From positions 1 to 64,000 of the forward strand of contig WTGY01000030.1 of NCBI GenBank assembly GCA_011523365.1: a DNA stretch of 64,000 nt, written 5' to 3'. Below, piece by piece: positions 1 through 64,000 of the stretch. The notes beneath the pieces are model-generated. The model was not told the DNA's origin, searched no databases, and saw only the letters and a list, made by a program, of their open reading frames with translations. The number at the start of each line of letters is the position of its first letter. Position 1 is the stretch's first letter. The stretch is from Caldilineaceae bacterium. GTDB lineage: Bacteria > Chloroflexota > Anaerolineae > Caldilineales > Caldilineaceae. The position numbers were made by a program, and so were the translations under genes.

Positions 1-51
1 GCGGGGGCGGAGCCCCCGCACAAGGGAGGGCCGAATAGGCCCGACCGCCCA
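1..51 (+). repeat. Hairpin core of dispersed repeat module, copy 1
   Basis: This 51-nt segment is identical to the core at 52871-52921 and differs at one base from the core at 24300-24350. It folds as two hairpins: an 8-bp stem (GCGGGGGC/GCCCCCGC) closed by GGA at 1-19, then GGGCC-GAATA-GGCCC inside a longer GC-rich arm. The window begins exactly at the core, so the roughly 310-bp body seen in the other copies presumably lies to the left. Short direct repeats of the GGTCAG/AGTGGTCAG type follow at 58-90; similar ones follow copy 3. Confidence 0.85.
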
Positions 52-105
52 AAAGTGCAGTGGTCAGAAGTTAGAGGTCAGTGGTCAGAGGCTGCGAGTC
101 CATCC

Positions 106-164
106 TTTTGGGGTGCGTTTTTGCAGTTGGGATGCTGGCATTGATTGGTGAAACGCAGTACAAT
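106..164 (+). promoter_or_regulatory. Putative sigma70 promoter with conserved upstream motif, repeat copy 1
   Basis: TTTTGGGGTGCG begins at 106. A weak -35 (TGGCAT, 136-141), a 17-nt spacer and a good -10 (TACAAT, 159-164) follow. The motif lies 30 nt before the -35, the same spacing as in the modules at 24464 and 53043. Transcription would start near 171, about 110 nt before the first gene of the operon. The -35 is poor, so the call leans on its parallel with the other two copies. Confidence 0.45.
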
Positions 165-282
165 CTTAGCGTGTGTGCGCGCCGGACAGGACGTAGTTGC
201 TGGCGGCGCGGCAGGTTTGAGGGCCGGCTGGAGGGCGTTCGTCCAGCCTCGGAGCAACATTCTCGTTTGCGGAGTATTTCTT

Positions 283-1473
283 ATGCAAATCACCGATCTC
301 AAGTGCGCGATTCTGGGCGGGAGCCCCGTCGTTCGGATTACGACCGATGCCGGCATTGAGGGGTACGGCCAGGCGGAGCATTTCAAACCCTATCTCAGGC
401 CGCACGTGCTCTTTTACCGCGACTACATTTTGGGTCAGGACCCGACGGACGTGGAGCGGGTGATGCTGCGGATTCGGCGGCTGGGGAGTTTCAAGCCGTG
501 GGGCAGCGCGGTCAGCGCGATTGAGATGGCGCTGTGGGATATCGCAGGGAAGGCAGCGAATCTGCCGGTTTACAAGCTGCTTGGCGGGAAGGTGCGGGAC
601 AAGGTGCTCGTCTATAATGGCGCACGCCGCTTCCCCATGGCCGGGCAGGAGCCAGAACACTACGCAGAGAACATGGCGCGTATGGCGGAGTCGCCGGAAG
701 GCTTTGCCATCATCAAACAGGGGATAGGGTACCACAGTCGTATGCCGGATGAGTTGGAGGGTTTCTCTTACGGGGAGCGCCTGGGGGTAAGCCACCAGAC
801 TGAGCGCGGGCTGCTGACGGAGAGGGGATTCAACCATGTTGTGGCGTGCATTGAGGCAATGAAGGAGGTGCTGGGCGACAGGGTGGGGCTGGCGCTGGAC
901 TGCGGGCCCGGTTGGACCGTGCCAGACACTATCCGGCTGGCCAAGGCGGTGGAGGGGATGCACATTATGTGGCTGGAAGATACGATTACCGGCGACTACA
1001 CGCCTTACGTGCTGGCCGAACTTTACCGCGAGCTGACCCGGAGCACGTCGACGCCGATTCACACGGGCGAACAGATTTATCTGCGCCAGCACTTCAAACC
1101 GCTATTTGAAATGCAGGCTGTCAACATCGTGGGGCCGGACCCGGCCGACATCGGCGGTATTGCGGAGCTGAAGTGGGTGACGGAATACGCTGATCTGCAC
1201 GGAATCCTGATGGCGCCCCACGGGACGGGGGACGGGCTGATCGGACTGGCTGCGCTGGTGCAGGTGGCGGCGACGCTGCCGCGCAACTATATTGCGTTCG
1301 AGTATCCGGTGGCGCGACAGGAATGGTGGTATGATATTGTTGACGGGCTGCCGGACCCAATCGTTGAGAACAGCTACATCACCGTGTGGGACAGGCCCGG
1401 TTTGGGTGTCACAATAAACAAGACCGCTGCCAGCAAGCATCTGGCGCCGGACGACAAGGATTTCTTCAACTGA
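283..1473 (+). CDS. Mandelate racemase/muconate lactonizing enzyme family protein (probable sugar-acid dehydratase)
   Basis: A 396-residue enolase-superfamily protein with an N-terminal capping domain and a C-terminal TIM barrel. The expected metal ligands are visible: Asp206 (in LALDCG), Glu232 (in WLEDT) and Glu263 (in HTGEQ). His313 in APHGTGDG is the likely general base, and Lys145 sits where the family's KxK motif lies, although the second Lys is missing. Such enzymes abstract the proton alpha to a carboxylate; dehydration of an acid sugar is the likeliest reaction, but the substrate cannot be read from sequence. The ATG at 283 was chosen because GGAG at 271-274 is well spaced and the family N-terminus (MQITDLK) fits; an upstream GTG at 145 adds residues with no family character. 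First gene of a four-gene operon. Confidence 0.85.
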   Translation: MQITDLKCAILGGSPVVRITTDAGIEGYGQAEHFKPYLRPHVLFYRDYILGQDPTDVERVMLRIRRLGSFKPWGSAVSAIEMALWDIAGKAANLPVYKLLGGKVRDKVLVYNGARRFPMAGQEPEHYAENMARMAESPEGFAIIKQGIGYHSRMPDELEGFSYGERLGVSHQTERGLLTERGFNHVVACIEAMKEVLGDRVGLALDCGPGWTVPDTIRLAKAVEGMHIMWLEDTITGDYTPYVLAELYRELTRSTSTPIHTGEQIYLRQHFKPLFEMQAVNIVGPDPADIGGIAELKWVTEYADLHGILMAPHGTGDGLIGLAALVQVAATLPRNYIAFEYPVARQEWWYDIVDGLPDPIVENSYITVWDRPGLGVTINKTAASKHLAPDDKDFFN

Positions 1474-1491
1474 ATTAAGGAGCGCTGAACA

Positions 1492-2619
1492 ATGTCCAGT
1501 CCTGACATCTATGAGAGCCTGGGAATCCGGCCAATCATCAATGCCGGCGGCCACATGACGATCCTTGGGGGCTCGGTGCTGTCGCCTGAGGTGCGAGAGG
1601 CGATGGAGTCCGCCAACACAGCCTACACGTTGATGGACGACGTGTTTGACGGCGCGGGCAAGGCGATAGCCGACATGCTGGGAACGGGAGGCGGGTTGGT
1701 TACGTCGGGGTGCTATGCGGCGCTGGTGCAGGGTGCGGCCGGCATTCTTGCGGGAACGGATCCGGAGAAGATCCGCCGGTTGCCGGACACGACGGATATG
1801 AAGAACGAGTTTCTGATCCAGAAGCCGACGCGCTACCGGTATGACCGGAGCGTCACGGTGCCGGGCGGAATACTGGTGGAGGTGGGCGACGATGACAGCT
1901 GCTCGCCGCAGCAGTTGCGCGATGCGATCGGTGCGCAGACGGCGGGAATTCTGTATTTCGCGGCCGGGGAACGCTTCCCGAATACGGTCTCACTGCCGGA
2001 CGCGATAGAGATCGCGCATGCGGCGGGCATTCCAATTCTGGTCGACGCGGCGGCGGAGATTTACCCGCTGGAGCGGATGCGGCGGGTGGCGACAAGCGGG
2101 GCCGACCTGGTCTGCTTTGGCGGCAAGTATCTCGGTTCCGGCAATTCGACCGGCATCCTGTGCGGGGACGGGGAGTATGTCAGCAAGGCGCGGCTCAACG
2201 GGTTTACGGGCTTCGAGACGGGCAACAACAGTATCGGTCGGGGTTACAAGGTGGACCGGCAGGAGGTGATCGGTACGACGATCGCGCTTCGCCACTGGTT
2301 GGAGGCCGACCACGAGCAGCGGTTGCAGATCCAGTCCGATCGCATAGCGCAGATTTCTGCCGGTCTGGCCGGAATCCCGGATGTGAGCGCGGAAAACATG
2401 TGGCAGGCGGACGGTGAGGGCCCGTGGATGCGGCTCGACGTCAGTTGGGACGAGGAAGCAAAGGGGCGAACCGCTGAAGAGGTATCGCAAGCGCTCCAAA
2501 ACGGCTCACCGTCGATCTTCTGTCGATCGGACGAGGGAAGCCTGCACTTAGCGGTCCATACCTTGCAAGAGGGAGAGACCGAAATCGTGATGCGCCGCCT
2601 TCAGGAAGAGCTGTCCTGA
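1492..2619 (+). CDS. SelA-like PLP-dependent enzyme (DgaE/selenocysteine synthase-like family)
   Basis: A 375-residue fold-type I PLP enzyme resembling L-seryl-tRNA(Sec) selenium transferase and the D-glucosaminate-6-phosphate ammonia-lyase group. The PLP lysine is probably Lys212 in CFGGKYLGSG, and VDAAAE upstream supplies the ring-binding Asp. There is no sign of a selenocysteine system here, and homologues next to sugar-acid genes usually act on amino or hydroxy sugar acids, so SelA activity itself is unlikely. An AAGGAG site lies 9 nt before the ATG, and the gene starts 18 nt after the dehydratase stop, which implies co-transcription. Confidence 0.8.
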   Translation: MSSPDIYESLGIRPIINAGGHMTILGGSVLSPEVREAMESANTAYTLMDDVFDGAGKAIADMLGTGGGLVTSGCYAALVQGAAGILAGTDPEKIRRLPDTTDMKNEFLIQKPTRYRYDRSVTVPGGILVEVGDDDSCSPQQLRDAIGAQTAGILYFAAGERFPNTVSLPDAIEIAHAAGIPILVDAAAEIYPLERMRRVATSGADLVCFGGKYLGSGNSTGILCGDGEYVSKARLNGFTGFETGNNSIGRGYKVDRQEVIGTTIALRHWLEADHEQRLQIQSDRIAQISAGLAGIPDVSAENMWQADGEGPWMRLDVSWDEEAKGRTAEEVSQALQNGSPSIFCRSDEGSLHLAVHTLQEGETEIVMRRLQEELS

Positions 2620-2645
2620 GGCCATTTATTTCCAGGAAATCAACC

Positions 2646-3818
2646 ATGTCCGATTCCGGCCCTGGCCGCCATTTTCTTCAGATACCAGGCCCGACCAATC
2701 TGCCCGAGCGCGTCAAGCGCGCGCTCTCGCGCCCTACGATAGACCATCGCGGGCCTGATTGCGCCAAGATGACTCTCAGCATCCTGGAACGGCTGAAAGA
2801 GGTTTTCCAGACGGATGGACCGGTGATCATCTATCCCTCATCCGGCAGCGGAGCGTGGGAGGCTGCGCTGGTGAATACGCTCTCTCCCGGGGACAGGGTC
2901 CTGTTCGGATCCAACGGTCAGTTTTCCTCCACCTGGCAGAATGTGGCGGCTGGGGTGGGAATGACCGTAGAGGAGCTGCAGGGCGATTGGCGCTGCCCAA
3001 TCGATCTGGCGGCGCTCGAGAACCGCCTCGCCGAAGACCGCGGGCGCGAAATCCGTGCGCTGGCACTTGTCCACAACGAGACGTCCACCGGCGTCGTCAA
3101 CGACGTGGCGGGCGCACGCGCCGCGCTGGACCGTACCGGTCACGACGCGCTTTTAATGGTCGACGTAATCTCTTCGTTGGGTGCAATCGACTATAAGCAC
3201 GATGAATGGGGCGTGGACGTGACCATCGCCGGTTCCCAGAAAGGGCTGATGATACCGCCCGGTCTCGGCTTCAACGCGCCCAGCCAGAAGGCGTTGGAGG
3301 CATCAAATTCTGCAGGGCAGGCCCGCTCCTACTGGGACTGGGGCCGAATCCTGGAGTTCAACCGCGACGGCTTTTACCCGTACACCCCGGCCACCAATCT
3401 ACTGTTCGCCCTCGATGAGGCCTTGTCGATGCTGCTTGAGGAAGGGCTGGCGGACGTTTTCGCCCGGCACGCCCGCCTGGCGGAAGCGACGCGGCGGGCC
3501 GTGCGCGGTTGGGGGCTGGATATCTACTGCCGGGACCCCAAAGCCTATTCGAACGCCCTCACAGCCGTTTCAATGCCGGCAGGCTTCAACGCCGACCTAC
3601 TTCGCCAGGTGATCCTCGAACGGTTCGACATGTCTCTCGGCACCGGCCTGGGACAGCTGAAAGGAAAGGCCTTTCGCATCGGCCATCTGGGTGATCTGAA
3701 TGAGCTGACATTGGCCGGCACACTCTGCGGAGTCGAGATGGGGCTGGCGGCCTGCGATGTACCCCATCTCAGCGGCGGCGTCAAAGAGGCGCTGGCATTC
3801 CTGGCGAAGGACCCGTAA
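2646..3818 (+). CDS. Class V aminotransferase, alanine/serine/aspartate:glyoxylate type
   Basis: A 390-residue class V aminotransferase close to the alanine-glyoxylate, serine-glyoxylate and BhcA (aspartate:glyoxylate) group. The N-terminal IPGPTNLP motif, the SSGSGAWEA loop, VDVISSLGA and the PLP lysine Lys199 in GSQKGLM are all present. It should transfer an amino group to glyoxylate to give glycine; the amino donor cannot be decided. It starts 26 nt after the SelA-like gene and is followed 18 nt later by a glycolate-oxidase-like gene, which would make the glyoxylate it uses. Length is normal for the family. Confidence 0.85.
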   Translation: MSDSGPGRHFLQIPGPTNLPERVKRALSRPTIDHRGPDCAKMTLSILERLKEVFQTDGPVIIYPSSGSGAWEAALVNTLSPGDRVLFGSNGQFSSTWQNVAAGVGMTVEELQGDWRCPIDLAALENRLAEDRGREIRALALVHNETSTGVVNDVAGARAALDRTGHDALLMVDVISSLGAIDYKHDEWGVDVTIAGSQKGLMIPPGLGFNAPSQKALEASNSAGQARSYWDWGRILEFNRDGFYPYTPATNLLFALDEALSMLLEEGLADVFARHARLAEATRRAVRGWGLDIYCRDPKAYSNALTAVSMPAGFNADLLRQVILERFDMSLGTGLGQLKGKAFRIGHLGDLNELTLAGTLCGVEMGLAACDVPHLSGGVKEALAFLAKDP

Positions 3819-3836
3819 CGCATCTTCCCTCTTACG

Positions 3837-6824
3837 ATGCCCCAACAAGACAGTCAGGTAACGAGCCAAGTTGACGTCCAGAGACTTGCTGGCAGTTTGC
3901 GCGCGGCGGTTGCCGGTGAGGTCCACTTTGACGGCGCCAGCCGGGCGATGCACGCGACGGACGCGAGCGTCTACCAGATTGTTCCCCTGGGCGTGGTGAC
4001 GCCGCGGAGCCGAGAGGACGTAGTGGAGGTGGTGCGGATTTGCCGGCAGCACGGCGTCTCGATCACGGCGCGCGGGGGTGGGACCTCGCAGGCCGGACAG
4101 GCGATAGGGGCGGGCCTGTCGCTGGATTTCTCGCGCTACATGAACCGTGTGCTTGACCTGGACACGGCGGGCGCGACGGTCACGGTCGAGCCCGGTATCG
4201 TGCTGGATGAACTGAATGCGCTGCTCAAGCCGCATGGACTGCACCTTCCCCTAGACCTTTCGACTTCAAACCGGGCCACGATAGGCGGGATGATCGCCAA
4301 TAACTCGGCGGGTACGCGCTCGATCATATACGGCAAAACGATTGACTACGTTGAAGCGGTCGACGTCGTTTTCTGTGACGGCAGCAGGGCGAGGCTGGGC
4401 CGGGTTTCGGAGGAGGAGCTGCGTTCGAAGCTGGGGCAACAGGACCTGGAGGGCGCTGCCTACAGGACTGTGCAGCGGCTGGGGAGCGAACTGGAGTCGG
4501 AGATCCGGCAGAGGTATCCGCGTTTACTGCGCAGAGTGGGCGGGTACAATCTGGACGAGTTCACGCCTGTGGAAGAGGATGGGAGGCCCCGAGAAGCGTT
4601 CAATCTGGCGCGGATTCTGGTCGGCTCCGAAGGTACGCTGGCCCTGACGGTGTCGGCAAAGATGCGGCTGGTACCGTTGCCACCGCGCCGCGCCCTGTGC
4701 AGCGTGGAGTTTGCCGATTTGCTGGAGGCGATGCGGGCTACGCCGGTAATCCTGGAACACGGTCCGTCGGCGGTGGAGTTGATAGACCGTTTCATGCTGG
4801 ACAAGACGCGCGGCCGGATTGAGTACGCGCCCTTGCGGGGGTTCATCCAGGGCGACCCCGGGGCGGTGTTGCTGGTTGAGTTTTTCGGCGAGTCGGGCGA
4901 AGAGCTGGAGGAGAAGGTCGGGGGTCTGGAGGAAGACCTGGAAGCGCACGGGCTGGGTGACACCATTTGTCGGGCAATAGAGGTTGCGGAGCAGGCACGC
5001 ATCTGGGAACTGCGCCGCGCCGCGCTAGGGCTGACGATGTCGGAGACGGGGGACGCCAAGGCGATCTCGTTCGTCGAGGATACGGCGGTGCCGCCTGAAC
5101 GCCTGCACGACTATATCGAGAACTTTCAGAGGATTCTGGCGAAGTACGATACGCAGGCCGGCTTCTATGCGCATGCATCGGTTGGGCTGCTACACATTCG
5201 TCCGGTCATCAACCTGAAGAGCGCGCAGGGTGTGCAGCGCTTCGAGGCGATCGCGGGGGAGGTGGCCGACCTGGTGCTGGAGTACGGGGGCGCGCTTTCG
5301 GGCGAGCACGGCGACGGGCTGGTGCGGGCACCGTTTCAGGAGAAGATGTTCGGCCCGGTGCTCTACAACGCTTTCTGCGAGGTCAAGTCTGCGTTCGACC
5401 CGGGCAATTTGCTCAATCCCGGCAAGATCGTCCACGCGCCTGCGTTAACGTCGAACCTGCGCTTTGAACCGGCTGTCGGGCAGGCGGACGTCTGGGAGCA
5501 GGACAGCAGTGACGGGACCTCGCCCGACGCAGACCGGGCCAATTCCAGAGAGCGTGACGGCGGGCAGGAGTACGCCTCCGGGTTCGACTTTTCCGATTTT
5601 GGCGGATTGTTGCGGGCGACGGAACAGTGCACGGGGGTGGGAGCCTGCCGCAAGACGCTCACGGGCACGATGTGCCCTTCCTACATGGCTACGCGCAATG
5701 AGATTGACAGCACGCGGGGCCGTGCCAACGCCCTGCGTCTGGCGCTTTCCGGGGGCCTGGAGGCGACCGGTTTCGGTGACGAAGAGCTGCTGCCGGTCCT
5801 CGATCTGTGCCTGGAATGCAAGGCGTGTAAACGGGAGTGCCCCACCGGCGTGGACATGGCGCGCCTCAAGAGTGAATTTCTGCACCAGTATCACTCGCGC
5901 CACGGGGCGCCGCTCAAGGATCGGGTGCTGTCGAGGGCCGACCGCATTGCGCGTTGGGGGAGCCGGCTGGCGCCGCTTTCGAACTGGCTGGCCGGGTCGG
6001 GCCCGGTTCGACGGGTAAACGAGGCCTTGTTTGGGCTGGACCGACGGCGGCCCTTGCCTGCGTTCAGCGGTCGACCGTTCACGCAAAGCTGGCGGGGCGG
6101 CAGGGCTGACGGCCCGTCTGCCGAGGCGAAGGTGGCGCTGTTCGCGGACACGTTCAACAATTTCTATGAACCGGAACAGCTGGCTGACGCGGTTACCGTG
6201 CTTGAGCGCTGCGGGGCTGAGGTTAGGGTGGCGCCACAGGTCTGCTGCGGCCGGCCGCTGATATCGAAGGGTTTTCTGGATGCGGCTGCGCGGCAGGCCG
6301 CGGCGACAACTTCAGCCCTCCTGCCGCTGGCTGAAGACGGCGTTCCGATTCTTTTTTGTGAACCGAGCTGCTATTCGGCGGTGCAGGACGATCATCCGCG
6401 GTTGCTGCGGGGGGCAGCGCAGGAGGACGCAGGCAAGGTGGCGGCGGCGTGTCAGCTGGTTGAGGAGTGGGCCGGTCCGCGCATGGAGGGGACGAAGGCG
6501 GGCCCATCCAAGGTGCTTGTTCACGGGCATTGCCACCAGAAGGCTCTTGTGGGCATACAACCCCTGCAGCGGCTGCTTGGGGCCATACCCGATTGCGACG
6601 TGACCGTTCTGGACAGCGGCTGCTGCGGGCTGGCAGGGCTGTTTGGATACGAGCACTACGATGTTTCGAAGTCGATCGGGGAACGCCGATTGCTGCCGGC
6701 GGCCCGCGACCTGGGGGAGAACGAGGCGCTGGTCAGCCCCGGATTCTCTTGCCGCCAGCAGATCAAGCATTTTACGGGGGTACAGTCGCAGTCGGCGGTA
6801 TCGTTGCTGGCGGCTTTGCTTTGA
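3837..6824 (+). CDS. FAD-linked oxidase fused to Fe-S/CCG subunit (glycolate or D-lactate dehydrogenase, GlcD-GlcF type)
   Basis: A 995-residue fusion. Residues of about 55-200 form a PCMH-type FAD domain (ARGGGTSQAGQ, NNSAGTRS) and about 260-535 the FAD-oxidase C domain, including the GEHGDG motif. Two 4Fe-4S clusters are bound by cysteines near 596-612 and 656-667 (CLECKACKRECPTG), and two CCG domains follow near 802 (VCCGRP) and 928 (GCCGLAG). In many bacteria these are separate GlcD and GlcF subunits; the fusion is also seen in Dld/YdiJ-like enzymes. It should oxidise a 2-hydroxy acid at the membrane and pass electrons to the quinone pool. The adjacent glyoxylate aminotransferase favours glycolate. 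No strong ribosome site precedes the ATG, so translation may be coupled. Confidence 0.85.
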   Translation: MPQQDSQVTSQVDVQRLAGSLRAAVAGEVHFDGASRAMHATDASVYQIVPLGVVTPRSREDVVEVVRICRQHGVSITARGGGTSQAGQAIGAGLSLDFSRYMNRVLDLDTAGATVTVEPGIVLDELNALLKPHGLHLPLDLSTSNRATIGGMIANNSAGTRSIIYGKTIDYVEAVDVVFCDGSRARLGRVSEEELRSKLGQQDLEGAAYRTVQRLGSELESEIRQRYPRLLRRVGGYNLDEFTPVEEDGRPREAFNLARILVGSEGTLALTVSAKMRLVPLPPRRALCSVEFADLLEAMRATPVILEHGPSAVELIDRFMLDKTRGRIEYAPLRGFIQGDPGAVLLVEFFGESGEELEEKVGGLEEDLEAHGLGDTICRAIEVAEQARIWELRRAALGLTMSETGDAKAISFVEDTAVPPERLHDYIENFQRILAKYDTQAGFYAHASVGLLHIRPVINLKSAQGVQRFEAIAGEVADLVLEYGGALSGEHGDGLVRAPFQEKMFGPVLYNAFCEVKSAFDPGNLLNPGKIVHAPALTSNLRFEPAVGQADVWEQDSSDGTSPDADRANSRERDGGQEYASGFDFSDFGGLLRATEQCTGVGACRKTLTGTMCPSYMATRNEIDSTRGRANALRLALSGGLEATGFGDEELLPVLDLCLECKACKRECPTGVDMARLKSEFLHQYHSRHGAPLKDRVLSRADRIARWGSRLAPLSNWLAGSGPVRRVNEALFGLDRRRPLPAFSGRPFTQSWRGGRADGPSAEAKVALFADTFNNFYEPEQLADAVTVLERCGAEVRVAPQVCCGRPLISKGFLDAAARQAAATTSALLPLAEDGVPILFCEPSCYSAVQDDHPRLLRGAAQEDAGKVAAACQLVEEWAGPRMEGTKAGPSKVLVHGHCHQKALVGIQPLQRLLGAIPDCDVTVLDSGCCGLAGLFGYEHYDVSKSIGERRLLPAARDLGENEALVSPGFSCRQQIKHFTGVQSQSAVSLLAALL

Positions 6825-7197
6825 CGAGTGTCGGGCCGCGTAACAGGCGCATTTTCACCTGCGGCAGATGCCTGCTGGCCGGCAAGAGGGCTGAATGGGG
6901 ACAGTGGAGAAGCGATGGTGGGGCGGCAGATTCCGACAGTCGGAGGGGATCGACGTGCAGGAACATGCTGGCCGGATAATAGTGGATCTGTGCGCGTGTA
7001 GTATACTATCGACTATTGGAGCGGCCGCCTTTTATCGTTGAATTCGCCTACCCCAACTCACTGCCCAGAACAGAAGGAAGCCTTTGAAACTCAGGTCATT
7101 TCTCCCTCTGAAGACTCGGCGCGGCCTTCGCCCTGGTGAAACGGCTGCGGCCGAGAGACAAGACCCTATCCACCCACAATCCCCCTTTGGAACAAGA
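6825..7197. other. Intergenic region, no gene seen
   Basis: The 373 bases between the oxidase and the DUF3048 lipoprotein contain no convincing coding frame. A TATACT hexamer at 7002-7007, inside the palindrome TAGTATACTA, could be a -10 element for the lipoprotein gene, but no matching -35 stands 16-18 nt upstream. A reading frame continues upstream of the lipoprotein ATG to about 7084, but it would place a charged stretch before the signal peptide and is not favoured. Confidence 0.4.
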
Positions 7198-8412
7198 ATG
7201 AATCTGAAAGACGTGGCAATCGCCCTGCTTCTCCTGCTATCCCTTTCGGCCTGCGTTGGGGGTGAAGGGGGAGGGACGCCAACGCCGACAAAGACGCCGG
7301 AGCCGGCTGCAATGGAGCAGGCCGCCGATACTGCAACGCCTCCTCCGGCCAGCGCTGCAGGGAGTACAGGCGCCAGTGCGGAGAGCGTGCAGGCAACCGC
7401 TACGCCGGTACCGGGGGGCGTGGCGCGCTACACAGGACTGCCCCTGGCCGATCCGACTTTGCTGCAGGAGACACCGATACTCGTCTGCCTCAACAATGAC
7501 GTTGACAGCCGTGCGGCCCATTACGGGCTTAACGAGGCGGACGTGACCTACGAGTATATCGTCGACGGTTTCCATCTGACCCGGCTGACCAGCATGTTTC
7601 AGAGCATCCCAGCCAAGGAGATTGGGCCGGTGCGCAGCGCACGGTGGCCCAATATCCATACCACGTACATGTTCGACGGCATTCTGGCTTGCTCCGGCGG
7701 CAGCGACGGTATCCGCTATCTCCTGAAGAACGAGGTCGGGTTCCCCTATCTGGACGCGGATTCGGAAGACCCGGAAAGCTTGACCTATTTCTACAGCGTG
7801 GGCAGCAACTATCGCACGCGCTTGCGTACGAGCGTCGACAGAGTGCGCCGGTGGATGATCGACATGGCGAGGACTTGCGACGTGTCGCCGCTGCTGCCCT
7901 ACTGCCTTGAGATTTTCAGTCCGTGGCTGGAAGGGCAGAAGAACAGTCCGCGGCCGGTGGAGAGAGCGAGCTTTTCCTTCAGTGGGACGCCACGGGAGTT
8001 TTGGGCCGGTGAGGCGACGATCGTTCGTATTCCTTACCCTGAGAATAACGGTGTCGAGTGGCGCTACGATGCGTCGAGCGGCCGGTACCTGCGTTACCAG
8101 AGCGGTGCAGTGCACATGGACCAGGCCACGGGGCAGCAGATCAGCAGCGACAATGTGATCGTCGTCTTTGCGGAACACGAACTGACCAACATCGTTGAGG
8201 ACAGTCTGGGTACGCTCAGTGTGAAGATCAATCTCTACGGGTTCGGGGATCTGCGCGTATTTCGGGACGGCAAGGTCTACGAAGGTACCTGGCGCGCTAA
8301 CGACCAGAGCCCGCCGCGCTGGCTCGGTCCAGGCGAGCAGCCGATAACTCTGAAGCCGGGCCGTACGTGGATACAGGTCGTGCGCACGAGCGACAGAATC
8401 AGCTACCAGTAG
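7198..8412 (+). CDS. DUF3048 (YerB-like) domain lipoprotein
   Basis: A 404-residue secreted lipoprotein. The ATG at 7198 begins a classic signal peptide (MNLKDVAIALLLLLSLSAC) with Cys19 as the lipidated residue. A Thr/Pro/Ala-rich linker of about 60 residues follows, then the DUF3048 N domain (YTGLPLADP, GPVRSARWPN, ACSGGSDGIRYL) and C domain (NVIVVF, GPGEQPITLKPGRTWIQVV). The family's function is unknown; in firmicutes it is called YerB. It probably sits on the outer face of the cytoplasmic membrane. The stop lies 119 nt before the pyruvate kinase start. Confidence 0.85.
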   Translation: MNLKDVAIALLLLLSLSACVGGEGGGTPTPTKTPEPAAMEQAADTATPPPASAAGSTGASAESVQATATPVPGGVARYTGLPLADPTLLQETPILVCLNNDVDSRAAHYGLNEADVTYEYIVDGFHLTRLTSMFQSIPAKEIGPVRSARWPNIHTTYMFDGILACSGGSDGIRYLLKNEVGFPYLDADSEDPESLTYFYSVGSNYRTRLRTSVDRVRRWMIDMARTCDVSPLLPYCLEIFSPWLEGQKNSPRPVERASFSFSGTPREFWAGEATIVRIPYPENNGVEWRYDASSGRYLRYQSGAVHMDQATGQQISSDNVIVVFAEHELTNIVEDSLGTLSVKINLYGFGDLRVFRDGKVYEGTWRANDQSPPRWLGPGEQPITLKPGRTWIQVVRTSDRISYQ

Positions 8413-8531
8413 TGAAGAGAGTTGTAACGGATCCGCCGCCGGCTGTCGAGGGGGCGGCGGAAGACAGCAGCCTAGAGTCCCCTGGGTTTGTAGGTCGTCA
8501 GCAACCGGCCACCAGCGACTGGAGTTCGCGC

Positions 8532-10406
8532 ATGTTGCGGGTCAAGATAGTCTGCACAATTGGGCCGACCAGCACGGATCCCGAAGTTTTGGCGCAACTG
8601 ATCGACGCGGGCATGAATGTGGCGCGCATAAACATGAGTCACGGGGACCACGATTTTCACGCCCGCAATATTCACACGATTCGAGAGATTGCCCAGGAGC
8701 GCAACAGGCCGGTAGCGATTCTGGTTGATCTGCAGGGACCGAAACTACGTGTGGGCGAAATGCAGCCAGGGGGTGTCCCGCTGACAGCCGGTGAGGAGTT
8801 GATACTCACCACCGAAGAGATTGTCGGCGAACCTGGACGCGTACCGATCCAGAATAAGGAGGTCCCGGCCAGCATCGAGGAGGGCCGGCGCGAATCGTCA
8901 ATGCAGTCAGCGGGAGGGACGCAAGAACGGATACTGCTGGATGACGGTTTGCTTGAACTGGAGGTAATTGAAGCGACCGAGACAACGGTGCGAACGCGGG
9001 TGATCGTCGGGGGCATTTTGCAGGATCGCAAGGGAATGAACCTTCCTCAGACCAAGCTGACCGTTCCTTCGATGACCGAGAAGGACCGTATCGACGTCGA
9101 TTTCGCTCTGGAACATCAGGCCGACTGGATCGCGCTCAGTTTTGTGCGCACGGCAGCCGACGTCCAGGCGCTGAGAAAGGTGGTGCAGAGCCGGGCGCCT
9201 TTGGGACGGGCCACGCCGATCATCTCCAAGATTGAAAAGCCGGAAGCGGTCGAGAACATTGAGGAGATCATTCAGGCCTCGGACGGCTTGATGGTGGCAA
9301 GGGGGGATTTGGGCATCGAGACCAGCCCGGAGGCCGTGCCGATGATTCAGAAGATGATCATCGCCCGCTGTATCGGAACTGACAAGCCGGTGATCACGGC
9401 AACGCAGATGCTGGAATCGATGATTCGCAACCCGCGTCCGACGCGTGCCGAAGCCAGCGACGTTGCTAATGCCGTGCTGGATGGGAGCGATGCCATTATG
9501 CTCTCCGGTGAGACGGCCGCGGGCAACTATCCGGTTCAGACGGTCCAGACGATGGCAAGTATTGCCAAAGAGGCGGAGCGAGTGCGAAGCGTTACCCAAC
9601 CGCACTACCGGCCGTCGCAGCAGGCGGTGGACGGCTTCTTTGGCACTGTGGCGGACGGTTCGGAGCAGGGGACGGACAGGAGCTCGGGGGGCGCGCCATC
9701 GGTAGCCGAAGCTGTCAGCCAGGCCACTGTAGCGACTGCGGAGGACGTTGGTGCGGCGGCTATCATCGCGCCCACGGCCAGAGGGGCAACGGCCAAAAAG
9801 CTGGCGCGGTTCCGCCCGTCGGTCCCCATTATCGCGGTGACGCCCAGTCACCTGGTTTACCGCCAGCTGGCCCTGTACTGGGGGGTATTTCCGTTGATGG
9901 GCCAGCGAATGAACACCATCGACGAGATGCTGGAGGACGCGGTGCGTATTGCATTGCGAGCCGGATTTGTCCAGCAGGGCGATGTAACGGTGGTGACAGG
10001 CGGGGTGGTCGGGGGCGTGCCGGGAGAAACGAACCTGATGACGGTGCGGCGCATCGCCAGGGTGCTGATGCATGGTCAGGGCGTGGGCAACCGACGCATG
10101 AGCGGGCGCGTAGTGCGGCTAAAGCCGGGACAGGACCCGCTTGAACAGGCGTTGCAGGACCGGATGATGACGACGCAGGACATTCTGGTGGCGGAGGAGC
10201 TGAACCACGTAAGTATGGACCTGGTCTATCATGCAGGCGGGTTAATCACTGCGGAATCGGCGCCCGACAGTATTGCGGCACTGGCGGCTGTGGAGTTGGG
10301 CATCCCAGCGATCCTACAGGCGAAGGGAGAGTGGGATGAACTGGAGGACGGCCAGACAGTCGTAATCGATGCCCGAACAGGGAACGTCTACGAGTGGGAC
10401 CTGTAG
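8532..10406 (+). CDS. pyk: Pyruvate kinase with C-terminal PEP-utilising-type domain
   Basis: A 624-residue pyruvate kinase that makes pyruvate and ATP from phosphoenolpyruvate. The N-terminus KIVCTIGP, the substrate motif INMSHGDH, DLQGPKLR, the catalytic Lys in ISKIEKPEA (about 233), ARGDLG and the signature NPRPTRAEASDVANAV are intact. Residues of about 540-624 form the extra swivelling domain known from Geobacillus-type enzymes, but the usual TSHAA motif reads DSIAA here, so the histidine is gone. The ATG at 8532 has GGAG 7 nt upstream and begins right at the conserved core; earlier in-frame starts would overlap the previous gene. A glycine/serine-rich insertion lies near residues 360-385. 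Confidence 0.92.
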   Translation: MLRVKIVCTIGPTSTDPEVLAQLIDAGMNVARINMSHGDHDFHARNIHTIREIAQERNRPVAILVDLQGPKLRVGEMQPGGVPLTAGEELILTTEEIVGEPGRVPIQNKEVPASIEEGRRESSMQSAGGTQERILLDDGLLELEVIEATETTVRTRVIVGGILQDRKGMNLPQTKLTVPSMTEKDRIDVDFALEHQADWIALSFVRTAADVQALRKVVQSRAPLGRATPIISKIEKPEAVENIEEIIQASDGLMVARGDLGIETSPEAVPMIQKMIIARCIGTDKPVITATQMLESMIRNPRPTRAEASDVANAVLDGSDAIMLSGETAAGNYPVQTVQTMASIAKEAERVRSVTQPHYRPSQQAVDGFFGTVADGSEQGTDRSSGGAPSVAEAVSQATVATAEDVGAAAIIAPTARGATAKKLARFRPSVPIIAVTPSHLVYRQLALYWGVFPLMGQRMNTIDEMLEDAVRIALRAGFVQQGDVTVVTGGVVGGVPGETNLMTVRRIARVLMHGQGVGNRRMSGRVVRLKPGQDPLEQALQDRMMTTQDILVAEELNHVSMDLVYHAGGLITAESAPDSIAALAAVELGIPAILQAKGEWDELEDGQTVVIDARTGNVYEWDL

Positions 10407-10428
10407 ATTGGCCCAATATTGAGAAGGT

Positions 10429-11823
10429 CTAGACAACTGCCGGGGGTTTGTTGCCCGATTCGGCGATGGCCCGGCGGACATCCACTCTGAGCAGCAGTGC
10501 AAGCCCCACCACAAAGAAAAGAATAATCGAGACGATCGCAGGGCGCAGGCTACCTGTGAACTGGTTGACGAGGCCGAAGGCCAGCGGGCCCAGCCAGGAG
10601 GTGCCGCGTTCGCTGACTTCGTAGATGGAGAAGAACTCAGCCTCTTTTCCTTGCGGAATCATGTTGGCGAAGAGGCCACGGCTGACCGCCTGTGTGCCTC
10701 CCATCACAAGAGCGATAAAACCTCCCAGAATCCAGAATTCCAGTATTCGGCTCTCCCCTCTGAGGCCGAGGTAGGCATAGATTACAACGATAGTCCACAC
10801 TATCAGACCGATGATCAGCGCTTTTTTTGCCCCGACGCGCATAGCCAACCTGCCAAAGAGGAGTGCGCCGCCAAAGGCCACAAACTGGATCATCAGGATT
10901 ATCATGGTCAGCACGTCCTGCTCGATCTCCAGCCCTCCCTGCACCAGCGGGGCAGCGGCAAAGACGGCGGCTACAGCGAATACGGTTTGAATGCCGTCGT
11001 TGTACAGCAGATAGGCGATCAGAAAGCGGACTGTGTGGGGATAGTCGGCGGCCTCCTGGAATGTTCCCCAGAGCTGCTTGAGACCGGTTGACAGGTATGT
11101 CTCGCCGGGAAGAAGCGCCTTGGCCGTGTCGCGCGAACGCAGAAGCCTCCAGGTTACGAACGACCAACCGAACCACCACAGGCCGCCTGAGAACAGATTT
11201 ATGCGGACGGCAAGTCCGCTGTCGATACCCAAGGTGTCACGCATCAGGAAGAAGGCAAGATTGAGCGTCAGAAGCAGGCCGCCCCCGAGGTAGCCGAGCG
11301 CCCAGCCCACAGAGGAGACGCGGTCGCGGTCCTCGGGGTCGGCGATGTCGGGCAGGTAGGCATTGTAGAAGACGATGGCTGCGCCGAAGCAGAGATTGGC
11401 GAAGATAAAGAGGATGCCTCCCAGCCACCAGGTCTGGTCGGTTATAAAGAACATGAACATGGTGGCCCAGGAGCCGGCGACGGCGAAGATCTGCATCAGC
11501 CTCTTTCGCAGGCTGGAGTAGTCGGCGATGGCGCCCAGGACCGGCAGGAACAGGACCTGGAGGATGACGGAAATTGAGATGCAATAAGAGACGAATGAGT
11601 AGGGCGCCATGGGAATGCCCAGGACGCGGACCAGCCCATCGGCGCCGGCAGCCTGTTCGGCCAGGTTCGAGACGTAGGGGCCGAGGAAGACGGACCCGAC
11701 AGTTGTTGAAAATGCTGAATTGGCCCAATCATAGAAGTACCAGCCGAGTTGCTCGCGGCGATTGCCCGGCTCAATTTCGGGCGCGGGAGGCTGATTCAGG
11801 TCAGCAGACGATTCCGTTGGCAT
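10429..11823 (-). CDS. UMF1/Atg22-like MFS transporter
   Basis: A 464-residue integral membrane protein with about 12 predicted segments. The N-terminal GWYFYDWANSAFSTTVGSVF motif and the ADYSSLRKR loop after segment 2 are typical of the UMF1 (Atg22-like) branch of the major facilitator superfamily. The substrate is unknown; relatives are loosely linked to amino-acid or drug efflux. The ATG at 11823 is preceded by AAGGAG at a 6-nt spacing. A TTG overlapping the mtaB stop (11880) is possible but less likely. It is co-directional with mtaB, 53 nt downstream of it. Confidence 0.85.
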   Translation of the reverse strand: MPTESSADLNQPPAPEIEPGNRREQLGWYFYDWANSAFSTTVGSVFLGPYVSNLAEQAAGADGLVRVLGIPMAPYSFVSYCISISVILQVLFLPVLGAIADYSSLRKRLMQIFAVAGSWATMFMFFITDQTWWLGGILFIFANLCFGAAIVFYNAYLPDIADPEDRDRVSSVGWALGYLGGGLLLTLNLAFFLMRDTLGIDSGLAVRINLFSGGLWWFGWSFVTWRLLRSRDTAKALLPGETYLSTGLKQLWGTFQEAADYPHTVRFLIAYLLYNDGIQTVFAVAAVFAAAPLVQGGLEIEQDVLTMIILMIQFVAFGGALLFGRLAMRVGAKKALIIGLIVWTIVVIYAYLGLRGESRILEFWILGGFIALVMGGTQAVSRGLFANMIPQGKEAEFFSIYEVSERGTSWLGPLAFGLVNQFTGSLRPAIVSIILFFVVGLALLLRVDVRRAIAESGNKPPAVV

Positions 11824-11876
11824 CAGATGCTCCTTGCTGGCTGACGCGGCAAATGGGACTTCTGCGTACAGGGTCC

Positions 11877-13238
11877 TCAAATGTCCGCAGGTCGAGGCTC
11901 TGGCACCTGGGGTACACCATACAGGGTTTCGCCGTGGAGTTGGTCCAGGCGGACGGGGGTGATGCGGTTGCCGAGGTCAAGGTTGGAGGGAGCCTGGGCC
12001 GTCACGCGCAGGTAGTTGTCGGTCAGGCCGCTCCAGAGAAGGGAGTCAGGCTGATCGGTCAGTTGCCGGCCGCTGCCCTCCCAGAGAACGGGGCGCGTCG
12101 AACCGATAAATCGGGTCCGTTCAAGGCGGCCTGTGCGAGCGACTACCTGGTGCATGCGCTGCGAACGTTCTCGCTTGACCGACTTTGGCACCTGACCGTC
12201 GAATCGGGCAGCGGCCGTTCCTACGCGGGGGCTGAAGGGGAAGATGTGGGCGTGGGCAAAGCGCATCTCTTCGACGAAGCGCAGGCTCTCTTCAAAGTCA
12301 GCCTCAGATTCGCCGGGAAAACCGACTATCACGTCGGTAGTGATGATGAGGTCGGGGATGGCTGCGCGGGCGTCGGCGACCAGCTTGCGGAAGCTCGTTA
12401 CAGTACAGCGGCGGGCCATACGGCGCAACTGGGCGTCAGTGCCGGCCTGCAGCGGCAGATGCAGATGGGGGCAGAGACGCCCCGGCCAGCGTTGCCAGAG
12501 GTCGAAGAAGCCTTCGGCCAGTTCCCAGGGTTCCAGACTGCTGAGGCGCAGGCGGGCGACGTCGGTGTCGGTGAGAATGGCTGCGGTCAACTCCTTGAGA
12601 TCGGTCTGCTGGCTCCCGGAAAGGTCCCTGCCGAAAGCACCGAGGTGGACACCGGTGAGCACGGCTTCGCGGTAGCCGCTGCGGACCAGTGCCTGGACTT
12701 CCTGCACTACATCGGCAGTGGTGCGGCTGCGGCTGTCGCCGCGCAAGGCGGTGACGATGCAGAACGTGCAGCGGTTCTGGCAGCCGTCCTGGACTTTGAC
12801 GAAGGCGCGTGTGCGTCCGCCGTCCTCATCAGGGGACGCGGCGTGGAAGGGGGTACCGTACGGTTGAATGCGGGCGAGATCTTCGGGATCGGAAAACTCT
12901 GCGCTCCAGGGCTCGAGGAGCGAATGCAGCATCTCCTTGGACTGGTTGTCGGCGACCAGCTCGACGCCGGGGAGAGCGGCGCTCTCCCGGGGAGCGAGGG
13001 TGGCGTAACAGCCGGTCAGGGCGATGCGGGCATCGGGGTTGCGTTTGTTGAGGTGGCGGGCGGCCTGGCGGCTCTTGCGTGCGGCCTGGGCTGTAACGGC
13101 GCAGGTGTTGAGTACGATCACGTGGGCGTCTTCGGGCCGGCCGACGATGCGATGACCGGCAGCGCTGAGGCGGCCTGCAAGTGTGCTGTTTTCGCTGAAG
13201 TTGAGCCGGCAACCCAGCTGGTCGAGAAATACGCGCAT
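11877..13238 (-). CDS. mtaB: tRNA (N6-threonylcarbamoyladenosine-37)-C2 methylthiotransferase MtaB
   Basis: A 453-residue radical SAM methylthiotransferase that converts t6A37 to ms2t6A37 in tRNA. The N-terminal UPF0004 domain holds three cluster cysteines, Cys10 (LGCRLN), Cys46 (NTCAVT) and Cys77 (TGCYAT). The radical SAM motif is Cys153-x3-Cys157-x2-Cys160. A TRAM RNA-binding domain ends the protein (about 375-440). The LGCRLN start and the length match MtaB better than MiaB or RimO. The region upstream is shared with the divergent gene at 13362. Confidence 0.9.
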
Positions 13239-13325
13239 AGTATGCTGCTTGTGGCTGGTTGCCAGCGGCTGCCTTCATGTGTAGCGACTGGCCGACGGTG
13301 ATGACAGGATAACACAGAAACTTTC

Positions 13326-13354
13326 TTACCAATTAATCAGGGATCAGGTATACT
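13326..13354 (+). promoter_or_regulatory. Sigma70-type promoter, probably giving a leaderless mRNA
   Basis: TTACCA (13326-13331), a 17-nt spacer and TATACT (13349-13354) form a good promoter. Only 7 nt separate the -10 from the ATG at 13362, so transcription would begin at or next to the start codon. No Shine-Dalgarno sequence is available in that gap. Confidence 0.6.
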
Positions 13355-13361
13355 CGAACCT

Positions 13362-14186
13362 ATGAAACTGTCACTTTCAGTACGGGTCGCGGAGAGCTTC
13401 AACAACAAGCGGGAAAGCGCTATACCGTTGGAGGAGCTGGCGCGCATCGCGGCGGAGGCCGGTTACGACGCCCTGTGTATGCGTGCGTCGGTTGTCGGGG
13501 TGCAAAGCCCTGCGGGCACTGCGGAACGCGTTAAGGGCACGGTAAGCGAGCACGGGTTGACCATCTCGATGGTGACGGCTGATTTTCCCGTCCCGGAGAA
13601 CAGCGACGAAGGGCCGAACAGCCTGCGGAACATCACGCCTTCTCTGGACCTGGCAGAGGCGCTGGGCGCGGACTTGATCCGCATCTGTATGAAGAAGGAG
13701 GAGGACATTCAGCATGCGCAGCGGGCGGCCGACGAGGCCCGCGAGCGAGGCATCCGCCTGGCGCATCAGAGCCACACGCGCAGCCTGTTTGAGACGGTGG
13801 AGGGGTCAGTGGCGGTGCTCAGGGAGGTCGGCCGGCCCAATTTCGGCATCATCTATGAACCCGCCAATCTGGCCCTGTGCGGCCAGGCGTACGGCGAGTC
13901 GACGCTGCGCGCGTTCCAGCCCTGGCTGTTCAACGTTTATATGCAAAACCATACGCCCGAACCGGACGGCCTGCAACCGATGGAGACGTGGACGCGGGGT
14001 ATGGTCAATTCCACTTTGCGTCCGCTGGACGCGCCGGGCGGCATCGAGTTCGCGGTGATCTTCGACGGTCTGCGAACGATCGGCTATGACGGCTATGTCA
14101 CGATGCACCAGGCATTTGGCGGCGACATGACGCCGGCGGAGGCGACGAGGCGCACGGCAACTTTTTTGGGAGGGCTGATGAAGTAG
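13362..14186 (+). CDS. Sugar phosphate isomerase/epimerase family protein (xylose isomerase-like TIM barrel)
   Basis: A 274-residue protein of the AP-endonuclease-2/xylose isomerase-like TIM barrel family. Features fitting the fold are an early Glu/Arg-rich helix, [14 protein letters not shown], the metal-binding-type strands [10 protein letters not shown] and [15 protein letters not shown], and the C-terminal GYVTMHQAF. Such proteins isomerise or epimerise sugars or cyclitols using a divalent metal. The substrate is not evident. It is transcribed alone, from a promoter that leaves almost no leader. Confidence 0.75.
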
Positions 14187-14251
14187 GCGCGGCACGCAAC
14201 CTGCCGCGTGCCCGCCGTGCGCAGGAACTCTGTTTGCAGCAGCGATCCGCG

Positions 14252-14273
14252 ACTCAGACGGTAGTGTCTGAGT
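14252..14273 (+). promoter_or_regulatory. Inverted repeat upstream of glutamate dehydrogenase (operator or 5'-UTR hairpin)
   Basis: ACTCAGAC, a 6-nt loop and GTCTGAGT form a perfect 8-bp palindrome 23 nt before the ATG at 14297. It could be a repressor site or a short RNA hairpin. Its position argues against the longer in-frame start at 14234, which would put it inside coding sequence. Confidence 0.5.
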
Positions 14274-14296
14274 TTACAACCAAAGAGGGTTTTTCA

Positions 14297-15769
14297 ATGA
14301 CGAAAAGACGGCACAACGCGAATTCCGCGGCGCGGGAAGCGAGCGGCTCGAATGACCAGTCTGCATCCCGTTCCGAGGCCGACGAGAACAACGCTTCTGC
14401 CTCGTCATCTGCAGCTTCAGATTCACCTTCTACCCCAGCAGGCAGTGCCTCCAAGCGGCACGTTACTCCGAAATCCCACCCAACTGAAACCGAACTGGCG
14501 CCAGCGCCGCCCCACCCAGTTCAGCGCGCCAGCGCATTCTCTGTGGCCCAGGAACAGTTGAATCGCGTCGCCAAAGCCATGGATCTCGACGACGATTTGC
14601 GCGCGCATCTGAGTATGCCGCGCCGGGAACTGATCGTGCACTTTCCGGTGGAGATGGATGATGGCTCTTTGCGAAATTTCACCGGGTTCCGGGTGCATCA
14701 CAACACGGCGTTGGGGCCCACAAAAGGGGGTATCCGATACCATCCGGACGTGAGCCTGGACGAATCGCGGGCACTGGCCATGTGGATGACGTGGAAGTGC
14801 GCGTTGATGAACCTGCCGTATGGGGGCGCCAAGGGTGGTGTCATCGTCAATCCAAAGGAGCTGTCGGAGAGGGAACTGCAGGCGATGACGCGGCGCTACA
14901 CGTCGGAGATCAGTCTCTTCATTGGCCCGGAGATGGACATTCCGGCGCCGGACGTGGGAACTGACGCGAGAGTGATGGCGTGGGTGATGGACACGTATTC
15001 GATGAATCGGGGTTATTCGGTGCCGGCGGTGACGACCGGTAAGCCGCTGGCCGTGGGCGGTTCTGCCGGCAGGGAGTACGCGACCGGACTTGGCATTACA
15101 TATGTAACCAGGGCCATGCTTCGGCGCCGCATGGGTCTTCACATAGAGGATGCAACGGTGGCGATACAGGGGTTCGGTAATGTCGGTAGTTGGGCTGCAA
15201 GGGCAATGCATGAACGGGGCGCCAAGGTCGTAGCCGTCAGCGACGTGAACGGCGCAGTGTATGACGAACGGGGGCTTGACCCGCGCCATCTAAAGAGCTT
15301 CGCTGAAGAGACGGGGTCGGTCGTCGGCTATCCGCGCGCGGATTCTCTGACGAACGAAGAGCTGCTGGAATTGAAAGTGGACGTTCTGATTCCGGCGGCA
15401 CTGGAAGGGCAGATTACAAGAGAGAATGCGGACAAGATAAACGCCCGCGTGATCGCCGAAGGGGCCAACGGGCCGACTACGCCGGAAGCCGACCGCATTC
15501 TGGAGGACAAGGGCGTCCTGATCATTCCGGATATTCTCTGCAATGCCGGCGGTGTGGTGGTCAGTTACTTTGAATGGGTGCAGGACCTGCAGGCCTTTTC
15601 CTGGGACGAGAGCGAAATTCGGCTTCAGATGAAACGCAAGCTACTGGACAACCTGGACGATGTGCTGGCGATAACTCTTCAGACCGGCCAGGACCTGAGG
15701 ACGGCGGCCTATACAATCGCGATCCAGCGGATTGTGGATGCGGTGAAGTATCGGGGTATTTATCCGTAA
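14297..15769 (+). CDS. Glu/Leu/Phe/Val dehydrogenase (NAD(P)-dependent glutamate dehydrogenase)
   Basis: A 490-residue enzyme that interconverts glutamate and 2-oxoglutarate plus ammonia. The substrate-binding [10 protein letters not shown] and the catalytic-Lys segment [11 protein letters not shown] are intact, as are [14 protein letters not shown] and the nucleotide-binding GFGNVGS. Residues of about 1-75 are a Ser/Ala/Asn-rich, low-complexity extension absent from typical enzymes, which begin near [13 protein letters not shown] lies about 9 nt before the ATG. Together with amtB and the PII proteins at 58-60 kb it would serve ammonium assimilation. Confidence 0.9.
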
Positions 15770-15781
15770 CCTGCGGTGTAT

Positions 15782-15811
15782 GGGGAGGCCGGTCAGTCAT
15801 CCCGGCCCTCC
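15782..15811. terminator. Hairpin after glutamate dehydrogenase, possible terminator
   Basis: GGGGAGGCCGG (15782-15792) can pair with CCGGCCCTCC (15802-15811) with one bulge and a 9-nt loop, just after the dehydrogenase stop. There is no clear U-tract, so an intrinsic terminator is not certain. It also covers the end of the HEPN-like pseudogene on the other strand. Confidence 0.35.
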
Positions 15812-16125
15812 TCAATTACGCCGATCAACTCTTCTGCGTCGGCGAAAAATCGGGGCTGCCGATCAATTGTTCATTCACCGAAATGTTCCCTGCAATCGTG
15901 TGCCGTGTCGTTGCGGACTGCGCGATATTCGAGCCAGCGGTCACATGCGTCGCCGCTGATCAGGCTGTGCCTGGCGGCATGGCGAAAAATATCATTGAAA
16001 GTGAGTTGATCGGCCTGCCGATTACTGGCGAAGTAGGGGCGAAATTTGCCGGAGGGGTCGATTTTCTCAAAGAACTCCCGCGGATTACCATTTGCACAGA
16101 GCCACATCAGTTTAAGAGATTTCAC
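15793..16125 (-). pseudogene. Decayed nucleotidyltransferase substrate-binding (HI0074/HEPN-type) protein
   Basis: Reading minus from 16125 gives an 84-residue frame with family-like text (FASNRQADQLTFNDIFRHAA, WLEYRAVRNDTAHD) ending in TGA at 15871-15873. The same frame then continues for 25 more family-like residues (TIDRQPRFFADAEELIGVI...) to TGA at 15793. The N-terminal helix of the family is missing, because the frame runs straight into the ruvX stop (16144). A nonsense mutation plus a 5' truncation is the simplest reading. Full-length relatives pair with MNT-type nucleotidyltransferases as toxin-antitoxin modules; no partner is nearby. Confidence 0.6.
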
Positions 16126-16143
16126 CTGACACGTGCGATTGAT

Positions 16144-16608
16144 TTACTGACCGCTCCTCTTAACATCCAGATAGCTGCGCAGAATCACCGCAGCGGCGAC
16201 AGCGTCCTGTCCGGCCGGGTGTGACCCTTCTGCGGCGATCCACTGGTCGGCGGCAAAGCTGCTGAGGCGTTCATCCCAGAATACCAGGGGTACCTGGGCG
16301 CCACGGATGTTACGCAGGGCGCGCGTGAAGCGGGCTGCCCAGTTGCGGACCTTACGCGCTTGCGGGCCTTCGCTGCCATCCATGTTGCAGGGCAGCCCGC
16401 AGACGATCAGGACGGCCTCCTCTTCTGCGTAGATTTTGGCGAGGGTGTCGAAGTCGGCGCGGCGGTTGCGGCGACGCAGCGTATGGAGAGGGTGCACGGT
16501 CAGACGCAGTGGATCGCAGGCGGCGACGCCGATACGGGCATCGCCAACGTCCAGGGCGATTATCTTGCCTGGTGGCTTTGAAATCCCATGAGGGGTGGGT
16601 TGGGTCAT
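16144..16608 (-). CDS. ruvX: Putative pre-16S rRNA nuclease / Holliday junction resolvase-like RuvX (YqgF)
   Basis: A 154-residue RNase H-fold protein. The N-terminal IIALDVGDARIGVAACDP holds the first catalytic Asp, VCGLPCNMDGSEG is the family's G-x-P-x-N-x-DGS motif, WDERLSS carries the central acid, and DAVAAAVIL ends with the last Asp. The E. coli homologue helps mature 16S rRNA. The gene starts 13 nt after the baseplate-J-like gene and follows alaS, the usual alaS-ruvX neighbourhood with an extra gene inserted. Confidence 0.88.
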   Translation of the reverse strand: MTQPTPHGISKPPGKIIALDVGDARIGVAACDPLRLTVHPLHTLRRRNRRADFDTLAKIYAEEEAVLIVCGLPCNMDGSEGPQARKVRNWAARFTRALRNIRGAQVPLVFWDERLSSFAADQWIAAEGSHPAGQDAVAAAVILRSYLDVKRSGQ

Positions 16609-16621
16609 CGGTAAAGGGGGA

Positions 16622-18223
16622 CTACTGCCCGCTGCGCGCAGCCTCGCTCAGTTCGACGCGTACCTGGATGCGACTGGCGATCTGGGGGAGCGTGGCGAAC
16701 CAGGCGGGATCCTGGTAGAACTCCGGCGCTCTGGCCAGAAGCCAGTCTTCCTGCAGTCTGCTGGCTGCCTCTTCGGTGTTCAGACCGGTTACGGCTTGGC
16801 TGACGGCTCTCACGTCGATAGGGATGACGTAGTTTCCGCTTGCGGTCACGGCGTAACGCAGTGTGCGGCCGGTTACGACCGTATTGGGTTCGACGGTGAA
16901 TCTTATGGATTCCGCCACGAGTTGGCCGCGTTCGGGCACTTCGCTGCGCAGGGCCACCATGGCGGCCTCTTCGGATTCTGACCGGTTAATCACGCTTCCC
17001 TGGATCAGCACTCGCAGGGTGAGGTTGAGCTCGTCTGCAGGCTCATCGTTGAACTGGTCGAAGAATTGGGCAGTAATCCAGGTCAGGACGGTATCTTCGG
17101 GCATCCATTCATCCGGGCCCAGCTCCACCGACAGCCTTTCATGGGCGACTTCGCGGATACTGCTGTAGACCTGGTCGAGAAGCCTGTCCCTGTCCTCTTG
17201 CGTGACGAGACGCACGCGGGCATTGGCCCCGCCTGCGGTGGCCTCCGGATTGGTTACGCGGACACGTGTGCGGAGACCGCCGGCGACTGTGGTGATCCTG
17301 TTGCTGGGTACATTGCCGAGGATGCCCGGTTCCGTTGCTTCGATTTCGACTTCGGCCTGCGTGCCTAACGGGCCAGCGATCTCAAGATCCTCAAGGATGC
17401 GGAAGTCGACGTCGTCTCCTGTGCTGGTGGAGACGATCGTACCGGCCGGGATGCGCACCGTCGCGTTGGTCTGGTTGGTAAAGACCACCTTGCCTGTGGC
17501 CAGATCCACTTCAGACCACCCGGCACCGGTCGTGGAAACGGTGCCGGTTGCTTCAACCGTCGTCTCGATCAGGCGGGCCGACAGCAGTCCCTGCTCGAGG
17601 TCCGATGCTTCAAGCTGCGGATCGGCCGTTAGCAGAACGGTCGTTTCAAGTGCGCGCTGGCCGGGTACAAGGGTGACCGTGGCCGCGGGCAGTACGTAGT
17701 AGACGAATCCGCTCAGAAATGTGACCAGAAAGAGGCCTACAAACAGGTATCCGACGACCTGCAGCCAGAGTGGTGTGGCACGGTGATAGCGCCTTGCGGC
17801 GCGGATACGGCGGCTACGAACTCGATCAAATCTGGGACGCGCGCGCAGTTTTGGATCGATTGACCCGTTTCCCCTGCGCCAGTGAGGGGGCTCCGGGAGC
17901 CATGTCCCGGCGCGGTTGGAATCGTTGCGGGGCGCGGCGGCGCCTGTACCCCAGCGACGCCAGCGGGCGGCCACTTCGCTGCCAAATGCAGGGATGCCCA
18001 GACGCTTGGCGTTCTGGCGGATGGTCGGGTCGGTCGTAACCAGTGCCAGCGCCTGGCCCTGGAGCTGGGCCTGACGTTGCAGCAGACGCAAGCGCGGCAG
18101 GCTTTCCAAGTGGGTGCAGCCGTTGGGCAGAACTACGACCACCTGCCCGCGCCCCAAGCGGGCCAGCTGCTGGCGCAGGGCTTCGATGCGGATGTCATGT
18201 TCTGCGGTTAGAAACTCTGCCAC
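16622..18223 (-). CDS. Baseplate J/gp47-like membrane protein
   Basis: A 533-residue protein in three parts. Residues 1-90 are a soluble domain (VVVLPNGCTHLESLPRLRLL, ALVTTDPTIRQNAKRLGIP). A Arg/Pro-rich stretch leads to one membrane segment near 165-190. The rest, about 340 residues, is an external beta-rich region like phage baseplate J (FTNQTNATVRIPAGTIVST, TEPGILGNVPSNRITTV). No phage genes are nearby, and homologues sit in this position in other Chloroflexota (from memory), so it is probably a domesticated surface protein of unknown role. The start codon is GTG. It lies between alaS and ruvX on the same strand. Confidence 0.65.
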   Translation of the reverse strand: MAEFLTAEHDIRIEALRQQLARLGRGQVVVVLPNGCTHLESLPRLRLLQRQAQLQGQALALVTTDPTIRQNAKRLGIPAFGSEVAARWRRWGTGAAAPRNDSNRAGTWLPEPPHWRRGNGSIDPKLRARPRFDRVRSRRIRAARRYHRATPLWLQVVGYLFVGLFLVTFLSGFVYYVLPAATVTLVPGQRALETTVLLTADPQLEASDLEQGLLSARLIETTVEATGTVSTTGAGWSEVDLATGKVVFTNQTNATVRIPAGTIVSTSTGDDVDFRILEDLEIAGPLGTQAEVEIEATEPGILGNVPSNRITTVAGGLRTRVRVTNPEATAGGANARVRLVTQEDRDRLLDQVYSSIREVAHERLSVELGPDEWMPEDTVLTWITAQFFDQFNDEPADELNLTLRVLIQGSVINRSESEEAAMVALRSEVPERGQLVAESIRFTVEPNTVVTGRTLRYAVTASGNYVIPIDVRAVSQAVTGLNTEEAASRLQEDWLLARAPEFYQDPAWFATLPQIASRIQVRVELSEAARSGQ

Positions 18224-18283
18224 TGGAATGATCCGGCCCTGCAGTCAGGATAGCGGTAGAGGCGGGCGCAGTCTGCGCGCCAT

Positions 18284-20983
<2,700 letters not shown>

Positions 20984-21071
20984 CGGACGCCTCGCTTGGT
21001 TCGGACAGACATAAACGCAGTTCCGAGGGCAAGGGTATTGCCCATGCCTCCGGACGTACGGACTGCTGCCG

Positions 21072-21080
21072 ATTTTAGCA
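21072..21080 (-). promoter_or_regulatory. Possible extended -10 promoter for alaS
   Basis: On the minus strand TGC-TAAAAT fits an extended -10 element about 90 nt before the alaS start. No good -35 is seen. The 284-bp gap to the divergent ABC transporter (20984-21267) otherwise shows nothing clear. Confidence 0.3.
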
Positions 21081-21267
21081 AATTCAAGGCCGATTGGGGA
21101 AACCGCGCGGGGGTCCGCATGCAGTTCATACTGCCTCCATCTTGGTGATGATGCCGATCCGCGTCAATAATGGCCACAGGGGGAGCCGAAGTCGGCTTCT
21201 GATGACATTTACTACCGTATGACTGAACTGAAGTCGCACCGTTTTCGTTCGGTTCGGACACTTAAAC

Positions 21268-22254
21268 ATGCCTGCCATTTCAGTACGCAATTTGCGTAAG
21301 ACCTTTCAAATGAAGCGCAAGGCTGCCGGCCTGCGGGGGAGTTTGCGCGCGCTGTGGCGACCGACCTACGAGTCGATCGAGGCGGTGCGCGGGCTTTCGT
21401 TCGAGATGGAGGAGGGGGAGCTGCTGGGGTTTATCGGACCGAACGGCGCGGGCAAGTCGACCACCATTAAGATTCTGACGGGCATTTTGCATCCAAGCAG
21501 CGGCGAGGCGTCGGTACTGGGCCATGTGCCCTGGCAGGAACGCCAGGCGCTTGCCTTTCAGATCGGATCGGTCTTCGGTCAACGTCCTCAGCTGTGGTAT
21601 CACCTGCCGGCGGTGGATACGTTTTACCTATTCGGCAAGATTTATGAACTCGACGACAATTCGTTAAAGCAGCGGATCTCGTTTCTGGCGGAGGCCTTTG
21701 AGATCGAGGAGCTGCTGGAGACGCCGGTGCGAAAACTGTCGATGGGCCAACGGATGCGCTGCGAAGTTGCGGCCTCATTACTGCATAAGCCGCGCGTTCT
21801 GCTGTTGGATGAGCCGTCGATCGGTCTTGACGTGGTGGCCAAGCAGCGGCTGCGCTTGACGATTCAGCGCATGAATGAACTTGAAGGCGTGGGGGTATTG
21901 CTGACGAGCCACGATGCCGGTGACATCGAGACACTGTGCAGGCGCGTGATCATCGTCAATCACGGCGAGATCGTTTATCGCGACAAGGTGTCGTCGCTGA
22001 AACGGCGCTACTTGACGGTAAAGACTGTCGACGTGCGCTATAACGAGCAGCTGGCACCGGATTTCAGCCTGCCGGGCGTGGAGATGGTCAAGGTGGGGCG
22101 GTACGGGGCGAAGATGCGCTTTGATACGCGGGTCACGCCGGTGGAGCCGGTGATCAGCGGCCTGGCGGCCGCGGGCAGCCTGGCTGACGTAACGGTTTCA
22201 GAGCCGTCACTTGAGGATGTGATCAGCGCAATTTACGCGCGTACGGAGGCCTGA
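21268..22254 (+). CDS. ABC-2 type transporter, ATP-binding protein
   Basis: A 328-residue ATPase subunit. Walker A is GPNGAGKST at 57-65, the signature is LSMGQRMRC near 155, Walker B is VLLLDEPSIGLD, and the switch His is in LLTSHD. The 20-40 region (KRKAAGLRGSLRALWRPTYES) and the C-terminal 90 residues are typical of the ABC-2 export ATPases that pair with two six-helix permeases. It is the first gene of a three-gene exporter operon; the next gene begins 2 nt after its stop. The substrate is unknown. Confidence 0.9.
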   Translation: MPAISVRNLRKTFQMKRKAAGLRGSLRALWRPTYESIEAVRGLSFEMEEGELLGFIGPNGAGKSTTIKILTGILHPSSGEASVLGHVPWQERQALAFQIGSVFGQRPQLWYHLPAVDTFYLFGKIYELDDNSLKQRISFLAEAFEIEELLETPVRKLSMGQRMRCEVAASLLHKPRVLLLDEPSIGLDVVAKQRLRLTIQRMNELEGVGVLLTSHDAGDIETLCRRVIIVNHGEIVYRDKVSSLKRRYLTVKTVDVRYNEQLAPDFSLPGVEMVKVGRYGAKMRFDTRVTPVEPVISGLAAAGSLADVTVSEPSLEDVISAIYARTEA

Positions 22255-22256
22255 AA

Positions 22257-23111
22257 ATGCATAACAGAGAGGTGGGCATCCTCTCTCCAGAGGGTTGCGT
22301 GCGCGATCCTTCGGCAGCGGCTGTCGCGGGCAAATACTGGGCCGTGTTTCGCACGCAGTTGCTGAACAGCCTTGCCTACCCGATCGACTTGCTGGGGCGA
22401 AGCCTGCTGATCGTCCTCTTCATGTGGATATTCATGAATCTGTGGCGAGTCACATACGGCGCGATGGGCGCGAACTCAATTGCCGGGCTAACGTTGGCGG
22501 ACACGATGTGGTACCTGATGATGGCGGAGGCGGTCATGTTGAGCAAGCATGACCTGTCAGAGACATTCTCTGAGCAGGTGAAGGATGGCAGCGTCGCCTA
22601 TCTGCTAAACAAGCCGTTCAATTTCATCTTCTATCACTTCGCCGCCGGGCTGGGCGACAGCCTTCTGGCCTTTGGCGGCAACCTCCTAATTGGCAGCGCA
22701 GTGGTCTGGCTGATGGTAGGCCCGCCGCCGGGGATAGCGGGCTGGGTATTCGCGGGTGCGGCTGTGGTCCTTTCGTGGCTGCTGGACTTCTGCTTTTCGG
22801 CGCTGATCGGCCTGAGTGCGTTTGTTGTCGAGGAGACAAATGCCTTCCGCTGGATCTACCAGAAGTTCCTGCTGCTGCTGGGCGGGGTGCTGATTCCGCT
22901 TGATTTCTTCCCGGCCTGGTTGCAGACGATCTCGCTCAATTTGCCGTTCGCCTGGATCATATACGGGCCGGCGCGTCTGTTCGTCGAACCGAGCCTGGCG
23001 CGGCTGGGGCACGTCTTCCTTCAGCAGTGCATCTGGCTGGCTGTTGTCGGCGGTATAGTTTGGGTGTTCTACCGCCGGGCGGTGGCGCGGCTGGTGATCA
23101 ACGGGGGTTGA
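22257..23111 (+). CDS. ABC-2 type transporter permease (first subunit)
   Basis: A 284-residue membrane protein with an N-terminal tail of about 25 residues and about six membrane segments. The layout, a cytoplasmic start, a loop with FSEQVKDGSVAYLLNKPF and a C-terminal pair of helices, matches ABC-2 family permeases that work with the preceding ATPase. It lies 2 nt downstream of the ATPase and 3 nt upstream of the second permease. Confidence 0.85.
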   Translation: MHNREVGILSPEGCVRDPSAAAVAGKYWAVFRTQLLNSLAYPIDLLGRSLLIVLFMWIFMNLWRVTYGAMGANSIAGLTLADTMWYLMMAEAVMLSKHDLSETFSEQVKDGSVAYLLNKPFNFIFYHFAAGLGDSLLAFGGNLLIGSAVVWLMVGPPPGIAGWVFAGAAVVLSWLLDFCFSALIGLSAFVVEETNAFRWIYQKFLLLLGGVLIPLDFFPAWLQTISLNLPFAWIIYGPARLFVEPSLARLGHVFLQQCIWLAVVGGIVWVFYRRAVARLVINGG

Positions 23112-23114
23112 GCC

Positions 23115-23912
23115 ATGGGCCGGCAGTTCGCATTTGTTCTGGCTTTGTGGAAGACGAATCTTCTGAGCGCGATGGAGTACCGAGTCTCATTCCTGACACA
23201 GGTGTTTGGAATGATGCTCAACAACGCCATTTATTTCGTCTTCTGGATAATATTTTTTGCCCGCTTTGAAGAGATAAACGGTTGGGATCTGGTCGACATG
23301 CTGTTCCTGTTCGGCGTCGTCGCGACCGGTTTCGGGGCCGGTACATACCTGTTCGGGAATGCGGTGCGACTGTCGTCACTGATCGCCAACGGTCAGATGG
23401 ACTACTATCTGTCGCTGCCGCGTCCCGTACTCCTGCATGCACTGGCCAGCAGCAGCAACGCGTCATCTGCGGGAGACTTCACGTACGGTCTGTTCAGCTT
23501 TGGCGCCGCAATCTACTTCTCGGGTTCGTTCGGCGGCCTGATGTTACTGCGCTTCACGCTGGGCTGCCTGGCGTCCATAGCCGTACTCATCTCCTTTCTT
23601 GTCCTGGTACAGAGCCTAACCTTCTGGATTGGCAATACAAGCCTGCTGACGAGGCACGCGTTCAATGCGATTGTCACCTTTTCTCTTTATCCGATCACTC
23701 TCTTCGACGGTACGGCCAAGCTGCTCCTGTTCACGCTGATTCCGGCGGCCTTCATCGGGGCACTGCCGGCAGAGTTTGTACGCAGTTTTGATCTGTTGCA
23801 GCTGGCCCAGATCTGCGCCGGCGGCGCGGTCTTTCTGCTGCTATCCGTCTTCGTCTTCTACCGCGGCTTGCGCCGTTACGAGAGCGGCAGCGCGATCCAA
23901 GTGCGGATGTAG
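23115..23912 (+). CDS. ABC-2 type transporter permease (second subunit)
   Basis: A 265-residue six-helix permease. LIANGQMDYYLSLPRPVLLHALASS is the cytoplasmic loop shared with the first permease and with known ABC-2 permeases of this class. It is the last gene of the exporter operon and probably forms a heterodimer with the product of 22257-23111. A dispersed repeat module begins about 125 nt after its stop. Confidence 0.85.
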   Translation: MGRQFAFVLALWKTNLLSAMEYRVSFLTQVFGMMLNNAIYFVFWIIFFARFEEINGWDLVDMLFLFGVVATGFGAGTYLFGNAVRLSSLIANGQMDYYLSLPRPVLLHALASSSNASSAGDFTYGLFSFGAAIYFSGSFGGLMLLRFTLGCLASIAVLISFLVLVQSLTFWIGNTSLLTRHAFNAIVTFSLYPITLFDGTAKLLLFTLIPAAFIGALPAEFVRSFDLLQLAQICAGGAVFLLLSVFVFYRGLRRYESGSAIQVRM

Positions 23913-24038
23913 GTTGCGCTCCTCGCCTTCGTTTCCAGGTCAATTGTCGACTTTTCGCCAAAATTGGAGGGCGAACTGCCATCTCATTGGGCCTCGATCG
24001 GATAGAGGTCGGGGGGATTGGGGACAGATTGCTTTTGG

Positions 24039-24350
24039 GGGTGCATCGCTGATTTGGGGTGGGAACAGTCAGGCGGGGAGCCGGTGCCAGCAGTGGATTA
24101 AACAGTTTGCCGTCTTCTGGCGAGACGCAGTGCGTGTGCCCGGCCGTACGGTGGAGTTCGTCAGTCGGGGGTGCGAGGGCAGGCACCTACGGGGATCTGA
24201 TGGGGCTGGCGGGACGTGGTCGGGCCGGACACGTTCGATCAGGCACCTGTTACGAATATCGACACCAGGTCGATGAGGCATGTTGTTGGGGGGGGCGTTG
24301 CGGGGGCGGAGCCCCCGCACAAGGGAGGGCCGACTAGGCCCGACCGCCCA
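24039..24350 (+). repeat. Dispersed repeat module, copy 2 (body plus hairpin core)
   Basis: This segment aligns with 52589-52921 over its whole length, at roughly three-quarters identity by eye. Shared blocks include GGGTGCATC at the left edge, TGGGGTGGGAACAGTC, GGCCGTACGGTGGA, GGGTGCGAGGGCAGGCAC, GGGGATCTGATGGGG and GTTACGAATATCGACACCAG. It ends in the 51-nt double-hairpin core at 24300-24350, where the only difference from the other cores (A to C) lies in the second loop. Copy 3 carries about 14 extra bases creating GCAGGC-ACAAG-GCCTGC. No frame is clearly coding, although one (YEYRHQ(V/I)DEACCW) is open in both copies. Confidence 0.85.
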
Positions 24351-24463
24351 AATGCGAGGAGAGATGAGAGAGGAGCAAGTAACACCACTTCGTTCGCCGG
24401 AAATGGGATGGTGAACTGGCCGCGGCCTGGTTTCCACCAGAGGTATGCGAATATTCGCCCTCC

Positions 24464-24522
24464 TTTTGGGATGCACGCTTTTTGGGCAACCGTTTGCTCA
24501 CCCCCCCTTATTGTGTTAGCAT
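24464..24522 (+). promoter_or_regulatory. Sigma70 promoter with conserved upstream motif, repeat copy 2
   Basis: TTGCTC (24494-24499), a 17-nt spacer and TAGCAT (24517-24522) with an extended TGT form a sound promoter. TTTTGGGATGCAC (24464-24476) lies 30 nt before the -35. The same motif, with TTCGCC 10 nt ahead of it, precedes the promoter at 53072. Transcription would start near 24529 and drive the zinc-ribbon/M42 operon. Confidence 0.6.
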
Positions 24523-24563
24523 GAGCCAGGCCAATTTCGACCCAATTGACACGGGGAAGCCGT

Positions 24564-24776
24564 ATGTCCGACTGCACCGAATGCGGAACCTGGAATCCCG
24601 ATGATAAGGAAGTTTGCTGGCGCTGCCAGGCCGTATTGCCGCGACCGGTGGAGAACAAGCCGAAGCGCCGCCTGATGATACTCGGCATGCCGGTCTGGGT
24701 GTGGATTGTGGTTGGGTTGATCTTTGTCCTTCCTCTCTTTGGCCAGTGCGCGCAGCTTGGAGTCCCCGCCGGATAG
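24564..24776 (+). CDS. Small zinc-ribbon membrane protein
   Basis: A 70-residue protein. Cys4, Cys7, Cys18 and Cys21 form a zinc-ribbon (CxxC...CxxC) of the type found in zinc-ribbon membrane-anchored proteins. One hydrophobic segment (VWVWIVVGLIFVLPLFG) follows. GGGGAAG lies 5 nt before the ATG; a TTG six codons earlier is less likely. Its stop TAG overlaps the GTG start of the first M42 peptidase by one base (TAGTG), so translation is probably coupled. The function is unknown. Confidence 0.7.
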   Translation: MSDCTECGTWNPDDKEVCWRCQAVLPRPVENKPKRRLMILGMPVWVWIVVGLIFVLPLFGQCAQLGVPAG

Positions 24777-25858
24777 TGAACAGCGACGACAAGTCCTCGG
24801 AATCGGACAGCTTTTCTCTGTTGAAGGAGTTAAGCGAGACGCCTGGCGTAAGCGGCCAGGAAGACCGAATTCGCGCGCGTGTCAGCGACCACCTGGCTCC
24901 CCTGGTTGATGAACTGCACACGGACACCCTCGGTAATCTGACCGGTCTTAAGCGCGGTAGCAGTTCGTCCGGCAAGCGGGTGATGGTGGCAGCGCACATG
25001 GATGAGATCGGCCTCATCGTTACCCGTTTGGAGAAGGGCTTTGTGCGCTTTGCACCGGTGGGCGGCGTAGACCTGGGGGCCCTGCCGGCCCAGGAGGTTA
25101 CGGTTCACGGCCGCTCTGATCTGCCGGGGTTGATCGCCAGCCGGCCGCCCCACGTTCTCTCCCAAGAGGAGCGGGGGAAACCTTTTGCCCAGGCTGACCT
25201 TTTCATAGACGTGGGTCTGGCCGAGGACAGGCTGGCAGAGCTCGTCTCGGTTGGGGATTTCATTTCCGTCCGCCGCAGCGCTGACAGGTTGGGTAACGGG
25301 CAGGCAACCGGCAAAGCCTTCGACAATCGCGTGTCGGTTGTCGTTCTTCTGCAGGCGCTGCGCATTCTGCAGGGCCGCAGCCACGCTTGGGATATTTTCG
25401 CCGTGGTAACGGTGCAGGAGGAGATCGGCCTGCGCGGGGCCAAGACGGCCGCGTTCCAGGTGGCGCCGGATGTGGGGATCGCTCTCGACGTGACCTACGC
25501 GGAGCAGCCGGGCGCGACCCCTGAGGAGTCTCTTGCAATGGGAAGCGGACCGGCCATTGGGCTGGGGCCGAACCTGCATCCCGTTTTGAGAAAGCTGCTC
25601 GTCGAAACGGCCGAGCGCGACGAGATTCCCTATACGAACGAGGTTCTGCCCGGAAACTCAGGGACCGACGCCTGGGCGATGCAGGTCTCGCAGTCCGGCA
25701 TTCCGACTGCGCTGATTTCGGTACCGATCCGCAACATGCACACGCCGGCGGAGACGGTCGCGCTCAAGGACATTGAACGGAGTGCGCGGCTGCTGGCTGA
25801 AACGATCTGCGAACTACCAGACGACCTGACCGCTCTGGCGCTCGATGGCGAGGCCTAG
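24776..25858 (+). CDS. M42 family metallopeptidase (glutamyl aminopeptidase/endoglucanase type), copy A
   Basis: A 360-residue co-catalytic zinc aminopeptidase. Ligand motifs are AAHMDEIG (His, Asp), GKAFDNRVS (bridging Asp), VQEEIGLRGA (catalytic and ligand Glu), ALDVTYAEQPG (Asp) and the C-terminal RNMHTP (His). Family members form large tetrahedral (TET) particles that trim peptides. GTG at 24776 is the only start that fits the family N-terminus and it overlaps the preceding stop. It is the first of three tandem M42 genes. Confidence 0.88.
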   Translation: MNSDDKSSESDSFSLLKELSETPGVSGQEDRIRARVSDHLAPLVDELHTDTLGNLTGLKRGSSSSGKRVMVAAHMDEIGLIVTRLEKGFVRFAPVGGVDLGALPAQEVTVHGRSDLPGLIASRPPHVLSQEERGKPFAQADLFIDVGLAEDRLAELVSVGDFISVRRSADRLGNGQATGKAFDNRVSVVVLLQALRILQGRSHAWDIFAVVTVQEEIGLRGAKTAAFQVAPDVGIALDVTYAEQPGATPEESLAMGSGPAIGLGPNLHPVLRKLLVETAERDEIPYTNEVLPGNSGTDAWAMQVSQSGIPTALISVPIRNMHTPAETVALKDIERSARLLAETICELPDDLTALALDGEA

Positions 25859-25911
25859 CCACCAAGGGCATCGGACGCCGGCACGTATTGCCGCACGCAA
25901 GATTTGTTGCC

Positions 25912-26934
25912 ATGAATGAACTGCTCGAGAAACTGTCCAGGGCCCGCGGGGTGGCGGGACATGAGGGCGAGGTACGGGCCATTCTGCGGGAGGAGCTTGC
26001 CCCGCACGTGGAGGCGTTGACGGTCGACTCGATCGGCAACCTGATTGTCCGCAAGGGAGGATCGGGCGACAGTAGAAAACACCGGGTGATGCTCGCCGCG
26101 CATATGGACGAGGTGGGCGGGATGGTGATGCGCGCCAATGCGGACGGCACGGTGAAGTTTCGCAGCGTCGGCGGCCTGGACCCGCGCATTCTGCCGGGTA
26201 AGCGGGTAAGTATTGGAGCGCAGTCGGTGCCCGGGGTGATCATGCGTGCGCCTCATGCGGCGCGTTCGGGGAAGCGCGTGGCGCCGATTTCCGATCTCCT
26301 GATCGACACAGGCGGCGCAGGGGGTATCGAGCCGGGCGACATGATTACTTTCGAGAGCGAGTATGAGGAGTACGGACGGCTTCTGAAAGGCAAAGCATTT
26401 GACGACCGGGTAGGCTGCTATGTACTGGCTGAGCTGATGAAGGGCGATTTTCCTTGTGAGCTTGTCGGGGTCTTCACCGTCCAGGAAGAGATTGGCTTGC
26501 GCGGTGCGGGTGTGGCTGCCTACGCGGTCCAGCCGGATGTCGCGGTGGCGCTTGAAGGCACTGTAGCGGACGACCTGCCCAAGCAGCAGGACGTCAGTCC
26601 GACGACCGAACTGGGGAAGGGTCCGTCGATTTCGGTGATGGACCGGAGCGCGCATGCGGACCGGCGGCTTGTCCGCATCCTGATGGAGACTGCGACCGCC
26701 CACGACATTCCGTGGCAGTTCAAGCAGCCCGGCGTCGGGGGAACTGACGTGGGTACCATTCACCTGGCGCGCGAAGGCGTGCCCGCGGTAGCCGTCGCTG
26801 TGCCCTGCCGCTACATACACACTCCCGCGGCGCTTATGGATCCGGCCGACGTGAGGAATAAGATTGAACTGATGAGAAAGGCGCTATCAGGACCCTTGGG
26901 GCGGCCGTTGGAGGCCGAGCGGAGTGAAGCATGA
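25912..26934 (+). CDS. M42 family metallopeptidase, copy B
   Basis: A 340-residue M42 peptidase. The motifs are LAAHMDEVGGMV, GKAFDDRVGC, VQEEIGLRGAG, ALEGTVADDLP (Glu where copies A and C have Asp) and CRYIHTP. It starts 53 nt after copy A; the ATG at 25912 was preferred to a TTG eight codons earlier. Its last four bases (ATGA) contain the start codon of copy C. The copies are clearly divergent, so specificities may differ or the three may co-assemble. Confidence 0.88.
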   Translation: MNELLEKLSRARGVAGHEGEVRAILREELAPHVEALTVDSIGNLIVRKGGSGDSRKHRVMLAAHMDEVGGMVMRANADGTVKFRSVGGLDPRILPGKRVSIGAQSVPGVIMRAPHAARSGKRVAPISDLLIDTGGAGGIEPGDMITFESEYEEYGRLLKGKAFDDRVGCYVLAELMKGDFPCELVGVFTVQEEIGLRGAGVAAYAVQPDVAVALEGTVADDLPKQQDVSPTTELGKGPSISVMDRSAHADRRLVRILMETATAHDIPWQFKQPGVGGTDVGTIHLAREGVPAVAVAVPCRYIHTPAALMDPADVRNKIELMRKALSGPLGRPLEAERSEA

Positions 26935-27932
26935 GAGCTTTGATTGAGGAACTGTGCGGTGTCTTCGGCCCGAGCGGGCAGGAGGAACGGATCAGGGAGG
27001 CGATCAGCGGCCAACTGGACGGGCTGGTCGATGAGATGCGGACGGACAGGCTCGGGAACCTGATCGGGGTGAAACGTCCGACAGTCAGCAGTGAGGGCGG
27101 CAAGCGGATCATGCTGGCTGCGCACATGGACGAGATCGGTGTGATGGTGACGCACGTTGACGCGCAGGGGTTCTGCCGATTCACCACCATCGGCGGCGTG
27201 CTGATGAACTCCCTTATCGGCAGCCGCGTCCATTTTGCCAATGGCGTCGAAGGCGCGTTCGGGATGGAGGGCTCGCCGCTGGCGCGCGAACGGCCGACGC
27301 CGCAGAAGCTATTCCTGGACGTGGGGGCAGACTCGAAAGAAGATGCGCGCGTTCAGGTTGGCGATACGGCCGTTTTTCGCAGCAGCTTCGGCGAGGTAGG
27401 AGACAGGTTGTTCGCTGCCAATCTCGATGATCGGATCGGGTGCGCGGTGCTGATCCAGACGCTGCGGGAGCTTGAGAGCTCCCCGCACGAAATCCTGGCC
27501 GTCTTCACGGTACAGGAGGAAGTGGGCGTGCGCGGGGCCACGACCGCGGGCTACGGACTGGAGCCGGAGGTAATCCTGGCTATCGACGTTACAGCAACCG
27601 GCGACTTTCCGCAGGCGACGCCAATGGAGGTGGCGCTGGGGAAAGGCGCGGCGATCAAGGTCATGGACCGGCGCATGATAGCCCACCCAAAGGTACGCGG
27701 CTGGCTGGAGGACACAGCGCAGGCATTCGACATCCCTTACCAATTGGAGGTATTGGAGTTTGGCTCGACCGACGCCGCGGCAGTACAGGTCAGCCGCGCG
27801 GGCGTCCCCGCGGGGACGGTTTCCATTCCCTGCCGTTACGTTCATTCCCCCTCGCAAGTGGCCGACTACAATGACGCGCTCGGCGCGGTACGTCTGCTGG
27901 TGAACGCGCTCAGCGGAGAGTATCCCTCGTAG
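26931..27932 (+). CDS. M42 family metallopeptidase, copy C
   Basis: A 333-residue M42 peptidase with LAAHMDEIGVMV, LDDRIGC, VQEEVGVRGA, AIDVTATGDFP and CRYVHSP. The ATG overlaps the stop of copy B (ATGA), and GAGCGGAGTGAAGC upstream supplies a ribosome site inside copy B. Here the strand that holds the bridging Asp reads AANLDDRIG rather than GKAFDDRVG. It ends the operon; mutY begins 58 nt later. Confidence 0.88.
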   Translation: MRALIEELCGVFGPSGQEERIREAISGQLDGLVDEMRTDRLGNLIGVKRPTVSSEGGKRIMLAAHMDEIGVMVTHVDAQGFCRFTTIGGVLMNSLIGSRVHFANGVEGAFGMEGSPLARERPTPQKLFLDVGADSKEDARVQVGDTAVFRSSFGEVGDRLFAANLDDRIGCAVLIQTLRELESSPHEILAVFTVQEEVGVRGATTAGYGLEPEVILAIDVTATGDFPQATPMEVALGKGAAIKVMDRRMIAHPKVRGWLEDTAQAFDIPYQLEVLEFGSTDAAAVQVSRAGVPAGTVSIPCRYVHSPSQVADYNDALGAVRLLVNALSGEYPS

Positions 27933-27990
27933 TCAGCATTTCGGCATCCCAAATCGAAAATCGCAGGGCGAGCCACAGATTCGGGCAGCT

Positions 27991-29094
27991 ATGCACAAAC
28001 AGATTGCAGACCGTCTGACTGTCTGGCAGGCTCAACAGTTGCGGGAGCTGCCATGGCGCAGGGACCCTGCGGGCGCGCGTAATGCGTACGCAGTATGGGT
28101 CAGCGAGGTCATGGCTCAGCAGACGCGGCTGTCCGTTGTCGCGGCCTATTTCAACCGCTGGATGGAGCAGTTTCCAACTCTGGAGACGTTGGCACGCGCA
28201 GACCAGCAGGAGGTCCTGAAACTGTGGGAGGGGTTGGGCTACTACAGCCGGGCAAGAAATCTACACAGAGCTGCGCGGATTGTTGCCTCTGAGTGCGACG
28301 GTCAGTTGCCGCGGACACGGGCCGAACTGCTTTCGCTGCCCGGTATCGGCGAGTACACAGCAGGCGCGATTCTCAGTTTGGCCTTCGGGCAGCACGAACC
28401 GGTTCTCGACGGTAACGCCAAACGGGTCATCAGCCGATTGTGGGATATTGACGCGAGGATCGATCTCCGTTCCACTGAGAGCCAGCTTTGGGGACATTCA
28501 CGAAAGATGGTTGAGGCCGCGTCTGCGCCCGGCGCCATGAACGAAGGGTTGATGGAGTTGGGGGCAATTGTGTGCAGACGCCGCAATCCCCTCTGCGACA
28601 GCTGTCCAGTGCAGTCCTTTTGTCTGGCTCACGGGCGCGGCGTTCAGGAGGAGAGGCCGGTGCGCGCACCGGTTCAGCAAGTCCCCCATGTTGAGTTCGC
28701 GGCCGCGATAATCTGGGAAGATGTGCCTGGTCAGTCACGATTGCTGATCAGTCAACGCCCTGAGAGGGGTCTTCTCGGCGGGCTCTGGTCCTTTCCCAAC
28801 GGGGCAAGAGAGGCTGACGACGAGGACCTTCAGGTATGCTTGAGGCGTGCTGTACGCGAAAGTCTGGGCGTGTCAGTAGCGGTTGGGGAGAGGGCGGCGA
28901 AGGTGGAGCATGCGTTTACCCATTTCCGCATGACTCTTACGGCCTTCCATGCGCGAATCAGTGCGGGAGAGCCCCTGGCTGTCGGCGTAACCAACTGGTG
29001 CTGGACCTCGCTGGACGACATCGAGAAGTTTCCCTGTCCCGTGCCCGATCGCAAGATTATCGCCGCCTTGCGCGACTTTGCGGAAAGTACCTAA
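27991..29094 (+). CDS. mutY: A/G-specific adenine glycosylase MutY
   Basis: A 367-residue base-excision repair glycosylase that removes adenine mispaired with 8-oxoguanine. Catalytic Glu39 (SEVMAQQT), the helix-hairpin-helix LPGIGEYTAG and catalytic Asp140 (PVLDGN) are in place. The 4Fe-4S cluster is bound by Cys195-x6-Cys202-x2-Cys205-x5-Cys211. The C-terminal NUDIX-like domain (about 230-360) recognises 8-oxoG. It may be read through from the M42 operon. Confidence 0.93.
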   Translation: MHKQIADRLTVWQAQQLRELPWRRDPAGARNAYAVWVSEVMAQQTRLSVVAAYFNRWMEQFPTLETLARADQQEVLKLWEGLGYYSRARNLHRAARIVASECDGQLPRTRAELLSLPGIGEYTAGAILSLAFGQHEPVLDGNAKRVISRLWDIDARIDLRSTESQLWGHSRKMVEAASAPGAMNEGLMELGAIVCRRRNPLCDSCPVQSFCLAHGRGVQEERPVRAPVQQVPHVEFAAAIIWEDVPGQSRLLISQRPERGLLGGLWSFPNGAREADDEDLQVCLRRAVRESLGVSVAVGERAAKVEHAFTHFRMTLTAFHARISAGEPLAVGVTNWCWTSLDDIEKFPCPVPDRKIIAALRDFAEST

Positions 29095-29442
29095 GGGCAC
29101 ACAGAGGCAAGGGCGTTCCTCTTTCATTCGATTCTCAGGGTGAAACGCAGGTACTTTAGCGGACGGCCTTGCGGTGGACGGGGTCTCGTCGGCGATCACA
29201 CTCGTTCCAGGGCCGGCCGCATCTTCGCTCTACGCAGCAGGAGAATCGAAGGCGGATTCTGTCGCCTTGTAGCTGCAAGAGGAGTGCATGGGTTAGACCT
29301 CTTAGAACGACGTCAGGTTGCCACTTGCTAGCTTGTGAGTACGGTGGCAGCAGGGATTATGATGCACAGGCAGCGCCGGGCGCAGGTTGCGGGCGTGAAT
29401 CCCAGCAATGACGTTGTTGCTTGCCGAGGACTTGGCGTGGGA
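29095..29442. other. Convergent intergenic region, no gene seen
   Basis: These 348 bases lie between the ends of mutY and clpX. I see no tRNA, no strong terminator hairpin with a U-tract and no coding frame that I would trust on either strand. Confidence 0.4.
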
Positions 29443-30942
<1,500 letters not shown>

Positions 30943-31082
30943 CGCGCTACAGGATACTATTCCTGTCCTCAGTCGGGACACGGGCGGGGTCGCTGGATTT
31001 GGTTCCCGCGGCCAACGGCTTCCAGGGGATCAGCGGCCAGTCAAGGTTGAGAAACGGCCGCCCTATCCTACAGTTTAGGCTA

Positions 31083-31877
31083 CTAATCTTTATGGCCTTC
31101 TGCCTCTTCGGGAGCAGGCTCAGTACCGTTTTCGCTAGGCACATTGACCTGCCCGTCCACAACGGAGACGATGTCGCTGCTGTCGCCGAGGACCTCGTCC
31201 ACAATGCCGAAATCGCGAGCTTCGATGGCGTTCATCCAGCGGTCGCGCTGAAAGATTTCTTCGATCTCTTGCCAGGGGTGGCCGGTCTGTTGACCAACGA
31301 TATGGAAAAGCTGGGTCTGAAGTCGCTCCTGCTCTCTCAAGGCGATACGCACATCCTCGGTGTAGCCTTGGGCGCCACCGCCGGCGGGATGCATGTGGAT
31401 GGTGGCGTGGGGCAGAGCGTAGCGTTTGCCCTTGGTGCCGGAGCAGAGCAGGACAGTGCCCATGCTGGCGGTAACGCCGACGGCGAAGGTGTGAATGGGG
31501 GTCTGAATCATCTTCATCGTGTCATAAATGGCCAGGCCGGCGTAGATGAGGCCGCCTGGGCAGTGAATGAACATCTGGATGGGTTGATTCGGGTCTTCCG
31601 AGTTCAGGTAGAGCAGCTGAGCAACGATCAGATTGGCAACCTGATCGGAAAGGGGCATACCGAGAAAGATGATGCGCTCCTTCAGAAGGAGGCTGTAGAT
31701 GTCGTAGGCGCGTTCACCGCGGCCCGTGCTCTCGATCACCATCGGGACTATGTTTGTCGGAGAAAGGCTGCCCGCCGGAAACTGACTGCTTTGTAGACCC
31801 GGCCAGTCGTTCGATTGGGCTTGTTTGAGTGGCTGCGACCCGTGGGCCGACATGTTGTCTTCAAAAGGATTGAACAT
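31083..31877 (-). CDS. clpP: ATP-dependent Clp protease proteolytic subunit ClpP
   Basis: A 264-residue serine protease subunit. The catalytic triad is Ser138 (GVTASMG), His163 (IHMHPAG) and Asp212 (FQRDRWM). The N-terminus, about 40 residues, is longer than usual and may be a propeptide. GGGGAG lies 6 nt before the ATG. The C-terminal tail is acidic. It lies 140 nt upstream of clpX and 166 nt downstream of tig, so an additional promoter is possible in each gap. Confidence 0.93.
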
Positions 31878-32043
31878 CGGGAGCTCCCCTCTTCGGCTGA
31901 TGGTTGAGACGTAGGCGGATGCTTAGTTCAGCCGGTGGTGTTGCCAACCGACCGTTCGGAACAGTACGCATTGTACATCGTTGCATGCGACGAGAAATGT
32001 AGTGTCCGCTCTATTCTGTATTAGACTTTCATTTGCGCGGTTC

Positions 32044-33534
32044 TCATGCGTCGGCGGACTCTTCGGTTGACACCTCAGTTGCGGCCGCCTCGTCGCCCGG
32101 CTCGGATTCGGCTGCGGGCTCCGTTTGCGCAGCCTCTTCGTCGGTGGACTGCTCCACCTCCTCGGAATCGCTTTCGTCCTCTTCGGGTTCCGGGACATCT
32201 TCGCCGCGGGCGATCGCCAAGAGCAGATGGACCGATTTTTCTCTGAGAATTTCACTTTCAATGACTGGGCGGCTGTGTTCGGCCCGCATCATTTCAAGCA
32301 TGTCATCGCGTGCCTTCACCGCTTCTTCGTCGGCGTCTTCCGGTAGCGGGGCGGCCACATCGCCGATATGTGCTTCGAACTCTTCTTCGCTGACAGCCAG
32401 CTTCTCGCAGGTTGAGAGCTCGGCCAAGGCCAGTTCAATCTGTAATGACTTTTCGGCGTCCTCGCGCAACGATTCACGATAGTCTTCAATCGTCTGCCCG
32501 GACATTTCCAGGTACTGCTCCATACCCTGCAAGCCCATCTGGCGGATGCGCATATCGAAATTGCGCACGAGGCGATCGATTTCGAGGTCCACGGCGACAG
32601 GAGGATAGGCGAGGTCGCTGATGTCTACCAGCTCCTGCAGTACTTTCTGGGTATGCTCGGCTTCCGCCTGTTGCGCGGCCTCTTGCTGAGCGTTTTCACG
32701 AAGGTCGTCGAGCAGGTCGGCGGCGGTCTCAAAATCTGGGCCGAAATTTTGTGCGATCTCATCCGTCAGTTCAGCAGGTGTTTCGAAAGCCTGGGTCTTG
32801 TGGACTTTCACCGAGAAACGGACGGTACTGCCGGCGTACATGCTGGGGCTGTCTTCGGGCCACGCGATCTCAAAACTCTTTTCTTCGCCCGGGATCAGTC
32901 CCACCAACTCCTCATCCAGGCCGGCCGGTTCCATGGGGTTTTCCTGGTCCGGGGTTACATCCCAATCTTCTTCATTGAAGACGACGGTTTCGGTTTCGTT
33001 ACCGTCGTCATCCAAGGCGATGCCCTTCAGATCGATGGTCATCAGATCGCCGTACTGGCTGGGGCGGGCGGCTTCAACGTAGTCGGCATTCTGTTCTAGA
33101 ATGGCCTGGACGCGTTCCTGGACCTGATCTTCGTCAGCCTCGACCTCCTCTTCTTCTACGCGCATGCCGCGGTAGTCGCCCAGAGTTACCTCCGGGGGAA
33201 GGGGGATGGTGAGGTGGAAGCGGACCTCTTGCTCCATGTCAACATTGTCAAGAGTTCCCATGAAGTAAGGCTCCAGATCTTCCTGTTCGAGGGCCTCCTT
33301 GTAAACCTCCTGCCCCAATTCGTCGACAAACTCGTTGACGATCGCCTCTCGACCCACGAATTGAAGCAAGATATGAAAGGGCACGCGTCCCTTGCGGAAG
33401 CCGGGAATGCGCACCTGTTGAGCGATTTTGCGGGCCGCCTTACGCATTTCCCGGTCGATGCGCTCCTCAGCGACTTCGATTGTCATTGCGAGCTGGCGGC
33501 TGTCCATTGGTTCTGTGGTAACGGTCAAAGTCAT
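32044..33534 (-). CDS. tig: Trigger factor
   Basis: A 496-residue ribosome-associated chaperone and peptidyl-prolyl isomerase. The ribosome-binding signature QVRIPGFRKGRVP lies in the N-terminal domain; the PPIase domain spans about 150-245 and the C-terminal chaperone arms follow. It ends in an unusually long acidic Glu/Ser/Ala tail of about 70 residues. GAGAGG is present 10 nt before the ATG. First gene of the quality-control set with clpP and clpX. Confidence 0.92.
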   Translation of the reverse strand: MTLTVTTEPMDSRQLAMTIEVAEERIDREMRKAARKIAQQVRIPGFRKGRVPFHILLQFVGREAIVNEFVDELGQEVYKEALEQEDLEPYFMGTLDNVDMEQEVRFHLTIPLPPEVTLGDYRGMRVEEEEVEADEDQVQERVQAILEQNADYVEAARPSQYGDLMTIDLKGIALDDDGNETETVVFNEEDWDVTPDQENPMEPAGLDEELVGLIPGEEKSFEIAWPEDSPSMYAGSTVRFSVKVHKTQAFETPAELTDEIAQNFGPDFETAADLLDDLRENAQQEAAQQAEAEHTQKVLQELVDISDLAYPPVAVDLEIDRLVRNFDMRIRQMGLQGMEQYLEMSGQTIEDYRESLREDAEKSLQIELALAELSTCEKLAVSEEEFEAHIGDVAAPLPEDADEEAVKARDDMLEMMRAEHSRPVIESEILREKSVHLLLAIARGEDVPEPEEDESDSEEVEQSTDEEAAQTEPAAESEPGDEAAATEVSTEESADA

Positions 33535-33571
33535 CGTAACTGGCCTCTCATTGAATCTTGATAGCAGAAGC

Positions 33572-34102
33572 TTAAAGGGCGTCGCCGCCCAGTGTAAGGA
33601 TGGTCATCAGCGGGCCGGCGGCGAAATGTTCCTTCTTCGCCCAAACGCCGTAAGCGTAGAAGGCTGCGAGTGTGGCGGCGTAGGCGAGCACGCCGGCAGG
33701 CCCGTGTTCAGGGAAGAAGGAGACTGACATTATCACGCACACAAATAGATTGGAGAAGAGCAGAAGGGTTGAGACTGATCTTGTGCAGCGCCCCAACTTC
33801 GGCACGTCTATCAGGGCAAAACCGCGCCACTTTCCGGGAAACAGGTCGAATGCCAAGTGGAGCGCCACGCCAGCCGCAAAGCCTGGGACGAACCAGCCGG
33901 CCCAATCAACTGATGAAAGTGCACTCCCGGCCCATAACAGGGCGGGCACAAGGAAGCTGTGGGTGACGACAGACCTATGGCGGAGGCGGAGAAACCTGAA
34001 CCTGTCGATGTCCGGGAAAAGGGTTCCCAGCCACGCTCCGAGAGCGAAGCAAGCGAAGCCGATCGCAACTGTCAGCAGGTCCAGGCCGGCGATTTCGAGC
34101 AC
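33572..34102 (-). CDS. YdjM/DUF457-like membrane-bound metal-dependent hydrolase
   Basis: A 176-residue membrane protein with about four hydrophobic segments. Motifs LFPDIDR, HRSVVTHS and AGVALHLAFDLFP give the Asp/His metal site of the YdjM/DUF457 family of inner-membrane hydrolases. The substrate is unknown. The start codon is GTG. A possible extended -10 promoter (TGC-TATACT at 34205-34213, minus) stands about 100 nt upstream, so the gene may be transcribed separately from mutL. Confidence 0.65.
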   Translation of the reverse strand: MLEIAGLDLLTVAIGFACFALGAWLGTLFPDIDRFRFLRLRHRSVVTHSFLVPALLWAGSALSSVDWAGWFVPGFAAGVALHLAFDLFPGKWRGFALIDVPKLGRCTRSVSTLLLFSNLFVCVIMSVSFFPEHGPAGVLAYAATLAAFYAYGVWAKKEHFAAGPLMTILTLGGDAL

Positions 34103-34204
34103 TTGGTGCGTCCCGTGTCATCAGTGGGCGTCCGATATCCAACTGCGCGGGTAGACATGCGGAACCCGCGCGGGAAGCTGCTGTATTTTGGAGCGCCACC
34201 TTTC

Positions 34205-34213
34205 AGTATAGCA
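34205..34213 (-). promoter_or_regulatory. Possible extended -10 promoter for the YdjM-like gene
   Basis: TGC-TATACT on the minus strand, about 100 nt before the GTG at 34102. No consensus -35 is seen 17 nt upstream. Confidence 0.35.
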
Positions 34214-34310
34214 CAGCAGAGAGTCCACGACACAAAAACGAGCAGATTTTTGTGTGCTTGGATAGATGAGAGTCACAGGTTTTTGAGCGAAGTTGAAGGG
34301 CCCAGTTGCG

Positions 34311-36371
34311 TTAAGTTCGTTTGAAGGCTCGCTCCAGTTCGCCGGCGCTCAGTTTCAGCATTGTGGGCCGTCCGTGAGGGCAGGTGCGGGGCGCCCGGCA
34401 TCTTTCCAGTTGCCTGACCAACTCCTTCATTTCAATGTCGCTCAGTACCTGGCCCGCCTTGATCGACGCCCGCTTGCACACCATTTTCACCAGGCGTGCC
34501 TCGAGCTCCTCGCCCACCAGGTCCCGCCTCTCTGCCAGACCCTGCACTATCTCATCAAGAGCGCGCTCAGAATCCTGGTTTGAAAGGATACCGGGTACGG
34601 TGCGGACGAGGAAGGTATCGCCGCCGAAGTGTTCGACGTCAAAGCCGATTGCGTTTAAGGCGTGCAGGTGTTGCGCCACCAGACCGGCGCGAGAATCGCC
34701 CACATGGAGAGTGATTGGAGTCAACAGGCCCTGGCGAGCCACGCCGCCGCCTGCGCGCTGGGCCATGTATTTCTCGTACAGAATCCGTTCATGGGCAGCG
34801 TGCTGGTCGATCAGGTACAGCCCCTCCGGTCCTTCGGCGACAACATACATTGCGCCAGCCTGGCCTACTACGCGAAGGGGTGGCAAGGCTTGCTCCTGGT
34901 GACGGGGGGATGTGTCCGGTTGGGTGGCGGCCGGAGGGGGTAAATCGTCAGGCGGCGCGTTTGGCGCGTCCAATAGCGGGTCGGCGACAGGCTGGTCAGG
35001 GGGAGGAAGCTCGATGGGCATTGCCGGCTGCCTGCCGACGCCTGCGTTAAGAATCGCTAGGCGACGGGCAGACCATCCGGTCTGATGGAGGTGGTCCGGA
35101 TCTTGTGCAGCAGGTTCTGCAGAAGGCCAACTTGCATGTGCCTCTGCCGGGGGAACGCCCGCTTCATCCAGTCCAACGGTCGGCACAGCGGCGCTGTCGA
35201 TAACCGCACGGCGCACGGCGCGTTGGACAGCACTGAAGACTCTATTGGAATCGACGAAACGCACCTCAGTCTTGCGCGGGTGCACGTTGACGTCGACCAC
35301 TGAAGGATCCAGGTCGACGAAGAGAACCGCCAGCGGAAAACGGCCGACCGGTAGCAAGGTATGGTACGCCTGTACGACGGCGTGGGTGAGGCTTCGATCT
35401 TCGATGTAGCGCCCGTTGATGAACAGGTTGATCTGGGCGCGAGTAGGTCGGGTGAGGGAAAGGGAACTGACGTACCCACTCACGTGTACGGACCAGGAGC
35501 GGGCAGAAGATGGGAGCTCCTTGCGGGGAAGGTGTGAACGACCGGCGACCTGTGACACGGCAGATGCCGGGCCACCGGCGGCATGGGGCATGAAATCGAA
35601 TTCGTCCTCTTCCGGCTGTCGTTCCCGCTGGGAGAGGGTGTCAGCCGGGTCGGAGACGGCAGCACCTGAATTGCCGACTTCAGCTTCCGCGCGCAAACGG
35701 CCTACGCCTATCATCTGTTGGGCATTCTCGCGCCCGTAGATCTTTGACAGTACCTCGTCAGTGCGACCGGTGCCCTCGGTGAAGAAGGAGAGCTTACCAT
35801 CGCTGACGAATCTGAAGCGGCAGTTCGGATAGGCTAAGGCATAGCGCTGGACGATGGCAGCGATGTTGCCAGACTCGGTTGCCGGACGCCGCAAGAATTT
35901 GCGCCTGGCCGGTGTGTTGAAAAAGATGTTTTCGACGGTGACGACGGTGCCGACCGGCAGTCCGGCGGGCTGGTCGCGGGTGACTCTTCCGCCTTCGATG
36001 CGCAGCTCCGCGCCTGACTCGGCGCCGGAGCGGCGGCTCCTGAGAGTCATCTGGCTGACTGCGGCGATGCTGTAGAGAGCTTCGCCGCGAAAGCCGAATG
36101 AGGTGATACGGTCGAGGTCTGCGGCGCTGCCCAGCTTGCTAGTAGCATGTCGCTGCGCGGCCAGCGGCAGTTCGGCCGCGGGGATACCATGCCCGTCGTC
36201 GGTGACCTGCAGGAGGCGCCGGCCCCCTTCTCTGATTTCGACCTGAACCTCGGTTGCGCCGGCGTCGAGGCTGTTCTCGATCAGCTCTTTGGCGACATTG
36301 GCAGGGCGTTCTACCACCTCACCGGCGGCGATTTTGGCGGCTACATCCTGGGACAGCAACTGAATGGCCAT
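34311..36371 (-). CDS. mutL: DNA mismatch repair protein MutL
   Basis: A 686-residue mismatch-repair ATPase and endonuclease. The GHKL motifs ELIENSLDAGAT, DDGHGI, FGFRGEALYSI are in the first 110 residues. The C-terminal domain has the endonuclease motif DQHAAHERILYE (Asp near 521) and the zinc motifs SIKAGQ and CPHGRPT, so this is the nicking type found in bacteria without MutH. A poorly conserved linker (about 340-490) separates the two. The ATG at 36371 begins exactly at the family start (MAIQLLS), 9 nt after a -10 element. Confidence 0.93.
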   Translation of the reverse strand: MAIQLLSQDVAAKIAAGEVVERPANVAKELIENSLDAGATEVQVEIREGGRRLLQVTDDGHGIPAAELPLAAQRHATSKLGSAADLDRITSFGFRGEALYSIAAVSQMTLRSRRSGAESGAELRIEGGRVTRDQPAGLPVGTVVTVENIFFNTPARRKFLRRPATESGNIAAIVQRYALAYPNCRFRFVSDGKLSFFTEGTGRTDEVLSKIYGRENAQQMIGVGRLRAEAEVGNSGAAVSDPADTLSQRERQPEEDEFDFMPHAAGGPASAVSQVAGRSHLPRKELPSSARSWSVHVSGYVSSLSLTRPTRAQINLFINGRYIEDRSLTHAVVQAYHTLLPVGRFPLAVLFVDLDPSVVDVNVHPRKTEVRFVDSNRVFSAVQRAVRRAVIDSAAVPTVGLDEAGVPPAEAHASWPSAEPAAQDPDHLHQTGWSARRLAILNAGVGRQPAMPIELPPPDQPVADPLLDAPNAPPDDLPPPAATQPDTSPRHQEQALPPLRVVGQAGAMYVVAEGPEGLYLIDQHAAHERILYEKYMAQRAGGGVARQGLLTPITLHVGDSRAGLVAQHLHALNAIGFDVEHFGGDTFLVRTVPGILSNQDSERALDEIVQGLAERRDLVGEELEARLVKMVCKRASIKAGQVLSDIEMKELVRQLERCRAPRTCPHGRPTMLKLSAGELERAFKRT

Positions 36372-36380
36372 AGTGCGGTT

Positions 36381-36389
36381 AGTATACCA
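36381..36389 (-). promoter_or_regulatory. Extended -10 promoter next to the mutL start codon
   Basis: TGG-TATACT on the minus strand, with only 9 nt between the -10 and the mutL ATG. Transcription would start at or a few bases before the start codon. The -35 position (GGAACA) is weak. Confidence 0.5.
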
Positions 36390-36442
36390 TTTTTGTGCGC
36401 AATTGTTCCCGCGCAGGGCCTCCCGATGGTGCCGGCGAGATA

Positions 36443-38167
36443 CTAATATGATAATGAAGATCTGGAAGAATACTCTGGTGCGTCTTCGGGTTGACTGTGA
36501 AGAGCACTGCCGCGAACTGGGTTCACGAAGAGATGTTCTTGGCCAGCTACATCGACAATGAGTACGGCGACGGCGCAAACCGGCGAGGAGCTGTTCTCCC
36601 GCCCTCCGCCATCGACGGACGGAGCAAAGGAGTAGACACCTGAGACAAGAACGCTTTTGCCCGCAGGTGCGTCAACCAGCGCCGCCCGAAGGGAGATGCC
36701 GTCATAATCCGGATCGATTAGCACGGCCCGCACCTGTGCACGCCAGTCGCAAGGCAACGACAGCTTTGCCTTTCCGACCAAAATGGCCACTTGCGGGCTG
36801 TGAAACTCATCGATTCGAACTGTCAGCAGGCCCTCTGCCCGCTCACACTGGATCTTTGCACCGGATGTCGAGGTGGTTACGGATAGGTGATGGCCGTCCT
36901 TCGAGGAGTCGCCAACGCCAACACGAAGTATGCGATATCCTCTATCGGCGTCAGAGTCATGATCACCGGATCCATGCCTCGCACTGGAGCTACCGGCACC
37001 GACTGATTGGTCAGAAGCTGAGAAAGTAGGGCGCCGGCTAAGGCGAAAGGCGGTCGTACGCATCGCGCGCCAAGAACTGTCGCAGCCGATCCAGTCACGG
37101 CCCAGCTTGCGGGCGACTGCCAGCGTGGTGCCGGAGCCGGCGAATGGGTCGAGAATCAGGTCTCCGGGGCGGCTGGCAGTTTCGAGGATTCGCTGAAGCA
37201 GCCTTTCGGTCTTCTGGGTCGGGTAGTTTTCGTCCTCCCCGGGAACCGTCCCAAGGCCGGGGACATCGTCCCAGAGATTGTCGACCGGCCGCGTGAGAAG
37301 GTAGCGGTTGCGCCCGCTCCTTTTAAGATAGTATTTCACGCCAATGTTTCCGCCCTTGGAGGCAAAGACTCTCTGCGCGCCTTCATCGACGATAACGTCG
37401 CCGCCATAGGGGGCGTACAGCCGCCCTTCTTCATTCAAGGCCTTCAGACGCTGGAAGCTATAGGTGCCGGGGTCGGATGTGCGGAAGAAGCCGCGCTCGT
37501 CGCGCATGTACTGTGCGGCAGCGGCCTGCTCGGTGAGAACAAGCTCGCGTTTGGGGGCATTCCAGATGGGTTGCCCTTGAGGTGTGCTGCGAATGATGTG
37601 AATCGCCTGGGCGCTATGGGGAAAGTAGCGGGCGTGGACTTTGGCGCCGCGCATCGTCTGACTGCGCCAAAAGACCGTGTTGAGATGGGACTCGACGCCA
37701 AATATCTCTTCCAGAAGGAGGAGAAGCGGTGCCTGCATGCGATGGTCGCAGTGGAGCCAGAGGGTGCCGTTGGGTTGTAACAGTTGGCGCAGGAGGAGCA
37801 GGCGGTCGGCCAGAAACTGGAGATATTCGCCGGGATGCCAGACATCGTCATAGGCTGTGAGTTCGCCGAGCGTTGGCTGCGCCTTGCCGCGCAGGCGAAT
37901 ACGGCTGGAGTAGGTCCGGTTCGAGTTATACGGCGGGTCCAGGTAGACCAGCCGGACGCCGCCGCGATAGCCATTGGCCAGCAGCCAGGAGAGGGCATCG
38001 AAGTTGTCGCCATAGAGGAGGAGACCCTCTTTGCCGCCGTTTCGCGGTGCGTAGCTTTCCAGTTGACTCGCACGGGGTCTGGTGGGCACCGCGGTCAGCC
38101 GTTTGCCAGGCCACTTCAGGCTGATCTGACCCTCTTTGCGATTTGGCGGCGCGGGCTCGGGTGTCAT
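36443..38167 (-). CDS. Site-specific DNA methyltransferase (Mod-like, beta class) with unassigned C-terminal domain
   Basis: A 574-residue protein. The catalytic DPPY (77-80) comes before the SAM-binding DPFAGSGTT (about 343), the order of beta-class adenine or cytosine-N4 methyltransferases such as type III Mod. The last 160-170 residues, after the methylase core, are a separate beta-rich segment (VLIDPDYDGISLRAALVDAP) that I cannot assign. No restriction gene adjoins it, so it looks like an orphan methylase. The ATG at 38167 is a guess between it and a TTG at 38278; neither has a strong ribosome site. Confidence 0.75.
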   Translation of the reverse strand: MTPEPAPPNRKEGQISLKWPGKRLTAVPTRPRASQLESYAPRNGGKEGLLLYGDNFDALSWLLANGYRGGVRLVYLDPPYNSNRTYSSRIRLRGKAQPTLGELTAYDDVWHPGEYLQFLADRLLLLRQLLQPNGTLWLHCDHRMQAPLLLLLEEIFGVESHLNTVFWRSQTMRGAKVHARYFPHSAQAIHIIRSTPQGQPIWNAPKRELVLTEQAAAAQYMRDERGFFRTSDPGTYSFQRLKALNEEGRLYAPYGGDVIVDEGAQRVFASKGGNIGVKYYLKRSGRNRYLLTRPVDNLWDDVPGLGTVPGEDENYPTQKTERLLQRILETASRPGDLILDPFAGSGTTLAVARKLGRDWIGCDSSWRAMRTTAFRLSRRPTFSASDQSVGAGSSSARHGSGDHDSDADRGYRILRVGVGDSSKDGHHLSVTTSTSGAKIQCERAEGLLTVRIDEFHSPQVAILVGKAKLSLPCDWRAQVRAVLIDPDYDGISLRAALVDAPAGKSVLVSGVYSFAPSVDGGGRENSSSPVCAVAVLIVDVAGQEHLFVNPVRGSALHSQPEDAPEYSSRSSLSY

Positions 38168-38283
38168 GGGGTTCGTGAGGTTCCGGTTCTGGTTGTGCCG
38201 GTCAAAAAATGCTGTTGGGGGCAACCGGTCCTGGCCGGGGCCGACATTGGTTACGCCGGACAGTGGCCCATAGTCCAATCGAA

Positions 38284-38317
38284 AGACCCGGCAGCCTGAT
38301 TACTTGCTGCCGGGTCT
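38284..38317 (-). terminator. Strong hairpin, probable terminator of the molybdenum hydroxylase operon
   Basis: AGACCCGGCAGC and GCTGCCGGGTCT form a perfect 12-bp stem with a 10-nt loop. On the minus strand TTCG follows rather than a run of T, so termination may be partial. It lies between the moaD-like gene and the methyltransferase. Confidence 0.55.
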
Positions 38318-38461
38318 CTGGCTTTGAAATCACTTGGCAACTGCAGGGCGTTCCCTGGCAGGCCAAGCAGACGGACGGGCACCTACTCTGGGCTGGACAG
38401 GTCTACCGACAGCAATCGACATCGGGGCTGTCGGAAGACGCAGGATGCCCGCGGGGGCAGG

Positions 38462-38740
38462 TCAGATCCGGTCGGTATTGCCGCCGGTCATTGCCGGAAC
38501 GAAATGCACTTCGCTGTCCGGCCCCACGGCTGCGCGCAGGCCGCGATTCTGGACGGCACCGTCAACGGCGACGGTCCAACCGGGTCGAATGCGTCCTTCG
38601 TCGATGATGCGTTCAGCAACGCCCGGGAACTGTTCCTCCAGAGCTGCGACCAACTCGCGCACCGATTCGCCTTCGGCCTCGACGATCTGCTGGCCATTGG
38701 TGAGCGAGCGCATCAGAGGCGGAATCCAGACTTTGGCCAC
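38462..38740 (-). CDS. MoaD/ThiS family sulfur-carrier protein with C-terminal tail
   Basis: A 92-residue ubiquitin-fold protein. The MoaD/ThiS pattern is seen in VAALEEQFPGVAERI and the C-terminal VHFVPAMTGG. The diglycine at 86-87 is followed by five more residues (NTDRI), whereas a working carrier normally ends at GG. The gene follows the large molybdenum hydroxylase subunit by 2 nt, so a role in its cofactor or sulfur supply is likely. Processing by a JAMM-type peptidase, or a non-carrier role, would explain the tail. Confidence 0.75.
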   Translation of the reverse strand: MAKVWIPPLMRSLTNGQQIVEAEGESVRELVAALEEQFPGVAERIIDEGRIRPGWTVAVDGAVQNRGLRAAVGPDSEVHFVPAMTGGNTDRI

Positions 38741-38742
38741 GC

Positions 38743-41064
38743 TCAGTCGTCTCCCGGAACCAGTTCAGCTGCCTCAGCCTCGTTGGCCCACATGGCCTCG
38801 AGGAGATTGGCAGGGGAGATCGGGAGCTTGTCCATGCGCACGCCGGTGGCCTGGTAGACCGCGTTGGCGACTGCGCCGGCAGGCGGCACAATGTTGACTT
38901 CACCCACGCCGCGTACACCATACGGGTGAGCGGGGTGGGGGACTTCGACCATGATCGTTTCGATCATTGGCAGGTCCAGGGACGTTGGCATACGGTAGTC
39001 AAGCAGACTGGCGTTGAGAAGGTGGCCCTCGTCGTCGTAGATGTACTCTTCATTGATTGCCCAGCCGATGCCCTGTGCGACGCCTCCCTGCATCTGTCCT
39101 TCGACATAGGAGGGATGGATTGCCTTGCCAACGTCCTGGGCAATTGTGTAGCGGAGAATCGTGATCTTGCCCGTATCGGGGTCGACCTCAATATCTACGC
39201 ACTGCGTGGAGAAGCCTGGGCCGAAGTCCTGCGGATGGACCGTGGAACTGGCCATCAGGGGCTCTTCGCGCTGGACGAGACCGGCGGCCTCGGCGAATGA
39301 AACGCTCTCGCTACCGGCGCTGAATGTTCCTTCTTCGTAGCATACGTCAGCGGCTGCGACTTCCCACTGATCGGCGAGGCGGTTCTTCATTTCTTTAAGG
39401 AGCTGCCGGCCAAGGTTGTAGGCGGCCAGACCGGTTGCGAAGGTGGTACGGCTGCCGCCGGTCACGTCGTTGTAGGAGACCGTGTCGGTATCGACGACGC
39501 GGGCCTTCACCTGCTCATATTCGATATCCATGGCTTCGGCCAGCTGCATGGCGATCGAGGCTCGCGTACCGCCGATGTCGGTGGAGGCTTCGTTCAGGTT
39601 AACCGTGCCATCGGGGTTAAGGACAGCGGTTGCGCTGGACTGGCCGCCCCAGTTGTTCCAGTAGCCGGAGGCGATGCCGCGGCCGCGGTATTTGCCTTCA
39701 AGCGGAGACTGGTAGTGTTCAGAGTCGCGGATGGCTTCCACAGTCTCAATTTGACCGATGCGGGCGTACTGCAGGCCGTCCGGCCGGCGGTCGTTCTCCT
39801 TGGCGCCGTTGAGGATGCGGAAATCAGCGGGGTCCATGCCCAGCTTTTCGGCCAGTTCATCGACGACGCTTTCAACTGCAAAGGCAACGTTTGTTCCGCC
39901 GGGCGCGCGATAGGCTGCGCTACGGGGCCGGTTAACGACGATGTCGTAGCCGTCCACCTGAAGGTTGTCGATGGCGTAGGGGGCCAGGCTCACGTTGGCG
40001 GCCGCGCCGACGGGTGAGCCGGGGTAGGCACCGGCCTCGTAATAGAGTTCGGCGAGGGCAGCGGAGATTTTGCCGTCTGCGTCGACGCCGATCTTCACGC
40101 GGATATTGGAGCCTGAGGTGGGCCCCGTCGCGGCCAGGACATCGGCACGACTCATCACGATTTTTACAGGTTCAAAGCCGGCCTTTTGGGAGAGTATTAC
40201 GGCGACGGGCTCGACATAGACGTTAATTTTACCGCCGAAACCGCCCCCGATCTCGGTGGGAACCACTTTGAGTCGTGAGACCGGGATCTTCAGGATCTCA
40301 CAGACCTGGCCTCGCACTGCGAAGGAGCCCTGCGTGCTGGTCCAGATTATGATCTGGCCGTCGGCGCTGTACAAAGCGGTGGCGGCGTGCGGTTCGATGT
40401 AGCCCTGATGGACCGTTTCGGTGCGGTAGGTGCGGTCGACGACCAGATGAGCACCGGCAAAGCCAGCGTCCAGGTCGCCGCGCTGGTGGCTGAAGACGGA
40501 GGCCAAGTTGGTCGGCTCGGTACCGATTTCGCCCATTGAGTCGGTACGCAGCGTCTCCAGTAGGATAGGCGCATCGTCGGCGAGGGCATCGTCAACGGTC
40601 ATCACCGGGGGCAGCAACTCGTAGTCGACTTCGATCAACCCGGCGGCCTCCTCGGCGATATGGGGGGAGGTCGCGGCCACAGCCGCCACTGCATGGCCGT
40701 GGTACAGGACCTTCTCACTTGCCAGGACGTTATCGCTCAGGTATTTAAGGTTGATGGCGCCTTCGCCCAGGTCTTCGACCTTGTCTTCGGCCTCAGGCAG
40801 ATCGGCGGCGGTGACGACGGCGCGCACACCGGGCAGGGCTTCGGCCTTGCTGGTGTCGATGGAGCGGATGTGGGCATGGGCGTGGGGACTGCGCAGGACG
40901 AAGCCGTGCAGCAGTCCGGTCATCTGCACGTCAGCGGCGTAGACGGCGCGGCCCGTTACTTTGTCCACGCCGTCCGGCCTTACAGGGCGGGTGCCGATGA
41001 CCTTATAGCCGTTCTGACCGTTAGCGGCCAGCGTACCAGTTCCATTCTGTTTCGTACCGGCCAT
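38743..41064 (-). CDS. Xanthine dehydrogenase/CO dehydrogenase family, molybdopterin-binding large subunit
   Basis: A 773-residue large subunit. The a/b hammerhead domain (GRAVYAADVQMTG) is followed by the molybdenum-binding core (GGFGGKINVYVEP, AYRAPGGTN) and the active-site Glu (about 722) in GVRGVGEVN. The AYxCSFR loop that marks form I CO dehydrogenase is absent, so the enzyme is a hydroxylase of an unknown N-heterocycle or aldehyde. The start lies 18 nt downstream of the iron-sulfur subunit; the gene order is FAD, 2Fe-2S, large subunit, MoaD-like. Confidence 0.9.
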   Translation of the reverse strand: MAGTKQNGTGTLAANGQNGYKVIGTRPVRPDGVDKVTGRAVYAADVQMTGLLHGFVLRSPHAHAHIRSIDTSKAEALPGVRAVVTAADLPEAEDKVEDLGEGAINLKYLSDNVLASEKVLYHGHAVAAVAATSPHIAEEAAGLIEVDYELLPPVMTVDDALADDAPILLETLRTDSMGEIGTEPTNLASVFSHQRGDLDAGFAGAHLVVDRTYRTETVHQGYIEPHAATALYSADGQIIIWTSTQGSFAVRGQVCEILKIPVSRLKVVPTEIGGGFGGKINVYVEPVAVILSQKAGFEPVKIVMSRADVLAATGPTSGSNIRVKIGVDADGKISAALAELYYEAGAYPGSPVGAAANVSLAPYAIDNLQVDGYDIVVNRPRSAAYRAPGGTNVAFAVESVVDELAEKLGMDPADFRILNGAKENDRRPDGLQYARIGQIETVEAIRDSEHYQSPLEGKYRGRGIASGYWNNWGGQSSATAVLNPDGTVNLNEASTDIGGTRASIAMQLAEAMDIEYEQVKARVVDTDTVSYNDVTGGSRTTFATGLAAYNLGRQLLKEMKNRLADQWEVAAADVCYEEGTFSAGSESVSFAEAAGLVQREEPLMASSTVHPQDFGPGFSTQCVDIEVDPDTGKITILRYTIAQDVGKAIHPSYVEGQMQGGVAQGIGWAINEEYIYDDEGHLLNASLLDYRMPTSLDLPMIETIMVEVPHPAHPYGVRGVGEVNIVPPAGAVANAVYQATGVRMDKLPISPANLLEAMWANEAEAAELVPGDD

Positions 41065-41082
41065 TTGATATCCTCCTCGGTC

Positions 41083-41556
41083 CTACGCGTCGTTTTCGGC
41101 CACGTCCAATACTGCTCGCACGATCTTGTCGTAGCCTGTGCAGCGGCAGAGATTGCCAGCCAGCCATAGGCGAACATCGTGCTCGTTGGGAGCGGGATTG
41201 TCATCAAGGAGCGCCTTGGCAGAGACGATGAATCCCGGGGTGCAGATTCCGCACTGCAAAGAGGCGTGCTCGAGGAATTTCTGCTGAAGCGGATGCAGAA
41301 CGCCATCTTCTGCGATACCTTCGATAGTCACGACCGAGCGGCCTTCAATCTCCGGGGCCAGCACGAGGCAGGAGTTAACGAGAACGCCGTCCAGGATGAC
41401 GTTGCATGCGCCACAGTTGCCGTTGCCGCAGCCTTCTTTGCTGCCGATGAGACCCAGGTTGTCTCTAAGCGCCTCCAGCAAAGTCTGACGAGGCTCACAA
41501 AGGAAAACAGTCTCTTCACCATTCAGTGTTGTCTCTACAGCGATCTTTTTAGCCAT
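41083..41556 (-). CDS. Molybdenum hydroxylase 2Fe-2S subunit (CoxS-like)
   Basis: A 157-residue small subunit. The plant-ferredoxin-type cluster uses Cys43, Cys48, Cys51 and Cys63; the second cluster uses Cys102, Cys105, Cys137 and Cys139 (CGICTPG, CRCTG). Electrons pass from the molybdenum centre through these clusters to FAD. Its first 8 bases overlap the end of the FAD subunit gene. Confidence 0.93.
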   Translation of the reverse strand: MAKKIAVETTLNGEETVFLCEPRQTLLEALRDNLGLIGSKEGCGNGNCGACNVILDGVLVNSCLVLAPEIEGRSVVTIEGIAEDGVLHPLQQKFLEHASLQCGICTPGFIVSAKALLDDNPAPNEHDVRLWLAGNLCRCTGYDKIVRAVLDVAENDA

Positions 41557-42460
41557 GTCCGTTCAGTCTCCCCAATTCATCAACGGTTTTGGTGCTTCGT
41601 GCCCGGTCAATTGCGATCCTCAGCGCGCGATGTGTCAGAACAGCTGACAGGTGTTTACGCTGGGGAATCGTGCCACGCATATCACTGATCGGTCTTGCCG
41701 CGGCCTTGGCCAGGTCGGCGGCCACTGCCAGAGACTCTTCGGAGACCGGTTGACCGGCCAACGCGTCGCCTGCCTCCTGAACAAACAGCGGGGTTGGCGC
41801 GACAGCGCCCAACGCGACGCGTGCAGACTGGATTGTGCTGTTGTCATCGCTCAGGACTACAGAAGCGCCGGCGCCGACGACGGCAATATCCATTTCATTG
41901 CGCGGGATGAAGCGCAGATAGGCTGCACCGAAGTTAGCGGGCGGCGTGGGAAATTCGAGCGCGATCAGGAACTCGCCGTTTTCGAGAACGTTGCGGCCAG
42001 GTCCCGTACAGAAGTCTTCCGCTGCGACCGTGCGCCGGCCGTTGGGGCCGGCGATATGACAGGTGACGTTGTGGGCAATGAGATTGGGAATCGAATCTGC
42101 GGCTGGGGAAGAGTTACAGAGGTTGCCGCCGATGCTGGCGCGGCCCTGAATCTGCGTGCCGCCGATCAGGTGCGTCGAATCGATCAGGGCCGGATAGGCG
42201 TCGCGAATGGCCTGATTGGCATTGATTGAATGGCAGGCAACCGATGCGCCCAATGTCAGGCCGTCGCCGCTGATAGAAATCGCCATCAGCTCGGGGATTC
42301 GCTTCACGTCGACGACAGTGTCCAGTGCAAGGCGCCCTTCCTGAAGCTGCGCGATCAGGTCCGTCCCCCCGCTCAGCGGTCGGGCCCTACCGCCCCCGGC
42401 AGCCAGGGCCGAGATAGCCTCGTCCACACTAGTTGGTGCTACAAATTCAAATGCTTGCAA
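41549..42460 (-). CDS. Molybdenum hydroxylase FAD-binding subunit (CoxM-like)
   Basis: A 303-residue FAD subunit. The FAD-binding motifs RPLSGGTDLI and GGTQIQGRASIGGNLCNSSPAAD and the C-terminal CO-dehydrogenase flavoprotein domain are clear. The start codon is TTG with a strong AGGAGG 7 nt upstream; no ATG fits better. First gene of the operon, transcribed towards the large subunit. An extended -10 candidate lies at 42576-42584. Confidence 0.9.
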   Translation of the reverse strand: MQAFEFVAPTSVDEAISALAAGGGRARPLSGGTDLIAQLQEGRLALDTVVDVKRIPELMAISISGDGLTLGASVACHSINANQAIRDAYPALIDSTHLIGGTQIQGRASIGGNLCNSSPAADSIPNLIAHNVTCHIAGPNGRRTVAAEDFCTGPGRNVLENGEFLIALEFPTPPANFGAAYLRFIPRNEMDIAVVGAGASVVLSDDNSTIQSARVALGAVAPTPLFVQEAGDALAGQPVSEESLAVAADLAKAAARPISDMRGTIPQRKHLSAVLTHRALRIAIDRARSTKTVDELGRLNGHG

Positions 42461-42575
42461 AGAACTACCTCCTCGATGGGTTCGGTTATTGGAGTCTCTG
42501 TGCGCGGAACGTTGATCGAAGTCCGCTATGGGTAACGAGGAAATCGAAAAATCACAAGGAGCCTACATCGGTTCA

Positions 42576-42584
42576 GTTATACCA
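42576..42584 (-). promoter_or_regulatory. Possible extended -10 promoter of the molybdenum hydroxylase operon
   Basis: TGG-TATAAC on the minus strand, about 115 nt upstream of the FAD subunit start. The -35 position is not consensus. Confidence 0.35.
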
Positions 42585-42664
42585 TAAGATCAGACAAGAC
42601 GAAAAACGAGCTTACTGATTTTCACGCGACGCCGGGTCGGCTAAATCGCTCCAATTGGAGTAAG

Positions 42665-45382
42665 ATGACGACAGTCAGTTATCCGACAACCGCGCCAGTT
42701 TGCGCTTCTGGAACCCCCGAGCGGATGAGACTGCTATACCTTGCCATTGCCTATCACCTGGGCCTTGCCGCGGGACAGTTAGTTTGGAAACAGGGTTGGT
42801 TTGGATGCGGTACCGGCGACCACTTCTGGGTCGCCGCCCTGACCCTTGTTTCGTTCTGCATTTGGATGGACACCAGAGGCGCGGGCCGCGCCGGCGTGCC
42901 GATGCGCTGGCCGGCGGCAGCTGGCTTTATTCCGCCGCGCAGGACGCCCTCGACCTGGTTGGCCGGTGGGATCGTTCTTGCCGGCATTTGTGGTATCCTT
43001 CGCCTCGGTTCGCACCCGCCCCAGCCCTGCCCCGGGCCAGCCGATCTGGCCTACTACCACCTGGACAGCAGAGAGAATATCAGCCGGCTGACAACGGTCG
43101 ATGGCTACGTGTCGAGCTATCCGATTCTAAGTGACGGACGGCAGCGGCTGGACATCGCAGTGGAGTCTCTGGAGGTCGAAGGCAGTCGGAAAAAGGTCAG
43201 TGGGAGAGTTCGACTGCATACGGACACGGACTATCGATTCCGCTTCGGTGAGAGTTTGAGAGTAAAAGGGCAGTTAACGGAGCCAACAGTCCTGGGGGAA
43301 TTCGATTACGGGGCATATCTGGCGCGCAAGCAGATTCACAGCTTGATGCTTCGGCCGCACGTCGAACCACAGCCGGGGATGTTGCGCGGGGGCGGCCTGT
43401 TTCAGTACGTCTTCGGGATGCGCGGCCGCGGGGAGAGGCTTCTTAAGCGCTTGCTTCCGGAGCCGTACGCGGCGCTGGCCAGCGGAATGCTCCTGGGAAT
43501 CGAAGCCGGCATACCCGGAGAGCTGTACAATAGGTTTAACCTTACGGGGACCAGCCACGTTATCGTGATCAGCGGCAGCAACGTGGCGCTGGTCACCGGA
43601 GTGCTGATGGCGCTGGGTATCTGGCTGTTTGGGCTACGCTGGGCGGGATGGCTGACGCTAGCGGGGCTTGCCCTTTACACGCTTCTTGTAGGCGGCGACG
43701 CCTCAGTCATGCGGGCGGCTCTGATGGGGGGTCTGTATGTTGTTGCGACCTTGCTTGGTCGTCAGAGCACTGCACTTGTAAGCCTGGCCGCGGCATGCTT
43801 GCTGATGACACTGTGGAATCCACTCATGCTCTGGGACGTGGGCTTTCAGCTAAGCAGTGCGGCCACACTCGGCCTGATACTGATGGGCCCGGCCCTTACT
43901 GAGAGCTTTACGTCATTTTGGGCCAAGGGGATAAGAGGTCGAGGGCGGTGGCGGCCCTTGCCTGGAAGTCCCAAGGCGACCTTTCTCAGACCCAATTCGA
44001 TCGGTGACCTGTTACGTGATGGCCTGCTGTTGACCGTCGCGGCCAGCATTACGACCTATCCCCTGATCGTGTATTACTTCGGTCGTCTGAGTCTAGTCAG
44101 TTTGCTATCGAATCTTCTGATCACGCCCGTACAGCCCGGGATATTGATCTTCGGCGCCACGGCCCTGGTGGTCGGACTCTCGGGCCTGGAGCAGGTGGCT
44201 CAGTACTTGCTGTTTGTACCGTATGCGAGTCTATGGTGGACGACGATGATCGTAAACTGGAGCGCTAGTTTTCAATTTGCCAGTGTGGGGGTCAACTGGT
44301 TTGAAGGCGGCGCGGTAGCTGTCACCTACGCCGCGATTCTTGGATTGAACTGGCGCAGGCCGGTGCGGGCCTATCTTCGCCGACTGTGGCAAAGGATTGT
44401 CCGAACTTCTCCTCGGCAGCACGGCGAGACTTCGGCAAGCAAGAAGCTGGCGGAGCTTGTCATGGCGACGCCGGCCTGGGCTTTGGGCGCCCTGTCGTTG
44501 GTCGCCGGGATGGTGTGGTGGATAGTCTTGACGCAGCCGGACGGCCTTCTCCATGTGCACTTCCTTGACGTAGGGCAGGGGGACGGCATTTTTGTCCAGA
44601 CGCCGAGCGGGAACCAGGTGTTGATTGATGGCGGGGATGACAGCCAGCAGCTATTCGCGGAGCTGGGCGAAGTGATGCCGTTTTGGGATAGGGAGATTGA
44701 TTACGCGATTGTGACCCACCCAGACTGGGATCATATGGGGGGCCAGACGGACCTGGCTGAACGTTTCAGAGTCGGCCAGGCGGTAATCAGCGAAAACACG
44801 CGTGACCATGAAGATGCCCAGCTCTGGCTGACCGCATTCGGTGCAGTCAGTGTGCCGGTGACAGGGCTTCAGCAGGGAGGCTGGCTGGATCTAGGCGACG
44901 GCGTCGCATTGTGGGCGCTCTGGCCGCCGCCGGAAGGAGAGCTGGAGGGCCTGGACAAAAGTGATAAGAACGAGCGGTCGCTGGTGCTGAAGCTGGTCTA
45001 CGGTGAGTTAACAGTCCTGCTGACGGGCGATGCCGGCGGGCCCAGTGAGGAGCGGCTGCTGCACGGGGGGCAGCCGATTGCCGCGCGCGTGCTCAAGGTG
45101 GGACATCATGGCAGCGAACACAGCAGCGGCCGGGGCTTTGTCGAAGCGGTCGGTCCCAGCGTGGCGGTGATCCAGGTCGGTGCAAAGAACCGTTACGGTC
45201 ACCCGGACCCTGAAGTATTGGAGATACTGGACAGGCGTCTGATTCTCCGAAACGACCGTGACGGGCGTATCCACATTTGGAGCGACGGGAAGCTGATGAG
45301 AGTCGGGACGGAGAACGGAGCCGTCGCCGACCTGATTGAACAGAGCGGGGCTGCGACGACTCTTCGAACGGATTGGGAGTAA
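42665..45382 (+). CDS. comEC: ComEC/Rec2 family competence protein
   Basis: A 905-residue membrane protein. An N-terminal pair of helices and a DUF4131 region come first. The Competence domain (TGTSHVIVISGSNVALVTG, GGDASVMRAALMGG) has multiple helices, and a C-terminal metallo-beta-lactamase domain (LDVGQGDGIFVQTPSG, THPDWDHMGG near 684) follows. ComEC forms the channel for single-stranded DNA in natural transformation, and the beta-lactamase domain is thought to degrade the non-transported strand. No other competence genes are in the window. GGAG lies 5 nt before the ATG. Confidence 0.88.
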   Translation: MTTVSYPTTAPVCASGTPERMRLLYLAIAYHLGLAAGQLVWKQGWFGCGTGDHFWVAALTLVSFCIWMDTRGAGRAGVPMRWPAAAGFIPPRRTPSTWLAGGIVLAGICGILRLGSHPPQPCPGPADLAYYHLDSRENISRLTTVDGYVSSYPILSDGRQRLDIAVESLEVEGSRKKVSGRVRLHTDTDYRFRFGESLRVKGQLTEPTVLGEFDYGAYLARKQIHSLMLRPHVEPQPGMLRGGGLFQYVFGMRGRGERLLKRLLPEPYAALASGMLLGIEAGIPGELYNRFNLTGTSHVIVISGSNVALVTGVLMALGIWLFGLRWAGWLTLAGLALYTLLVGGDASVMRAALMGGLYVVATLLGRQSTALVSLAAACLLMTLWNPLMLWDVGFQLSSAATLGLILMGPALTESFTSFWAKGIRGRGRWRPLPGSPKATFLRPNSIGDLLRDGLLLTVAASITTYPLIVYYFGRLSLVSLLSNLLITPVQPGILIFGATALVVGLSGLEQVAQYLLFVPYASLWWTTMIVNWSASFQFASVGVNWFEGGAVAVTYAAILGLNWRRPVRAYLRRLWQRIVRTSPRQHGETSASKKLAELVMATPAWALGALSLVAGMVWWIVLTQPDGLLHVHFLDVGQGDGIFVQTPSGNQVLIDGGDDSQQLFAELGEVMPFWDREIDYAIVTHPDWDHMGGQTDLAERFRVGQAVISENTRDHEDAQLWLTAFGAVSVPVTGLQQGGWLDLGDGVALWALWPPPEGELEGLDKSDKNERSLVLKLVYGELTVLLTGDAGGPSEERLLHGGQPIAARVLKVGHHGSEHSSGRGFVEAVGPSVAVIQVGAKNRYGHPDPEVLEILDRRLILRNDRDGRIHIWSDGKLMRVGTENGAVADLIEQSGAATTLRTDWE

Positions 45383-45449
45383 CGCAGCGCCGTGAAGGCA
45401 AGTTCAGGCTGCTTGATTCGGGTGCGACGCCAGGTGAATCAGCGGATGG

Positions 45450-45944
45450 TCAGGCATCGTGGTCCACGTCCGGAAGGGCGAGAAAGAGCATGGTGATCCC
45501 GAAAACGACGACCAGGCGAAAGGCAGACTGAAGACCGTTCCACACGTCCGACTGCCACATCAGGAACCACTCCCCGCCGACTGAGTTAAACCCTGTAAAC
45601 CACAGAATGATTCCCAGTGTCAGTCCAGCGATTGCAACGCCCTTGGCCTGACTGAAACTCTTGGCATCATCTTTCGCACGGAAAAGTCTCAGTCCTCCCC
45701 ACCAGCAGAGCGCTGCGACCGCCGTTTCAACTAGGATGATTACCCAATAGAGTGAATGGTGTATTGCCGTCAGGTCAATTGCCCGCCACATACCCTGGTT
45801 GTCGGGGAAAGTCGTGTCCATTTTGAGGACGTGAACAACGAACCAGTAGTTTGATTCATAGTCAGAAAGGTTGTTGAACACTATGAGTGTGGTATGCAGC
45901 GCAATGGCCCAGACCAGGCTTGTTTTCGAAATCCTTGTGAACAT
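45450..45944 (-). CDS. DUF2165 family small integral membrane protein
   Basis: A 164-residue protein with four predicted membrane segments. NLSDYESNYWFVVHVLKMDTTF and WRAIDLTAIHHSLYWVIILVE are the family hallmarks. The function is unknown. It is convergent with comEC. Confidence 0.82.
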   Translation of the reverse strand: MFTRISKTSLVWAIALHTTLIVFNNLSDYESNYWFVVHVLKMDTTFPDNQGMWRAIDLTAIHHSLYWVIILVETAVAALCWWGGLRLFRAKDDAKSFSQAKGVAIAGLTLGIILWFTGFNSVGGEWFLMWQSDVWNGLQSAFRLVVVFGITMLFLALPDVDHDA

Positions 45945-46449
45945 TACTCCTCCGCACTTTTGCGACTTGATGTGTCATCAGGTAGGGGGCTGCGCACAGA
46001 GCCAATTAGCGTTCAAATTGAGAACGCGCCTCATTGCGTATCACTAATTGCGTATTCCAAATTGCGAAGAGGAAGGCAAGACAAGTGGGCGTGCAATGCG
46101 CAACCCTCGTGAGAAATCCCGGCATCATACGGAATCCGCATCAGTATGCGGGTTTCAGGAGGCAATGGTCCCAGTCTGGACGCATTCGCGGCGTAAGGCA
46201 GAACAGGAATCCAGGGGGGACCTAGTATCGAGGAGACTGCGCCGGGGAAGGCCTTGCCCAAGGTACTCCTGTTTCGTCCTCTTCGGATGTCAAGGGGAAT
46301 TGCTGTACAGAGAATGAGCGGAAGCGAAGCGCTTGCCAGAGCCGGCAGTTTTGGGTGCCAGGCAGTGCCCAGTAGCGCGAAATTGCTTTACCAAGGCTTG
46401 TCAACTCATTCCCGAATCCGACGCGTTCGCAAGAGGGCTGTGCGCGGCC
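45945..46449. other. Intergenic region with a short tandem repeat, no gene seen
   Basis: These 505 bases lie upstream of the DUF2165 gene and downstream of the PerM-HAD fusion. Apart from three imperfect 14-bp tandem units at 46033-46074 I see no coding frame, RNA gene or strong terminator. Confidence 0.4.
46033..46074. repeat. Three imperfect 14-bp tandem repeats
   Basis: Units ATTGCGTATCACTA, ATTGCGTATTCCAA and ATTGCGAAGAGGAA follow one another without gaps in a non-coding gap. Confidence 0.6.
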
Positions 46450-48255
46450 TCACGACCACATTTTCGCCATCACCTGCGGGCGATTCAGGTAGCCAATCAG
46501 GTCTGTCGGGGCATCCAGGATCAGGTCGGCGTTGCTGAAGTTCTGGGTTGCCCCCATGCCGCAAAGGAGACCAACCTGCACAGCCCCGACTGCCTCGCCG
46601 ACACGCAACTGCAGTTCGGTATCACCGACAACAAGACATGCCTCGGCTGGCAGATTCAACACTTCCAGAACTTTCAAGAGTCCCTCGCTGTTGGGGGAGG
46701 GCTTGCGAAGATCGTCTCTGGTGACGATGGCGTCAAACAGGTTGTCGGGCAGTTCGGCGTGTTGGAAGAAGGAGTCCAACTCTTGTCGCGAACGGGACGT
46801 GATCAGCGCCACCTTGTACTGTTGCCGAAGCTCCATCAGCAGTTCGGGTACGCCGTCGCGAAGAGTCTGCGTCTCGGACGGGGGGAAACCGCGCACGCGT
46901 TGCATTCGGTTAGTCAACCGGCTGGCGTCGTCGTGCAGCCTGAGCCAGGTGAGAAGGTTTATGATTACTATAGAAGGCCCTTCCATCCAAGCCATGAAGC
47001 GGCGGAAGAACAGTTCGCGCCTATCGCTGGGCCAGAGTCGTTCCAACCGGTCAAAGCGTTGGGCGAGTTCGGTTGCCAGGGACCAGTCGAGATGGGTCAG
47101 GGTGCCGTCGAGGTCAAAGACGATACCTTCGATCCAATGTCCGCCGATCAGACCGGGGATCTGGATTTCGTTTTGCCGCTGCAGAGACTCGAAAGGCTCC
47201 AGATCGCGCAGCTTGCGGAAGACATATCCCAGAAGGGCGCGGACGCTGGCGATAGTCGGGGTGATCAGGAGTACGCCCAAGAATCCGAAGACCAGCGCGG
47301 CGCTGATTATGCCGGTGAAGGTGACTGCGGGATGGAGGCGTACCCGGCGCCCCACAAGCCGGGGGATAAGGTATACGCTTTCGACTTGGGTGATTATGAC
47401 GTACAGGATCAAAACGATGATAGCGAAAGGAATATTGCCAATGGGGAGCCAGGTGGGACCTTGCATGAGGGCGACAAGCGTGCCGATGGCGCCGCTGATT
47501 CCAGGGCCAATGGTGGGCAGAAACTCAAGGATCCCGGCGAGCAGAGCCAGCGCTGCCGCATTTGGAAGGCCGACGATGGACATGATGATCCAGGTCATGA
47601 ATCCGACCACAAGGCCCAGCACCAGTTGCCCGCGTAGAAAGGCCATCCAGATCTCGCCTAGTTCCTGCGTCATGCGCAGGACATCATCGCGGTACTCTGA
47701 GGGCAAAGCGTTCATCACCATGCGCTGCAACTTAATGATGTCTTTGAGCAGCCAGAAGCCCAGTACAAGCACGTAGATGGTAGTCAGGACTCCCGTTGTA
47801 AAGGTGGCGGCCAAGCTGAGGACACCGGTACCGGCCTGCGACAGTACGTTTTGAATGACGGTACCCAGCTGCAGCAGAAGATCGTCAATGTTGAAACTGA
47901 ATCCGAAGAAGGGCAGGAAGGGTCCCGGGGCTGCCGACTGCATGTCGGTGACCATGGTCTCGAGCAGGACGAGAAGAGATTCGACTGATGAGACCACGCG
48001 GGGCACCATAATGATAGGCCCGATGATCAGTAGGAGGATAACCAGCAGGTATACTGCAACGATGGAGGTGGCCCGGCTCCAGCCAGTGCGCTGTTGCACC
48101 CAACTCACTGGTTGGTACAATACAAAGGTTAGCAGGAAGGCGATGATCGTCGGCTGAATCATCACGCGGAAGGCGTAGAGGAGTAGCACGGCCAGCAGGC
48201 CGAGAATCGCCGACACCACTATCTTCGTGGTTGTACTCCACCGATTCGTATTCAT
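46450..48255 (-). CDS. AI-2E/PerM family transporter fused to a HAD-like hydrolase
   Basis: A 601-residue fusion. Residues of about 1-360 are an AI-2E family (PerM) exporter with about eight helices and the family loops LPTIGPGISGAIGTL and RRVRLHPAVTF. Residues of about 375-590 are a HAD-superfamily hydrolase: motif I FDLDGTLTHLD (Asp near 380), motif II ITSR, motif III Lys in RKPSP and motif IV VVGDTELQ. Motif IV normally has a second Asp where Gln stands here. The two parts are in one frame with no internal start needed. The substrate is unknown. Confidence 0.82.
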   Translation of the reverse strand: MNTNRWSTTTKIVVSAILGLLAVLLLYAFRVMIQPTIIAFLLTFVLYQPVSWVQQRTGWSRATSIVAVYLLVILLLIIGPIIMVPRVVSSVESLLVLLETMVTDMQSAAPGPFLPFFGFSFNIDDLLLQLGTVIQNVLSQAGTGVLSLAATFTTGVLTTIYVLVLGFWLLKDIIKLQRMVMNALPSEYRDDVLRMTQELGEIWMAFLRGQLVLGLVVGFMTWIIMSIVGLPNAAALALLAGILEFLPTIGPGISGAIGTLVALMQGPTWLPIGNIPFAIIVLILYVIITQVESVYLIPRLVGRRVRLHPAVTFTGIISAALVFGFLGVLLITPTIASVRALLGYVFRKLRDLEPFESLQRQNEIQIPGLIGGHWIEGIVFDLDGTLTHLDWSLATELAQRFDRLERLWPSDRRELFFRRFMAWMEGPSIVIINLLTWLRLHDDASRLTNRMQRVRGFPPSETQTLRDGVPELLMELRQQYKVALITSRSRQELDSFFQHAELPDNLFDAIVTRDDLRKPSPNSEGLLKVLEVLNLPAEACLVVGDTELQLRVGEAVGAVQVGLLCGMGATQNFSNADLILDAPTDLIGYLNRPQVMAKMWS

Positions 48256-48325
48256 AATTTCAAGAGATACTGATGGGAAAGCCTTACCAGCCGCTGGCGG
48301 CGCGTATCACCATATACATTTCAGG

Positions 48326-49093
48326 CTATCGAAAAATGGTAAATCTCGTCAAGGGCCAGTATCGCACCCAAATGCGGCCCTTGATGTAGTCGCGGTGAAC
48401 CGGACCAAAGGAGCGGCTATCGTTACTATTGACGCGGTTGTCGCCCAGTACGAAGAACGCGTCTTCCGGCAGTGTAATGGGGCCGTATTCGGAACGAAGA
48501 GTCACAAGGCCTGAAGCCATTTGCCCGTCTGCGCCCGCATTCGGGGACCTCCATGCGGGCTGGATGGCTTCGGGGTAGGGAGAAGCTACTTCATGCCCGT
48601 CGACCAGAAGGCGGCCCTGCTGAATCTCAACCGTCTGTCCCGGGAGACCCACGACGCGCTTGATGATCAATGCGGGCGACCCTGGCATATCCAGGACGAT
48701 AATCTCGTTGTGGCGCGGGGCATGGAAATGGTAGCTTAACTTTTCCATGATCAGCCGTTCTTCGGGCTGAAGGTTGGGCTGCATACTTTGCCCGCGCACG
48801 ATGGTTGCCTGCGCCAGGAAGAGATGAATGAACGCTGCCAGAAAGATGGCAGGGAAGACGATCTGTGCGAATTCCTTGAGCGCGGAGAAGATGGATGCAG
48901 CCGTGGAGACGCTTTGCGAATCGGGGAGGGACTGTCCAACCGTCGGATTGTCGGAGCCGGTAGACGCCAAGAGCCGGGCAGGGCCAACATGCTGCGGATG
49001 ATCCGCAGGAGGAGCGGCCACCGGCGGTTCATCCGCAGGCGGCGCGCTGCGAGGGCTGACTTGCTCCTCCTGATTTCGACTCGACATCTTCAT
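48326..49093 (-). CDS. lepB: Signal peptidase I
   Basis: A 255-residue membrane serine protease. Catalytic Ser103 (GQSMQPN) and Lys145 (IIKRVVGLPG) are present, with the GDNRVNSNDSR box near the C-terminus. One membrane segment (about 78-96) anchors it. The first 65 residues are a Pro/Ala-rich cytoplasmic extension not needed for the fold. It removes signal peptides, for example from SBP-type proteins other than lipoproteins. It is 46 nt downstream of pnp. Confidence 0.92.
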   Translation of the reverse strand: MKMSSRNQEEQVSPRSAPPADEPPVAAPPADHPQHVGPARLLASTGSDNPTVGQSLPDSQSVSTAASIFSALKEFAQIVFPAIFLAAFIHLFLAQATIVRGQSMQPNLQPEERLIMEKLSYHFHAPRHNEIIVLDMPGSPALIIKRVVGLPGQTVEIQQGRLLVDGHEVASPYPEAIQPAWRSPNAGADGQMASGLVTLRSEYGPITLPEDAFFVLGDNRVNSNDSRSFGPVHRDYIKGRIWVRYWPLTRFTIFR

Positions 49094-49139
49094 CGATCGA
49101 ATGGGTCTACTAACGGACTCACTGGCGGGCCGCCACCTC

Positions 49140-51383
49140 TCATCTGCGCGGACGGCCCCCGTTTCTCATACTGCGGTCGCGCTCGCGGCGTCCACCTCTG
49201 TCGCGGTCGCGTCCGCCGCCGCGGCGCCCACCGCGGTCGCGGTCACGAGCTTCTTCCGCGCTCCAACCCTCCAATACAGCTTGCCGGCTCAACCTGATTT
49301 TGCCGGCGGGATCGATGTCGATCACCATGGTCGTGAGTTCATCGCCGACGTTGGCGATTTCCTCCACGTTATTAACACGGTAGTCGGCCAACTGACTGAT
49401 ATGCACTAATCCGTCGACGCCAGGCAGCAAGTTGACAAAAGCGCCATAGGCTTCGACTCTCACGACCTGCCCAGTGTAGATCTTGCCAATTTCGACTTCC
49501 TCGGTCAGAGATTCGATTTCGCGGCGAGCCTCTTCGGCTGCAAGGCCGTTCAGACCGGATATAAAGACGGAACCGTCGTCATCGATATCGATCTTGACTT
49601 CATAGCGTTCCTGCAGGGCGCGAACCGTCTTGCCGCCCGGGCCGATGATCTTGCCGATTTTCTCTGGATCGACGCTCACGGTCAGAATGCGGGGTGCGTA
49701 GGGGCTGAGCTCCTCACGGGATTCGGGGAGAACCTCCAACATCTTTTCCATTATGTGCAGGCGTCCCTGACGGGCCTGCTCCAGCGCGATACGCAGGACC
49801 TCAAAGTCCAATCCTTTGATCTTGAGATCCATCTGCAGGGCGGTGATGCCATGACTGCTGCCGGCGACCTTGAAGTCCATATCGCCGAGATGATCTTCGA
49901 CGCCCTGGATATCGGACAACACCACGTAGTCCCCGGTGTCCTGGTCCTGCACCAAGCCCATTGCAATGCCGGAGACAGGTGCATCGATTGGGACGCCGGC
50001 GTCCATGAGCGCCAGCGTGCTGCCGCAGACTGAGCCCATGCTGGTCGAGCCGTTGCTGCTGACGACCTCGCTCACCAGGCGCAAGGTGTAGGGGAAATCG
50101 TCAGGAATAACGGTCTGCAGGGCGCGTTCGGCGAGGGCACCGTGACCGATTTCGCGGCGTTTTGGACCCCGCATGGGGTAGGCTTCGCCGGTCGAATAGG
50201 GTGGGAAGTTGTAGTGATGGATATAGCGCTTTTCTTCCTCTGGCTGCAATGTGTAGAGGCGCTGGGCATCGCCCGGCGTGCCGAGTGTGGCAATTGTCAG
50301 GACGTGCGTTTCGCCGCGCATAAAGAAGCCGCTGCCGTGGACACGGGGAATGTTCCCCACCTGAACCTGAATCGGTCGTACGGTCTGGGGGTCGCGGCCA
50401 TCGGGTCGGACGCTCTCGTCCAGGATGCGCCTGCGTACGGCGTCCTTGTAGAGGTTGTCCAACGAGTCTTCCACGTCTCCGGCTTCGACCTCTCCTGTTC
50501 CGATCGGTTCGGACAGGGCCTCTATGGTTTCGTCGCGGATCGCGGCGAGGCGGGACTTGCGTTCGTCACGGTCCGTTGTCCCGGCCACGGCTGTCACAAC
50601 CTTGTCACGTGCCAGCTGGTTCACCTGTTCGACAGTGTGATCGGCTGCCTTAAAGACGGGATAGTCGGTATGTTTTTCTTTGCCGACGTCTGCCTGCATC
50701 TGCTGAATCGTCTGAATCGCCGGCTGCATCGATTCATAGGCCAAACGCAGCCCATCCAGCATGATATCTTCCGGCAACTCGTTGGCGCCGGCTTCCACCA
50801 TCAGGATATTGTCGGCCGTACCGGCAACCTGCAAGCCGAGTGTGCTCAACTCCATATCTGAAGCTGTCGGGTTGACAACCAACTCGCCGTCAACATAGCC
50901 GACTGAAGCGGCGCCAACGGGCCCATCCCAAGGAATATCGCTGATTGACAGGGCAGCTGAAGCTGAGATAATCGCCAGTGGGTCGATCAGATGCTCGTTA
51001 TCGGAACTGAGCGCTGTAAGGATGATTTGAACTTCGTTGCGCATACCCTTTGGGAAGAGCGGGCGCAGGGGCCGGTCCACCAGGCGGCAGAGGAGGATCG
51101 CCTGTTCGCTAGGCCGGCCTTCACGGCGGAAGAGGTTGCCTGGAATACGTCCGGCGGCGTAGAGTTTTTCTTCAAAATCGACGGTTAGGGGAAAGAAGCC
51201 GATTCCCGGCCTCACGCCTCTATCCATCGTGGCAGTGGCGAGGATTACCGTGTCACCGCACCTGACGGTGACGGCGCCGCCTGCCTGCTGGGCAAGGATG
51301 CCCGTCTCGATACTGAGTTCTTTGTCGCCCAAAGTGGTCGTATAGGATTGGGCGCCTTCAAACAGTCTGAGTTGATCCAACAT
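49140..51383 (-). CDS. pnp: Polyribonucleotide nucleotidyltransferase (PNPase)
   Basis: A 747-residue 3'-5' exoribonuclease of the RNA degradosome. Two RNase PH domains, an alpha-helical linker, a KH domain ([16 protein letters not shown]) and an S1 domain ([18 protein letters not shown]) are in order. The C-terminus is an Arg/Gly/Asp-rich tail of about 35 residues that may bind RNA. GAGGTG lies 4 nt before the ATG. It lies downstream of rpsO, the classic rpsO-pnp pair, but with a long 526-bp gap. Confidence 0.95.
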
Positions 51384-51909
51384 TGTTCACCTCGAAGTGA
51401 ATATTGCGCCGCTCTACCTTTGCGCAGAGCGGGCAGGTGGGGCCACCGGTTCGTGCTGGTTCCAGAACCGGCAACGCATCCGACGTTGCCGCCACCCGCA
51501 TACGAATTCGCTGGTCTGAATAGCAGGCGCTGCTACTCGCTGTTCATCATTGCAACGAAAACTCTGAGCACTGTTTCGAGGTGCGGAACTGGAGAACGGA
51601 TCGAAGCGGTCGATCGCGAGCGCGGAGGGCTCTTTCAACGATGGCTTCGGTCCATTCTCCAATGCCGGACCTCGGAGGCAGAAACTGCCTGTTACAATGC
51701 GCTGAGCACGGTGTGCATCTGCGAGCGGCTGGTGGCAGTATTTCCTTGTCATAGGGTCGCGCCGTCAAGCACGACCTGCGAACTGATCGACCGGGTGCAG
51801 GACACAGCTAACTGCGTTGAGGCTAAAGGGCTGTGAATTCTGAAGTCACCCGGCGAGAGCATCCATGACCGATAGGCGGAGGTTCTTACAATCCCCCCAT
51901 CGGTGCCGG
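51384..51909. other. rpsO-pnp intergenic region, no gene seen
   Basis: 526 bases separate rpsO from pnp, far more than in most bacteria. Short hairpins are present (for example AGGCAG-TTT-CTGCCT, minus strand, near 51685) and a longer one next to rpsO (51868-51904). I see no coding frame worth calling. It is probably a leader of pnp with regulatory RNA. Confidence 0.4.
51868..51904 (-). terminator. Hairpin directly after rpsO (attenuator or processing site)
   Basis: ACCGAT (51868-51873) pairs with ATCGGT (51899-51904) and the G-rich/C-rich inner arms extend the stem imperfectly. It lies just 5 nt beyond the rpsO stop. There is no U-tract. In E. coli the same gap holds an attenuator and an RNase III site; the parallel is inferred. 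Confidence 0.4.
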
Positions 51910-52179
51910 TTATCGACGTAGACCAAGCCTCTGAATCAACTGGCGATAGCGGTTCACATCCTTTCTTGCCAGGTATGCCAAGTGGCGGCGGCGTTGACCG
52001 ACCAGCTTCAACAGGCCTCGACGCGACCCTTCATCATGCTTATGAGCCTTCAGGTGGTCGGTCAGGGCATTGATGCGCGTGGTAAGGAGGGCGACCTGCA
52101 CCTCCGGTGATCCGGTGTCCTGGTCGAAAGTCCTGTACTCTTCAATGATCTTTGTCTTTTCTTCCGTCGAAATACTCAT
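51910..52179 (-). CDS. rpsO: 30S ribosomal protein S15
   Basis: An 89-residue S15, the standard length. [19 protein letters not shown] and the C-terminal [19 protein letters not shown] are diagnostic. It binds the central domain of 16S rRNA. The ATG at 52179 has GGAG 8 nt upstream. A promoter at 52329-52357 leaves a leader of about 145 nt carrying a 9-bp stem that could serve autoregulation. Confidence 0.97.
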
Positions 52180-52209
52180 GTGGTACTCCTGAACTCCTTT
52201 CCTTTTGGA

Positions 52210-52253
52210 CCAGAGAATCTCGAAAGCGCTGTCCAATTGTAACCATTCTCTGG
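52210..52253 (-). promoter_or_regulatory. rpsO leader stem, candidate S15 autoregulatory RNA
   Basis: CCAGAGAAT and ATTCTCTGG form a perfect 9-bp stem around a 26-nt loop, ending about 30 nt before the rpsO start codon. S15 represses its own mRNA in several bacteria through leader structures of different shapes, so this is a plausible binding site, not a demonstrated one. Confidence 0.45.
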
Positions 52254-52328
52254 AGGGCCGCCTGTTGCGTTGAGAGAGCCAGATCATCGCTGGAATACCT
52301 TGGCGCATGATCCAGCCGGTACTGAATC

Positions 52329-52357
52329 AGTTTAGCACATGAGCAGACGACTCCCAA
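52329..52357 (-). promoter_or_regulatory. rpsO promoter
   Basis: TTGGGA (-35), a 17-nt spacer and TAAACT (-10) with an extended TGC. Good match to sigma70 consensus. Confidence 0.65.
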
Positions 52358-52588
52358 ACTTTCGCCGTCATGTCACTATACGAGAAACTCGCTACGGGGT
52401 CGCGTCAGGACCTTGTGAATCCGAAGGCGCAGCAGAAGGCTGGGTAGACTCCGGTTGCAGAGAAACAGGCTCAACAGGTATCCAAGGATCTTCTTCGGAG
52501 GCAGATTCGAGAGGTTGACTGGATGGGAATACGCCTGGGAGATCACGGCAAGGCATCAGGAGGGTTGTCCCTGCATTCAAGTGGTGTA

Positions 52589-52921
52589 GGGTGCATCATA
52601 GATTTTGGGGTGGGAACAGTCTGGCGGGGAATCAGTGACAGCGGTGGCTGGCGTTGTAAACCGTCTTTGGGCGAGGCGCAGTGCAGGCGCCAGGCCTGGC
52701 CGTACGGTGGATTCCGTCAGTTGTGGAGGGTGCGAGGGCAGGCACAAGGCCTGCACCGACGGGGATCTGATGGGGCAAGCGGGACGCGGTCTGGCCAGAC
52801 ACTTTCGAATGGGCACCAGTTACGAATATCGACACCAGATCGACGAGGCATGTTGTTGGCCGGGGGCGTTGCGGGGGCGGAGCCCCCGCACAAGGGAGGG
52901 CCGAATAGGCCCGACCGCCCA
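52589..52921 (+). repeat. Dispersed repeat module, copy 3 (body plus hairpin core)
   Basis: This aligns with 24039-24350 along its length, and its 51-nt core (52871-52921) is identical to the core at 1-51. It carries the extra palindrome GCAGGC-ACAAG-GCCTGC near 52739. The start is marked by GGGTGCATC. Beyond it a short-period repeat (AGTAGTCAGTAGTTAGTGG-like) begins, as after copy 1. No protein is clearly encoded; the open frames in it are short and differ between copies. Confidence 0.85.
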
Positions 52922-53042
52922 GAACTGCAGCAGATAGTAGTCAGTAGTTAGTGGTTAGTGACGGCGCTTCGCCTGAGTCAGAGCTGTTCGCGGACTGACC
53001 ATGGTTTATCTTGTGCCGGAGTTATACGAGGGTTCGCCTCCA

Positions 53043-53100
53043 TTTTGGGATACACACGTGGCGTCGACCTCTTGAAAACAGTATTGGCTGCCCTTATAAT
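53043..53100 (+). promoter_or_regulatory. Sigma70 promoter with conserved upstream motif, repeat copy 3
   Basis: TTGAAA (53072-53077), a 17-nt spacer and a perfect TATAAT (53095-53100). TTTTGGGATACAC (53043-53055) lies 29 nt before the -35, with TTCGCC 10 nt ahead of it as in copy 2. The queG start follows about 210 nt downstream, so the mRNA would have a long leader. Confidence 0.75.
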
Positions 53101-53317
53101 GGGCCTGACTTTCTGAACGGTTACTCTGCCTACTTCAAGAGTGCAGGCGGACTCCCCTTCTCTAACAGTTGTGCCGGCACCGGATCGCATGCATCAGAAC
53201 TGTGTCAGACTGAGGCCGGCTGGGTGAAGAGGTGCCGAGCCAAGAATCGGGTTCGCGCGCCGTTTGATTGGCGTGAACGGAGAAGACATTCAATGACTGT
53301 GTTCCAAAAAGGTGCCC

Positions 53318-54715
53318 ATGAGGTCTGACCACAGCTTGTCCGCCTTGTTGAAGACCGAAGCAGGACGCTTAGGTTTCGACTTCTGTCGAATCGTCAAGGT
53401 GGATGAGGCGGCGCATACAGAGTTTTTTGTCCGCTGGCTGAGCTTGGGCAGGGCCGGTGAAATGGCGTACCTGGCTCGAAATCTACAAAAAAGGCGTAAT
53501 CCGGCCCTGCTGGCCGAGGAGGGCCCGCCATTTCGCTCGCTTATCGTGCTGGGCGTTGACTATCATCGCTTCGATCTGGCGCCGGAGGTCCTGGATGACC
53601 CGGCGCGCGGCATCATCGCCCGCTATGCCTGGGGGGAGGACTATCACGAGATTATTCGTCCGCTGCTGTATGAGCTGGACGGCTGGTTGCGAGTCCGAAC
53701 AGGCCGCCCGACTTTGGGAAAAGGGCTGGTTGATACGGGTCCAGTACTGGAAAGGGACTGGGCGCAACAGGCCGGCATAGGCTTTACGGGAAAGAACTGC
53801 TGTACGATTCACTCAAAGCGAGGCAGCTGGCTCTTCCTGGCAACCCTCCTGGTGCCGGAGGCGTTGGCCTGCGACCCGCCTGTGGAAGCGGTTCGCTCGG
53901 CAGTTATGAGTGTGGAAGAAACGCTTGCGGGCCTACCCGCCGGGGGCGATTACGGGGCGTGGCAGCTACAGGAAAAGAACAGCGCGCCACCTGTGAATCG
54001 TCAGAGCAGCGCTCTTGAACTTGAGTTAGGTCCGCGTGAGTCCCCGCTGGCCACGTGCGGGCACTGCACGCGCTGCTTAGATGCCTGCCCGACCGATGCC
54101 TTTGTCGGTCCGTTTCATCTGGATCCCCTGCGCTGTATATCCTACTGGACGATCGAATCACGCCGGCCGATTCCGCGACCGCTGCGTGGCATGTTCGGTA
54201 ACCGGATTTTCGGGTGCGACATCTGCCAGGAGGTATGTCCCTGGAATCAACGGCTTGCAGAGAGGACGCTTCTGCTGAAAGGGCTGGAGGCTCAGCAGGC
54301 GCGCGTCGCGCCGCCGCTGCTGGAGGGCTTTGATCGACGCCTGCCCTACTGGCTTGAGCCTGGCGCATTCGCCGAGCGATGGCGGCGGTCGCCGCTTAAG
54401 CGGGCAAAGCGGGCAGGGATGCTGCGAAATGTCTGCGTTGCCCTCGGAAACTGGGGCGACCCGGCGGCCTTTGCAGGATTGGAAGCAGCTGCGGCCGACG
54501 AAGCGGCGCTGGCGCGAGGACACGCGGCCTGGGGGCTGGGAGAACTGCTGCGCCGGCACAACGATGCTCGGGCCGCGTCCTGTCTTGAATCCCTGCTTGC
54601 CGATGAGGCAGATTCGTGGGTAAGGGAGGAGATTGGCATCGCGCTCGGGCGCGGGAATGAAACTTTAGCCGCGAGCAGGCGTAGAGATGAATATAGCCGA
54701 ACTGCCGGACACTGA
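53318..54715 (+). CDS. queG: Epoxyqueuosine reductase QueG
   Basis: A 465-residue cobalamin-dependent enzyme that makes queuosine from epoxyqueuosine in tRNA. The N-terminal domain has VDYHRFD and the cobalamin/catalytic segment GFTGKNCCTIH. The two 4Fe-4S clusters use CGHCTRCLDACPTDA and CDICQEVCPWN, and a HEAT-like domain ends the protein (RAKRAGMLRNVCVALGNWG). A stretch of about 60 residues between the first domain and the ferredoxin domain is longer than in E. coli. ATG at 53318 was chosen; a GTG two codons upstream is also possible. Confidence 0.92.
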   Translation: MRSDHSLSALLKTEAGRLGFDFCRIVKVDEAAHTEFFVRWLSLGRAGEMAYLARNLQKRRNPALLAEEGPPFRSLIVLGVDYHRFDLAPEVLDDPARGIIARYAWGEDYHEIIRPLLYELDGWLRVRTGRPTLGKGLVDTGPVLERDWAQQAGIGFTGKNCCTIHSKRGSWLFLATLLVPEALACDPPVEAVRSAVMSVEETLAGLPAGGDYGAWQLQEKNSAPPVNRQSSALELELGPRESPLATCGHCTRCLDACPTDAFVGPFHLDPLRCISYWTIESRRPIPRPLRGMFGNRIFGCDICQEVCPWNQRLAERTLLLKGLEAQQARVAPPLLEGFDRRLPYWLEPGAFAERWRRSPLKRAKRAGMLRNVCVALGNWGDPAAFAGLEAAAADEAALARGHAAWGLGELLRRHNDARAASCLESLLADEADSWVREEIGIALGRGNETLAASRRRDEYSRTAGH

Positions 54716-54756
54716 GTTGACTTGCATTGCAGTGTCTTCGACAAAGGAGAGCACTT

Positions 54757-55722
54757 ATGGATATTGGACGAGCACTGACTTACTTTTCGGAGGACGAACG
54801 CTGGGTCGAGAAGACGGCCATCGGCACGGGGTTGCTTCTGATCAGTTCATTGCTCCTCGTGGCGTTGATTGGCGTTCTTGGCTACTTTATCCTGTTCGGA
54901 TACCTGGTGCGTCTGCTGCAGAACGTACGAGACGACGCGCATCCTGTTCTGCCTGAGTGGGATCGGTGGGGTGACGATTTGGTACGCGGGGTAAAGCTGG
55001 TCTGCGTCTATGTAGTGTGGGCATTGCCAATCCTGTTGGTATCCGTTCCCATGTTCATCATTGGAGTGGTCGTCTCGGAAAACTTTCAGTACGTGGACGA
55101 AGACGTTGGAGCGATATTCATTCTGTGTGCCCTTTGTCTGCAGTTTCTGGTTGGCATTGCTTTCCTCGTATTCCAGCCCGGATTCACGATTGCCTTTGCC
55201 AGGAACGAAACGATCAGCGAAGGACTTCAGGTTTCCGAGATCTGGGACTGGACCCGCGACAATATAGGCAATGTTGCGATCGTCGCGATTCTCACGGTGA
55301 TTGCCAGCATGATAATTACGACGGTCGGCAGTATAGTGGGACTGATTCTGTGTGTAATCGGCGCGGTCGTGACTGTGCCGCTGTCGCAGCTGATCATTTA
55401 CTACTTCCAGAGTCACCTGTACGGTCAATTGGCGCGAGTTACCGGAGAGGGCACAGGGATGAGCCACGTTGGGGCCATGCCGGATGTGGATCTTGACGCC
55501 GGCTGGACAGCTGAACCTGTCGAAGAAACCGAGGTGTCAGCCGAGATCGTGCCGCCGGAAGTGTTCGACCCACAAGCGGAGCCAGAGCCGCCGGTAGATC
55601 CTGAAATAGCGGTTGAACAGGAAGCTCCAGAAGAGTCAGAGGAGCCAGACGAAGAGATTCAGACTGAGGAGGATGGTCGGCCTGAAGAGGATGAACCGCC
55701 TTCAGAGCCGAAAGGCCAGTAG
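54757..55722 (+). CDS. DUF4013 family membrane protein with acidic C-terminal tail
   Basis: A 321-residue protein. It has the DUF4013 pattern, including GYLVRLLQNVRDDAHPVLPEWDRWGDDLVRG, with about six membrane segments up to residue 225. The last about 85 residues are Glu/Pro-rich (23 or more acidic residues) and probably disordered. AAGGAG lies about 8 nt before the ATG. The function is unknown. A strong bidirectional terminator follows. Confidence 0.8.
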   Translation: MDIGRALTYFSEDERWVEKTAIGTGLLLISSLLLVALIGVLGYFILFGYLVRLLQNVRDDAHPVLPEWDRWGDDLVRGVKLVCVYVVWALPILLVSVPMFIIGVVVSENFQYVDEDVGAIFILCALCLQFLVGIAFLVFQPGFTIAFARNETISEGLQVSEIWDWTRDNIGNVAIVAILTVIASMIITTVGSIVGLILCVIGAVVTVPLSQLIIYYFQSHLYGQLARVTGEGTGMSHVGAMPDVDLDAGWTAEPVEETEVSAEIVPPEVFDPQAEPEPPVDPEIAVEQEAPEESEEPDEEIQTEEDGRPEEDEPPSEPKGQ

Positions 55723-55761
55723 GTGCAGTAACACCCGGGGCAGAGCATCAGGTCCCGATTC

Positions 55762-55806
55762 AAAAAGCCCGTGCGAGACATAACAGTTTCGCACGGGTTT
55801 TGTTTT
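55762..55806. terminator. Bidirectional intrinsic terminator
   Basis: CCCGTGCGA and TCGCACGGG form a 9-bp stem flanked by AAAAAG on one side and TTTTGTTTTG on the other, so it works for both strands. It separates the DUF4013 gene from pdxT. Confidence 0.9.
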
Positions 55807-55862
55807 GCGGTACACATTTGCCGGCTGTCAGTCTTCCCCCTGCGGCGGCATAGGTCTCCCTG

Positions 55863-56489
55863 CTAGCCGGAGCACGAACGAAATTCGTTTACGATCTGCA
55901 CGAAGTAGCGGTGCCAGCGCAGATCGTCGGTTAGCTCGGGGTGAAAGGCCGTTGCCAGAATCGGTCCTTTGCGAACGGCCGCGATTACCGACTTGGAATC
56001 GTCCGCCCGAGAGGCAACTGTCGCCAAAGTCTCCACACCTTCGGCAACTGCGGTAATGGCGGGCGCGCGGATAAAGACTGCGTGAAACTGGGTATCTCCC
56101 AACGCGGGCACGTCGAGGTCGGCCTCGAAGCTGTCGACCTGGCGGCCGAAGTAGTTACGATTGACGGTTACGTCAAGACCGCCGATCAGGGCCTGGCCAC
56201 CCAGTTTCTGGCCGGTTGCTTGCTCAGCCAGCAGAATCATCCCGGCGCAGGTACCCCAAGTGGGCCGCCCACCATGAACCCATCGGCGCAGCGGCTCAAC
56301 CAAGCCCCAGCGCTCGGCGACCAGGCCCATACTGGTGCTCTCTCCGCCAGGGATGATCAGTCCGTCCAAGTCGTTCAGTTGTTGCGCCAGACGCACTTCG
56401 GCGGCTTCGACGTCGAGACGTCTCAGCATGGCGATGTGTTCGCGGAAGTCGCCCTGGAGTGCGAGAACCCCAATTCGAACTTCGCTCAT
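55863..56489 (-). CDS. pdxT: Pyridoxal 5'-phosphate synthase glutaminase subunit PdxT
   Basis: A 208-residue class I glutaminase that supplies ammonia to PdxS. The nucleophile is Cys81 (GTCAGM), with PGGESTS for binding, [14 protein letters not shown] and the triad His-Glu in FHPEL. It follows pdxS on the same strand, 226 nt downstream. The length is normal. Confidence 0.95.
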
Positions 56490-56616
56490 GTCACACTTCT
56501 CAAGAGGTTCATTTGGGAGGTCCTTGCGGCGATCGTGATTGAGAGTAGTGGAAGTCCCAAAAAGGACCTGACGCTAAGAGAAAGGTGATGGAGGAACCTG
56601 CATATTTGGACTCACG

Positions 56617-56679
56617 TTCCTCTCAGCAGAGGAAGGCACCGAATGCGGTGGCAAGAGTATTTGTAACTCCTGCCACCGC
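56617..56679. promoter_or_regulatory. Two hairpins in the pdxS-pdxT gap
   Basis: TTCCTCT-CAGC-AGAGGAA (56617-56634) is a 7-bp stem with a 4-nt loop. GCGGTGGCA (56645-56653) pairs with TGCCACCGC (56671-56679) across a 17-nt loop. No U-tract follows on the minus strand, so attenuation or mRNA processing is a better guess than termination. Function unknown. Confidence 0.5.
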
Positions 56680-56715
56680 TACTCACGGGATTGGTGACTT
56701 TGGGCGTCGCGCCCG

Positions 56716-57633
56716 CTACCATCCCCGCTCGGCCAGCTTCTCATCTTCTGAAAGATCGGTTACGTTGATGCCGACCATTGGCGCGCCGAGATTTTCGCTC
56801 ACTTCGGCGAGAATGTGCGGATCGTTGAAGTGGGTGACCGCTTGAACGATGGCATGTGCGCGCTTGGCAGGGTCGTCGCTCTTGAAAATACCGGACCCGA
56901 CGAAGACGCCGTCCACTCCCAGCTGCATCATCAGCGCGGCATCGGCGGGCGTGGCCACACCACCGGCCGCAAAGTTCACAACCGGCAGCCTGTTCAACTC
57001 GGCCGTCTCCTTCACTAGTTCGTAGGGCGCCTGGATGTCCTTGGCATAGGTGAAGAGTTCGTCTGCATCCATCCTGTTGATGCGACGGATGGCGCCGTTT
57101 ACGTTGCGGGCGTGACGTACGGCCTCAACAACATCTCCCGTTCCTGCTTCTCCTTTGGTGCGAATCATGGCGGCGCCTTCGGCAATACGGCGCAAGGCCT
57201 CACCGAGGTTGCGGCATCCGCACACAAAAGGAATGGTGAAGCTGTGCTTGTTGATATGGTGGCTCTCGTCGGCAGGTGTCAGGACTTCGCTTTCGTCGAT
57301 GTAATCGACGCCGAGGGCCTCCAGAATCTGTGCTTCTACAAAGTGACCGATTCGTACCTTAGCCATCACCGGAATGGTGACAGCCTCCATGATCTCTTTG
57401 ATCAGCCGCGGGTCGCTCATGCGCGCCACACCGCCATCCTGGCGAATGTCGGCGGGTACGCGTTCAAGGGCCATTACAGCGCAGGCCCCCGCTTCCTCCG
57501 CAATTCTGGCCTGGTCTGCCGTCACTACGTCCATTATGACGCCGCCCTTCAGCATCTGTGCCAGACCGGCCTTCACAGCGAAAGTTCCTCGCTCCACCTG
57601 ACCATCTCTCTGCTGACCGTTCTTCGTACTCAT
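56716..57633 (-). CDS. pdxS: Pyridoxal 5'-phosphate synthase synthase subunit PdxS
   Basis: A 305-residue TIM-barrel enzyme that joins ribose 5-phosphate, glyceraldehyde 3-phosphate and PdxT-made ammonia into [29 protein letters not shown] and Lys92 (VMAKVRIGH) are in place, and the later [10 protein letters not shown] loop and [15 protein letters not shown] are intact. It forms a 12-mer with 12 PdxT. The promoter lies at 57730-57758. Confidence 0.96.
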
Positions 57634-58040
57634 GGGTCTGCCTCCTTTGATGCCACAACGGGTCAGTATATTCTCCTGCTGCGCGATGAGGGGGAACGCT
57701 GCATGCTGGTCCTGTTCGACCTCTTGCGCATGATATTGAATTCTGTTATTGTAGTCAAAGGCCCCCTAAAATTCCAACTTCACAAATGCAGCGATCCCAG
57801 TCATGGAGACTGCACTGAAATTCGTTGAAATGGCCGGGGCGAGTAAGGAGCCAGTTGGGCAAAGTTTACAACTGAGTTCGGCGTACTATTGTGCAGAATA
57901 ACCATAGGATTTCCTGCGCTGCTTCGGCGATGATTGGTTGGTAGCCAAGGGGGTTCCCGTTAGGGGCCCTCTTAGTCAATTCAACCCCACAACAGCTTTA
58001 CGGACAGCAGGGATTGCCTGCAACAGGAGGAAATGGGTAT
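57634..58040. other. Divergent promoter region between pdxS and amtB
   Basis: These 407 bases carry the pdxS promoter on the minus strand. A possible plus-strand promoter for amtB is TTTACA (57865-57870), 16 nt, TATTGT (57887-57892), about 150 nt upstream of the amtB ATG. No gene is evident. Confidence 0.4.
57730..57758 (-). promoter_or_regulatory. pdxS promoter
   Basis: TTGACT (57753-57758), a 17-nt spacer and TATCAT (57730-57735) on the minus strand: a close sigma70 match about 97 nt upstream of pdxS. Confidence 0.75.
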
Positions 58041-59249
58041 ATGGATGGCATCAACTCTGGAGATACTGCCTGGATCATCGTCGCCACCGCCCTGGTGCTG
58101 ATGATGACGCCGGCGCTGGGCTTTTTCTACGGCGGAATGGTTCGCCGAAAGAACATACTCTCCACTCTCAACCTCAGTTTCATAACGATCGGCCTCATCA
58201 GCATCCAGTGGGTGATAATTGGATATACCCTGGCCTTCGGCACCAGTGTCGCCGGGCTGGTTGGCGGTCTCGACTACATTGGACTGTCGAATGTTGGTGT
58301 AGAGGCGCTGGAAGGGCTGTCCATTCCCCACCTGCTCTTTGCGGCGTTCCAGATGACATTCGCCATAATCACACCCGCGCTGATATCCGGGACGTTCGTG
58401 GAACGTATTCGCTTCAAAGTGTACCTGGTTTTCGCAGTCCTGTGGGCAACGCTGGTTTACGATCCGGTCTGCCACTGGGCCTGGGGCGGCGGTATCTTTG
58501 CCCGTTGGGGCGCGCTTGACTTTGCCGGCGGAACGGTTGTCCACATTACGGCCGGTTTCTCGGCGCTGGCGTTTGCAATGGCCATTCGCAAGCGCAAAGG
58601 GTTCGGGCAGGTGGCGATTGAACCGCATAACATTGCGTTCACCGTCTTGGGGGCGGGTCTGCTGTGGGTCGGCTGGTTTGGTTTCAACGGAGGCAGCGCT
58701 CTTGCGGCCGACGGGCTGGCGGTACAGGCCCTGGTGAATACGAATACGGCTGCTGCCGCTGCGGCGGTAGTTTGGATGTTCCTGTCCTGGCGTGACAACA
58801 AGCCCAGCGTACTTGGGATCGTGACGGGGGCCGTTGTGGGCCTGGTGGCGATCACGCCCGCGGCCGGTTTCGTCACACCTATGGCGGCGCTCCTGATTGG
58901 CGCGATTGCTGCGCCCGTCAGTTACTACAGCATCGACCTGCGCGAAAAGCGAGGGCTGGACGAGAGTCTGGACGTATGGGCTTGTCACGGCATGGCGGGT
59001 ACATGGGGTGCGCTGGCGACCGGTCTGTTTGCGACGGCGGCCGTCGGCGGCACGGACGGCCTCTTCTACGGCAACCCCACGCAATTCGGCATCCAGCTGA
59101 TGACCGTAATTGTGACTATCATCTACTCGTACATCATTACGTTCATTCTGACCAAGATCCTGGATGCGGTTTGGGGCCTGGCCGTTACCGAGCAGGAAGA
59201 GGAGATTGGACTGGACATCAGCGAGCATGGCGAACGCGCCTATGCGTGA
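58041..59249 (+). CDS. amtB: Ammonium transporter (AmtB family)
   Basis: A 402-residue 11-helix ammonium channel. The twin histidines of the pore are seen in GGTVVHITAG and WACHGMAGTWGA; the Phe gate and DPVCHWAWGGG loop are also present. AGGAGG lies 10 nt before the ATG; the family start MDGINSGDTAW fits. Two PII-like genes follow on the same strand. The TGA stop is followed in frame by 46 open codons of acidic character (59250-59390), reported separately. Confidence 0.94.
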   Translation: MDGINSGDTAWIIVATALVLMMTPALGFFYGGMVRRKNILSTLNLSFITIGLISIQWVIIGYTLAFGTSVAGLVGGLDYIGLSNVGVEALEGLSIPHLLFAAFQMTFAIITPALISGTFVERIRFKVYLVFAVLWATLVYDPVCHWAWGGGIFARWGALDFAGGTVVHITAGFSALAFAMAIRKRKGFGQVAIEPHNIAFTVLGAGLLWVGWFGFNGGSALAADGLAVQALVNTNTAAAAAAVVWMFLSWRDNKPSVLGIVTGAVVGLVAITPAAGFVTPMAALLIGAIAAPVSYYSIDLREKRGLDESLDVWACHGMAGTWGALATGLFATAAVGGTDGLFYGNPTQFGIQLMTVIVTIIYSYIITFILTKILDAVWGLAVTEQEEEIGLDISEHGERAYA

Positions 59250-59390
59250 CTAGCGAGGCATGGTGGCGAAGGTTCGTACTTTGAAGAATCTGAAGAAGTG
59301 GAAGAATCTGAAGTTGTAAGGGAAGTCGAAGGCAGCGAAAACGGCGAGCAAAGTGAGGTCAGCGAAGGTAGTAAACGGGAGGACGCCTAG
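59250..59390 (+). other. In-frame acidic open frame directly after the amtB stop (possible readthrough tail)
   Basis: After the amtB TGA the same frame stays open for 46 codons, ending in TAG at 59388. The product would be Glu/Ser-rich (GSYFEESEEVEESEVV...). The stop and next codon are TGA-CTA, the context known to favour readthrough in other systems. It may equally be low-complexity non-coding sequence, with direct repeats of GAAGAATCTGAAG. No start codon in a better context is available in the frame. Confidence 0.3.
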
Positions 59391-59406
59391 ATTCCTTCTT
59401 GCCAAG

Positions 59407-59432
59407 GGGTCGTGCGGTTAGCCGCACGACCC
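59407..59432 (+). terminator. Perfect hairpin between amtB and the first PII gene
   Basis: GGGTCGTGCGG and CCGCACGACCC form an 11-bp perfect stem closed by TTAG. No U-tract follows, so it may be an attenuator, a processing signal that sets the ratio of amtB to PII mRNA, or a weak terminator. Confidence 0.6.
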
Positions 59433-59479
59433 AACTCAGACTGCGGAAGACTCCTCTTTCGATGGAGAGGAGAGGAGCA

Positions 59480-59923
59480 ATGCTCAAGAAGGTTGAAGCC
59501 TATATTCGACTTGAAAAACTGACTGAGGTCAGGTCAGCACTGGTGGAGATCGGCGTTCCTGCAATCGATACGGTTGAAGTGCAGGGACATGGCAGACAGA
59601 CCGGCATCAGGTTGGCCGGACGGCACAGCAGCTACACCGTCGACACTTTACCGCGTCTCCGACTGACGGTAGTCGTAGGTGAGGAAGACGTAGCCCATGT
59701 CGTAGAGACGATTCGAGAGACTGCCGCTACGGGAACCCAAGGCGACGGCGCCATTTATGTCTGTCCGGTGGAAAACATCGTCCGGGTCAGCACGGGGGAG
59801 CAAGGCGCCGACGTTCTGGTCTATGAAGGAGACATCGACATCCAAGGAATGCTCTCGCCGCCCCCTGATCTAAGCGATTTCTTTGCCTTCTACCTGGAGA
59901 GGAAGTACAGAATAGAGGAGTGA
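59480..59923 (+). CDS. PII-like nitrogen regulatory protein, copy 1 (variant binding site)
   Basis: A 147-residue PII-family trimer-type protein. It begins MLKKVEAYIR, has GHGRQTG, a T-loop with a Tyr at the position of Tyr51 (HSSYTVDTLPR), TGTQGDGAIYV and VRVSTGE. Compared with E. coli GlnB, the ATP-binding Lys90 is Ala (GDGAIY) and Arg103 is Ser. A 27-residue tail (LSPPPDLSDFFAFYLERK...) follows the usual end. AGGAG precedes the ATG. It lies next to amtB as GlnK does, so it may bind or regulate it, but its nucleotide sensing is probably altered. Confidence 0.8.
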   Translation: MLKKVEAYIRLEKLTEVRSALVEIGVPAIDTVEVQGHGRQTGIRLAGRHSSYTVDTLPRLRLTVVVGEEDVAHVVETIRETAATGTQGDGAIYVCPVENIVRVSTGEQGADVLVYEGDIDIQGMLSPPPDLSDFFAFYLERKYRIEE

Positions 59924-59985
59924 ACGGGGCTCTCTGCCTTCCCCCAGGTCAGAGGAGCTTCTTCTGACACACAGGAGCAAAAGTT

Positions 59986-60378
59986 GTGTTAAAAAAGATC
60001 GAAGCGTACATCCGACATGAGAAGCTGGACAGTGTGAGGCTGGCTCTGATTGAGATTGGTGTCCCCGCTATCGATACCGTCGAAGTCCAGGGGCACGGCC
60101 GTCAGAGCGGAATCAAACTTGCGGGACGGCACAGCACTTACGTCGTCGACACTTTACCGCGTATTCAAATGAATCTCGTTGTAGGTGAGGACGAGGTTGA
60201 CCGGGTGGTGGAGACCATTCAGAGGACGGCGGCCACCGGCACCCAAGGTGACGGCGCCATTTTCATCTGTCCGGTGGAAAACATCATCCGGATCAGCACG
60301 GGAGAGGAAGGCGACGACGCGCTCGTATACGAGGGCGAAATAGATATCTCCGAACATCAGGTCGATCGAGATGGGTAG
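59986..60378 (+). CDS. PII-like nitrogen regulatory protein, copy 2 (variant binding site)
   Basis: A 130-residue paralogue of the preceding gene, about 75% identical over the first 120 residues by eye count. It keeps the same changes, Ala at Lys90 (GDGAIF) and Ser at Arg103 (IRISTGE). The C-terminus differs (EIDISEHQVDRDG) and lacks the long tail of copy 1. The start codon is GTG with AGGAG 8 nt upstream. It lies 62 nt after copy 1 and is probably a tandem duplication in an amtB-PII-PII operon. Confidence 0.8.
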   Translation: MLKKIEAYIRHEKLDSVRLALIEIGVPAIDTVEVQGHGRQSGIKLAGRHSTYVVDTLPRIQMNLVVGEDEVDRVVETIQRTAATGTQGDGAIFICPVENIIRISTGEEGDDALVYEGEIDISEHQVDRDG

Positions 60379-60498
60379 ATTCTTCTCTCGAAAGTGTGTA
60401 TTTCCAGACTCCGTGGGCGAGAGGATCCCGGTTTGACCCACTTCAGGTAGTTCCTCCCAAGAGCGATGCTGAAGGCGAGCGGCGAGTGTCGTCCGCCT

Positions 60499-61356
60499 CT
60501 ATTTTTCATTTGGCGGGCTGCGCCTCTCCCAGTACCGCACAAACAGAGACAGTCCAATTGTCATCACGAGATAGAGGAAGGCGACGACGTTGTACGTTTC
60601 GAAAAAACGGAACGTGCTGGTGGCATAGAGCCTGCCCAGTTGGGTGATGTCCTGTACACCCAGAACCGACACAAGCGCCGAGTCTTTGAGCATGGCGATA
60701 AAGTCGTTGCCCAAGGGCGGCAGTACGCGCCGAACGGCCTGGGGCAAGATCACATAGCGCATGGCCTGGCCCCTACTCATGCCAAGGCTGAGCGCCGCCT
60801 CCGTCTGCCCCCTTTCCACGCTCTCGATTCCGGCCCGAAAGATCTCAGCGATGAAGGCGCTGTAGCCGATTACAAGCGCAAGGATTGCGCGGCTGGTAAA
60901 GGAGAGCTGGCGAATGCTGAACTCCGCTAGCGGCGTTGCGAAAAGGCCCAGACCGAGCCCCTGCAAAGTTGCTCCCATCCAGTTGAAAAGATCCACAAGG
61001 CCCGGGGCCCCCACGAAGGCGATGTAAAAGAGAATCACCAGCATGGGTACGCCGCGAATGATCTCCACGTAGAAGGAGGCGATTTCGTAGACCGGTCGAC
61101 TGCGGGACACGCGGGCCAAGCCGAATGCCAGACCGACCAAAAGGGCCAGACCAAAAGAGATCAGGCAGACGTACAGGGTAACGCCCACACCTTTGGATAC
61201 GGCGTTAAAGATCAGATTGTAGTCTGCGTCGGCCAACAGACTCCAGAGGAGCAACACTCCCAGGAGCAGCGCCAGCAGGAGCCAGTAGGGAAGGCGCGCG
61301 AAATAGTCGGCCGGAGAGCGCCGGGGACGGCCTTGAGGAGAGTCAGCTGCTGCCAC
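60499..61356 (-). CDS. Amino-acid ABC transporter permease (HisM/GlnP family)
   Basis: A 285-residue permease with an N-terminal cytoplasmic tail. It has the PAAT family EAA-type loop, [32 protein letters not shown], and the [15 protein letters not shown] segment near the start (here [18 protein letters not shown]). It would import polar amino acids or similar solutes with the binding protein encoded 78 nt upstream. No ATPase gene lies next to it. It is convergent with the PII pair. Confidence 0.9.
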
Positions 61357-61434
61357 GTGTACAGAGAGGTGTAGAAGTTCGAGCGCAGAGAGCAGGGAAC
61401 ATCGTCAACCGGTCTCCCTGCGCTCGAAATCGCA

Positions 61435-63075
61435 TCAGTTCGGATCGTACAGAAAGAACCACTTTACGTTCAGGTACTCGTTGTAGCCGTCGGCCTTCAT
61501 GGTCTGAATGGCTGCGTTGAAGGGAGCGGTCCACGTGCTGCCGGACGTGAAGATCAGGCCGAACTCTTCGGTCGCCAGTGCCTCCCCCACGATCTTGAGC
61601 TTTTCCGGGTTGGCACCAATGTAGCCGCGGCCGGATGCAGCATCGACCAGCACCATGTCTACATCGCCGGCGATCAGGGCCTGGACAGATGCGCCAAAGC
61701 TATCGAGCAGTTGAATGCGGGGGTTGGCCTCGTCGCCGTCCAGAATATCGTACACGGCAGTGTAGAAGCCGGTCGTGCCCGCCTGCGCCCCGATCAGCAG
61801 GGACCCGTCGGCCGCGAATGCTTGCGGCGTATCGAAGCGGTCCTCATCGGCGCGCACCAGCATGAACTGCTGGCTGGTCATATAGGCGTCGGAGAAATCG
61901 ACAACTTCAGCGCGTTCAGCCGTGATCGTGATGCCGTCCATGCCGACGTCGAACTGTCCTTCGGCAACGGCCTGGATCATCGCTTCCCACGAGGTGACCT
62001 GCCAGTCGACAACACAGTTGAGGCGGCGGCAGATTTCGTTGACGGCGTCATATTCCCAGCCGACGGCTTCGCCGCTGCCCGGGTCGATGAAGTTGAGCGG
62101 AATGTAGTCGTTGCCGGTAACGGCAACTATTTCCGCACCGCCCATGTCCGGCAGGCTGTCGTAGATGTCGGCGGCATTGGGATTCGTGAGGAAGAACCAA
62201 CGGGTATTCAGGTAGTCCAGGTAGCCGTCGGCCTTCATGGTGGCTAAGGCGGCGTTAAATGGCGCGGTCCAGGTGCTGCCGGGCGTGAAGATGAATCCGA
62301 ACTCCTCGGTCGCCAGTGCCCCGCCCACGATCTTGAGCTTTTCCGGATTGGCACCAATATAGCCGCGGCCGGATGCGGCATCGACTAGCACCATGTCCAC
62401 GTCGCCGGCGATCAACGCCTGCACGGATGCGCCAAAGTTGTCCAACAGTTGGATGCGGGGGTTCGATTCGTCGCCATCCAGAATGTCGTACACGGCAGTG
62501 TAGAAGCCGGTCGTGCCGGCCTGGGCACCGATCAGCAGCGACGCATCTGCTGCGAACGCGTCCGCCGTGTCGAATCGCTCTTCGTCGGCGCGTACAAGCA
62601 TGAACTGCTGGCTGGTCATGTAGGCGTCGGAGAAGTCCACGACTTCGGCGCGTTCAGCCGTTATCGTGATGCCGTCCATGCCGACGTCAAACTGGCCTTC
62701 GGCCACCGCTTGTATCATCGCCTCCCAAGAAGTGACCTGCCAGTCGACAACGCAGTTGAGGCGGCGGCAGATCTCGTTGACGGCGTCATATTCCCAGCCG
62801 ACGGCTTCGCCGCTGGCCGGGTCGATGAAGTTAAGCGGAATGTAGTCGTTGCCCGTAACCGCAACTATCTCCGCGCCGCCCATATCCGGCAGAGTGTCGT
62901 AGACAACGTTTTTCATGCCGGCGGGGGCGGGGGAACCGGCGGCAGAATCCTGCGACTGGGACGCGGCCTCACTATCCATCCCTGCGGGAGCGCCAGGGAC
63001 ACAGGCGCCCAAGGCAGCCGCCAGCAGCAGTAAGATAGCCAAGGGGCGTAAGATCACTGCGAGTATCTTGTTCAT
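61435..63075 (-). CDS. Amino-acid ABC transporter substrate-binding lipoprotein with two tandem SBP_bac_3 domains
   Basis: A 546-residue lipoprotein. The signal peptide ends at LGAC (Cys25 lipidated), and a linker runs to about residue 58. Two full family-3 solute-binding domains follow with a period of 246 residues (738 bp); each has DMGGAEIVAVTGND, VNEICRRLNC, DGITITAERAEVVDFSDAY and GSTWTAPFNAA. The domains differ at about 19 of 241 positions by eye, mostly near the C-terminal end, with silent changes between the DNA copies. A single binding protein of about 260 residues is the norm. It delivers an amino acid to the permease at 60499-61356. CGGAG lies upstream of the ATG. Confidence 0.9.
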   Translation of the reverse strand: MNKILAVILRPLAILLLLAAALGACVPGAPAGMDSEAASQSQDSAAGSPAPAGMKNVVYDTLPDMGGAEIVAVTGNDYIPLNFIDPASGEAVGWEYDAVNEICRRLNCVVDWQVTSWEAMIQAVAEGQFDVGMDGITITAERAEVVDFSDAYMTSQQFMLVRADEERFDTADAFAADASLLIGAQAGTTGFYTAVYDILDGDESNPRIQLLDNFGASVQALIAGDVDMVLVDAASGRGYIGANPEKLKIVGGALATEEFGFIFTPGSTWTAPFNAALATMKADGYLDYLNTRWFFLTNPNAADIYDSLPDMGGAEIVAVTGNDYIPLNFIDPGSGEAVGWEYDAVNEICRRLNCVVDWQVTSWEAMIQAVAEGQFDVGMDGITITAERAEVVDFSDAYMTSQQFMLVRADEDRFDTPQAFAADGSLLIGAQAGTTGFYTAVYDILDGDEANPRIQLLDSFGASVQALIAGDVDMVLVDAASGRGYIGANPEKLKIVGEALATEEFGLIFTSGSTWTAPFNAAIQTMKADGYNEYLNVKWFFLYDPN

Positions 63076-63150
63076 AGTTACTCCGTTCCAGGTCCTTCAC
63101 CTATTGGATTGATATGCGTATAGCCGTCTTCCGAGTTTCAATGTCGTGTT

Positions 63151-64000
63151 TCAGACAGGCATCTGCCGCTTAGTGTGGGCGCGGCCTATGCGGGCCGTTT
63201 CCGGGTTGTGGCCGCCGATAACGCGCACGCCGGCATCGATTCTTTGCTCGACATTCTCTGGGTTGGCGGGCTGAAGAAAGGCGACGCCATTTGCCTCGCA
63301 TGCCGCGTGCACGCGATCGCTTGCTTCCTGCATTTCCGGTGGGAAAGTCGGCGGGCGGCGGCGATAGCCCAGGGAGATGCTCAGGTCGCCAGGCCCCATT
63401 TCTGCGAATCCGATTCCGGGGACAGCGAGTATTTCTTCGATGCGCGGCAAGGCGGCTGCCGACTCGATTTTGAGACCCAGCAACAGTTCTCCCTCCGGGT
63501 TGAGGGGCCAGGGGTCAGCTTTGTCGAGATAGTCCACATAGTCGAGCCCCCAGATTGCGGATGCGGTCGGCTCGGAGCCTACGCCGCGGCGCCCGGGCTG
63601 CAGCCCGTCGCCCACGCCAATACGATTGATAGGATAGCGACAGCCTTCGACGAAGGCGGCGACCGCTTCGGGCGTCTCGGCTTGACAGAGCAGAATGCCA
63701 TGAACGCCCCGCGCCAGAATCTGGCGGAACTGCCAGGCGTTGTAGCGCACGATGTTTGCCGAGGTGCCTTCAACCGGCGCCTCGACGATCACTGTGGGTG
63801 TGCGGTGCCCGCTGGCGGTAGGACCTCCTTCCACCAGCCCTTGCATGTAACTTTCCAAGCCGCCCATATTGAAGGAGCCGTGCTCCATTCCCACGTTGAT
63901 ATAGTCGGACCAGATGGCGGCATCGATGCGGCCTTGTTCGGCAGTGAGCACGTGGCCCGTATGCCCGCCGCTGTAATAGATTGGCTGGCCCTGGTTCAGC
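63151..64000 (-). CDS. HpcH/HpaI aldolase family protein, 5' end outside the window
   Basis: At least 283 residues of a class II aldolase-type TIM barrel; the frame is open to the right edge, so the start is not seen. GHRTPTVIVEAPVEG, ARGVHGILLCQAETPE, GLKIESAAALPRIEEILAVPG and EMGPGDLSISLGY match the HpaI/HpcH family, which cleaves 2-keto-3-deoxy acids such as those of aromatic or sugar-acid degradation. A GTG at 63951 could be an internal or true start, but upstream residues (LNQGQPIYYSGG) read like continued coding. The substrate is unknown. It lies upstream of the binding protein on the same strand, with a 75-nt gap. Confidence 0.75.
   Translation of the reverse strand, partial: LNQGQPIYYSGGHTGHVLTAEQGRIDAAIWSDYINVGMEHGSFNMGGLESYMQGLVEGGPTASGHRTPTVIVEAPVEGTSANIVRYNAWQFRQILARGVHGILLCQAETPEAVAAFVEGCRYPINRIGVGDGLQPGRRGVGSEPTASAIWGLDYVDYLDKADPWPLNPEGELLLGLKIESAAALPRIEEILAVPGIGFAEMGPGDLSISLGYRRRPPTFPPEMQEASDRVHAACEANGVAFLQPANPENVEQRIDAGVRVIGGHNPETARIGRAHTKRQMPV

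Follow-up and report, generated by a model that had tools for sequence, protein, structure and literature searches.

A repeated module that stands upstream of unrelated genes in a Caldilineaceae genome is, at a probability that we put at about 85%, a non-autonomous MITE of the ISKra4 kind (p-MULT 4, Mutator-like) that has been inserted in phase with existing promoters. Its copies almost all point along leading-strand replication, whatever the direction of the adjoining gene or promoter. The MITE is new as a family, and its promoter targeting is of a known kind. More tentatively, and at rather less than even odds, we propose that two unrelated MITE families with a common core become established with nearly all copies in the leading-strand sense, through a replication-tied process that would be new for such DDE elements, family 1 being placed relative to both promoter and fork.

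Anatomy of the family 1 element

The window, that is, the whole stretch of 64,000 nucleotides that was analysed, belongs to a 5.67 Mb assembly of 214 contigs (G000). A sequence-only reading had described three modules (1-164, 24039-24522 and 52589-53100), and their common plan of body, core, spacer and 3' motif is indeed shared. The features of the window are the following.

24031..24038, no strand: left target duplication, 8 bp, GCTTTTGG, decayed, matching the right one at 5/8 positions
24039..24478, plus strand: full family 1 MITE copy, 440 bp, with both inverted repeats and the flanking duplication identified
24039..24050, plus strand: left terminal inverted repeat, GGGTGCATCGCT
24294..24349, plus strand: double-hairpin core with compensated stems, shared with the second MITE family
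24467..24478, plus strand: right terminal inverted repeat, TGGGATGCACGC
24479..24486, no strand: right target duplication, 8 bp, TTTTTGGG
24493..24522, plus strand: predicted host sigma70-like promoter, TTTGCT-18-TAGCAT, weak (5 mismatches), -35 box 15 nt beyond the end
52581..52588, no strand: left target duplication, 8 bp, GTGGTGTA, matching the right one at 6/8 positions
52589..53057, plus strand: second full family 1 MITE copy, 469 bp
52865..52920 (also given as 52869..52918), plus strand: double-hairpin core of the second full copy
53058..53065, no strand: right target duplication, 8 bp, GTGGCGTC
53072..53100, plus strand: predicted host sigma70 promoter, TTGAAA-17-TATAAT, -35 box 15 nt beyond the end
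1..120, plus strand: 3' part of a third copy, core at 1-51 and, by eye, right inverted repeat at about 109-120
136..164, plus strand: host promoter-like site found by eye, TGGCAT-17-TACAAT, -35 box 16 nt beyond the end

The window starts at base 1 of contig C125, so that the third copy is truncated there. The two full copies are 81% identical over 350 nt, and the core is 97-98% identical when the copy at 1..120 is included. What had been taken for a conserved motif at the 3' side is present in the modules, as described, and is actually the right terminal inverted repeat.

Within a sample of 1.87 Mb of the genome, containing 120 copies, a strict inverted-repeat test delimits 40 elements at both ends, with a length of 411-500 bp and the termini GGGTGCATCCCA...TGGGATGCACCC; a looser test delimits 46, which were used for the promoter analysis. 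The consensus ends are fully complementary over their first 12 bp and less so further in. The flanks of the two ends agree at 65% over exactly 8 positions, versus about 25% just outside, and flanks paired between different elements, as a control, agree at 23-29%; perfect 8-bp duplications among the copies include GTACCGTC, CAATTGCC, GACTGAAT and ATCCGATT. At three orthologous sites in the relative G011 (opposite C53:4210, C92:18143 and C79:83223), the element is missing. The repeat thus combines the features of a MITE: it is short, has terminal inverted repeats and no transposase gene, is flanked by a duplication of fixed length, and has empty sites. Inverted repeats and 8-bp duplications make it a transposable element, and the promoter is accordingly its landing place and not its cargo.

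Two core-less mini-elements with family 1 ends were also seen, of about 102 bp (G000:C55:18741-18842) and about 160 bp (L138:9097-9256), with target duplications that match at 7-8 of 8 positions. Core-less family 1 elements were considered as an empty host for the core and rejected, only these unrelated 102-bp and 160-bp elements having been found.

Copy number and genomic setting

The module is not limited to three copies: the hairpin-core pattern has 210 matches across G000, compared to 0 for a reversed-pattern control, and a BLAST search of the genome with the module gave at least 42 matches (40 of the 411 first-look candidates scored). The sequence-only reading had proposed a genome search for dozens of copies; far more were found. 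Within the genus, 15 of 17 genomes contain the core (0 to 435 copies per genome); the 44 genomes searched outside the genus all lack it. Among named relatives, all those with the left arm are Caldilineaceae MAGs, the samples for which presumably come from sponges.

Many contigs of G000 begin or stop within a copy (C90, C97, C145, C176, C200, C125 and others), indicating that short-read assembly breaks there and that the copy counts are probably low estimates.

The copies are almost never located in genes (an overlap of more than 60 bp with a called gene is seen in 3/106), and 52/106 lie between divergent genes, a setting that accounts for 28% of the intergenic length. Downstream of the window copies are a 70-codon ORF that belongs to no known family, with two M42 peptidase genes behind it, a gene similar to queG, and a gene of the mandelate racemase/enolase superfamily. 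The suggestion of a vanished micro-protein is not borne out: the frame is open in both full copies, yet mismatches among 66 aligned copies are spread over the three codon positions as 292:286:267. Rfam covariance models at the gathering score gave no match in the window.

Elsewhere in the window, two pairs of direct repeats of about 300 nt (59481-60286 and 61469-62506; 74% and 86% identical, respectively) fall within predicted genes and are possible internal or tandem duplications.

Phasing to host promoters

The flanks of family 1 contain outward sigma70-type promoters, with the -35 hexamer 16 or 17 nt out and the -10 hexamer at 39-40. Among the 46 full copies, 41 have a predicted promoter with a -35 start 15-18 nt beyond an end, where promoters were called under a combined mismatch limit and the distance window was picked after the peak was seen; the background at other distances is about 9% per end, and the same peak recurs in fresh copies from other genomes. 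The promoter is on the right only in 17 copies, on the left only in 16, on both sides in 8, and on neither in 5. No excess of TTGAC was detected at the promoter-free ends of these 46 copies, which indicates that the target is a single promoter and not a palindrome, and rules out two opposed TTGAC half sites as the recognition target. The sigma70 promoter thus belongs to the host DNA, on the far side of the target duplication and outside the element, and is already there at all three element-free orthologous sites in G011, so that the module, contrary to the earlier claim, does not carry a promoter.

Relationship to ISKra4 and other known systems

Elements of p-MULT 3/4 (TnGBS, ISLre2 and ISKra4) insert 15-17 bp upstream of the -35 box (PMC3942029). 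ISKra4 / p-MULT 4 elements make 8-9 bp duplications (Guerillot et al. 2014, PMC3942029) and have inverted repeats of 18-39 bp, and in the ISKra4 group promoters occur on either side where the ends are 83-100% complementary (PMC3942029). The MITE resembles this group in having the promoter about 16 bp outside, on either side with symmetric ends, in its 8-bp duplications, in the terminal C, and in its occurrence in Chloroflexi. It differs in lacking a transposase gene, in its length of about 0.45 kb, in its hundreds of copies and structured core, and in a strict replichore polarity that is unreported for ISKra4. TnGBS / ISLre2 (p-MULT 3) keep the same distance of 15-17 bp on the upstream side of the -35 box, at sigmaA promoters, but they put IRr next to the promoter whereas the MITE uses either end; that the right end should always be at the promoter does not hold here, given 17 right, 16 left and 8 double cases. 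The Correia and MITEAba12 elements (PMC10969869) are similarly short, non-coding and intergenic, with inverted repeats, a target duplication and a location near promoters, but carry promoter sequences internally, unlike family 1 with its promoter in the host DNA outside.

Of the 17 genomes in the genus, 15 contain matches to the ISKra4 transposase, with four exceeding the curated cut-off. When the 12-mer GGGTGCATCCCA was scanned with one mismatch allowed, there were 17-86 matches per genome versus 7-8 for the reversed control. It occurs on both sides of an ISKra4 gene in G013:C20 (at 854 and 2310, around 922-2179), 181 bp 5' of all five ISKra4 copies of G012 in the listed range, allowing for the start of the profile match, and 55 bp 3' of each of the eight C-terminal ISKra4 fragments in G010, a link drawn from the positions of 12-base matches in these three genomes. 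By position, then, the 12-bp end of the MITE, within one mismatch, lies beside ISKra4 genes in sister species; an intact ISKra4 gene in G013:C13 has no match to GGGTGCATCCCA nearby. G000 itself holds only a 34-residue remnant (G000:C31:51822) and no active transposase, so that its copies are probably stranded; an old MITE need not have one in its own genome.

Transposase remnants were named by the sequence-only reading, together with random orientation and location inside genes, as observations that would speak against a regulatory element. None was found within the copies, orientation is not random, and the connection with a transposase lies instead in the terminal repeat shared with ISKra4 genes of sister species. 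Open reading frames between two family 1 inverted repeats, scanned over 2.4 Mb, include no convincing autonomous partner. DDE_Tnp_1 (PF01609) was rejected as a partner since 0/30 loci are flanked by family 1 ends; the sole such locus with family 2 ends, L197 (G015:C1, about 622515), is an IS982 element inside a family 2 MITE. At least 10 similar 308-codon IS982 copies are present elsewhere in G015. ISL3, a candidate partner on account of its 8-bp duplication, is absent from the genus.

A transposase of ISKra4 acting in trans would use the near-symmetric ends of the MITE. Insertion would occur next to the upstream face of the promoter, probably at promoter-bound RNA polymerase, and would place the target duplication at about -52 to -44 relative to the promoter. 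We propose that insertion at this place spares the core promoter and that hundreds of copies are for this reason tolerated by the host.

Replichore polarity

All three modules lie on the plus strand, as had been noticed, and this uniformity extends along whole replichores. Neighboring copies on one contig have the same orientation in 56 of 59 pairs, and orientation agrees with the local GC skew, computed with the elements masked, in 111 of 120 copies of G000; on C183, the one long contig where the skew falls through zero, the orientation flips at that point. Genes agree with the local skew just 48% of the time, and copies lie along replication in divergent (47/52), co-directional (28/29) and head-on (14/15) gene settings. 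Gene orientation is therefore rejected as the cause of the polarity, which persists at head-on genes.

In G011, a single contig of 5.40 Mb, the listed copies between 110 kb and 2.68 Mb are on the minus strand, and those between 2.77 and 5.31 Mb or within the first 66 kb are on the plus strand, with 3 exceptions among 100 listed copies (97/100 concordant). They form two arcs of about half a chromosome each, the orientation switching near 0.09 and 2.74 Mb. Two of the three exceptions coincide with a local reversal of the sampled GC skew. These discordant copies, near 3.25 and 4.06 Mb of G011:C1, look as if segments had been inverted. An unbroken run of 98 listed copies in G015, between 0.55 and 4.18 Mb, lies on the plus strand. 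The dnaA genes (G011:C1:5200548 and G015:C1:4849446) are away from the switch points of orientation and skew; dnaA was therefore discarded as an origin marker, and origin and terminus are placed by skew alone.

A second family with the same core

The core of about 50 nt consists of a pair of hairpins, their stems compensated and their loops exchanged, on either side of the linker ACAAGGGAGG. It recurs in a second MITE family with 8-bp duplications and ends, GTAACTACTAAGCCA, unrelated to those of family 1 (for example, C62:26789, C71:31614 and C98:6329 in G000; also in G009, G011 and G015). No transposase of family 2 was found. Promoter phasing is absent from family 2 (0/29 and 1/14), which makes it a good internal control for family 1. 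Its polarity in G000 is complete (25/25 copies), and cores without recognisable ends are also polarised. In G009, however, a short family 2 subfamily (loci L139-L147) is oriented at about 12:10, compared with about 23/25 for the other copies (hand count). This unpolarised subfamily has the weakest internal G skew, 0.12-0.16 versus mostly 0.25-0.33, and nearest-copy identity does not mark its copies as clearly younger. The core alone thus does not impose polarity, the same core being unpolarised in this subfamily. A KOPS-like motif in the core was dismissed as well, the core having no octamer that departs from the general G-rich skew found outside the elements.

Regulation, targeting and the origin of polarity

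The sequence-only reading took the module for a dispersed regulatory unit, spread or kept for controlling the promoter that follows. It is dispersed and stands before promoters, as that reading held; most copies are directly upstream of one, the divergent setting is in excess (52/106 versus 28% of intergenic length), and the core is structured and conserved. Nevertheless, we consider a regulatory role very unlikely. Target duplications prove insertion, the promoter is as often to the left of the element as to the right (16 and 17 copies), the adjoining genes are unrelated, and promoters occur without the element in G011. The known p-MULT targeting rule accounts for the position of the element, so no function is needed; the repeat is a transposable element, and the data do not support regulation by it.

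That rule leaves the polarity to be explained, as p-MULT transposition does not account for it. Most likely, copies have been established in one sense through either fork-coupled insertion or loss of wrongly oriented copies. The polarity could be set at insertion, by a transposition complex coupled to the replication fork in the manner of Tn7-TnsE or single-strand transposons, for which we would give a little under an even chance. Concordance is nearly complete among copies whose 8-bp duplications are intact, head-on and co-directional genes do not differ, and both families behave alike in G000; on the other hand, fork coupling is unreported for p-MULT elements in the literature searched, family 2, with its other ends, would require the same coupling, and the short subfamily of G009 stands at about 12:10. 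The comparison with the Tn7 TnsE pathway (PMC11406308) extends to target choice tied to lagging-strand replication and to a controlled orientation of the insert; with its 5-bp duplications, different transposition proteins and preference for mainly conjugal DNA, that pathway is an analogy for polarity only. Alternatively, insertion could be random in orientation and followed by loss of those copies that have the G-rich strand on the lagging side, because of fork problems or because the shared module contains an oriented host signal, and this sequence of events we likewise hold to be nearly an even bet. Polarity common to two unrelated MITE families and to cores without recognisable ends would follow from it, and the unpolarised subfamily of G009 is also the one weakest in G skew (0.12-0.16 versus 0.25-0.33), but the core is unpolarised there although the copies are not clearly younger, and core octamers do not exceed the general G-rich skew outside the elements.

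Implications

Our results suggest that a bacterial MITE may keep the promoter targeting of its parent transposon, in which case insertions would fill a genome while sparing genes and core promoters. For assemblies, the element copies break those made from short reads in this genus. The surprising part is the polarity of hundreds of copies, common to two families and unreported in the literature searched, in which reports of ISKra4 MITEs or replichore-oriented MITEs were absent and which lay outside many subscription journals. Being nearly perfect, this replichore polarity serves in uncultured genomes as a marker of replication direction and of local inversions. It also raises the question of how the replication fork is sensed, whether by a DDE element or by the host.
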